Positions 1-64,000 of a DNA stretch of 64,000 nt are shown piece after piece (the stretch's first letter is position 1; every line of letters starts with the position of its first letter). The position numbers and the translations under genes are program-made. This stretch comes from Mesostigma viride (Eukaryota > Streptophyta > Mesostigmatophyceae > Mesostigmatales > Mesostigmataceae). The stretch covers positions 129,001 through 193,000 of the forward strand of contig RPFO01000390.1 of assembly GCA_009746045.1 (NCBI GenBank), in the 5' to 3' direction. The notes under the pieces are model-generated. The model did not search any database. It had not been told where the DNA came from and was given only the letters and a program-made list of their open reading frames with translations.

Positions 1-23
1 TTAAAATTCCCTACAGAATCTTC

Positions 24-138
24 GCCGGCCAATCACGTTCCTTAGTACATTTTGCGGGACCAATCACGTGCCTTAGTACATTTTGCGAGATTTGGCGAGC
101 GAACGCCGGCCAATCACGTTCCTTAGTACATTTCACGA
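24..138. repeat. Short direct repeats, three copies
   Basis: A unit of about 30 bp reading roughly GGCCAATCACGTTCCTTAGT followed by ACATTT occurs three times, at about 24-60, 62-90 and 106-138. The spacing is irregular. The contents resemble the AGTACATTTTGCG text seen again near 4395-4420, so both may belong to the ends of one decayed element. This link is inference; no clean terminal inverted repeat could be aligned. Confidence 0.5.
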
Positions 139-268
139 AATGCATTTCACGAAGTACATTTCATGAAATGCCGAGGTAGCCATGTCTTCTTGCTTGCAAA
201 ATTGTGGCTGTTTGTGCGATTAGTGTCAAGGTCAGGTGCACATTGAGCTATCCGGACTAGTGGCCGAC

Positions 269-742
269 ATGGCGGTCGAAACGGAAGGTGTGCTATGGCT
301 TTGCTGGGACATAATCGTGGCTATCTGCTTCCTGGCTTTCGCTATCATGGTGATGGGACACCATGGGAAGCGCAAGTTCGCAGCCATAGTGCTAAGCGGC
401 AGCACCCATGCCGGCAGCCTAGTGACCGACGAGACGTTCGACTGTAAGTGCGGCCACGAGTGCATGAAGCCCATTAGAATATCACATCTCCAGGCATTGC
501 GAAGCGCCTGGTTTTCGCCCGGGCGGAAGCAAGAGGACAGGAAGGCGGCGATAAAGCAGCAGCTGCACCAGGGGGGGTACGACGCCATAACCACGATGTC
601 GTCATCTACTCGTCACAAGTTCGTTCATGGCGCTGGTTTTCGGTTCGTTCTCGACGGGGGAGTCAAGGATATGAACATAGGGTTTGTGACCCCTTTTCAC
701 TTTCGCGTTTCACTTTCGAGGCGGCCTTCAGGCACTGCCTGA
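269..742 (+). CDS. Hypothetical protein with Cys-rich, transposase-like N-terminus
   Basis: The first ATG gives 157 residues. A hydrophobic stretch (about residues 9-29, WLCWDIIVAICFLAFAIMV) is followed by a basic segment and then a CKCGHEC cluster and an HLQALRSAWF helix. A Cys cluster followed by an Arg/aromatic helix resembles the N-termini of several eukaryotic DDE transposase families, but no catalytic domain follows and the stop arrives within 80 codons. It may be a transposase remnant, an exon of a longer gene, or chance. Upstream repeats and the next unassigned ORF suggest a mobile-element setting. Function is not assigned. Confidence 0.35.
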   Translation: MAVETEGVLWLCWDIIVAICFLAFAIMVMGHHGKRKFAAIVLSGSTHAGSLVTDETFDCKCGHECMKPIRISHLQALRSAWFSPGRKQEDRKAAIKQQLHQGGYDAITTMSSSTRHKFVHGAGFRFVLDGGVKDMNIGFVTPFHFRVSLSRRPSGTA

Positions 743-1262
743 AAATTAGCAACCACGTTTGGAACTCTTCGGACCACCTGTGAAACTAATCACATTTGAT
801 GATGTGCTGGCGGGCCTGGGCATCGCATTTGAGCATTACTTCGAGCAGGGCTCAACAAGCTCGATTCGCCAACTCAACCCGAAGAAGCCCTAAGCTGCGG
901 TAAGACATATATTTGTGTGGATGGCTCTTGATATCATGCTGAATTTCTAGTCTTCTCTAGGTGGACAGTTCATGTGCAGCCATACAGGTCATCCATGTGT
1001 GTTTTAACCATGTTGCATGTGCCACAGATATTATGAGCAGTATTTACTAAGTGTGCTGGAGTCGTTGTTGCATGCTTGTTGTATTTCACAGTTCACGCCT
1101 GCATGAACGCATCGTTGATACTAATGATTATTCATATTGCATGACTGTTCTATTGGGGACGCCGCGCTTGATGTCACAACGTGGCCGAAAGGGTGCATCC
1201 ACCGCTGACGGCCGGTGGGTGAAATCGATGGACGCATTTCCGAAGAAGCCAGCCGCGGGCCA
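743..1262. other. Intergenic, no recognised feature
   Basis: No convincing coding sequence or repeat is visible. A short coding-like stretch around 780-890 reads well in one frame but has no start and could be an exon of the neighbouring unassigned ORF. Confidence 0.4.
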
Positions 1263-1495
1263 CACCCATGGCGCGGGCGGGGGCGCGGGCGGGGGCGGGG
1301 GCGGGGGAGAAGGCGCGGGTGCGGGCGCGGGCGCCACCCAAGACGCGGGCGCGGGCGCGGGCCCGGGCGGGGGCGGGGCGGGGGCGCAGGCGCCGGCGCG
1401 GGTGCGGGCGCGGGCGCCACCCAAGGCGCGCGCGCGGGCGCGGGCGGGGTGGGGGCGCAGGCGCCGGCGCGGGTGCGGGCGCGGGCGCCACCGCC
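1263..1495. repeat. GC-rich low-complexity tract (GGGCGC)n
   Basis: About 230 bp made almost only of GCGGGCGCGGGCG-type units. All frames stay open through it, which creates long Ala/Gly/Arg/Pro ORFs on both strands. It sits at the 5' end of the ORF that runs to 2929 and may be an expanded Ala-Gly-Arg tail or a non-coding tract. Confidence 0.85.
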
Positions 1496-2929
1496 GACTT
1501 GGATGATGAGCCAGCAACCGAAGCCGAGAGGGAGAGGCACCGCTCTTCGAAGGTGTTCGATCTCGAAGTGTTTTGGGGCCCGGATATGACCGTGTATGTC
1601 CGCTGGCGCCTAGCCGCATCGGAGACGTTGGTAAATGCACCGGTGAACAAGTGGCAGCCCACAGGGCCTAATGGCGAGGCTTGTGACGGGGTCACGCCCA
1701 TTGGGTACACCCCGCAGGGAGATCCTGTCTATGGGTGCCTCCTCATAGAGCGTGGCAAGGCCCCCAAAGGAAGTCCTGGTCTAGTGCCGCTTTTTGAATG
1801 GGACGAGGGCGGTGCCAGGAGATGTACCTGCGCTAGCCTTCACAGCCTTTTTCCTGACATCGTCGCCGCTGAGAAGCAGCAGTTGCTGGACGGATGGATT
1901 GAGCAGGTGCCAAAGTCCGTGGAGGATGTGCGTGCCAACAACGAGAATCTGTTCGACATCATGGAGCAAAAGCTCAAAGAGAAGCGTGAACTGCAAGCGA
2001 ACAAGGCGGTACCCTTACCGCTGCGATCTGCAGGCGACCAGTCGGTTGCGCGGGCAACACGAGCACTGAGGCTGCCCATAAAACAAGTAATCTCACACGT
2101 CGCTTGCCCTGCCCGCGAGATTCAAGCGCAGATCAACCGCGCATGTGCGCCCGCTGCGCGAGGGAGCACATCAACGGCAACGCCCGCTTTGCGCACACTG
2201 ATTTCCGGCAGGCACACCTTCAAGGTGAATGGAAGCCTCATACGACGCAGCGACCTACTCGTTGTTAAGCGGCCAGCCGTCACCTGCGGGCAGGGAATGC
2301 CGTGGGCACCACACATGCTGGTGAAGGTCCTTGATCTGGAAGGCGATCGCACGGAGCGTGACAGCATTGTCGCCTCTCCTTACTACGCACCGTCGTGGAC
2401 GGGCCAGTTTTCTAGAGTGACATTAGGTGGCGGCAGCGCAGGGATGACGGTCCCCATTTCTGATGTACACCTGCAGCACTGGACAGTGGGCGGTACGGCA
2501 GAGGTGCACCAGCCTGAGCTGATCAGTACCGGCAAACTGTCAGCTGCCACGGTGGCGGCGTTGAAAGAGCACCCGCAGATTGACTTTGAGCATTACAAGA
2601 CTGCCACCGCCGCCAGGGCAGCAGCAAAGGATGACTGCAATGCCTACTTTGCCGAGCATGGAGCACGTGCGCTTATCGGGATGCGCCTGTGTGCCCTGTT
2701 TCCGGGGATAGCGAGGAAGAGGGAGCGCTTCCATGGCTGGGTCACTAAGGTTCAGGAAAGGGGAGGTCACCTGCTCATCAAGGCGATGTGGGCTGATGGG
2801 CAGTATGAGGACTATCATGCCCTGGCGGAGGTGACGCAGTTCGTGTGCGGCTGCCCACACCCAGTCGAGGCATTTGGCCGCGCTCGCTTCTTTCCACAGG
2901 AGCTAGGCTGGCACCGTGAACGCAGGTGA
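1268..2929 (+). CDS. Large ORF of unknown function, possibly transposon-encoded
   Basis: The ORF has 553 residues. The first 77 come from the GC-rich tract and may not be real; complex sequence starts near 1497. Visible parts: an acidic linker (DLDDEPATEAER), a mixed region with conserved-looking WRLAASETL and GCLLIERGK, a predicted coiled segment (ENLFDIMEQKLKEKREL), a central beta-rich region (LLVVKRPAV to DVHLQHWTVGG), and a C-terminal segment HGWVTKVQERGG...ADGQYEDYHAL that resembles a Tudor/Agenet-type chromatin-reader barrel (inference from pattern only). No signal peptide or membrane segment is seen. Single-exon structure and repeat-rich surroundings fit a mobile-element accessory protein, but a host gene cannot be excluded. 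The start codon is uncertain. Confidence 0.5.
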   Translation: MARAGARAGAGAGEKARVRARAPPKTRARARARAGAGRGRRRRRGCGRGRHPRRARGRGRGGGAGAGAGAGAGATADLDDEPATEAERERHRSSKVFDLEVFWGPDMTVYVRWRLAASETLVNAPVNKWQPTGPNGEACDGVTPIGYTPQGDPVYGCLLIERGKAPKGSPGLVPLFEWDEGGARRCTCASLHSLFPDIVAAEKQQLLDGWIEQVPKSVEDVRANNENLFDIMEQKLKEKRELQANKAVPLPLRSAGDQSVARATRALRLPIKQVISHVACPAREIQAQINRACAPAARGSTSTATPALRTLISGRHTFKVNGSLIRRSDLLVVKRPAVTCGQGMPWAPHMLVKVLDLEGDRTERDSIVASPYYAPSWTGQFSRVTLGGGSAGMTVPISDVHLQHWTVGGTAEVHQPELISTGKLSAATVAALKEHPQIDFEHYKTATAARAAAKDDCNAYFAEHGARALIGMRLCALFPGIARKRERFHGWVTKVQERGGHLLIKAMWADGQYEDYHALAEVTQFVCGCPHPVEAFGRARFFPQELGWHRERR

Positions 2930-2969
2930 TGGCACCCACATAGACGATGCCGTCCCTGCTGTGCACAGT

Positions 2970-3135
2970 GACAGTGAAGGCGGGGAGGAGGAGGAAGAGG
3001 GAGAGAAAGAGGGGGAGAAAGAGGGGAGGAGGAGGGGGAGGAGGAGGGAGAGGGGGAGGGAGAGGGGGAGGGAGAATGGGAGGGGGAGGGGGAGGAGGAA
3101 GAGGGAGAGGGAGAGGGAGAGGAGAGGAGGATGCG
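2970..3135. repeat. Purine-rich (GGGAGA/GGAGGA) low-complexity tract
   Basis: One strand is almost pure G and A for about 165 bp just downstream of the large ORF's stop. Open frames through it are compositional. Between it and the satellite (3136-3593) nothing coding is visible. Confidence 0.85.
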
Positions 3136-3593
3136 GAATGGGAGCCGGGGATGACTGGTAGATGAGACGGTGCCATCTACCGGCGCATGGAATGAAGTGG
3201 TAGACAAGTTTACTCATGGTTGTCGGCAAGTAGAGCATGCACGCCTGGCCTAGCTGAATTTAAATCAATGAGTTGAGTTTGGAGAGGCTGCATTTTGCTT
3301 GGATGAAGAATGTGTTAGCATGGCCAAACTTTTATGGCTTGTAGCCAAATCCTCTTGGGGTATGTGCACAGTGTACTAGCGGTGTTGTGCAATTGCGAGG
3401 ATTCCTGTCTTGTAGCGATGTGGCCTCTCACCCTGCAGCCTGGTAGATGTGTTGGCATGCAGCCACCCATCATTGGTCATCCGATCTGGTGTGATTTGCA
3501 TTTGCACACCTTGTATTAAGGCCATGATATGATGATGTCTTGTTATTTTTAATGTGTATATGCGAAAAGAGGCATAATATGCTTGTATATAGT

Positions 3594-4420
3594 GCTAGCA
3601 AATGTCACTACCTTTACCTATGCCTGACCTTACAAGTTGAGGATGGTCTAATGTAGTGGCAAACAGGTTATTTACAACAATTCACAGTTTTCTGACATAG
3701 TTTGAGGCAACTATACTTACCAAAATGCTTGAAAAAGGCAAAAATTGCACCATTTATGCTAGCAAACGTCACTATTTTGAGATCAAACTGGGCCCAAACT
3801 TGGCCCATGGTCTAATCTAGTGGTGTTTAGGTTGCTTCCAACATTTCATAGCTTTCTGACATAGTTTGATATTGTTTAGTAGCTTACACTGAGCAAAATG
3901 CTTGAAAATGGCAAAAAATGCACCATTTATGCTAGCAAACGTCACTATTTTGACGTCAGACTGAGCCCAAACTTGGCCCATGGTCTAATCTAGTGGTGTT
4001 TAGGTTGCTTCCAATATTTCATAGCTTTATGACGTAGTTTGATATTGTTTAGTAGCTTACACTGAGCAAAATGCTTGAAAATGGCAAAAAATGCAGTATT
4101 TATGCTAGCAAACGTCACTATTTTGAGTTCAGATTGACCCCAAACTTTGTGCATGGTCTATTCTAGTGGTAATTAGGTTGCTTGCAAATATCCATGATGG
4201 TTTGACGTGATTTAGTACTGTTTCCTATTTATTACTATTTAATTTAACAAAAAATGACAAAAATGTACCTTCATTGCTAGCAAATGTCACCAAGATGACG
4301 TCCGATCGATACCAAACTTTGTACGAGGTCTATTTTGGTTGCAAACATCATGCATGACAATTTTCAGCATAAAAAGACAAACTTCGGTACGAAGTACATT
4401 TTGCGTGCTGGAGTACATTC
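3594..4420. repeat. 173-bp tandem satellite, five copies
   Basis: The anchor GCTAGCAAACGTCACTATTTTG recurs in variants at 3594, 3758, 3931, 4104 and 4276, giving spacings of 164, 173, 173 and 172 bp. Each unit also holds GGTCTAATCTAGTGGT, a TTTGA.GT.GTTTAGTA stretch and AAAATGCTTGAAAATGGCAAA. The outer copies are the most diverged. The unit is close to nucleosome repeat size. No coding capacity. Confidence 0.9.
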
Positions 4421-4423
4421 TTA

Positions 4424-5462
4424 ATGGCTGGTAGGGAACCCACCGCCAGCAAACTGCCCATCGCCCAGCGCCTCGCCCGAGCTCAAGAAACCCTGCCACG
4501 AACACAAATGGTGAAAGTACCAACCAGATTACGACCGCTTTTCTTTCAGAAACTGGCTGCAACTGACCAAAGAAGAATGCGCCGAAATAGTGCATTTCTT
4601 AGTAGCACAGGAACGCACGCTCCTTGAGCCCTTAGGGCCCATCCCCGCCGACGGCCTGGAGGCGTTCTTTGCCAGGCCAGAGCTCAACCACCGCCTCGCT
4701 ATCATGTGCAGCTTCTTCCAGCTACCTCTGGACAAAATCGCCGCCAAGATCCGCACGTCCCCAGCCCAGCCTGCGCAGCGCCGACAGCCACATCGGCTTC
4801 CTCCCTCTGCAAGGAGGACATCCGAGCAGTGCTGGAGGACCAGGTGACCTAGGTGGCTGTAATGGCCGAGAAGCTGACCTTGCTGAACACGACGCTCAAC
4901 GTGCGGTGGAGGCCCGGGTCTCCAATGTGGAAACCAAGGTCGTCCCGCCACAAGCTCCAACCCCAGTTCACGACGCTGCACACCGCGCGGCGCAGGCATC
5001 TGAGACGCACGCTGCACTTGTCTCTCGCCTAAACCAGGTGAAGGGCAAGTGCGCGGCGTGCTCATGATGTTAGAAGCTTTAAGCCATCACCGCCCACACC
5101 GAGGCCTGGCCTCACAGGTCCCAAAGATAGCGGAGTGAGACGGCCACCATCGCATCCCAGCCGCCCCGGCAGGATGCTGGCGACCACCTGCTCCTCTCCT
5201 ATGCGGACCTGCATGCTGCGGACAGCGACCGCCTCATGTATATACCGACGTACGCGCCATCGCTACGAAACTCCAGGAGCTTTCAAAGACCTTCGCCAGG
5301 CACAACAACAGGAGGCCACGTACCGACCGCGCCCGCTGCCACTGCCGGGCACCTGGTGCATGGCTGGTGCTGCGTCGCTCCCCGGCCCGGCAGAAGCCAG
5401 GTGAGGTCTACGTCAACCACCCTTGCATGCCGACTGGGTTAAGGACCAGCTCCTTACCCTCA
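4424..5462 (+). pseudogene. LINE ORF1 relic, N-terminal part (family C)
   Basis: Decayed coding sequence in shifting frames. A frame at about 4520-4760 reads DYDRFSFRNWLQLTKEEC and continues with AEIVHFLVAQERTLLEPLG, then PELNHRLAIMCSFF. A later piece near 5240-5440 is coiled-coil-like. The sequence was cut by insertion of a LINE 3' end: the flanking duplication TGGGCCTGGTA at 5463-5473 recurs at 12026-12036, so the relic continues at 12037, where a recognisable ORF1 C-terminal domain lies. Assignment of this N-terminal half to the same element rests on that continuity, not on a recognised domain. Confidence 0.5.
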
Positions 5463-5539
5463 TGGGCCTGGTAAATTAAATTAAATTACATTAAATAATA
5501 ATAACATGCCTCCGTTGGGAGATCATGTATAGCACATAT

Positions 5540-6023
5540 AGTTAGTCTCCATGCTTTGCTGTAGACTAAGTCTCAAAGGCATTGTGAATACAACGTATGA
5601 ATAAGCCTTGTAAACCTACGTTGGTATGTGAATATAAATACCACGTGGGCTATGCAGATAGGAATGCTAGTCGAGTCGCATACGTTTCCCTAGATAGGTA
5701 CTTTGGGTACTGGGGTACGTGACAGATGTCAGTACCCAGTATACGTAGTGTCCTGTCATTGGACGGTACTAGAGTATCCTAGATAGGGACCGTACTGCAG
5801 CGTGCATTGATCTGTGATCACACGATGCAGTGACTAGACTGCTACCTGTCATCGTGCGGCCTCGGGCCAACGGTCTGCACCCAACGGTCACTGGCGGCGC
5901 AGCCAGTGAGAGGAACGTTGATAAAGGGTAAACCTATTTTCTAATGAACCAAGCAATTCATTGCTCTCAGCACTCCGTGTTCTCAAGCAATATACCACGT
6001 CGTTCATTTCTCATTTCCTAACT
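5540..6023 (+). repeat. Copia 5' LTR
   Basis: 484 bp, starting AGTTAGTCTCC and ending CATTTCCTAACT. It contains inverted pairs such as GGTACTTTGGGTACTGGGGTACGT near its middle. No difference from the 3' LTR was found by eye. Confidence 0.95.
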
Positions 6024-6079
6024 TGAATTTTATAAACGCTCTTCAGCAACATCAAACTCAACAACGGTTCAAACCGGCA

Positions 6080-6133
6080 CTGGAAAAAAAAGAAAAGAAA
6101 AGAAAAGAAAAGAAAAGAAAAAGAGAAAAAGAA
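6080..6133. repeat. (AAAAG)n microsatellite in the Copia leader
   Basis: About ten AAAAG-type units directly inside the element's untranslated leader. The rest of the leader, 6134-7084, shows no recognised gag domain. Confidence 0.9.
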
Positions 6134-7084
6134 ACTATATCTTGGGGACGACGATGATGATCAGCGTTGTCCGCCAGACAACAGGGCACCGGCTGATGTC
6201 GGTGCGCCTGCATGCAATAACAACAAAACAAAAAGAAGACAAAGAAAAAGAAAACAAAAGAACAACCATGACAATACCAGCCAGGTGGAGGGTCCGGCTG
6301 CCGCGAGGCAGTCCGAACAACCCCCCTCCCCTGTGCGCCAGCCGGTGGCGGAGCCGGTTCCCCTATGGGGCACCGACCAACCCTCTTCCCCGGCGGCTGC
6401 GACAGCAGCACCCACTGCTGGAGCAGCCATGGCGGCGGCAATGCGGCAGGAAAACAACCCCCCAGGAGGCACCGGCCCCGCGCCGGCCCCTGGGGCTTCC
6501 AGCGTAAGCAAGTCCGTTGCTTTCTTTCCTCATGCATGCTCTGATATAATGCTCAAGAGCGGTGGCTATCTTTTCAACATATCATAACCAAACAGAAAGC
6601 TATCGCTGCAGCATGAGGAGCATAGAAACGCTCCAGCTGTTATGTGATAAAAGCACTCCTGGCCTATCCCCATCGCCGGCGGTGGGCGGCCTGGGCTGGA
6701 CGGCATATGCAAACGAGACAAGTATCTCCGTCCACCCCAACGTGACTTATCTGAATGAATGTCATGTCTTTTGAACGCAGATCTCCCCATTTTATTTGGG
6801 ATGAGTGTAAGGGTATTGTTGCTTTCTTGGCAGCACAGCCTCTACCCTCTAGGGAGACTGTTGATCCTCTCTATGTCAGGGCTGAGGGCCCTTAATCAAA
6901 CCCACTGCTGTCAACTCCCTAGACATGGAGCTTGCCCAGCCGCCGCACATAATCAATAACGCATGCAGTAGTGGCAGAAGCCATTACCAAACGCATGTAC
7001 TTGCGGGTAAAGACATGGCTGGTGCTAACGCTCAAGCAGCACCGGGAGGCAATAACAAGAAACACTAACAGAAAACAAACAAAC

Positions 7085-7290
7085 AAACAAAACTGTTACC
7101 AAACCATGGTTGGTGTTGAGGCAGCACAGATGCTGTCCTCTCACTGCAAACAAACAAACGAAACTGTTACCAAACCATGGTTGGTGTTGAGGCAGCACAG
7201 ATGCTGTCCTCTCACTGCAAACAAACAAACGAAAATGTTACCAAACCATGGTGGGTTTTGAGGCAGCAAAGATACTGTCCTCTCAATCAA
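7085..7290. repeat. 71-bp tandem repeat, three copies, in the Copia leader
   Basis: Units starting near 7093, 7164 and 7235 share CTGTTACCAAACCATGG, TTGAGGCAGCA and TGTCCTCTCA followed by an (AAAC)n stretch. The TTGAGGCAGCA....ACTGTCCTC text also occurs once in the pol frame at about 7644-7670, which suggests the leader array grew from the start of pol. Confidence 0.85.
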
Positions 7291-7294
7291 TACA

Positions 7295-7570
7295 ATGAAC
7301 AAACAAGAAAAGCTGCGATTAATTAACAATAACAACAACAACAACCGGCCCCAACAGGGCAACAACAACAACAACAATAGGCAACCTGGCAACCCTGGAA
7401 GGGTCAGGTGCCTGAGGTGCTTCCAGACGGGGCACAGCCGCAACCAGTGCAACCACAACCCTACACTGGGCAACAATGTGGATCTCTGCCCAGGCTGCCA
7501 CTACACGAGGCACAACCTGGCCAGCTCCAGGCAGCCGGTGCAACAGGCCTCGCTACCCAAACAAATGTGA
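7295..7570 (+). CDS. Copia gag fragment: CCHC zinc knuckle
   Basis: 91 residues. An Asn/Gln-rich stretch (about residues 11-35) is followed by CLRCFQTGHSRNQC, a CX2CX4HX4C zinc knuckle typical of retrotransposon nucleocapsid. A further CPGCHYTRH lies downstream. It overlaps the pol frame by 95 bp and lies in a different frame, so fusion would need a +1 shift. The capsid part expected upstream was not found; the start used here is simply the first ATG. Confidence 0.7.
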   Translation: MNKQEKLRLINNNNNNNRPQQGNNNNNNRQPGNPGRVRCLRCFQTGHSRNQCNHNPTLGNNVDLCPGCHYTRHNLASSRQPVQQASLPKQM

Positions 7571-10259
7571 GTTCTCTCACCTTGCTTACTCTGAGGATGA
7601 TGATCTCATTACCATTGGGGATGGCAGCCAGGGCATAATTGATTTTGAGGCAGCAACCTTACTGTCCTCCCAACACCCTGTACTGGAACCTTACATAAAA
7701 GCACTAACCCCTACTGTTGACAACTCCATAGATATCAAGGAGCTTGCTCATCAGCTGCACCTAGCCATGGGTCATGAAACAGTGGCTGAGGAACTGGCCA
7801 GACGGCTGGGGGGTAGTAGCATGGGAAAACAACTCAGGAATGCAGTAAAACTGGCTAGACAACACTGTCAAGAATGTCAGTTCAATAGCCCCAAACCTCA
7901 AAAATGGCATACTGCAACTCCTTCCACCACTAGGGGCATGATAGTGGGGGATGTGATGCACATCAACAAAGATGTCCAACCCTACCTGATCCTAAAAGAT
8001 TCATGGTCCAGGTTCACAGTAATGGAACCCCTACCTGGCATGTCTGCAGGGCAGCTACGTGTTGCACTCATGATTGCTTTACCCAGATTCTACCCAGTTG
8101 ACAGAATTTTGCTTGATCAACAATTTTCTTGTCTGACTGACCTGGAAGGGTGTGAAGCAATAGAGATTGCTGGGCTGGAAGATCATGAGGGTCAGGGGGT
8201 CATTGAAAGAACCATCAGATCTGTCAAAACCCTACTAGCCAAAAATCCTTCCAAGGATGCTACTTCAGGGGTCTATTGTGACAGGGCACTCTGGTGTCAT
8301 GAAATGTGCACAACCCTAAACATGAGACCTGTCTTGCATGCCAAGTGGGGTGAAGTAATCCCAGCAGGCCTGCAGGCAGGTGTATATCCCCCAGAGGTGA
8401 TAGCACTGTACAACACTGCACGTGCACAAACCTCAGCAAAACTGGCAGAAAAAGATAAAACCCATCCCAGGCCAGTATTCCAAAAAGGTGATCAAGTTCT
8501 CTATTACAAGGAAAACAGCTTTGGTAAGGTTGGAACTTGGCTAGGTCCAGTTACCATCCGTGGATTTACCAAAAACAGCAAGACCGTGGAGGTCAAGCAC
8601 AATATCAATGGGAAGCGTCACAGGGTGAGCTGTCATAGAATTAAGAAGTATTATTCTCCCATGGCAGACGTGCCTGGGGAAGAGTCTTTAAGCATGGACT
8701 CACTACTTCTATCTGGCAACTCCAGCATGCCCAGCAGTAGCCCTGAGCCACCAATTACTGCTGTTGACAGCACCACAGCACCCTCTGTGAACCCTTCCAC
8801 CCTCAGTGAAGCCAGGCCCACTTCACAACCTGGGGATTGCTTAACCAGGCACGAGGTAGCTGGGTTGGAAGCATTAGCTCAGCCCCAAGGCACCAAATTG
8901 TCTGCCAACCCTCCCGCTCTGAGGTCAAGATTGGCAGTCGCCTTGCAAGCATTACACAGGTCACATAAGCAACAAGCTGCTGTGGCCGAAGGGTTGGCAA
9001 AAGTCTCAGCTGTGTGCACTAGTCAGGACCCCTGGACCCTGGCAATAGACACTCAGGCACAGGTCAGTGTGATCAGTGCACAAGCCATCCCTGGTCTTGA
9101 GATTGCACCTTCATTTTGGGCACGGGTGCAGGATTTCTCAGGCCAAAGCTCACTGGATGTAGTGGGACAGGTGATGCTCCCTATACTTGGTATTCAGACA
9201 CCCTTCCAGGTGGTGGAGGGGTACTCTGGTAACACCTTGTTGGGGGAACCTTTTGTATCCTATCCTGGGGTGCTTATCTCAGCTAATGAGCTCAGTGTCA
9301 CAGGGGTGGGTGCAGTTCCTCTGGACCACTTTAAAATCCCTCTCTCCAGTATTGTCCCTGGTATGGATGCTGTCATCAAGGCAGTCAACACTCAGTATGC
9401 ACCAGGGGAGATCCCTGATCTGGACAAGTTAGTGCACAGCCAGTTCCTCCATCCCTCAGCCTTTGGGCTGGGTAAGTGGGACATAGCCATGCACTCACCC
9501 CACCAAATCTCCCACGTCATACAAGAATGCAAAACACAAAAAGGGTTTACCAAGTGGCTGATGGCCATTGTCCACCAAGCCAGGCAGGAATGGGTCCTGC
9601 CCAACCCCAAAAACCCTCAATACAAACCTCCTGTCACCCCTTCATGGGACGTGCCAGAGGGAGCCAAAAAGCTCAGATTAAAATTTGTTCTCAAACAAAA
9701 ACCACAAAAAGTGGGCTCCCCAATCTTCCATGCCAGACCATGTGTCACAGAATTAAAGGGGACATCCACACTGCCAAAAGGGGAAACCTACACACCTGGG
9801 CTGCAACAAACCTCACTCAGGATCATGCTCTCCCTATTCCTCCACAACCTCAATGCAGGCCAAGACTATGTCTGCAAAGCCACTGATATTAAAAGGGCCT
9901 TCCTCAGGGGGGACCCAGAAAAGGCTGAATCTGTGTGGAAAGGGAAGGTGTACGTGGTAGACACCCCAGCTGTGTGGAAACCTTACATTGATGAGCCCCA
10001 CCTTATCATCAACATTGGGGTGGAAGGGCTTGTCAGTGCCCCAAAATTTTCAGAGACTCAGCAGAGGAAGTATTCAAAAAGCTCAAGGCCACGTATGATG
10101 ACCTGGACCCATGCTTTTTTGTTGTACCCACCCCCTCTGGACTGCTGTTCTTTGTGTGGCATGGAGATGACCAACTCATTTGTGGGCCTAGAGCTGAGGT
10201 GGAAACATTTATTCAGCAGGTCCAGGAATCATATGAGATTGGCAAACAGGTGGAATTGA
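7476..10259 (+). CDS. Copia pol: integrase, retropepsin-like domain, N-terminal half of RT
   Basis: The 927-residue ORF begins at the first ATG, but homology-like sequence starts a little later (about residue 30). Integrase: an HHCC zinc module (HQLHLAMGH ... CQEC, about residues 91-130) and the catalytic triad context GDVMH, LLDQQF and VIERT. Protease-like segment (about residues 520-605): LAIDTQAQVSVIS and, 60 residues on, TLLGEPFVSYPGVLI, a retropepsin pattern in which DTG is DTQ. RT: QQTSLRIMLSLF and KATDIKRAFLRGD (first catalytic Asp). The frame is lost near 10040, where the true RT reading continues in the -1 frame. Protease lying after integrase is unusual for Copia elements, which normally have protease first. 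Confidence 0.85.
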   Translation: MWISAQAATTRGTTWPAPGSRCNRPRYPNKCEFSHLAYSEDDDLITIGDGSQGIIDFEAATLLSSQHPVLEPYIKALTPTVDNSIDIKELAHQLHLAMGHETVAEELARRLGGSSMGKQLRNAVKLARQHCQECQFNSPKPQKWHTATPSTTRGMIVGDVMHINKDVQPYLILKDSWSRFTVMEPLPGMSAGQLRVALMIALPRFYPVDRILLDQQFSCLTDLEGCEAIEIAGLEDHEGQGVIERTIRSVKTLLAKNPSKDATSGVYCDRALWCHEMCTTLNMRPVLHAKWGEVIPAGLQAGVYPPEVIALYNTARAQTSAKLAEKDKTHPRPVFQKGDQVLYYKENSFGKVGTWLGPVTIRGFTKNSKTVEVKHNINGKRHRVSCHRIKKYYSPMADVPGEESLSMDSLLLSGNSSMPSSSPEPPITAVDSTTAPSVNPSTLSEARPTSQPGDCLTRHEVAGLEALAQPQGTKLSANPPALRSRLAVALQALHRSHKQQAAVAEGLAKVSAVCTSQDPWTLAIDTQAQVSVISAQAIPGLEIAPSFWARVQDFSGQSSLDVVGQVMLPILGIQTPFQVVEGYSGNTLLGEPFVSYPGVLISANELSVTGVGAVPLDHFKIPLSSIVPGMDAVIKAVNTQYAPGEIPDLDKLVHSQFLHPSAFGLGKWDIAMHSPHQISHVIQECKTQKGFTKWLMAIVHQARQEWVLPNPKNPQYKPPVTPSWDVPEGAKKLRLKFVLKQKPQKVGSPIFHARPCVTELKGTSTLPKGETYTPGLQQTSLRIMLSLFLHNLNAGQDYVCKATDIKRAFLRGDPEKAESVWKGKVYVVDTPAVWKPYIDEPHLIINIGVEGLVSAPKFSETQQRKYSKSSRPRMMTWTHAFLLYPPPLDCCSLCGMEMTNSFVGLELRWKHLFSRSRNHMRLANRWN

Positions 10260-11092
10260 GCACAACCCCCATCCAGTTCTGTGGCATCATGTTGCAGCTG
10301 CACAGGCAGCCAGATCAGTGGGTCTGCTCTCTCTCTCCCTCCTGCAGAATATATCCAAGATTGTCTAGATCTGCTGCAAGACAACTACCTCCCCTTACAC
10401 ATGTGTGCCACTGTTCAGGGCAAACTGGGGTGGTGGTCAGCCATCTGTGGGGCTCCCTTAGCTGTCATCAGCAGGGTCACCCATGATGTTCTAGTCAAGA
10501 TAAAATGCAGTCACATCAGGAAGTTAATCAATGACTGCCCCCCCTCATCCTCCATGGCCTGAATCTGATGGAAGACATCCACATCCAATGTGTCATGGAC
10601 AGCTCCATGGAGAGCAGAACAATCAATCAGATGGGGGCACGGGAATCAGGGCTGTTTTTTCTCACCAACAGGTCAGATTACATGTCCCTCACTTCCTGGT
10701 ACAGCAGGCTACACCGCAGAAAACCTGGCAGCAGCAACTCAGCTGAATGTCGTGCTGTGGTGTCTGCTGCATTGCATGCTCGTTCCCTGCAGCACATGCT
10801 CACCTGGCTACAAACCCAGGCAGGCAGCACATGCAATGTCATCTCACATCTCTACACTGACAGCTTCTCTGTGATCAGTTTTCTAACCAAGAAATCTGTT
10901 TCTGCTGCTGTCCACACTGACTTGGATTGGGTGATCCTCAAACAGGAGGCCACCTATTTTTCCAGCTGGACTCATGTGGATGATGAGGACAACCCAGCAG
11001 ACGCTCTCACGAAGCTGCGGGATGCTGCTGGCCAACAGTACCAGCTCCTCTTTCAGAACATGAACCCCTATGATATCAGAGTCAGTGTTTGA
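10041..11092 (+). pseudogene. Copia pol 3' part: RT palm and RNase H, broken frames
   Basis: Three successive frames carry the rest of pol. 10041-10330: the second RT catalytic site appears as VWHGDDQLICG, where Copia normally has YVDD. About 10330-10500: a segment with LGWWSAICGAPLAVISRVTH in another frame. 10568-11092: RNase H with the acidic residues in MDSSME, SAECRAVV and YTDSFSVI, ending with the Copia-type EDNPADALTKLRD. At least three frame changes separate these parts. The identical LTRs argue that the element is young, so the shifts may be recent mutations or base-calling errors. Confidence 0.8.
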
Positions 11093-11466
11093 ATAAATGA
11101 CTGGCCATAGCACAGTACACAACCACCACACCCCCTTACCACAGCGATAGCTGCTGGGCGCCATAAAATTCAACACATTCGTTGTGGGGTGTGAGTGCTG
11201 GCTAGGTCAGATTTGTATCCATTTGCAGCTTGAGGACACAAGCTTTGTATCCACTTACTTAATGTGTGCTTCAATAACTGGCCAAACCAGCCAGCTGTGT
11301 ACACCTTATTTAATGTGCAATATAACACCTGGCCAGAACAGCCAGCTGTAACCAACCTGGCTCAACCAGCCATGTCTCTTTTGTACCCCTAATCAACTTA
11401 AAAACAATAACAATAATGTTGGGGGTGCAGACCTGCATTAAGAAATAAATAATAAAACAATACTGG

Positions 11467-11950
11467 AGTTAGTCTCCATGCTTTGCTGTAGACTAAGTCT
11501 CAAAGGCATTGTGAATACAACGTATGAATAAGCCTTGTAAACCTACGTTGGTATGTGAATATAAATACCACGTGGGCTATGCAGATAGGAATGCTAGTCG
11601 AGTCGCATACGTTTCCCTAGATAGGTACTTTGGGTACTGGGGTACGTGACAGATGTCAGTACCCAGTATACGTAGTGTCCTGTCATTGGACGGTACTAGA
11701 GTATCCTAGATAGGGACCGTACTGCAGCGTGCATTGATCTGTGATCACACGATGCAGTGACTAGACTGCTACCTGTCATCGTGCGGCCTCGGGCCAACGG
11801 TCTGCACCCAACGGTCACTGGCGGCGCAGCCAGTGAGAGGAACGTTGATAAAGGGTAAACCTATTTTCTAATGAACCAAGCAATTCATTGCTCTCAGCAC
11901 TCCGTGTTCTCAAGCAATATACCACGTCGTTCATTTCTCATTTCCTAACT
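11467..11950 (+). repeat. Copia 3' LTR
   Basis: 484 bp, reading as identical to the 5' LTR, and followed directly by the CATAT target-site duplication. The stretch 11093-11466 before it is untranslated and includes short repeats of GGCCA.A.CAGCCAGCTGT. Confidence 0.95.
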
Positions 11951-12036
11951 CATATTCCATGATGGGTGGGTGGAGGTGGAGGAAGCCGCGTAATCGAACT
12001 AACCTAACTCTAACCTATCTAGTCCTGGGCCTGGTA

Positions 12037-12480
12037 GTTGAGCTAGGTGACCGGTAGAATTGCATGGGGGCCACCGCCTTTCCCACTCACGGGACAAGGC
12101 GGCTCCCCCACCATGCAGTCCTGCTCACCCTACCCTCCCTTGAGGACAATTAGCAGCGGTTCCTTTCTCGTCGCAAGAGGTTGTACGACCTCACCTGGAC
12201 ACTGGACGACGACCTGACCCCCGCCCAGCAGCAGCAGCGACGCGACCTGTGGCCGGAATGTGTACCTCCGCCACAAGCAGGCCACCCCCAGAAGCCCAAG
12301 GTGTACTGGAGGGGCGGGGACCTGATGATCAACCACAAGATGTGGACGCCCCCTGCGGGCTAGAATAGCTTGAATAGCCCTAGCTTGTATCCATTGGTAT
12401 CACATCAACCACAAGATGTGGACGCCCCCTGCGGGCTAGAATAGCAATTGAATAGCCCTAGCTTGTATCCATATTGGTAG
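12037..12480 (+). pseudogene. LINE ORF1 relic, C-terminal part and 3' UTR (family C)
   Basis: From about 12151 the frame reads RFLSRRKRLYDLTWTLDDDL followed by TPAQQQQRRDLWPE and WRGGDLMINHK, ending at a TAG at 12361-12363. This matches the C-terminal domain of L1-type ORF1 proteins and the family B copies near 17700 and 56500. A 75-bp tandem duplication at 12328-12398 and 12403-12478 repeats the ORF end and the 3' UTR. An in-frame stop upstream shows it is dead. It is the continuation of the relic at 4424-5462. Confidence 0.7.
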
Positions 12481-13632
12481 TAGTCACTGCCGCCATGGCA
12501 GCCATGCCTAGTAGAATGTTTGCCTAGCTGTGCCATACCTAGCTAGCCACGTGCACTGCCAACACACGGCACACCACCAGCCATAAGTAAGTAAGTAAGT
12601 ACTTGCGTGTCATGCGCAAAGGCATGCCACGGAGTACTATGCTAATCTCATTAGAAAAAAATAATTACACAAAAGTTAAAACAAATATCGTCTGCATCAT
12701 TCCCCAATCACTATAGATGGGGATGTAATCCTCATCAGAGCTGTCCTCTACTGTAATGGCAGACGAGGCGGTAGTGTAGCGGCTATCCTCAGGTAGTGTA
12801 GGGCCAATAACCTCCACCTGCGGACTTCTACCTTGGCTAGCAACGGGCCGCGGGGCCCGTGGGGAGAAAACAGGAGCATACCCCACTGAGCCATAGCCTT
12901 AGCTTAGTCCAAGTACAGCCATGCTACGTACCTGGCTATGCTCAGTTTACTTGCCCACGCTCCTTGTTATGATATGCTCACATGGGTCTTATTGCACCCA
13001 CAGATCTTGCCGGGCCGTTTATCGGGTCCGATTGCAGCTGTAGCATCATTGCCTCTGGCATGAGGAGAAAGGAGGTCTCTGCCCTTTCTTCCTGTTGTGC
13101 ACACACAGGGATTAAATGCACGTCGGTGCTCCGTGACTCCCCGGCCAACAGGAGCACGAGCTTAATTAATTAATAATTATAATTAATTAATTAATTAATT
13201 AATTAATTAATTAATTAATTAATTAATTAATTAATTAATTAATTAAATAGCAAAAGCATCATCCACTCTCACAATGTGTTGAGCACATGCCTCGTGGGAA
13301 CGGGAGGTGCTGGGTTTTCATTTCATATCGCGCGCAGTATACTGAAAGAAAGAGGCACACGTGTAATGCAAGGCTTGGATAGGTTGAGTGATCCATGAGC
13401 TTACAAGCAGGCAAAGATCGATGACGCTGGAATGCATGCTAGCAAATGGTGGCAAGATGCTAACATCACATGATTATACACCATGATTATGGGCACCTAC
13501 TAGCTGCTCTTCTGGCACAATCAATATCAACGCAGTATAAACCATCCATATCCAATCCTCACGATATATGCACGGCTAGTTGCCGACGTTTATACAGCAC
13601 CTAAAATACTGCACAACTGCAACCTGCTATGT
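12481..13632. other. Intergenic with microsatellites
   Basis: No supported gene. (AAGT)n lies at 12584-12601 and a long (AATT)n run at 13157-13247. A 73-residue minus-strand ORF at 12665-12886 with an acidic EDSSDEDY stretch is the only coding-like piece and is unsupported. Confidence 0.5.
13157..13247. repeat. (AATT)n microsatellite
   Basis: About 90 bp of TTAATTAATT units. The family B LINEs here end in the same motif, so it could be an expanded LINE tail, but no LINE 3' end adjoins it. Confidence 0.9.
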
Positions 13633-13655
13633 ATGGCTGACATTGGACGGCGCCC

Positions 13656-15370
13656 TTGAGCACTCGCCTGCGGTACGACGCGGCGGTCGGTGCTGAGTTG
13701 CTGAAGACCCCTGACCTTGCGGTGAGGGAGCTTCTGCATATGGCATTCTGCAACCGTGTCCTGCTCTCTGATGAGCCTCCGCCTGCTGAGTGGCAGACGG
13801 CCATCCGAGTCATGCTGTACAAGAAGGGCTCTGCTGCTGACCCCGGTAACGATCGGGGTGTCTGCCTCCAAAGCGCCGCGCTGAAGGTCGATCTTCATGC
13901 GCATGATGCTGCATGCACCGGCTCCGGCCGCGCCGCGCTGGACCCCCACCTGGGTGAGTCTCAGATGGGTTTCCGTCGTGGTCGTAACACTGTCATGGAT
14001 GTGTTTGTCGCGCGCCGGTTGATGGAGGAGGTGCGTCGCCTTTGCCCTGACAGTTTGCCGCTAGTCTTCATTTTTGTTGACTATATCAAGGCCTTTCAGT
14101 TTTCACACGGTCCTCTGGGAGGCTCTTTGGGCCATCCTAGCTCTGGATCGGGTACATCATTGCACCAGCGTTTATTGCTGCCATTCGTCGACTGAATGAG
14201 GGCTCACAGGCAGTATAGTGCGGACTGCGGAAGGCACCACCCCACCATTCCCCCTTCACCACGGGGTGTGGCAAGGTTGTGTCCTGTCCCCATATCTGTT
14301 CATTATTAATTGTCGTGGATCACGTCATTCGCCGGGCACGTGCGCGCTTTACTGCTCTTAAGGGGTTAGAGCCAGGCTTGGACATCCTTAACGATCGAGC
14401 GCGAGCATGGCGGGGTTAGCACTGGCTACCGCCTGGCCGACCTGATTTATGCGGACGACACCACCCTCATCGCGCGCCCCGAGCACGTACATTCAGACCT
14501 GGTTGGACTGTCTGGGCTTGGAGGCGCGGGTGGTGGGGTTGGAGATTAGTGTCAAAACTGAGGCTATGGTGATTGGGGCTTCCAGTCGCCCGCCGCTGCC
14601 ACGGCTCACTAGACGGGACGGAGGTCCCGTTTCGTGATCGCTTTAAACTGCTGCATGGGGATCGAGCATGCTTCCTGACACCGCGCGCCGCCGATGTGGA
14701 CACCCGCATTGGCCTGGCCTGGGCTCGGCATCGTTCGCTCAAAACCTACTGGCACTCGAAGGTCCTCGGCGAGCACCGCAAGCGCATGCTCCTCAAGGTC
14801 CTGGTCCTCACGGTGCTCATCGATCACGTATGGCGCCGAGCAAGGCATCAATGGACGCGCTCACGGACACGCTGGCGGCCATGCAAGCTACTAAACGGCA
14901 CGGTAACCAGGATGCTCCGTCAGGCCCTGAATGTAGGGTTTTCCACCCATAGGTCTTTAGAATCTTTGTACCAGGGCATGCCTCGCATTTCGGACGAGAT
15001 TAGACAGCGTAGGATAGCATTCGTTGGACATCTTGCTCGCACCAGCCAGGTAGACACCGCCCTTGGTCTGGCCGGCCCCCCGAGCCGGACTTGGCCGGCT
15101 AGGGCGGCATATCCTGACCTGGCCTGCATGGCCCCAAGAAGGACATTCCTAAGAAGGTAGGCAAACATGTCATGACCTACCCAGTACCCACAGCAGTTGA
15201 TGGCTGACCTAGTGGTCCCAGCTCAGTTTGAACATCGCATTCACTCCCTCTCTCTTGCTTGGACTGCTATGCAGGACAAGAAGAGGTGGAAGACCATTGT
15301 CCAGGCTCATACGCTTGCCCCTGTGGGCAAGCCCCCTCCCCCCAAGCGGAAGGGGCGCTTTGCTGAGTAG
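13656..15370 (+). pseudogene. LINE ORF2 reverse transcriptase, broken
   Basis: RT-type text appears in several frames: WQTAIRVMLYKKGS with NDRGVCLQSAALK, then ESQMGFRRGRNTVMDVF and FIFVDYIKAF (first RT Asp), typical of non-LTR RT blocks. Further on, about 14940-15100 reads SDEIRQRRIAFVGHLART, a motif common near the C-terminus of LINE ORF2, and the end reads AWTAMQDK then PVGKPPPPKRKGRFAE and a stop at 15368-15370. Frame breaks near 14190, 14640 and 15160 make it a pseudogene. The endonuclease region is missing by 5' truncation. Confidence 0.8.
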
Positions 15371-15441
15371 AATTAATAATTAATTAGTTAATATTAGGAA
15401 CATAACTCCGTTGGGAGTATATGTAGCACATAGCCCAGAGA

Positions 15442-16362
15442 TTGATAGCGCATGCTCTTCAAGGTCCTTGTCGATCCTCACGGTGCTCACATATGGCGCG
15501 CCGAGGCGTGGACACTCACCCCCATGCACACTGGCATCTAGGCTAGACGGCACAGTTTACAGGATCATCCTGTAAACTGTCGGAGCATTGCTCCGACAGG
15601 TCCTGAACGTAGGGTTTTCCAAGCGCCCGTCATCAGAGTCTTTGTATCAGGGCATGCCTCGTATTTCGGACGAGATTAGACAGCGTAGGATAGCATTTGT
15701 AGGACACCTTGCTCGCAACAGCCAGGTCGACACCGCACTTGGTCTGGCCGGCCCCCAGCGGCTTGGCCAGCCAGGGCGGCATATTCTGACCTGGCCTGGC
15801 CCCAAGGGCATTCCCAAAAGGGTAGGGAAACCTTGCATCGCTGTCTAATCTCGTCCGAAATACGAGGCCAGGATAGCATTTGTAGGACACCTTGCTCGCA
15901 ACAGCCAGGTCGACACCGCACTTGGTCTGGCCGGCCCCCAGCGGCTTGGCCAGCCAGGGCGGCATATTCTGACCTGGCCTGGCCCCAAGGGCATTCCCAA
16001 AAGGGTAGGGAAACCTGACACGAACTACGTACAGATGTTGCTGGATGACCTACTGGTCCCAGCCCAGTTTGAGCACCGCATCCACTCTCTCTCCCTTCTT
16101 TGGACTGCCATGCAACAAGACGCGGTGGAAGAGGATTGTCAAGGCTCACACGCCCGACCCTGTGGGCAAACCACCTCCCCCCAAGCGGAGGAGGCGTTTT
16201 GATGAGTAGGGTAGTTAGGAATTTTCTAGACTAGCTAGATTAGAGTTAGGTTAGTTCGATTACGCGGCTCCTTCCACCCCACCCATCCATCAAGGAATAC
16301 GTGCTATGTACATGATCTCCCAATGGAGGCATGTTATAATTTAATTTAATTTTATTTTTTTA
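15442..16362 (+). mobile_element. LINE family A 3' fragment inserted in family B
   Basis: A 12-bp target-site duplication, ATAGCCCAGAGA, lies at 15430-15441 and 16363-16374. It carries the ORF2 C-terminus and 3' UTR. An internal direct duplication of about 150 bp (about 15687-15832 and 15873-16016) is joined by a short inverted piece (15836-15866, complement of the SDEIRQR region), a sign of a template switch or later rearrangement. Confidence 0.85.
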
Positions 16363-16633
16363 ATAGCCCAGAGAGGGGGCATATGAGCCTATAACACATT
16401 CTACTAAGCTACTTCCTGCAAGGGTGGGAATGTAAACAACACTTGCTCTAGGTGCACTAGGGCACCTGCACCACCCAGAGCCTCGGGCAACTCCCAGCTA
16501 AGGGGAGCCTGTCATAGGTGGGGAAGATCAGTTGACATAGCTATACAAGAGCTAGCCGGGCATGGCATCTCAGCAGAGAGTGACTCCCTGCATGTGCACT
16601 GCATAATATTAAATAAAGCTAGGCATCATCTGG

Positions 16634-17399
16634 GGATGTGGACACCCGCATCGGCCTTTCCTGGGCCAAGCTCCGTTCGCTCAACACCTACTGGCGCTCG
16701 AAGGGCCTGGGCGAGCACCGCAAGCGCATGCTCTTCAAGGTCCTCGTCCTCACGGTGCTCTCGTATGGCGCCGAGGCGTGGACACTCACACCCAAACTGG
16801 CAGCTAGGCTAGACGGAACGGTTTACAGGATGCTCCGACAGGTCCTTAACGTAGGTTTTTCAGAGCGTCCGTCATCAGAGTCTTTGTATCATGGCATGCC
16901 TCGTATTTCGGACGAGATTAGGCATCGTAGGATAGCATTTGTAGGACACCTTGCTCGCACCAGCCAGGTCGACACCGCCCTTGGTCTGGCCGGCCCCCAG
17001 CGGCTTGGCCAGCCAGGGCGACACATTCTGACCTGGCCTGGCCCCGAGGGCATTCCCAAAAGGGTAGGGAAACCTGTCACGAACTACACCCAGATGTTGC
17101 TGGACGACCTAGTGGTCCCAGCCCAGTCTGAGTACCGCATCCACTCTCTCTCCTGTCTTTGGACTGCCATGCAGGACAAGACGCGGTGGAAGAAGATTGT
17201 CAAGGCGCACACGCCCGACCCTGTGGGCAAGCCCCCTCCCCCCAAGCGGAGGTGGCGTTTTGATGAGTAGTGTAGTGAGGATTTTCTAGACTAGATAGCT
17301 TAGAGTTAGGATAGTTCGATTCCACCCCATCCCGATCATGGAATATGTGCTACATGATCTCCCCACGGAGGCATGTTATAATTTAATTTAATTTTTTTA
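16634..17399 (+). mobile_element. LINE family A 3' fragment inserted in family B
   Basis: 766 bp bounded by a 9-bp target-site duplication, ATCATCTGG, at 16625-16633 and 17400-17408. It has an open ORF2 C-terminal frame (16638-17270) with YGAEAWTLTPKLAARLDGTV, the SDEIRHRRIAFVGHLART motif and a C-terminus of PVGKPPPPKRRWRFDE. The 3' UTR ends CCCACGGAGGCATGTTATAA plus an AATTT tail. Confidence 0.9.
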
Positions 17400-17948
17400 A
17401 TCATCTGGCTCACCATAGGCCGGCACACATGTACATGACTAATTAAAGGCTAGGCCTCAGCCGGTATAGTGCCTGTAGTAGGCGGGCAGGTACAAGGCCA
17501 CTGTCTAAGTATTCTACACTACTGCTGCTGTATTCCCCTAGGCTGGGGCTTCTGGAGTCGCTGGGGCCGCGGTGGTCGAGGGGGTCGCCTGCCAGGGCTT
17601 GTGGCCGACGTAGATGGCCGCCCCCTTGGACCAGTACACTGGCTGGCCCGCCTTGGTCTGCCGGAGCTGGAGGTAGGTCGGCCATAGCTCCCATCGCCGT
17701 TGTTGCTGCGCCAGGGTCAATTCGTCGTCCACGGTGAAGGGAGTGTTCTTCGAGAGCCGCTTGCGGCGTCTGAGAAACGAAATCTTGTCCGCTGGGCTCT
17801 CAAAGATGAGAAGAAGCGGAGGCGCCCCTGCCTTACCCCGCGCGCGGGGGAGGCGGTGGGCGGTCAGCTTAATCTGCTGAGTAGAATAGGTAGGGTTTTC
17901 TAGATTAGATCAGCATATTTAATTTAATTTAATTTTAATGGCTGACAT

Positions 17949-18300
17949 GCAAGCAACGTCGAGTAGGATGGCGGTCTTAGAGAGGCTGGGCAGAGGTCGG
18001 TAGAAATGAAATAAGTGGAAAACTAGGCAGAAACTATGTAGAAACACGATCTACTTACGCCTGCACGCACTATTGAGCTGCATGGCGGCAGAGGCCATTT
18101 GCCGGAAAATACAGCATACAGTAGCAATATAGCCACGGTCACGCCTTACACTAATTGCAGGCACCATCATGCCCGGAGCTACCCAATAAAAGTCTGCACA
18201 AATCTCGGTTTAGCCGAGAGTCCGGGCGTTCAGAATGAATAAACATGTACGTGTTACTTAGAAGTCGAAACACAATAGAAATACCAAGCATGGTGCCGCA
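17949..18300. other. Intergenic, nothing recognised
   Basis: No coding sequence, RNA gene or repeat family member could be supported. Confidence 0.4.
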
Positions 18301-18400
18301 GCAGACCCGAGTCTTGCCGTCATAATATGTATGCCGATTTCCAGGGTTTCGAAACCCTGGAAATCGGCATACATATTATTACGGCAAGACTCGGGTCTGC
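18301..18400. repeat. 100-bp near-perfect palindrome
   Basis: Two 50-bp arms meet with no spacer at 18350/18351 (GGGTTTC|GAAACCC). The arms are complementary at 49 of 50 positions; the mismatch is at arm position 21. The outer ends are GCAGACCCGAG and CTCGGGTCTGC. It could form a cruciform or a long hairpin RNA. Confidence 0.95.
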
Positions 18401-19234
18401 TCGGATCCGCATGAAAGTTGGGTGAGAAACTGGAAAAATCTGTGTTTCCTTTGCCCCAGTACTTCAACAAACTCGTAGAAACCTAATTATCAACCTTTGA
18501 ACGCATCATCATGGTCATGCCACCCAACAACCACTGAAATTCGCGCGACAACTGGCGAGATCTCCCTGCCACTGAGGACTTATGCGACGCAGTGAATTAA
18601 TTAAATACCTATGAATGCTTGCGGTAACCAACTCGTGCCGGAGCACTCACATATTATGAAGGTGGCGCGCACATGATAATAACATCTGACACATAATAAT
18701 AAACAACGTTGCCTGCGGGCTCTAACTCGCGATTGTCATGCGGGCTCCGTGGCTCCTTCATGTGGGATCCATGCGAACATCAACCAGCGTGTGCACATGC
18801 CAGAAGTAATAATGATTATCTATTAGTACTATTGACAAATTTGCAAGCTAGTCTGCTCTTTCAGACATTGCAACAAAGAGGGCATGCATGTATTCATCCA
18901 TGAGCATGCATACGCAGTTCTACATTGGCAAGGACATGATTGCATAGGCTTGCAACATGGATCCTGTGATGCCAAAAATAAAAATTAACTTCACATGCCA
19001 TTGCAGCGTGATGGAACAACTCTACGATGCCTCGCGTAGGCTGGACCTGCCGCATTGTAGTAAGTAACCCTGGCGAATAATATACACAGGACATCAGGCA
19101 GGTTCTTAATTCCACAATACAGGATCAAGCCACGTTGCCACGGTCCTTTCTTCAGACGCACCGTTGTGAGTGCCGTGCTTACGGACTGCAGGCTTGCAAT
19201 GCCAGTACAATTTCCGGACTCATAGACGGAGGGC
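18401..19234. other. Intergenic, nothing recognised
   Basis: AT-richer unique sequence without a supported gene. A 3' UTR for the minus-strand GFA-type gene would extend into it from 19234. Confidence 0.4.
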
Positions 19235-19633
19235 TCAAGGCCAGCCTTCATGCACAGGCAAACCGTCTTGCGGAAGGTCCAGATCGCCACGGTCGCCGAC
19301 AAAAATGTGCATCGTCGGCTTCAACGGTTTCATACCGGGCGGTACTTTCAAGGCGCCGACAGGGATAATTTGCAAGCCATTGGCTAGAGTGTTATGGACC
19401 CACGAACCGCAAGTCTTGCAGGTCGTCCTATATTTGTTGGGCGAGCTCTCGAAGCGAATAACATTGTCCTGACCTGAGGTCATTTGGAACTTCTCAGGAG
19501 AGTACGCAGCAGCAGCAGTGGGCCCACCGCCGTAGATTCTGCAGGTTTCACAATGACAGAAACAGCTCATAACGGGCTCGCCTTCGAGCGCAAATGACAC
19601 CTTCCTACACAGACACGTCCATGTATACGCCAT
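19235..19633 (-). CDS. GFA/CENP-V family zinc protein
   Basis: A single-exon gene of 132 residues. The start is the ATG at 19631-19633 (MAYTWTCLC). Zinc-binding cysteines appear in the family order: CLC (about residues 7-9), CHCETC (about 27-32) and CKTCG (about 71-75), followed by THIF-like MHIFVGDRGDL and a C-terminal DGLPVHEGWP, the usual end of this family. GFA-domain proteins include bacterial glutathione-dependent formaldehyde-activating-like enzymes and the eukaryotic CENP-V; most members have no proven reaction. Length and motif order are complete. No signal peptide. It stands alone between intergenic stretches. Confidence 0.88.
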   Translation of the reverse strand: MAYTWTCLCRKVSFALEGEPVMSCFCHCETCRIYGGGPTAAAAYSPEKFQMTSGQDNVIRFESSPNKYRTTCKTCGSWVHNTLANGLQIIPVGALKVPPGMKPLKPTMHIFVGDRGDLDLPQDGLPVHEGWP

Positions 19634-20194
19634 GTTTGGCAACTGGACCTATCCGGGAATTGCTTTCAAATCCTGACACGGTACTTGATTCACTAAAAGC
19701 TTCTAACAATACGACACCTGCGCTGTGCGCCACGCTTAGTCTTTGCCTCAGTCTTGAGGAAGCCCAGTGCTGTTTCAGAACCACGACACACACCACGATC
19801 CTCGATTCCAGTAACCTCAAGGAGAGTTGGAGATGGCGGGCCGCCAGCTCCAAATCGTCATTTTCCTGATTCCTTTGGCATACGATGAAATTCCCTAGTG
19901 GGAAAAGCTTGCTCATGACGTCACATGTGCCATATCTTACATATTAAAAACCTAAAAGCCCTCGTATGCGCCCCTGATGCGCCTACTAAAAATTTTTGTA
20001 GACGTTTTGGCGAGCTTTTGGCCAAGGATCAAGCCAAGGATCATGGCCTTGCCTATGGCCTATGGGCTATGTTTCTATCTACCGATAGGGCAGTAATAAC
20101 ACCCTTTGGGCTAAATTATTAGCCTGTCTTAGTTCTTACCGCTACGCAGCTACGCCTGCAAATTGCAATCAGATGTATCTTACCACTTAGGTAT
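19634..20194. other. Intergenic, nothing recognised
   Basis: This is the 5' flank of the GFA-type gene. Only short ORFs without domain signals are present. A GCCAAGGATCAAGCCAAGGATCATGGCC short repeat lies near 20020-20050. Confidence 0.4.
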
Positions 20195-20196
20195 TA

Positions 20197-20380
20197 CACC
20201 CCCCCCACGTTTAAGATTCTCACGTTTAAGATCATGAGACTCTGGATTTGACCTCTACTAGCAGTATATTTTTATAAGAATTAGTAGAACTTAGTAAAAT
20301 CGAATCAAAGTAGTACGATTCTTTGAGATCGTGAGCGCTGGATTGGTCGGACCCCAATCTTAAACGTGTGTGGGGGGGTG
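20197..20380. mobile_element. Small MITE-like element with C-rich inverted ends
   Basis: 184 bp with ends CACCCCCCCCACGTTTAAGATT and the complement AATCTTAAACGTGTGTGGGGGGGTG, differing by a 4-bp gap. TA dinucleotides flank both ends (20195-20196 and 20381-20382), as expected for Tc1/mariner-type targets. No coding capacity. It lies about 515 bp upstream of the PTEN-like gene's start. Confidence 0.55.
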
Positions 20381-20896
20381 TATGTACAACGTCTTCCACG
20401 TTGGGGCGCGGCGCTCGTGCGGGTTCCGCCTCGATCGGCCCCCCGCCCGGCCCCGGCCGGCCTCCCATACCCTTGCGTGGCGCTTTCTCTGACGGTCTCA
20501 CGAACACGAGGGTGCACGCGAGGTGGCAAGCGCCCAAGTCAAGTCGACTATGGCGCCCTGTTAGTATGCTCGATTTACCTTGACACTCGCCATCGCCTCG
20601 CCGCATCCGAGAGCCGGCCATCGTTCGCCGGGTTTGTCACAAACTTCAACGTATGGCAAGCCAATGGCATTACCGGCCGCAGCGTCATAACCGGTGTTTG
20701 CATCTCTATGATTTCATAAATGTGGACTAACGGGAGGTTGCTGGTGCAGCCTGGAGCACCGATTAAATTGTCCCGTTATCATGTTATGTCGATCGCGGGG
20801 GATAACTAGCGAATAGTGTTGATAGCATCGTGATGCATGGCTTGAATAGAATTTGACAGCTTCTCGCGGGCAAGTTCGCACGCTATAAGTACAAGA

Positions 20897-23800
20897 ATGT
20901 TCAGCACTTTGGGGCAAGCGCTCAAGCAGAGGGTAGAATATAGAGTGGGCCAGGTAGGCGCCCTGGTCACTGCGGCGCAGGCAGCAAGGCAACAAGCTCG
21001 GCAGGTCGTGCAGGTAAAAATTTTTAAATGCCGATTTTCGGCAAGCTGACCACCTCGCCCAAGTTGTTATGCAAGCTTGGATGCGCCATGTAGCTATACT
21101 TGAGTGCCGGTTACGGCTGCTGCATGTTTCATCTGATAATCCTTTAGGCATGTCGACTAATTTCAGGACATTGTAGCCGTTAACAGCTGTGCACACGCAG
21201 AGTGTGCAGGATGGTTGGAGGCAGCCGGGTGAAACCAGCTCCCTATGTCGCCTGCTTACTAATGAGATGTTAGAGGCGAGACGGGAAGGAGTCGTTCAAG
21301 CTACAGCCTGACGCGCCTATTGAACTATGCCCACGGCGTGCTCGGCCTCTGCAGGGAGTTGCTACTGGCATCCAGGAGGTAGACCTGGTGTACGTCACCG
21401 AGAGCATCATCGTCGTCGGCTTTCCCCCATGGGCCAAAGCCGTGGGGCTGTTCGGGCGGGGAGAGGTAAACAAAGGGAAAATCTTGATTGCAGTGCCGGA
21501 ACAGTACTAAACCCGTAATGCCGGCACTTTTCTGGTGCATTCACGAGGTCCATCTGTGGGACATGTGGGCGCCAGTCCTTGGCATGTGTGAGTACGCATC
21601 AGTTAGTTAGGAAGTAAATCTGAAATCCCCCCCCCCCCCCCCCCCGGCGCTTTTCTCGCCTTCCCTTCGTCTCCCTCGCCCCTTTCCCCCTGCTCCCCAC
21701 CCGTGCCCCGCTCGCCGTCCCCGTTTTCCTTTCTGCCCGGACCCGCCCATACTCTGCCACGCTGGCCGCCTGCCCGTCCGCTAGCCCCGCGTTGCCTGTT
21801 TGACATTGAGGCTAAGGCCGAGCTCACTCTGTCGTGCGACCCTATAAGCAAAGTTCTCTTTTTCCTGGCACCTCGAGAGTCGTGCGGCTGGTAATGGATG
21901 GGCATGGGGGGCATAGATTTGTGTGGGCGTTGGGGGGGTGGGGTTGGTACCTTTTTTTTATCAGCTCCCACCGCATGTGTTGCACGCGGGTTGTATTCAT
22001 GCACCCATTGCACCCCTTGTCAACATCTGTGCATCCCTTGACAACACTACCCCTTGGTTAAAGGACCCCTCGACAAATTACTCCTTGATGAAACTGCCCC
22101 TCTTGTTAGCAGTCTGGCTAGTGTGTGGCGCGTGACTGTAGTAAACGAGAGCATAAACGGAGCATATGACTTTTCATTTCGGCGCGGCTCACCGATGCCC
22201 TCAGTGAAAATTTTGGTACGAAGGATTCAAACACAGGACCTCTCGCATGATTTCAGCGGATGTGCACACCCTTTGCAAACGGTTCTCGCGCAGTGCATCG
22301 CAGGTGACACGGCGGTAAAAAATCCGTGATCGGCCTTGGCGTTTAGTGCCATGAAGCGGCCTGTTTAGGGTTCAGGATTTAGTGTCGGGGCGGCTGCATC
22401 AGCGAGCCAGCTGTGTGGCGCGGCTGTGTCAGCAGCGGTGCCAGGGCGGTAGCTGGACAAGTGCCTGACCTTGTCCTGGGGGTTCGTTGCTGGGTCAGTT
22501 GTCGCTCGCGGTGGCGAGTGTCACTGCCTGCGCTGTTAGTGCCAAAAGTGGTTGCAGTTCAGAGATCCTAGTCCCCGTGGCACGTCCCATGGCATGATGG
22601 CGGCGTATGTCCCATGCGGCGTATGCGTCATGACATGATGGCGGCGTCGTGTTGACCTGAAGGTGCCCTGTTTGGTGTGGTGGATGTCTTGCTAGCTTTG
22701 GTAGTGCCCGCTCTGGTGCGGCAATTCCCTTGTGGGATGCGGCATCCATCGGGTGAATGGGTCATTGACTTGTTAGATCTTCTTCTTTGGCGTTGGTTCT
22801 TTGGCGTTTTATTGGTTTTGCGTTGCGGTTGTTCCCGTGCTGGCGACTGCGCTTCCCTTTTTGGCGCGCACCAGACTCCCTATCAGATTCCCATGGAGCG
22901 CGCGATCGAGTTCTTGGAGGAGCACCACCGGGTAGGCTGCCCTTGTTAGTGGCTTACACTCGCAGTGCGTGTCGCGCCTAGGATCTACTCTACTGGCGTG
23001 TAGAGATTGGGTGTGTGCACCGGTATCTGGAGAAGCAGCGCCGGGTAAAGTTTCCACAAGGCCAGCGGCTGCTGCTTCCCAAGTGGCTGGACTCCGATTT
23101 CCTGTTTTGTCGTTCACAGATAGGGTTTTCTTCACTAGCGCGCGTCACCCATCATGTTTCCGTTAGCCGCTCGTATGGGGCACCTTGGTTACTGGCGATA
23201 AGCTATTACTTACTGGCGATATTTCTGGCCTCCGCTGGTTGTCTCATATATAGTCACTGGCTATATGTCATTAACAACTGATTTTCAAGCCTCATCCGTT
23301 CTGTGCACAAATATATACTCTACATAGTTTATCTACATAGTTTATCTACATAGTTTATCTACATACTTCATCTACATAGTTTATCTACATAGTTTATCTA
23401 CATAGTTTATCTACATAGTTTATCTACATACTTTATCTACATAGTTTATCTACATAGTTTATCTACATAGTTTATCTACATAGTTTATCTACATAGTTTA
23501 TATACATAGTTTATATAGCCGTAAGCTGTCACGCACTGACCCTCACGCTTCATCCGTTCCGCGCACACGCGGCTGCGGTGTCGGATGCTAGGTCTCGTGA
23601 GCATGTGGTACTCGAGCTACTCATCGTGCGTGTGGTCACAAATAGAAGTGAGGCAATTTCTTTTTTCCTTATTATAGAAGGGTTGGGCTTGATTCTGGGA
23701 TAACCGTCGCTCCATGTAGTCCGTGGGTCCCCCGCTGGCGCGCGTGGTTGGATTGTGGTTGATTGACTCTTGGCTCTCACAGTGTAAACCTCGCCGTATA

Positions 23801-26800
23801 CTCTCAGCATTCACCTGAGCCTATTTGCTCTCACCTAGCTCCTGGCGTGCCGTGTAAAGCGTGCAAATACATGCGCCACTGCTCACAGGTTGGGTAGCGT
23901 AGCTCAGTAACTGCGATATGCATGTGGAGTGAAGTGAACACGGTTTGTTGACATGAATGTTTGTGTGAATTGGGTGCGATAGGCAGGTGCCAGTCAGTAG
24001 ATGCTTCTGGCATCCGTAGTCTCTGCTTGGCATCCCAGCCCCCCGTATTCACCATCACCGCACACTAGCTAACGACCCCCGTTTTGTGCTGTGTGAACCC
24101 CCAACTGCATGCTGCCTGCCACTGCGCGGTTCAGGGCTGCTACAAGTTCTACAACTTGTGCAAGGAACGGGTGTACAATCCGGAGGACTTTGATGGCTTG
24201 GTGCGTGACTAGGCCTGGAGGTGTATGGCGTAGGGTTACGGGACAGATGTGGTTTGGGTGATGTTGGACTTTTGGGATTTGGGCTTTTGGGTTAGAGTGA
24301 GCAAGCCCGGGGACTTTGGTGGCTTCCTGTGCAGTTTTGTGTAGGGCGTTTAATTTGTGTAAGGTCCAGGGATACAGGGTGCGAGTTGCTGGGTGAGGAG
24401 GTACGTGTGGGGTTTACGCAGTTGAGGGTAGCAGGTGTAGGGAATAGGGGTAGTGGGTAGGAGGAATTAGGTAGGGGTTCAGGGGAAATATCATTGTTAT
24501 GCTTTGCAATCTGGTGGATTTGTTTGGTTTGCTTGGCAGCTATTTAGGGTCTAGGTTTGTCCGGCAGCTATCTAGCGTCTAGGTTTGTCCGGCAGCTATT
24601 GAGGGTCTAGGTTAGCTATATATGGTCTAGGCTTCTCCGGCAGCTGCTCATTCCCACTTCTTACTCCGGTGCACACACACGCACACACATATCATCCCCA
24701 CCCACCTTTCGCTCCATCCTCGTTTCTTCCAAATCCGCCACGTGGCAGGTGACCCACGTCCCGCTGGAGGAGGGCCACCCGCCCCCGCTGTCGGCGCTGC
24801 TGATGATGTGCCAGGGCGCCAAGGTGTGGCTGCGGGGGGGCATCTCCAACATCATCGCGGTGCACTGCGGGGGCGACCGCTCGCGCACCACCATGGTCGT
24901 CGCCTGCATGCTGCTGTACCTGGAGGTGAGTGTGCTGCCCTGCCAAGTAAAGGGGAGGAGAAGGGTAGGAAGGAGGGCGGGAAGAGGGGGAGAAGGGGAG
25001 AAAGAAGATGCTGCTCTACCTCTAGGAGAGTGTGCCGGCTGAGGGGGGAAAGACGACAGAAAAACGGGGAAAGGCAGGCCACTTGCAACTTTTAGGAGGA
25101 AGATGAGGAGAATGGGAAATGCAGGGGGGCCTCTATCTTGAGGTTATCACACCACCCTTTTGAAAAGAAATTTGTGCGTAGTGATGCCTTGTGTTGGCAA
25201 AGAAATCGGTGCATAGTGGCAGTGTTGGCATGGCTGGTGGCATTGTCTGCTCTCATGTGGCGCAAGTGGCAGCATTAGCGGCCACATTAGTGTGCAAGTG
25301 GCAAGAAATAATGAAGTAAGCCATGCTCCCGTAACCATGTCGCGAACATGGCAAGTAGCCAGCTGGTTCATTTACTCCAGCAAGCCATGTGGCGCTGACA
25401 CGGCGCTCCATCTGTACTGTTTATGCCGGCCATGTTGCCTGAAGTACATAATCTCAAGTGACCCTTTCGGCTAATGTGGTGCGTTGTCCCATCCTTTTCA
25501 GCGTTCCTTCCACCATCCTTGTCCCCATCCCTATCCCTGTCCTCCCCCCATCCCCCACCCCCCATCCCCCACCCCCCATCCCCCACCCCCCTCACCCACA
25601 GTTCTTCCGGCGTGCGGATGAGGCGCTGGCGCACATGTGCGCGACCACGACCGGCTTCTGCACCAAGCCGGATGGCAAGGCCGGCTACATCACGCCCAGC
25701 AGCCAGGTGTGTGGCAAGGCTGGTCACATCACGCCCAGCAGCCAGGTGTGTGGCAAGGCCGGTCACATCACGCCCAGCAGCCAGGTGTGTGGCAAGGCTG
25801 GTCACATCACGCCCAGCAGCCAGGTGTGTGGCAAGGCCGGTCACATCACGCCCAGCAGCCAGGTGTGTGGCAAGGCTGGTCACATCACGCCCAGCAGCCA
25901 GGTGTGTGGCAAGGCCGGTCACATCACGCCCAGCAGCCAGGTGTGTGGCAAGGCCGGTCACATCACGCCCAGCAGCCAGGTGTGTGGCAAGGCCGGTCAC
26001 ATCACGCCCAGCAGCCAGGTGTGTGGCAAGGCCGGTCACATCACGCCCAGCAGCCAGGTGTGTGGCAAGGCCGGTCACATCACGCCCAGCAGCCAGGTGT
26101 GTGGCAAGGCTGGTCACATCACGCCCAGCAGCCAGGTGTGTGGCAAGGCTGGTCACATCACGCCCAGCAGCCAGGTGTGTGGCAAGGCCGGCTACATCAC
26201 GCCCAGCAGCCAGGTGGGTGGCAAGGCTGGTCACATCACGCCCAGCAGCCAGGTGTGTGGCAAGGCTGGTCACATCACGCCCAGCAGCCAGGTGTGTGGC
26301 AAGGCCGGTCACATCACGCCCAGCAGCCAGGTGTGTGGCAAGGCTGGTCACATCACGCCCAGCAGCCATGTGTGTGGCAAGGCTGGTCACATCACGCCCA
26401 GCAGCCAGGTGTGTGGCAAGGCTGGTCACATCACGCCCAGCAGCCATGTGTGTGGTCGTATCGGCCAACGTCACACAAGGGGTGGCAGGAGGGTATTGTA
26501 AACACGGTCATGTTTATGTCTGAGAGGTGCGGGGCATCAGTTCCCACACTTACACATTTATTGAGCCACGATTTCTGTATCCTCCAAAGGGGTCTCGTGG
26601 TATACTCCTATTTGCAGCAGAGGTATGTGCATGCTGCTCCACGCTCCTTTGTCCATCTGTGCTGGCGATGTTGGCATGCACGTTTCCGGGTGCCCTGTCC
26701 TCCATATTTTGAATCGTATCCCCCAGGCCCTCACTCCGATTGGCCGTTGAGTCGCACCTCAGGCTGTGTGGAAGCCGGTGGTGATTGTTGTGGAAAGCGT

Positions 26801-29800
26801 TATTTTTAGCAACGTCTGGTCTGCACCCACCACTCAACACTGACGTCGATTTGGATGTGCGGCTGCCTTGATAGCTAGTTGTTGCCTCTTTCGTACCAAG
26901 GCCCCTGTGATCATGAGTATTGCAACACAGTGCGTGTTTGAGAGAAAAGCTGCGGATATCCAAGACTCAGACGGAGGTCGATGAATCTTGTGTCGCCTCC
27001 TTGTATTGCTGGCAGCTGCGTGGGATGTTGCGCTTGTCACAGGTGCAGTCGTATATGTGATGCACTTCTATTGCTGGCCATGAAACGTGCTTTACTTGTC
27101 GCCATGTTGTCACCATATCGTCGCCATATTGTCGCCACATCGTCGCCATACTGTCGTCCTATTTTTGCCATATATTGGTTGTCTCCTTGATATTTTTGCC
27201 ATATAGCCGCCTTGCTGCTGCCGTCTGGTTGTTCCATGAAGGGAATGGAGATATTTTGTCTTCCTGCCCGGCACTCAGCTGACCTGATTCTCTGCTATCC
27301 CCCCCCCCCCCCGCCCCGCCCCCCCTTTTGCTATTGATGCCCGCTCCTGTGCCCCCTTGCCCCCTTGTGAAAATGTTGTACCACCCTCGCTCCATCTTCA
27401 GCGCTTTGTGGAGTACTTTGAACAAATGCTGGCGGCAATAGCGCTGGCAGATCCTGAGAAGGGGCCACCCCCACCCCCCGGACGTGAGTACTCACCGCGT
27501 TCCCCACCCCATTCATAGGCCATCCCATGAATACAGCCATGCTCCCAGGGCCCCACCCACCCAACGCCGACAATCATTTTTGGCTCTCATGCCCTACCAG
27601 CGGTGGCCAGTCCGCTTCATTTTCTTAGAGATTATTTTTTCTAGCTTTTTCTTGCACTCATCTGCCCATGCGTTGGTGCCTGTCCATTGCGTGCTCCCTC
27701 CATGCCAGCCAGGGAGGGCCCCCCTTCCCCAGCGTTTTGCGGCACGTGGTCTGGTCGAGCGGTGCTGCATCTGATCATGCCTGCTTCCGCGCCTGTCTGC
27801 CCCTCCGCTCTTGCCCCTGTTCCTCCCCCCTCGCCCCCACCAGCTGCTTCATCCGCGGCGTGCGCTTCTTCAACTGTCCAAAGTACCTGCGGCCGCACAT
27901 CACAGTGCGGAACCACGAGGGTGGGTGTGGCCCGTGTGCTGCCAGCGTTCATTCTAGTGTGTGGTGGCTTGCAGTAGTGTACTGCGGCCGCACATCACCA
28001 TCAGGAGGCACGCGGGCGAGCGCAACTCGTGACCGGTACTAGCCGTGGACATGTACACTCATTCACGTCGTAAGTTGGTTTTCGAGGGGTCAACCCAAGT
28101 AAAGGCGTGAATGACTGTAATGTCGCGCGTTCACTGTAATGTCACGCGTTCACTGTACTATCAGTGAACATGCGGCTGCCATCTCTCAAGTCCAACCAGC
28201 CGCATGTTCACCAAAGCCCGACGGATGGTCAAGGCCGCTCCCGTCACGCATCGTTTCCGGACTCCAATCCGTGGCGGCTACCAGCACCGAGCGTGAGAGG
28301 AAGACGTGGGGGACTTCTCCAACTGTCTGTGAAGAATGTCCAGTGCGGCCTCTCTCTGCTAGTCCCCCCCTGCACGCACCAGCACACACACATACATCTC
28401 GGCGCTGCGTTCCCTTCTTTCCTGAGCTGCCGTATCCTACCATGAGTTACCCAGTGTGTCGGGTCGTGCTGTCATGATACTGGCGATCAATGGAGGGAGG
28501 AACGCTGATGCGTGCCAGGGCAGCCAGTACATGTCAATACCTGATGCATCGTGCATACAGCGATCAGTGTCCGACAGTAACCAGGGTTACGCGGTCGTCG
28601 GCGGGTCTCTTCCAAGTTTCTCGGCTCATAAGTAATTTGTAATGTTTTCATAAGTTATTTGTAGTCGTCGTCGGTTATCTTGTAAGTTGTACCTGTACGT
28701 CACCGGCCACTCCATTGTCAATCAAGACTTAATGGAGAATCATGTTAAATTAAGGCTCAATTGTTGATCAAGACTACCTTACCGATAAAAAATTGAAAAG
28801 CCGGTGACCTTGTGCATTCCCGTGTGCCTCAGTTTGCCAAGCCGTGCACCGATGCGCCTCAGCTGTGACTGTCTGTAAGCATTTTTTAGTGCCTTACTTC
28901 CGTTACTGCTCTGCTTGTACTTGCTCCTGTGCTGGGACTCGCAGGCATCCTATTTACAACCAAGGACAACCCTCACTGCGGGGTAAGCAAGCCTTGGCTG
29001 TTGCTGGGTTGATACACTGGGTTGATACACTCCGGTGCATGGTATCCATGTTCCAGGGGGAATTTAATCTGCTGCGCAGACCCTAGACTGACTAGCCAGC
29101 CCATCTGTGGCGATGTTATGCAGTTTAATTGTAACACCAGCAATGTCCTTGCAATTTCCCTGCCTACACTTCCCAAACCAGCTGGATCTATGCTTCCTTT
29201 CAATGTCCTACATCTCCTTCCCGTCCCCTCCAGTGGGGGCCCTGGCCTTGGTCCGCTCCCTTCCCCACCCTGATCTCGCTCCCCTGCTCACATTTCTACC
29301 TTTGCAGTCTCCCCACCTCCCTCATGGTACTGAATATTTTTGGATGTAGTCATTTCTCGTTTTTTTTTTTTAGATGCTGACTTCTTTACTTTGCCTGTCC
29401 TGTCCCTGACCCTGTCCCCATCCCTTTCTCCTCCCCACCCCACCAGCCCGACGGCCCCGGCGTGTGGCTGTACGGCATCTCCCTGCGCGGCCTCCCTGTG
29501 CTGAAGTTTGTGCCGGCGCGGCTCGGGGAGAACTGGCAGGTTACGGGCGAGTTCTGCATCCAGTTCCACGACCGGTGGGGCGACTTCTACTGGTGCGTAT
29601 ATGGCCGCAGTGTAGATAGTCAAGGTCGATAGTGTCCTAATCAATACTGTGGGTGTTCCACGACTTGTGGGGCGACTTCTACAGGTGGGTCACTGGCAGA
29701 GTTGATCCCCATGCCTGCAGTGTCCCGTTCTACCCAGTATTTTTTTCCGGAGCCAGATATTTATTTTGTTTATTTCAATTTTTTTCCCTACGGGCATCAA

Positions 29801-32800
29801 ATGGTTGGTAGGAAGACAATATTCTGTTGTCATTATACAGTTCTGTTATGTACAGTCATGATTCTTCATGGTCCGTGTGCTTGTCGGTCTCTCGGATGGA
29901 CCACAACCGTTGCTTGTGTTTACCACTGTTTCTGTGCTCCTCTGTTGCTTCTGGATGTCGGCTTGCTGACTCCCATCGCACATACGTTTGCTCCCCTCGG
30001 TTGCTCCCCAATACAATCCCCCCCCCTCTCCCACCCATCACCCACCCCCGTGATCCTCCGCCCGCCTCCCTTTCACCCAACACAGCTGGCTGCACACGGC
30101 CTACTGCGACGACAAGATGGTCATGCACGTCCAGCAGTTTGACCACGGGCCCAAGGTGGGTGTGCGCGCCCACTTGGTGGACACACACATGGCTGTCAAA
30201 AGTCGACGCTCTCTGCGCCCGCTCCGTCATGCATGCCAAGTCCACCGCCCAGTCGTCTGCGCCCCTTCTGGCTCACTTTCGCAATGTCGAATCTCTAACA
30301 TCCAAATTTTATATTTCTCTATGCTCCTTGACTGGGACATGCCACCATCTCGCCCCCCATGGCATCAACTGTGAAAATGGACTAAAATTGATTGTGTCTC
30401 ATTCCCTCCGTCTCCCCCACAACCCACTAATTCTTTCCCCTCTCCTTCCACCTCCCACCCTCTCCCTCCCCACCCTCTCCCTCCCACCTTCTCCCTCCCA
30501 CCCTCTCCCTCCCAACCTCTCCCTCGACCCCCCTCCCTCCCACCCTCTCCCTCCCACCATCTCCCTCCCACCCTCTCCCTCGAACCCTCCCACCCTGAGC
30601 CGACCACCAGCCAACCACCAACCAACCACTTTACTGACCCTGCCCTATTCTGTAGCATAAAGATCTCGCCTCAGTTCCAAACCACCATCCAACCTGGCTC
30701 CCTGCTCTGGTTCCCTGTCCTCCCCTCCTCCCCCCCGCCAGCGCCTCTCCCACTGCCCCAACTTCCTCGCAGAGATCCTCGTGTGCAGCGTCGGTAACGA
30801 GCCTCCTAAGCTGCAGGTCCTCCGCGCAAAGTCCGCCGAGGCCATCGCCGCCCAGGCCGCGGAGACTGCCGCTAAGGCTGCCGCCGCACAAGCGGCCGCG
30901 GAAGCCTCCGCCACTGCCGCCTCTGCGGAGAAAGCAGCGGCGGCGAGTGGGGAGGGTAGCACCGGCGGAGGGGGGGAGGCAGCGCGAATGAGCCCATTGA
31001 CAGACATCGTGAGCTATTTCCGAGGCCAGGTGCCCGCGAGCGTGCAGGCGCGGCTGGCATCAGGAACCAGTGCGGTGGCGGCCACCCGCGGGAGCGGGGG
31101 CACGACCAACAGCCCCCTGGAAAGCAGCAGGGACAGGGACGGGTCCAAGGGGAAATCCTCGGATGCTAGCAGTAGTGGTGGGGGTGGTGGCGTGGCGGGA
31201 TTGTCGTCGGTGCTGGCGTCTGCGCAGGACATTCTGGCCAAGGGGCTGGGCGGCTTACCCGAGTTCAGTGTCCAAACCATGGAGGAGATGATCGCGGACG
31301 ACGCGCTGTACTCGCTGGGGGGGGACTCGGACGAGGACGATGGGGAGGAGCCGTTCGCAGGGGCGGTGGATGAGAGCCTGCTGGAGCCTCCGCCGGATAT
31401 AATCCCGGCTGCCGTCACGCCGCCGTCGACGGCCGCAGTGGCCGCCCAGCCGTCCTCTTCTGTTTCCTCTTCAAAGGATGTCGATGTGGGGAAAGTGAAG
31501 GTTATTGATGCGGGGAATAAAGGTGGCGGCAAGGGGAGTAAAGAAGCTGCAGGGGCTGAGGACGCAAAGCAGGCACCCGCGGCTCCCGCATCTGCGGCGG
31601 TAGCCAAGGCACCCACGGAACAGACAAAGGAGGACAGCAAAGGGGACGCTGCGCGAAGCGACAAGGCCACGAGCAAAAGTGCAAAGGTGGGCATCGGGAA
31701 GAGCGAAGGTGGCGAGAGCGACGGCGCGGAAAAGGAACAAGTGGGGGCAAATGCGGCATCGGAGAATGGCAAGGTAGTCGCAGGCAAGGGCAAGGGTGCA
31801 CCCTCGTCCCAGGCCCCGCAGGAAGCCCAGGAGGCGCCCGTGAGAGACACGGGAGGTGCCGCAGCCCAGTCCGTGTCAGAGGAAAGAAGCGGCGGCCGTC
31901 AAGGGGAGGCGGAGGATGGGGCAGCAGTCAGCGCGGCTGCCGTTGCGGAGGAGGTCGTGCTTCCTGTGTCGGACGCCAGGGACGAGGAAGCGGCGGCAGG
32001 GGCCGCGTCGGCTGCTGTGTCAGCACGGGAGGGGCAAGGCGAGGTCATGGGGGCTGGGGATGTGCTGGAGGTGGCGGTGGACCATTCTGGCAGCAAGCCG
32101 CCACCATCAGAAGATGCAGAAGGGTTTGCGGAAGTTCCCGCAGGAAGCGCAGGGGCATTGGCCACCAAGGAGGAAGGTGGTGTGGGGGAGGTTGGGGGCG
32201 AGGCTGCAGGTGGGGCTACCGAGGTAGATGGGACAGCAGCGGGAAGCAATGATGTGGATAACGGGGATGCCGACAAGAAAAAAGATGCGGCCTCGGCAGC
32301 GGGGGTTGCGGAGGGGGTTCCACCGCCGGACTCCAATCCAATGGCGACCGAACAAGGGGCAGCTGATGAGGATGTCGCCACATCATCACAAGCGGAGAGT
32401 GATCCTGTGGCGGCGGAGAGTGATGGTGCTGCGGTGGCGGGGAATGGTTCTGACACCGCCGCAACGGGTACTGTAGATGCCGTGTCAGCGCCCAGTGGCG
32501 CGGCGGGGCAGGCACCAGAAGGCCGGCCATCCGAGGCGGATGTTGAACTGGCGGTAGCAAAGGAGGGCGTGGATGAGTCTGCGTCGTGCAACGGGGCAGG
32601 TGAGGCGAGGGAAGCTGCCGAGGTATCGAACCAGGAGGGAGACAAGGACGTGGGCGAGGAAGCGCAGGCATCTGTCAGCGAACAAGAACCAGAAAAGGGT
32701 GATGTGGTGGCCGAGGACAGCGCCGGGGTGGCCACTCCCAGCACGGATGACGTTATCGCCGCTGCAGAGGCTGCAAGCGAACCGCATGTGGAGGCAACAT

Positions 32801-33075
32801 CTCCCTCGGAGGGCGAGAGCTCGGCGGCCGGCACTGGTTCACAAACAGCAGCGGCCGCCGTTAGTGGTGGAAAGACGCTGGGCTCAGTGCCCGTGACCGG
32901 GGGTAACCTGCTCGCGAATTTCAACGTCGACGATATCAGCCATGAGGCGCTCCAGCGTGTGATGGGCGGTGGGGACGACGAGCCGATCCCGTCGGGCATT
33001 CTTGGGGGTGACCCAATGGGGGTTGAGAACGATGCCACATTCACGCTTGACTCCGACGACGACGATGACTTGTGA
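20897..33075 (+). CDS. PTEN/auxilin/tensin-type phosphatase-like protein with long acidic tail, 12 exons
   Basis: Exons: 20897-21013, 21355-21465, 22875-22931, 24135-24200, 24749-24925, 25602-25706, 27402-27487, 27844-27920, 28945-28982, 29447-29592, 30086-30155, 30742-33075 (3384 nt, 1127 residues). All phases agree. N-terminus: an amphipathic-looking MFSTLGQALKQRVEYRVGQ. Phosphatase domain: EVDLVYVTESIIVVGFP, CYKFYNLCKERVYNPEDF, the P-loop HCGGDRSRTT (CX5R kept) and the TI-loop GYITPSSQ with RFVEYFEQML. C2 domain: CFIRGVRFFNCPKYL, EFCIQFH and HCPNFLAEILV. Then about 750 residues rich in Ala, Glu and Gly, ending in DSDDDDDL. PTEN dephosphorylates PI(3,4,5)P3; auxilin/tensin relatives bind lipid. 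Activity here is inferred only. No J domain is seen. Exon 7 uses the weaker donor GTACTC; GTGAGT 4 bp upstream breaks the frame. Exon 6 is followed by 19 in-frame copies of its own end. The first exon is the least certain. Confidence 0.85.
23023..23050 (+). repeat. Donor echo of PTEN-like exon 3
   Basis: GTATCTGGAGAAGCAGCGCC then GGGTAAAG repeats the exon 3 end at 22907-22934 (GTTCTTGGAGGAGCACCACC then GGGTAGGC) at about 20 of 28 positions and keeps the GT. It would encode YLEKQRR beside the exon's FLEEHHR. Confidence 0.55.
23316..23517. repeat. 13-bp tandem repeat TCTACATAGTTTA
   Basis: About 15 copies in intron 3 of the PTEN-like gene, with a few CATACT variants. Confidence 0.9.
24307..24333 (+). 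repeat. Donor echo of PTEN-like exon 4
   Basis: CCGGGGACTTTGGTGGCTTC repeats CCGGAGGACTTTGATGGCTT at the exon 4 end (24180-24199), about 120 bp downstream. The donor GT itself is not conserved. Confidence 0.5.
24534..24650. repeat. 28-bp tandem repeat, four copies
   Basis: Units of GGCAGCTATTTAGGGTCTAG followed by GTTTGTCC, in intron 4 of the PTEN-like gene. The last copy has diverged. Confidence 0.85.
25008..25036 (+). repeat. Donor echo of PTEN-like exon 5
   Basis: ATGCTGCTCTACCTCTAGGA then GAGTGTGCC repeats ATGCTGCTGTACCTGGAGGT then GAGTGTGCT at 24908-24936, exactly 100 bp downstream. The donor GT has become GA. Confidence 0.7.
25668..26447 (+). repeat. 39-bp minisatellite of 20 units, seeded by the exon 6 end and its splice donor
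   Basis: The first unit (25668-25706) is the last 13 codons of exon 6. Nineteen near-identical 39-bp units follow to 26447. Each codes V-C-G-K-A-G-H-I-T-P-S-S-Q in the same frame and ends in CAG|GTGTGT, except units 17 and 19, which end in CAT, and one unit followed by GTGGGT. The frame stays open to a stop at 26501. Variation is almost confined to GCT/GCC in the KAG codon, two GYI units, and the two CAT units. Confidence 0.97.
27977..28020 (+). repeat. Donor echo of PTEN-like exon 8
   Basis: TACTGCGGCCGCACATCACC and the following bases repeat the exon 8 end at 27884-27925 (TACCTGCGGCCGCACATCAC...), about 94 bp downstream. Both read as LRPHIT followed by a basic segment; the echo has lost the donor GT. 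Confidence 0.7.
29655..29690 (+). repeat. Donor echo of PTEN-like exon 10
   Basis: GTTCCACGACTTGTGGGGCG then ACTTCTACAGGTGGGT repeats GTTCCACGACCGGTGGGGCG then ACTTCTACTGGTGCGT at 29563-29598. Offset 92 bp. The donor GT is kept. Confidence 0.85.
30430..30600. repeat. (CCCTCTCCCTCC)n pyrimidine minisatellite before an acceptor
   Basis: Repeats of CCCACCCTCTCCCTC fill the intron 150-320 bp before the acceptor of the last PTEN-like exon. Confidence 0.85.
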
Positions 33076-33328
33076 CCTGGCAGCTGTGGTGTTCTTTCCT
33101 CACCGCCGGCTGCCCATTTATAGACTGTGTGGTTGCACTTGTTATCCAAGTTGCTGTGATTGCCTATGCAGGGGCTCCTTGTATTGCCCAGGAAGGCTCA
33201 TGCATGCTTATCTTGCGCATGTGAGGATGTGTTGAAGTGGGTGCCGGGGATGGGGCTGAGCTACAGTACTGCCGTGGATGCCATCAGTGATAGCTGCACA
33301 AGTTGATCGATGTGTGGATCAATAAGGA
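33076..33328. other. Putative 3' UTR of the PTEN-like gene
   Basis: About 250 bp between the stop and the target-site duplication of the next LINE copy. No coding sequence. No clear polyadenylation signal was identified. Confidence 0.4.
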
Positions 33329-33339
33329 ATTGTGTGCAT

Positions 33340-33967
33340 TAAAATTAAATTATAACATGCCTCCGTGGGGAGATCATGTAGCACATATTCCATGATGGAT
33401 GGGGTGGAGGGAGCCGCGTGATCGAACTATCCTAACTCTAAGCTATCTAGTCTAGAAAATCCTCACTACACTACTCATCAAAACGCCTCCGCCGCTTGGG
33501 GGGAGGTGGCTTGCCCACAGGGTCGGGCGTGTGCGCCTTGACAATCTTCTTCCACCGCGTCTTGTCCTGCATGGCAGTCCAAGGACGGGAGAGAGAGTGG
33601 ATGCGGTGCTCAAACTGGGCTGGGACCACTAGGTCGTCCAGCAACATCGGAACGTAGTTCGTGACAGGTTTCCCTACCCTTGTGGGAATGTCCTCGGGGC
33701 CAGGCCAGGTCAGAATGTGCCGCCCTGGCGGGCCAAGCCGCTGGGGGCCGGCCAGACCAAGGGTGGTGTCGACCTGGCTGGTGCGGGCAAGGTGTCCTAC
33801 AAATGCTATCCTACGCTGCCTAATCTCGTCCGAAACACGAGGCATGCCATGATACAAAGACTCTGATGACGGACGCTCGGAAAAACCGACGTTAAGGACC
33901 TGTCGGAGCATCCTGTAAACCGTGCCGTCTAGCCTAGCTGCCAGTTTGGGTGGGAGGGGCCACGCCC
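33340..33967 (-). mobile_element. LINE family A 3' fragment downstream of the PTEN-like gene
   Basis: 628 bp, minus strand, with an 11-bp target-site duplication, ATTGTGTGCAT, at 33329-33339 and 33968-33978. It contains the ORF2 C-terminal frame (SDEIRQRRIAFVGHLART, ending PVGKPPPPKRRRRFDE) and the family A 3' end with an AATTT-type tail. It lies 265 bp after the PTEN-like stop, possibly within or near the 3' UTR. Confidence 0.92.
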
Positions 33968-33978
33968 ATTGTGTGCAT

Positions 33979-35199
33979 GCATATGCAAAATCAAATGGAA
34001 TTCTCGTGCACATGCAAGTTTGCCTTCAGAGCGGTTTCATACAGCATTTAAAATGAGACAACTAGCATATGAACAGCGAGCGCGAATAAAAGGCTACATT
34101 CATCAAAGCATTCAAGTCCGCACAATGACCAACTGGGCCCTTATTGCTCTCTTCGGTTCCCAGGCCTGTGCAGCAACATATACGAAGTCCCTTTCCTTTA
34201 GTACCCTATAGTAAGCTGCCCACTAGCTTCGCTTCATACACCAGGCTCCTACGAGAACTCAGATTCCCCTTGTACAGCCAGCCCCAACATTGCCTGCTAA
34301 CAAGAGGGCGTTTTCCATTACTACCCTTGGCGGGTTCAATGGTGTAACTGTATCATGGCGAAATGGGGAAACCCCACGAAGACTGATGCCATTCTATGTA
34401 CTGAATCCACCGCCATGCCCCGCCGCTAGATCCCCATGGAAAATTAGGGGCACAAACACAAGTTTATAGTGCACGCGGGATGGGCACGAGGCCTAGTTGA
34501 CGATGATTCCAGCGTCTTTCAACATGGTGTTCAGCGCGCCAGAATCTGCCAGCTTTGAAAGGTCTGCACGCAACCACAAAACACCAAAGATATATCAGAA
34601 AGGGAAGAGGTTATGGACGAAGACAAGGTGTCCAGTAGGCACAGCCATCGCCTGTAGATCCATATCTTCGGTGTGAGCAGCAACAATCGATAGGCTATGC
34701 TACCAATATACATCAGATGTGTGCAATAACATTTGTCCATGATGACCGATGTCATGACCGATTCCATGACCACAGCACGCGTGAAATACGGCATGTCACG
34801 GAGCTGTCATGCCCATGGGCATGTGTTCAAGGTTCAGCGTAAATGCACAGGCATACTAACGAGTGGACAGGGGATGACCATTGGCACACTCCCATCCTGG
34901 TTTACGACTTTACGCGGGCCCAGGCTAATAAGAACCCGTGATTTCCATACTCCAGCCCTGCCCTGCCGATTCCCCAATGGGCACGCCCATCAAGTCCAAC
35001 CGAACCATGCACCTAAACCAAGTGGCAAGAAACTGGGCCGGAAATTACTGGCTGGAGATGGGTGGCCGAAAGCAGTAACGCCAATCATCAAAGCGGTCCC
35101 CAGGTGGGGAAACCAAATCCTTTTCTGTGGGAAGGCAGGCATGTTGACACACCTAACCAGTGCGTCCAAAGTCCTCGTATCATAGCAAACAATGGAGAG
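33979..35199. other. Intergenic, nothing recognised
   Basis: Several ORFs of 60-150 codons on both strands show no domain signal or compositional bias that would support a gene. Confidence 0.4.
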
Positions 35200-35262
35200 A
35201 CAAGAGTAGTGAGGAAAAAGACAAGAGTAGTGAGGAAAAAGACAAGAGTAGTGAGGAAAAAC
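35200..35262. repeat. 21-bp tandem repeat, three copies
   Basis: Units of ACAAGAGTAGTGAGGAAAAAG. A (ATT)n/(GTTATT)n-rich stretch follows at about 35500-35590; otherwise 35263-35774 shows no gene. Confidence 0.9.
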
Positions 35263-35774
35263 ACGAACATGGCATCCTTGGGCGAGCAAACCCACCATCA
35301 AACCCGCCGACGTGCTGGCCAGCTGGGAGGGGCGTGACGACGTGACGGAGAAAAGAAGCAGCGGCGCGTGGGGACCAAGGCATGTCCGGATGCCCAAGGG
35401 GTGGGCACAATGATGCAAGTTGGTGACGGAATGTGGGTGGATCGTTTAGCACCGGCATGATCACGAACAGCTGGCCTGATTGCCAATCAAATTACTGTTA
35501 GTTTTATTATTGTTATTATTATTGTTATTATTATTGTTCCTATTACTACTATCATTATTACTACTATAAGTATCATTACTATTATTTATGAAGGATGTTC
35601 TCGTCTGAGATACATACTTAGGAAATGCCCAGATGAAAATGAGTTGATGTAATTACACCATCACAAACACGGTCAGCGGTTGGGAGTCCACATCACCATG
35701 CCGCATGGCCACACAATCTACACATAGATAAGTTACACCCATATAATACACAAGTCACATTCGGTACAACACCC

Positions 35775-36951
35775 GCGACAAGCTGCCTTGGCATCCACGG
35801 GACAAGCTGCCTCGGCATCCACGGGGCAAGCTGCCTCGGCATCCACGGGACAAGCTGCCTCGGCGTCCACGGGACAAGCTGCCTCGGCGTCCACGGGACA
35901 AGCTGCCTCGGCAGCCACGGGACAAGCTGCCTTGGCATCCACGGGACAAGCTGCCTTGGCATCCACGGGACAAGCTGCCTTGGCATCCACGGGACAAGCT
36001 GCCTTGGCATCCACGGGACAAGCTGCCTTGGCATCCACGGGGCAAGCTGCCTCGGCATCCACGGGACAAGCTGCCTCGGCGTCAACGGGACAAGCTGCCT
36101 CGACGTCCACGGGACAAGCTGCCTCGGCATCCACGGGACAAGCTGCCTTGGCATCCACGGGACAAGCTGCCTTGGCATCCACGGGACAAGCTGCCTTGGC
36201 ATCCACGGGACAAGCTGCCTTGGCATCCACGGGACAAGCTGCCTTGGCATCCACGGGACAAGCTGCCTCGGCATCTACGGAACAAGCTGCCTCGGCATCC
36301 ACGGGACAAGCTGCCTTGGCATCCACGGGACAAGCTGCCTTGGCATCCACGGGACAAGCTGCCTTGGCATCCACGGGACAAGCTGCCTCGGCATCCACGG
36401 GACAAGCTGCCTTGGCATCCACGGGACGAGCTGCCTTGGCATCCACGGGACAAGCTGCCTCGGCATCCACGGGACAAGCTGCCTCGGCATCCACGGGACA
36501 AGCTGCCTCGGCATCCACGGGACAAGCTGCCTCGGCATCCACGGGACAAGCTGCCTCGGCATCCACGGGACAAGCTACCTTGGCATCCACGGGACAAGCT
36601 GCCTCGGCATCCACGGGACAAGCTGCCTTGGCATCCACGGGACAAGCTGCCTCGGCATCCACGGGACAAGCTGCCTTGGCATCCACGGGACAAGCTGCCT
36701 TGGCATCCACGGGACAAGCTGCCTTGGCATCCACGGGACAAGCTGCCTTGGCGTCCACGGGACAAGCTGCCTTGGCGCCCACGGGACAAGCTGCCTCGGC
36801 GTCCACGGGACAAGCTGCCTCGGCATCCACGGGACAAGCTGCCTTGGCGTCCACGGGACAAGCTGCCTCGGCATCCACGGGACAAGCTGCCTTGGCATCC
36901 ACGGGACAAGCTGCCTTGGCATCCACGGGACAAGCTGCCTTGGCATCCACG
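35775..36951. repeat. 24-bp tandem array, 49 copies
   Basis: Unit GACAAGCTGCCTTGGCATCC then ACGG, with C/T and G/A variants at a few positions, repeated about 49 times over 1.18 kb. Because 24 is a multiple of three, long ORFs arise in several frames: ASTGQAAL/S on plus (to a stop at 37152), and DAKAACPV, PRQLVPWM and GSLSRGCQ on minus. No frame is favoured by the variant positions as far as can be seen by eye. Whether any is translated is unknown. Confidence 0.95.
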
Positions 36952-37230
36952 GTCTTTCATCCAACTATCCAACTTGTACGTCCAACGAGTCTCTGCCGGT
37001 TGGTCCGGCGGCTTGGTCGAAATACATTTGCCCACCCACCAGGGACACCTGGGACACAGAGTGTTTCCCCACTTTACCGATGCGATCAATACGTTAACAG
37101 TGTCACAGCTAGCTTTTATTCCGGCCTAGCCGATCAGTCACTCACCCGCTGAAACCTGCCGTGCGCTGCACATTCCGACTTTCCCTCTGCCTGTTTCGCG
37201 GCCAAAAATACCTACCTGCCTATTCCACGT
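36952..37230. other. Gap between the 24-bp array and the glutaredoxin gene
   Basis: No supported exon. The C-terminal exon expected for the minus-strand glutaredoxin gene (a GG.DDL type motif) was searched for here by eye and not found. Confidence 0.35.
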
Positions 37231-37265
37231 CCATTCACCCACGAACACCTGCGGCAGTGCATATT
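37231..37265 (-). repeat. Donor echo of the glutaredoxin exon end
   Basis: On the minus strand GCACTGCCGCAGGTGTTCGT then GGGTGAATGG repeats ACCGCGCCGCAGGTGTTTGT then GGGTGAGTGG at the exon end near 37404-37433. Both read PQVFVG. Offset about 176 bp. The donor GT is kept. Confidence 0.75.
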
Positions 37266-37414
37266 TCCACTGATTGCCCACTGTCATCCACAATTGCTTG
37301 AAGGTATAATACTACAAATATGATAAGACATGCTATCTATCTAATCAAGGTATAATAAGACATGCTATCTATCTAATTAAGGTAAAGTGCTTGAAGAGGT
37401 ATTTAGCCACTCAC

Positions 37415-38839
37415 CCACAAACACCTGCGGCGCGGTGTACTTGCCGAACGCGTCCATCAGCGCCTTCTGGTAGTTCTCGCACAGCGGGCTCTCGTCCAGC
37501 TCAAACGTGCCAAAGCTGACGCCGTAGCTCGACAGCAAATTCTTGGCCTTCTTCGAGTAGGGGCAGTACGACTTGCTGCGCGATGATATGTGTAGTGCGT
37601 GGGGAGCGCACGGGTGGCGAGTGATGGGTAGTGAGAACAAATGTAGGGCGCGGAGCGGAGCAATGAGGACATGCAGATAATACGTGCCCATTCATACGTG
37701 CGCAATTAGCGAGTCCACCAGATTTAGCAGATAATACGTGCCCATTAATACGTGCGCAATTAGCAACTCCACCAGATCTAGTTATTCTGTACCAGCCAAA
37801 TAATTACGGTGATGCAGAAATGTATTTCATGAGGCGTGTGGTCCTCATGATCGCTGCCAAACAAGAAGGGGGCAGGGACTCCTGCCCTTCTCTGGGCACC
37901 GTACCTCGTAAAATAACAGAACAAACTAGCTCATGAAGCATCTCGTGAAGTCACATAAATGCGACCACAGTGTATCGCACGGACAGTGAACCTTATGAGT
38001 GAACACAAAAGAGTGCCCCGCATCCGAGCACCGAGCGTGGGCCACGCCTCACCTGGGGACCACAGTTACCATTCGCTGCCCACCGTGCAGGCAGGCTAGT
38101 GGAGGTATCATGGATGGTGGGCCCACACGACGACGTGGTGGGCCCACACGACGACGTGGTGGGCCCACACGACGACGTGGTGGGCCCACACGACGACATG
38201 GTGGGCCCACACGACGACGTGGTGGGCCCACACGACGACGTGGTGGGCCCACACGACGACGTGGTGGGCCCACATGATGACATGGTGGGCCAAGACCTCA
38301 CTGGACCCCGAACACACGAGCAATGCCTCAACTCAACACGAGCACGCCGACATGGGGCCCCCAACATGCTCCCAACCAACCCCGACCTAAACACAGACAC
38401 GTGCCGTCGTTTACCTGAACACAAACAAGCCTGAATGCAGTACGAACACGGCCATTCTACCTCACCTGTCTGCTGACCTCAGGTCCTACTGCAACCACAG
38501 TGGCTACCGGGCTCTCCTCGAGAGTAGTTCTTGATTGCACCTGTGGCCTGCCTTGTTGGAAGTGAGATAGGGATGGGTGTCTCTGCCCTCCTTGCTGTGT
38601 AGCAACCCGGGATGGAAAGCACTTAAGGAATGCATTGTTGTGCTCCACGACTCCCCAACGGGCGTAATTAGTAAATCAATTAATTCTACCTCACCTGAAC
38701 ACGAAGATGGGCCATCCTTTACCTGAACACGAACACGGGCTTGGACTTGGACATCTGCGTCACGCGCTCCACCAGCTTGGGCACGGCCGACTCCATCAGT
38801 TCCCCCTCCTCTGGCTCCGACGACAGGCAGCGAGTGGGC
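37415..38839 (-). CDS. Glutaredoxin-like protein, partial gene model
   Basis: Two minus-strand exons with matching phase: 38839-38723 (...LVERVTQMSKSKPVFVF) and 37575-37415. Across the junction the protein reads FVFSKSYCPYSKKAKNLL, a glutaredoxin beta strand and helix with a CPYS active site (single-cysteine CXXS form), and later TAPQVFVG with the conserved cis-Pro that binds glutathione. Glutaredoxins reduce glutathione-mixed disulfides or bind Fe-S clusters; which applies here is unknown. The C-terminal exon after 37415 and any exon upstream of 38839 (targeting peptide or partner domain) were not found. Both exon ends have duplicated donor echoes. The intron holds a 21-bp minisatellite. Confidence 0.8.
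37674..37781. repeat. 54-bp tandem duplication
   Basis: GCAGATAATACGTGCCCATT followed by ATACGTGCGCAATTAGC is present twice, 54 bp apart, in the minus-strand glutaredoxin gene's intron. Confidence 0.85.
38117..38290. repeat. 21-bp minisatellite, about eight copies
   Basis: Unit GGTGGGCCCACACGACGACG then T, in the intron of the glutaredoxin-like gene. The repeat is in frame on both strands (HDDVVGP on plus). Confidence 0.92.
38408..38432 (-). repeat. Distant donor echo of the glutaredoxin 5' exon
   Basis: On the minus strand AGGCTTGTTTGTGTTCAGGT then AAACG resembles the exon end AGCCCGTGTTCGTGTTCAG|GTAAAGG (38717-38742). The donor GT is kept. Confidence 0.55.
38692..38715 (-). repeat. Close donor echo of the glutaredoxin 5' exon
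   Basis: On the minus strand, directly after the true donor, GGCCCATCTTCGTGTTCAGG then TGAG repeats the CCCGTGTTCGTGTTCAG|GT exon end. It would read PIFVF beside PVFVF. Confidence 0.7.
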
Positions 38840-39000
38840 CTGGGTTGGGGTTTGGGGGGTGGGGTATGGGTGGTGGGGTATGGGTGGTGGGGTGTGGGTG
38901 GTGGGGTATGGGTGGTGGGGTATGGGTGGTAGGGAGTGGGGGTGGGGTATGGGTTGTGGGGAGTGGGGGGTACAGATTTGCATTTGAACATCAAGACGCG
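38840..39000. repeat. GGGTGGTGGGGTAT low-complexity tract
   Basis: On the minus strand it is a C-rich pyrimidine tract leading into the acceptor of the 38839 exon, so it is probably the expanded polypyrimidine tract of that intron. Confidence 0.75.
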
Positions 39001-41553
39001 TGCAATAGAAGGAAGAAAGCCCCAACACGGGGTGGAAGCTATCAATGAGTCAACCAAGGCAGTACTATGCACGTATCGGTACCATCAGCCACGATAATAC
39101 AGGGGGGATGGGGATCCTGGGATGATGTCGCTGCCAGATACATAGCGGGGGGATGGATGGTGCATTTTGTGTCGTGGAGGGGTGGGGGCCAATGTGGGAA
39201 GATTATGGCGAGAATTAAGGGATACATGCCGGTATAAAACTAATTATAGATCGGGCTTCGTGTGTTCTGCTGAGTGCATTTGTTTGTCAGACTACAAATG
39301 AAATGGATTCGTGTCAGGTGGTTTATTCTGGGTATACCGTATCCACATGTCGGTATACACTATATAGTGTTCTGGGCATACATGGTCCTCATGTATGCAG
39401 TACCGGGTATACCGTACCCACATGTCGGCCGCGACGGAAAGCTCAGCACGCAACGGTCCCTCCGCCGACATTTTGCTCAGAGTAATATTGCCACGTCTGC
39501 TACTGGCTACGAACGCGGTTCAGGTTACGAAAAGGTTACCCCAGGGTTATCGACCCCTATGGAAGTCTCGTGCAAGCAGAACTATCGATAAAATGGCGAG
39601 GCAGTCCAGATATAATAAAGCCTCCAATTATAAACAGGCTGAGGCCAATATATTTTCAAAAGGCGCCATGGAATCTGCAAAATAATCTCTCCGCAGGTCT
39701 CTTTAAAAAATGCGCACTTCCCAACAGGACGCGTCCCCTATGAGCTATGTATGTAGAGCAAATGGATACCGATAAGATGGACTGACGTCCACCAACCAGG
39801 ATGCACCCAGCTCGGACAAGGATCCCCGTCCAGCCCATGTCAATGACGTTGACCGCGCAGACGGGACAATGCGGTACGAGATGCACTTACCTAGCAGATT
39901 GCGCGGATTTCGCATTGGAGAATACAAATGCGCGGCTCTGTTTCAACTTCAGGCCTGGAGCAATAAACTGTGAGCAAAACGAGCTTGGGCGGGCATTAAC
40001 CCTTGCCGGGCGTGGGGAAACCCCAATTGGCGCGACCACCGAAGAGCTCGCGACGAAGAGCGCCATTGCTAATCGAGATTTATGTCAGCTTAATATCGTC
40101 GTGAGACGGTGGTGGCAGCGGAATCAGCTATGTCTGCAGCGTGATCCGCTCAGCAGTGTCACGTCGGCCTGCCTTTTCCCTTTTGAAAAATCTGCAAAAG
40201 ATCGCAGCTGCATGCCTGATGCCATACAGCCTGTAGGCTCCACCGCTGCTACTGTAGCACTGCTACAGCTCCAGAGACCAGAATCAGTTGCTGGCCTGGC
40301 TCGAAGTCGAGGATTCTCACTTCCGACTTCCGAGTCATTTCCCCGTTCGGCGTTCATCATCGTTGCGCACTGCCCTTTGTTGTTGCCCAATGCCCACGCA
40401 GTGAAGGCGTGGTGGGTAGAGAGCCCGTATAACTACAGTACACAACGACACATAACTAATGCTGTTCTGTTACATCTGTACTCTGTACCTTCTCGGCTGT
40501 TAGTATCTGGTTAGGTACTAGGGTTGCCTGCCGTCAGCCTTCCAGTCATAACATACTGTAAGCAATCCAGTAGGCCAATAGCCCTTGCAACTACATACAG
40601 TACAGCACATAGCTATGTGGGTGGTTCCGCCCTTCCGCTTACAGCACATAGATATACAAATCTCTGCTGCCCATGTGCAGCGTGGGCAACAACAACAACA
40701 ACAACAACCACAGCACATACATATCTCATGATTCATCATCTTGGCTCCCTGTCGGTACACCGGCGCGGGAATAAACTCAACTCAACTCAACTCATCTTGG
40801 CTCCAGCCCCTGTGCCAGACTGCCAGTCTGGACACAGGAAGCAGCAACCTTTCCCAGCGTTGCCCCGAGGAGCCTACCCCTAGTCTTCCCCTGGAAGATT
40901 TCGACGGGTCTTTACTAGGTAGCATGCTAGCAAGGACGCTGGCAATTCAATTATGTATGTACGTGCGATTCGTCCTTTCTACTTAGCCAGTGCCAGCAAA
41001 ATGGTGCTGGTCACGAGGCAAAACGGGAGGGTACAATCGCGCAGTTTACACAGAGCAACCATGGTCGCTGGCTAGCTCGCACTGGTAAATTCCCATGATA
41101 ATGTCCACTCGCAACGATTGCTTAGCATCGTTCTGGACGTTATGCCGTGATGCCTTGTTGTAGCCGACTGTGTAAGCACGCTTTAGGTATCGTATTCCTC
41201 GTACACATCCGGCGATCAGTGACCATGTCAAGTCGAACGTTTTCGAAATGCGGAGAAATGACGTGACATCTATAGTATCAGCAAATGTCTAATGAAAACA
41301 ATGCGATTAACTCCGTATATAGACGACTTCATCTGGAGCCGAGCAACGGCATGGTACGAAACGGCCAGCAATTAGGAGATGCCGAGGAAGGTGCGTGCTA
41401 CCTGGCCATCAGCGTCGTAAATATTCTTCCGTGGCCCCAAGTAGGCAAACACCTCGTTCCTGCTCGGATAATTTTTGGGGTTTCGGCCTCCATCATTTAG
41501 CAACGACTTGCTTGCACGCGTGCGCACGGGTGCGCATATACGTCCTCCAACAG
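39001..41553. other. No confident gene; scattered small repeats
   Basis: A 237-codon plus-strand ORF at 39801-40514 has unbiased composition and no recognised domain, so it is not called. Two copies of GGTATACCGTACCCACATGT lie near 39330 and 39405. A block with TCTCTGCTGCCCATGTGCAG and a (CAA)n tail at 40659-40710 recurs near 61707-61760. (CTCAA)n lies at 40776-40796. The SPX domain expected upstream of the EXS gene was looked for here and not found. Confidence 0.4.
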
Positions 41554-55926
<14,373 letters not shown>

Positions 55927-56254
55927 GCCTGTACATATTGAGACACAGCTGTGAGCGTTATGGGTGCTAAATTTGTCTTGACATCATGATGGTCTCTTAT
56001 GTGCAATGACTGGCCCCTAGCCCAGGATTGTCTTGGAGCTAACACCAGTCTGTATTGTAATCGAAATGAGACATTGAGCATGCACAGGCTTGGTGCCAAC
56101 TGGACGAACTGGACGATGGTAGTTCGAGCCTGCTCTTATCTTATCCGTGTCTGCATCATGAGTCGTCCAGGATTATGGAAATGCATGGACGCCACAAAAT
56201 ATGGGGACGTAGCCTTGCGCGCACTAAAATACTATGGCTATGAAGTGAGACAAC
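55927..56254. other. 3' flank of the EXS gene
   Basis: No gene recognised. The 3' UTR of the EXS gene is expected here. Confidence 0.4.
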
Positions 56255-56270
56255 TATGCCTGGAAATCCT

Positions 56271-56625
56271 TGGCCGCATGGGCCTTAACGGTGAGATCGA
56301 GCTGGCCGCCCACCGGCTTCCCCGCGCGCGGGGTAAGGCAGGGCCGCCCCCGCTCCTTCTCACCTTTAAGACCCCGGCGGACAAGATTTCTTTTCTAAGA
56401 CGCCGCAAGCAGCTCGAGAAGACTCTCTTCACCCTTGATGACGACTTGACCCTGGCGCAGCAACAACGGCGACGGGAGCTATGGCCGACCTACCTCCAGC
56501 TCCGGCAGACCAAGGCGGGGCAGCCGGTGTACTGGAAGGGGGCGGCCATCTACGTCGGCCACAAGCCCTGGCAGGCGACCCCCCCCCCCCCCGCGGCCCC
56601 AGCGTCTCCAGACGCCCCAGCTTAG
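56271..56625 (+). pseudogene. L1-type ORF1 protein, C-terminal RNA-binding region
   Basis: The open frame ends at a TAG at 56623-56625. It reads ELAAHRLPRARGKAGPPPLL and LTFKTPADKISFLRRRKQLE, then TLDDDLTLAQQQRRRELWPT and GQPVYWKGAAIYVGHK, the layout of an L1 ORF1p RRM plus C-terminal domain. The N-terminal coiled coil is missing by 5' truncation. Upstream in-frame codons back to 55999 are flanking sequence. Confidence 0.75.
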
Positions 56626-56801
56626 GGGAATACAGCAGTAGTAGTGCAGAATAGATAGACCGTGGCCATGTACATGTACGCCTCCTAGAGGCACTATCCC
56701 AGCTAAGCCCCGCGCTTTTTTTAATCATGTACATGCATGCGTGCCTATGATGTGCCACACTCCAGACGATGCCTAGCCTTATTTAGTAATGTTGTGCCCA
56801 T

Positions 56802-57275
56802 TAATTAATTAATTAATTAGGAACATAACTCCGTTGGGAGTATATGTAGCACATAGCCCTGAGAAGGGGCATATGAGCCTATAATACATTCTAAGCTACT
56901 TCCTGCAAGGGTGGGAATGTAAACAACACTTGCTCTAGGTGCACCAGGGCACCCGCACCCTCATGGTCTATCACGCTATGCCCGGGTAAGGGGGGAGCAT
57001 GCCTGTGAGGGGGAAGATCATCATGGCTATACAAGAGCTATGGCATGGCTTCTCAGCAGAGAGTGACTCCCTGCATGGGCACAACATTACTAAATAAGGC
57101 TAGGCATCGTCTGGAGTGTGGCACATCATAGGCACACATGTACATGACTAAAAAGGCTAGGCCTCAGCTGGTATAGTGCCTGTAGTAGGCGGGCATGTAC
57201 AAGGCCACTGTCTAACTATTCTACACTACTGCTGTATTCCCCTAGGCTGGGGCTGGAGTTGCTGGGGCCGCGGTG
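56802..57275 (-). mobile_element. LINE family B copy inserted head-to-tail opposite inside another
   Basis: 474 bp, minus strand, from the (AATT)n tail at 56802 to a truncated 5' end at 57275. An 11-bp target-site duplication, GTTGTGCCCAT, lies at 56791-56801 and 57276-57286. Because host and insert are the same family in opposite orientation, about 190 bp on each side (about 56605-56801 and 57076-57275) form an inverted repeat. Confidence 0.9.
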
Positions 57276-57581
57276 GTTGTGCCCATGCAGGGAGTAACTC
57301 TCTGCTGAGATGCCGTGCCCTAGCTTTTTGTATAGCCATGCTGATCTTCCCCCCCATGGCAGGCTCCCCCTTCGCTGGGCATAGCTTGAAGATCATGGGG
57401 ATGCAAGTGCCCTGGTGCACCTAGAGCAAGGGTCCTTTACATTCCCACCCTTGCAGGAAGTAGCTTAGAATGTATGATAGGCCATATGCCCCTTCTCTGG
57501 GCTATGTGCTACATATACTGCTGGTTGTCTCCTTGATACTCCCAACGGAGTTATGTTCCTAATTAATTAATTATGCCTGGA

Positions 57582-58605
57582 CGCATGGCCATCATTTTTT
57601 GCTGGCTAAGGATCATTCAGCTATCAATCATCTGGTTGTCTCGTTGATCAAGGGGATCGACAACGAGCCATGCATGAAATATACTAAAACAAAATTAAGC
57701 TCGCGTGCGCACGCGATATCGACGGCTAGTGCATGTGTTTGTTCCTGGCACAACCAGTCCAGTGTTTATTGATTGACTTGGTCCCCAATGGGGTCGAGTG
57801 CTTGGAATAAAAATATTTAATTAATTAATTTACCAGATAAAGCCATACATGATGACATCACTTACATAAGATCACTTCTAGTCATTACACGACGTTGGAA
57901 CGCCATGCGTCCAGGAATAGTTGTCTCAGATAATGAGGCTTTATCTTATCTGCCTAAAGCAACAATAATGACTGTTTATCAGTTTAGCCGTGCATCTTTG
58001 CACTTGTAGCTCAGCAGGTGCGAACCAAGCCAGCTTCAATGGCAGGCGCATGTTTCCACATAAATCTCCCATGCGGTGTATTTATTAACGTCCGAGAGAC
58101 CAATCCTAGTCAACACACTTTCCACACATGCTGCAATAGCCACACAGACAATGCAGTGTAGTCATTATAATTAATTATTTGCCAAGAAAACCGCGCCGTG
58201 GTAACCAGATGAGTGGGAGTGAATCCGGTCTACTGGGCTGCCCATGGGTTGAAACCTAGTCTAGGGCCATGCCCGCTCTATCTACTGAGGAAGCCACCCA
58301 GGAAGCCAGCGCCATTGCACTCGCCGCACAGCATTTGCCGCTTGCCCCTGCAGAAGCAATTCGAGGCCACAGCATCGATGCAGTAATGTTAGCACCAACC
58401 AATATATCAAGCAAGACTACTATTCCTGGACGCATGGCGCACCACTGCAATCAAAAGGACTAGCGCAGTTGTCCGAGAGGAAAAGCGCAAAGACCGCGGA
58501 CGCCACGTGGTTGTCTCGGAGGTTCCACAGGGATACGCCCACTGTATGCTCACAAGAACATACTAGTGGTGTAACCACAAAGATAATAAAAGACATTACC
58601 AACTT
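57582..58605. other. Intergenic, nothing recognised
   Basis: A short ORF at 58269-58463 (LSTEEATQEASAIALAAQHL) is Ala-rich without further support. This region includes the 3' flank of the minus-strand zinc-finger gene. No tRNA could be folded from the tRNA-like text near 58000. Confidence 0.4.
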
Positions 58606-59949
58606 TTAGCAGGATGTAAGAATCCCAAGAGTGCCAAGCCAGTAACATGGTGAGCATTTCTGGCCGGCGCTGGTGGTCTCATCCACAAGCCTGATGTGAT
58701 CTGGAGCTTACCTGCAAAGCCAGCAGACCTGGCCCTTCTTGAACCTCCCTTGGAAAAAATCCTCTGCATTCTTGCCCGTGCCGTTGCACTGGTTGCAAGG
58801 GACCGAACCTGTGGGAGCAAACCACAGCCAACCCAATACAGCCCAGTCAGGTGTATAGTGTACACTTCGAGACCGCGAGAACAAGATCGTGTAGCATCAA
58901 GCCATCTCATGCCTTGCTGGCCCACGTTGCACTGCGTCACATGTTCGGTGGTGTTAAGTATCTTTAAGACAACTCTGCCCTTTGTGTCACCGCCGTAAAG
59001 TACGAGGGTGGGCGACGACATGCGATGGCCAGCACCCTGTGGAACTCGGCGCAAGGCGTGTGAATGTGCCGCGTAATGCTTGCATCCGGGGGGGTGCCCT
59101 TTTGCCTCATACCGATACCCTGTGCTGGCATTCAACAGTATCGTAGAGATCGCACATCCTCAGGCCTCGGCCCATTGTCTCCATGAGCGTGCGCGGCATG
59201 GTTACCCCAGGATGCCACGAGGGGCATTCAAATAGAGTTTTATCACAAGCACGTGGCTGCGTGAGGCGCATGCCCCGAGCAGGTGCGCACATCTCACGCG
59301 CCAACAGGTGGCAGCACACATGTTCAGCACAGGTGTCCGGTGGTAGCTGAATGCTGGCATATTGATATGGCCAGCACTTGCTTATGTGAACTCTGTATTT
59401 ACCAGCATTCAACTCGGAGAAGAGCTGGGAAGAACTGGGATCTATCAAACGTGCATGGGCTTGGACTCCATTCGGTCCTTGTACTGTTCTACATTTCCCT
59501 CCCCTCCCCAGCCCACCCCACCCTTGCCAACGCGCAAGGCACTCAAGGGCATTGAAAAATGAGGCCAAGGATGGTGTCCCACCACAGAACACTCCTGGGC
59601 ATCTCCACACGTCAGCTTGTTGTTTATAACAAATGGCATGGGACACTCTCACAAAAATATGTACTATTATGCATAGACGTTGTCTGCCCCCACATTTATT
59701 CCCATCAAAGCACACCTCTGCTTAATGTGAGGCATGCTGTAAAGCATATCTTCACCCGGTCCAAAACTAGGTGTAGAGAGTGAACGGCTACGGATACTAT
59801 AAATGTAACTTCGCCTTCACACTTGGTCCCGAATAGGTGACTAGTGTACCACCTAGGCATGCACGAAAAGTACCTTCGCCTTCACACTTGTTGCAGAATA
59901 GGCTCTTCTTCGCGGTTTTGGTGGGCTCCTCGGTGGGCTCGGGCGCCTC
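58606..59949 (-). CDS. DnaJ-type (BSD2-like) CXXCXGXG zinc-finger protein, 5' incomplete
   Basis: Three minus-strand exons with matching phases: 59949-59874, 58808-58712 and 58669-58606, giving the last 78 residues. After an acidic and Lys-rich linker (EAPEPTEEPTKTAKK) come CNKCEGEG, CNQCNGTGKNAEDFFQGRF, then KKGQVCWLC and KCSPC, with a C-terminus of YWLGTLGILTSC. The C..C.G.G / C..C.GTG.N..D.F.G.F..G..CWLC order is the cysteine-rich DnaJ zinc domain of small plant and algal proteins such as BSD2 and its relatives, several of which assist plastid complex assembly. The last zinc pair is followed by a diverged end. The N-terminus, where a transit peptide would be expected, was not found. The 58669 acceptor was chosen to keep the CXXC. 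Confidence 0.82.
59803..59828 (-). repeat. Donor echo of the zinc-finger exon
   Basis: On the minus strand ACCAAGTGTGAAGGCGAAGT then TACA repeats AACAAGTGTGAAGGCGAAGG then TACT at 59870-59893, 68 bp downstream. The donor GT has become TT. Confidence 0.8.
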
Positions 59950-61236
59950 CTGCGACAAACGGATGACAAAGGAATAGCACAAGGATAACAATAGATTATA
60001 CGAGGACAAAAAACGGATAACAGAAAATAACAACAGGATAACAGATTGTTATCCAGAGGATAACAAAAGGTATTTTAAAAAGATTTCAAAAGGATAACAA
60101 AGCTCGAACAAGGCCAAACAGATGAAGTCAAACTAAGCAAAACAGGGTCTATTTGAATCAGCAGGACAAAATCTGGCAAGGTCTACAATGCAAACGGTAC
60201 ACTGTAGGATGCCTTACAAGATTCCATCCGCTTAAAGAAGAGCTGAGCCGATTCTAGTGCCAGAGTGCATGGGGGATAAACGATTTGCAGGAAACAGACA
60301 AGTATTATTCCCCCTCTCCCGGAATCTTAGGACAGCTTGCAAGTGCCAAGCTGCGAATAAATATCATGGACCTCTCATGCTGTCTGGGAGCGCAAACATG
60401 CAGTTGCATAGCGCCAAAACACCAAAAACAGATAAGAGTATTTCCAACCCGTCGCAGAGACCGCGACCAAAGGGAGTTTACAAGCTAAACAACTGGAATC
60501 CCACCCACCTGCGCCAAGCAGACCACGTTTCGGTTAAAGCCTGTAAGGGCCAAAATCAAGCAAACGTAAAGGCAAGGAATATGAACCCATTACAACCTTT
60601 ATATTTGGAATCAGAAGTGAGATTACATCAAACGGCAATGCTCCGAAGGTACGTGGAACGTCGTCCTCAGTGGATAAGGTTTACGAATTTCGTGAAATTC
60701 AAGATAAACATACGTGCGCGAGCGGATGGGATTGGGCAGGCAGCCTTCGGACCAATTATTCCCGCTGGAGACGCCCGGCACACTAGACGACCTGCAAGTA
60801 TCGACGCGAAAGGATAAGATAAGCTCCAGACCGTCGGTCATCATGCCCTGCAGAACACTGACTAGCCATCGGAAGGAGCCTATAATTTCTTGAAACATAC
60901 CGTGTGAATGGCATACTGCCCCCGACTGTTCACGGACACAAGAAGAGGAAACTTGCGCGATGGCTGCCATTGTCCGTTAAAGATTATGCGAAAATGCTGC
61001 GAAGAGCAACTAAGAAAGTGGTAGGCACGCACGGCGAAGTCGTCACCAGGGCGAATTGGCTTCTGATCTACGCACAAACGGCGCAATGAGGTCGCCCAGT
61101 TGCACAAGTCGCTGGTTCGCGGCGTGCCGGCCGCAGCAATGTCAGGTCAGGGACTCCGGGTGGTGCCTACTGAAAAATGCATGTTGAAATATATTGTGCA
61201 AATCCTGCCGGAAATTCACGACGGTTCGTTCTGTTC
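59950..61236. other. Intergenic or unresolved 5' part of the zinc-finger gene
   Basis: Repeats of GGATAACA(A) occur at 59984-60105. A 186-codon plus-strand ORF at 60257-60817 is rich in Lys, Arg and Asn without a recognised domain and is not called. Missing 5' exons of the minus-strand gene may lie here. Confidence 0.4.
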
Positions 61237-61308
61237 GCCGCTATAGCTCAGTGGTAGAGCGCGGCTTTCGTAAGGCTGAGGTCCAGGTTTCAATCACCTG
61301 TAGCGGCT
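61237..61308 (+). tRNA. tRNA-Thr(CGU)
   Basis: A 72-nt cloverleaf: acceptor GCCGCTA/TAGCGGC, D arm GCTC/GAGC with loop AGTGGTA, anticodon stem CGGCT/GGCTG around loop TTCGTAA (anticodon CGT, codon ACG), T arm CAGGT/ACCTG with loop TTCAATC, discriminator T. No intron; CCA is not encoded. A T-run for Pol III termination follows at 61320-61327. The T loop has an A where the usual GTTCGA pattern has G. Confidence 0.93.
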
Positions 61309-61376
61309 AATGTTTTAGCTTTTTTTTGTTCCACTTTGGCCACGGCCGGCGATCTCTGGTGTCGACGTGCGTTCGC

Positions 61377-61448
61377 GCCGCTATAGCTCAGTGGTAGAGC
61401 GCGGCTTTCGTAAGGCTGAGGTCCAGGTTTCAATCACCTGTAGCGGCT
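61377..61448 (+). tRNA. tRNA-Thr(CGU), second copy
   Basis: Identical in sequence to the copy 140 bp upstream. The flanks differ apart from a short GTTCG stretch before each gene. A terminating T-run lies at about 61464-61469. Confidence 0.93.
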
Positions 61449-62370
61449 GGATACGTTTTGTGGGTTTTTTCCAGGTCGATAGTTTTTTGAAAAATTTTAA
61501 ATTTTTCTTTCTAAATTTCAAAGTATCTTAAAACTTTTCGTGAAATGTGCAGGGAGATGCTTGTGGTCCGGAAGTGGCGATAAGGTGAAGATTTTAACGT
61601 CTGCTTCGAAAGGATCTTTTCATGAATGTTTTTGTCCTGCGATCAGTGTGATGCTACAGTAGGTACTCATGCTAGGCCTCGCCGGTTCAGGGCCCTCGGC
61701 CGTTTCAGAGTCTCTGCTGCGCATGTGCGGCGTGGGCACTGGGCAACAACAACAACATCAACAGGCCTAGCCGGGCGCTTTGTAGTTTGTACATACAAGC
61801 GCCGTGGTTGGCCGTTCGAATCCAATGTTCCCGCGAACGTAATTCTTGCACAGCGTTTCCCGCGTGCCCTGCGATAGTTATTTATGCACACTGTCCCCAA
61901 TTGCTCGCAGGTGACGCAAACCAGCGTGCCCCCCACGCTGGCCTTGTCACAACCCAAGCATTTTGTCTGTGGGACAACGTTGGCAGGCCTTTTTTGTTCC
62001 ATGGACTGTGCCGTGTAGATAGGCCATTTGTGGCTGAAGCTGAAGTACAACCCACGGATATGTGCGCAACATCGAAACAAGTTTGCCTTCGTTGCGCGTA
62101 TCTGAGCGGTCTAAATCACTTGGTACAGTATAAATCACTGGGTGGGGTCTTATGAACCTTCACACGAGGTCATACGAACCCAGTGAAGATGCACGGATGA
62201 CCGAGGCATCCACAGCACACGCTGATTGGCGCTTGCGGCCAGTAGAAACTCTTTAGTGTGAGCGGGCTTGCCCCTCAATTTGTATAAGCTCAAGTCTTAT
62301 TAAGTTATCATGAAGGCATGCGTGTAAGGCAGCGCTAGTGCGACAACAGAGCTAAGCAAAGCGTCTCAGA
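61449..62370. other. Intergenic between the tRNAs and the phosphatase gene
   Basis: Holds the TCTCTGCTGC.CATGTGC.GCG block with a CAA-rich tail (61707-61760) also seen at 40659-40710, and an isolated Pol III B-box-like GTTCGAATCC at 61813-61822 without a foldable tRNA. No gene recognised. Confidence 0.45.
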
Positions 62371-63781
62371 ATGAAGCTTGTAAACGTCTTAGTGCTCGTT
62401 TCGCTGGTATCGGCGCTGCTGATGATCAGTAATTTCTCGAGCCAGCGTTCGGAGATGTTAGACACCCGGAGCGGCCGCCGTCTTCTCAGCTCGTTCATGC
62501 CCAGGGGAGTGCCCATTTGGCGGGAAATGCTTTCTTCGGTGCGCCGCCCAATGAAATCCGTAGCTAGCACCTTGGGCAGCCGAGTCCAGCACAGTTTGCC
62601 AGCCCCTATCGCCCGCGCTGCGGCAAAACCGCTGGCGAAAAGCGTCCGCGACGAGCCGAAGATCGAGCGGCGGCTCGCGCAGACCATCATTGTCATGCGG
62701 CACTGCGCCACCTCCCCGTTACACCGGTACCCGTTCGAGAACACCACGTGGGATGGATCGGCTGCCAGTGGATGGGGGCGGCTGACGCCCGTGGGATTGG
62801 GGCAGTGCTTTGAGTTTGGCGAAAACCTCCGGAAGCGCTACATCGAGAGGGAGAGCCTGGTTCCGCCGGTCTACTCAAAGTCAAACATGTAAGTCTTCTG
62901 CAGTCTCCTTCCTTACTAGAAATGTGCTTACACTTGGCAGAAGACAATTCTACTTCCCCCCCCCCCTTTTTCACTCGCCTGTCCCTTGCCCCTGGAGCAG
63001 ATCACTACTCGTACCTCATGCCCAGGTGTCAGCTCCGGATCTGTCAGTAATTGCCATCCCCCCGCAAGTGCACATACATGCCCATTCATGCCCTTTCATG
63101 CTCACTCATGCCCACTCATGCCCACTCATGCCCGATCATGCCCACACATGCCCACTCATGCCCGATCATGCCCACACATGCATTACTTGCCCCTAAATCG
63201 GCTGCCCCATTTATTTGCGGGATCCCCTCTCATGCCCCTTTGGTTCCTCTTACCTTAATGCCCCGTCCATGCCCCTTCCATGCCCATCGCATGCCCATCG
63301 CATGCCCATGCCTGCCACCTATCCCTTTCCCACCCACCCCACGACACCCGCCCGCAGGTACGTGCGCGCGGTCCGGCTCGAGCGAACGGTCGACTCCGCC
63401 ATGGCCGTGCTGCTGGCCATGTTCCCCCCCATGAACAGCAGCTACGCGCAGATTCGCGGCGTGCTCGACACCAACTGCGCCTGCCTTGGCCAGCCGCCCG
63501 CGCGCGCAACCCCGTCCAAGGTCAAAGTCAAGGTCAAGGGCAAGGTCAAGGCAAAGTTTGTGCCCAGGCCGCTCCCGCCATGGGTGGTCGAGGGGGTACC
63601 GGAGGGGGTCGGGTATACCAAGGACTGTCTCATGAACTGCCTGGGCATTCGCATCGGCGGGTTTGGGATTCTGTCCCCCGCACCGCCGGTGTTCCCCTGG
63701 GGCAAGTGGTCGCCGATGCAGCATACCGCCGTGGACGCGCCGCTCCCGCCGGAGGTGGATGCCATGCTCATGCAGGCAAAG
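62371..63781 (+). CDS. Histidine acid phosphatase family protein, 3' end beyond window
   Basis: Exons 62371-62888 and 63358-63781 join in phase (AT|G). 314 codons are visible. A hydrophobic N-terminus (MKLVNVLVLVSLVSALLMIS) looks like a signal peptide or anchor, so the protein is probably secreted or lumenal. Family motifs: IVMRHCATSPLHRYP in place of the usual RHGXRXP, LTPVGLGQCFEFGENLRKRY, and YVRAVRLERTVDSAMAVLLA then MFPP. Thus the nucleophilic His is kept, but the following Gly and the second Arg are replaced by Cys and Thr, which may lower or change activity. A lysine-valine repeat (KVKVKVKGKVKAK) is an unusual insert. The donor at 63782 has an echo 106 bp downstream. The catalytic HD region lies beyond the window. 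Confidence 0.82.
63071..63182. repeat. 10-bp tandem repeat CTCATGCCCA
   Basis: About eleven imperfect units, with a related CATGCCCATCG run at 63270-63312, filling the pyrimidine-rich end of the phosphatase intron. Confidence 0.85.
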
Positions 63782-63870
63782 GTGCGGGATGGAACATGTA
63801 CTTCGTTTTATTCTTTTTTTCCTCTTCTTTTCTTTACACGATAGGCTTGATTATGTGAATGGTTGTTTGG

Positions 63871-63892
63871 TGCTCATGCAGGGCAAGGTGCT
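63871..63892 (+). repeat. Donor echo of phosphatase exon 2
   Basis: TGCTCATGCAGGGCAAGGTG then CT repeats TGCTCATGCAGGCAAAGGTG then CG at 63765-63786. Offset 106 bp. The donor GT is kept. Confidence 0.75.
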
Positions 63893-64000
63893 CTGGGGGG
63901 GGGGGGGGGCCCATGGGAGGGGAGGCGGAAGGGAAAGAGAGAGAGGGTTTTCATTCTTTTGGGATGACATTTAGTAGTAAATGATTAAGACATGCGCGAG

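Follow-up and report, generated by a model that had tools for sequence, protein, structure and literature searches.

In the window, a stretch of 64,000 nucleotides of Mesostigma viride DNA, a PTEN2-like gene has the final 13 codons of its exon 6 repeated together with their splice donor as a 39-bp minisatellite of 20 units, and judging from the DNA it is quite probable that the first donor is the one mainly used, with the remaining units removed as intron and exon 6 and the protein left unchanged. Local duplications that span splice donors are numerous on this contig, and the array belongs among them. The coordinates of the array, of its host gene and of the comparable copies are collected in Table 1.

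Table 1. Features of the PTEN2-like gene, its 39-bp array and the copies of exon tails and donors in this and other genes (window coordinates, except for the last line)
Feature	Coordinates	Strand	Remarks
PTEN2-like gene, hand-built 12-exon model	20897-33075	+	open from ATG to TGA; junction 7/8 on a weak donor
Exon 3 tail + donor copy, intron 3, PTEN2-like gene	23028-23047	+	score 25, weakest of the set
Exon 4 tail copy, intron 4, PTEN2-like gene	24302-24325	+	donor lost
Exon 5 tail + donor copy, intron 5, PTEN2-like gene	25008-25035	+	reads TAG|GA
14-bp pyrimidine minisatellite beside exon 6 acceptor	25544-25599	+	
Exon 6 (105 bp)	25602-25706	+	ends CAG|GTGTGT
Array unit 1 (final 13 codons of exon 6)	25668-25706	+	junction 25706|25707 = first, predicted main donor
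19 extra 39-bp units	25707-26447	+	CAG|GT behind 17/19
TAA closing the exon-6 frame when no donor is used	26499-26501	+	
Exon 7	27402-27487	+	phase 0 start
Exon 8 tail copy, intron 8, PTEN2-like gene	27982-28016	+	donor decayed to GC
Exon 10 tail + donor copy, intron 10, PTEN2-like gene	29655-29690	+	
Exon 3 tail + donor copy, neighbouring EXS gene	44504-44550	+	
Second donor-straddling array, EXS exon 4	45234-45458	+	84-bp unit, 2.7 copies; donor 45279|45280
Exon 5 tail + donor copy, EXS gene	46529-46564	+	
Third donor-straddling array, ion-channel gene	contig C358, 257351-257480 (outside the window)		32 bp x 3.9; frame-breaking

When cut at CAG|, the array divides into 20 units of 39 bp (25668-26447), and TRF reported it as one array of period 39 with 20.1 copies, 97% matches and 0% indels (25673-26455); that the repeat itself is more than chance is beyond doubt. 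The array is bordered by GATGGC on the left and GTGTGGTC on the right, with TGG at both outer borders. The CAG|GT junction is intact in 18 of the 20 units, the exceptions being the ends of units 18 (26369) and 20 (26447), which read CAT|GT. The donors of units 1-13, 15-17 and 19 share nine identical bases and score 6.9, compared with a median of 5.9 for 43 training donors; unit 14, which is followed by GTGGGT, scores 7.8 and the two CAT units 3.9, so that the last donor, adjoining the unique part of the intron, is degraded (3.9 vs. 6.9). The exon-6 frame stays open across the whole array as far as the TAA, and any unit could be joined in frame to 27402, as exon 7 starts in phase 0 in the hand-built model. 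In all these respects (20 units made of the last exon 6 codons plus donor, 17 of the 19 extra units with CAG|GT, a frame open through all copies, and in-frame joining to exon 7) our results agree with the first-pass annotation. RNA structures hiding the donors were sought in three pieces and nothing clear emerged (z 0.02, -0.31, and -1.73). Exon 6 has minisatellites on both sides, the pyrimidine tract before its acceptor being itself the 14-bp repeat.

The open frame was rejected as evidence of coding, as all three forward frames of the 39-bp unit are open and an open frame therefore shows nothing. A period divisible by three was likewise rejected as evidence, being ordinary among the arrays here: it was found in 10 of the 36 arrays retained from 56 TRF rows in the window and in 86 of 188 TRF rows with a period of at least 10 on the whole contig, where rows overlap. 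A genome-wide enrichment of donor-bearing arrays was also rejected, as trios of CAGGTGNGT at about the array spacing numbered 777 vs. 1144 for the reversed pattern.

The host gene encodes both a PTEN-like phosphatase domain and a C2 domain. The first 387 residues of the gene model matched Pfam PTEN2_C2 above the cut-off (9e-26), and residues 47-221 matched PTEN chain 1d5r_A (7.8e-21). The signature CX5R is kept in exon 5 as HCGGDRSRT. The lysines of the PTEN P-loop (HCKAGKGR), which have a role in lipid specificity, are missing from the corresponding HCGGDRSR, and the gene is therefore termed PTEN-like. In the window segment 24749-24925, HCGGDRSRT corresponds to HCKAGKGRT of PTEN and PLEEGHPP to PFEDHNPP, so both P-loop lysines and the aspartate are replaced. 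The exon 6/7 junction separates the two arginines in the stretch aligned with PTEN PSQRRYVYYY, a position that we take as the C-terminal border of the TI loop (R172/R173 in PTEN numbering), and the earlier placing of the insertion point at that loop thus holds. Farther downstream (27402-27487 and 27844), the strong donor of exon 7 (C|GTGAGT) would lead into exon 8 out of frame, and the in-frame junction needs the weak GA|GTACTC; a C-run lies just before this weak donor, and an assembly indel error there is possible. Searching the 440 Mb assembly (2243 contigs) with the DNA of exon 6 and the first units gave nine matches, all within the array, and the protein search gave 11 matches, all of them to the gene's own exons; the gene therefore seems to be single-copy, with neither a second allele nor a close paralogue in the assembly. 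None of the 7998 candidate protein relatives scored from a large database reached 1e-3, and a literature search on PTEN in algae found nothing to the point.

To look for copies of exon ends, a query of 40 exonic and 10 intronic bases was taken across each donor and compared with the remainder of the same intron. In the first test, 8 of the 20 donors of the PTEN2-like and EXS genes scored at least 28, while the best control scores were 23 in the reversed intron, 21 in the upstream intron and 24 for acceptors compared with the downstream intron; acceptors compared with the upstream intron reached a best score of 30, once. The extended sample covered contig C358 (258,784 bp, including the window), on which exons were called by a script and nine non-transposon gene models were retained, all with Pfam support; several of the exon calls are ab initio. 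The contig's other genes include ones for proteins with Raf1_N and BSD2_CRD, which points, for an intron-bearing genome, to a photosynthetic eukaryote. At p ≤ 0.005, copies were found for 22 of 63 donors and for 6 of 63 acceptors compared with their upstream intron, and for one of 63 in each of the two reciprocal comparisons (donor tails with the upstream intron, acceptor heads with the downstream intron). A stricter test limited the targets to 400 bases and left out low-complexity queries. Exon tail and donor then recurred within the donor's own intron in 18 of 52 cases, whereas the figure was 2 of 52 for acceptors (Fisher 9.5e-5) and 14 of 176 for random intron positions (7/89 + 7/87; p 8.4e-6). 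Of the tiled intron positions, 93 of 934 scored at least 28. The three best gene models (PTEN, EXS, and RPI) gave 11/27 donors vs. 2/27 acceptors (p 0.009).

Local copies were just as frequent at intergenic positions as at donors in the stricter test (20 of 62), which indicates that local duplication is common here and not special to donors. In addition, exons are frozen while introns drift, which makes old copies easier to see and inflates the enrichment of donors over intron positions. The contrast between donors and acceptors is free of this bias, but the two kinds of site are called with equal uncertainty. This contrast is that of a single contig: the one gene sampled on another contig, a tubulin-family gene on C1546, had copies at 0/3 donors and 0/2 acceptors, and the chains on 60 kb of contig C2 look retroelement-like and were hence left out of the test.

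The fate of the copies was followed in a set of 21 donors with one copy each: the 22 significant ones less two of low complexity (20 donors), plus one at p 0.01. The identity of the tails was 86%, GT was kept in 15 of the 21 copies where 15.6 were expected from identity alone, and four of the 21 offsets were multiples of three (three of the 21 being gap-dependent), from which we conclude that the copies decay as if neutral. Offsets were mainly 50 to 180 bases. In several genes of contig C358, a distance of about 90 to 115 bases from the intron start is frequent among the exon-tail copies; since the spacing of local repeats within introns covers a similar range, this may simply be the common size of duplications here. 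That the single copies arose purely by tandem duplication is doubtful, as similarity ends near the donor in several pairs despite a long spacer, and spaced duplication is a possible source.

Donor-straddling arrays recur in two other genes. TRF arrays contain 3 of the 55 modelled donors (PTEN2-like exon 6, EXS exon 4, and the ion-channel gene) and one of 55 acceptors; arrays make up 10.9% of intron bases, and donors thus lie in them at about or below the rate of any intron position (p 0.28). The ion-channel array has steps of 32, 32, and 36 (read by eye). In the EXS (XPR1/PHO1-like) array, GAG|GTAGGG is kept in the extra copies, several of whose codons differ from those of the exon copy. The gene finder strung these copies as exons into the EXS protein, an error that should serve as a warning to annotators. 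The window also holds a 24-bp array of 49 copies (35777-36952) with long open frames on both strands (ORFs of 405 and 454 aa).

We propose that the array would have started where exon 6 ends, with a local duplication of 33 exonic and 6 intronic bases that was probably set at the TGG microhomology of the outer borders, and that it would have grown to a 20-unit minisatellite by unequal exchange or slippage. Faced with near-equal donors, the spliceosome would take mainly the first ('first come, first served') and treat the extra units as intron, in which case the 39-bp array would presumably be neutral. A human reporter library carrying two consensus donors was spliced predominantly at the first, and order was decisive for donors and not for acceptors (PMC6783452); if the same rule applies here, donor 1 would make most of the mRNA and the array would be intron. 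A duplication spanning a donor leaves the protein unchanged only with use of the upstream donor, and one spanning an acceptor only with use of the downstream acceptor; many donor copies and few acceptor copies are therefore expected where the first of several donors usually prevails and acceptors follow no such rule. Further support comes from the neutral decay of the copies, from arrays that are no commoner at donors than in introns generally, from the frame-breaking 32-bp array, from the degraded last donor and from a gene that is seemingly single-copy and otherwise open. The donors of the array match donor 1 in strength, so some splicing may plausibly leak into units 2 to 4; a low level of use of the one to three donors that follow donor 1, each contributing 13 residues, would be a likely by-product, comparable to that in human IFI6. 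Against use of the first donor speak the donor strengths, which give it no preference (nine bases shared, and unit 14 higher), the frequency of intergenic copies, and the result for the tubulin-family gene. Older in vitro work by Reed and Maniatis (1986) and Eperon (1993), which is said to favour the donor nearest the acceptor, also counts against it.

The first-pass annotation had offered as one option a ladder of alternative donors tuning the rim of the active site, that is, the use of several units to produce functional isoforms with n x 13 residues beside it. Frame, phase, the proportion of intact junctions and donor scores above the training median would fit such a ladder, as does the use of two downstream repeat units in IFI6, but the retention of frame and donors needs no selection when all forward frames are open and the units are 97% alike, and the other donor copies on the contig decay neutrally. 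We consider a ladder unlikely, including the function at the active site, given the offsets and GT retention of the comparable duplications and the existence of another donor array with 32-bp units. The other option of that annotation, an array ignored by the spliceosome, is the part that gains support. An in vitro rule by which, of several identical donors, the one closest to the acceptor wins would instead make unit 19, the last with CAG|GT before the acceptor, the preferred donor and add up to 18 x 13 residues. This reading is highly improbable, as it places a 234-residue insert in a phosphatase fold, donors 18 and 20 are degraded, and the large reporter library (PMC6783452) followed a first-donor rule.

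Under the Rogers model of intron gain, each unit would double as donor and acceptor (AG|GT) and introns of n x 39 bp would be spliced within the array. CAGGT is indeed present at every intact junction, and fission yeast has 24-bp AGGT arrays with introns over two or four units (PMC4974935), but the stretch before AG is not rich in pyrimidines in each unit and a proper acceptor is present at 27402, which makes splicing within the array very unlikely. That the copy number is an assembly artefact, or the gene a pseudogene, appears extremely improbable: the array is known from one assembly and junction 7/8 lies on a weak donor beside a C-run, but the unit variants are spread irregularly along the array, unlike a copied collapse, and the 12 exons join open.

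It is conceivable, though we hold it as somewhat short of an even chance, that in this genome short-range donor-spanning duplications are kept as if neutral while acceptor-spanning ones are purged, that its introns are thus a fossil record of the 5'-most donor winning in this lineage, and that the 20-unit array is an extreme case. Should the asymmetry be genome-wide, plain DNA would report a first-donor-wins rule of splicing over evolutionary time, and exon ends would be shown to seed minisatellites and intron growth. The array itself offers about 18 near-equal donors lined up naturally ahead of a single acceptor, and hence a ready-made test of how equal donors compete by position alone. Among open-licence papers, nothing in print was found on an asymmetry between donor and acceptor duplications, which is weak evidence of novelty.

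The arrangement of the array is already known in kind. The minisatellite of human IFI6 reportedly consists of 26 units of 12 bp. The unit is thus of 39 bp here and of 12 there, in a different gene and a different kingdom. According to PMC4526556, the IFI6 minisatellite supplies donors and two downstream repeat units are used, giving three mRNAs, and the title of Turri 1995, cited therein, describes this minisatellite as supplying splice donors; the earlier statement that no such case had been described is thereby contradicted. Both arrays begin in an exon end and continue into the intron, both have donor-like units, and in both the extra donors add whole codons; the extra donors of IFI6 are used in mRNA, whereas those of the PTEN2-like array are known from DNA. 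Tandem duplication of segments containing AGGT, with intron gain (Rogers 1989), is known for fission yeast SPOG_01682 and SOCG_00815 and for ATP2A1 (PMC4974935); there too each tandem unit holds AG|GT, but the array described here adjoins a pre-existing intron. As in the reporter study (PMC6783452), a series of equal donors competes for a single acceptor, with two donors in a human reporter there and 20 natural donors here.
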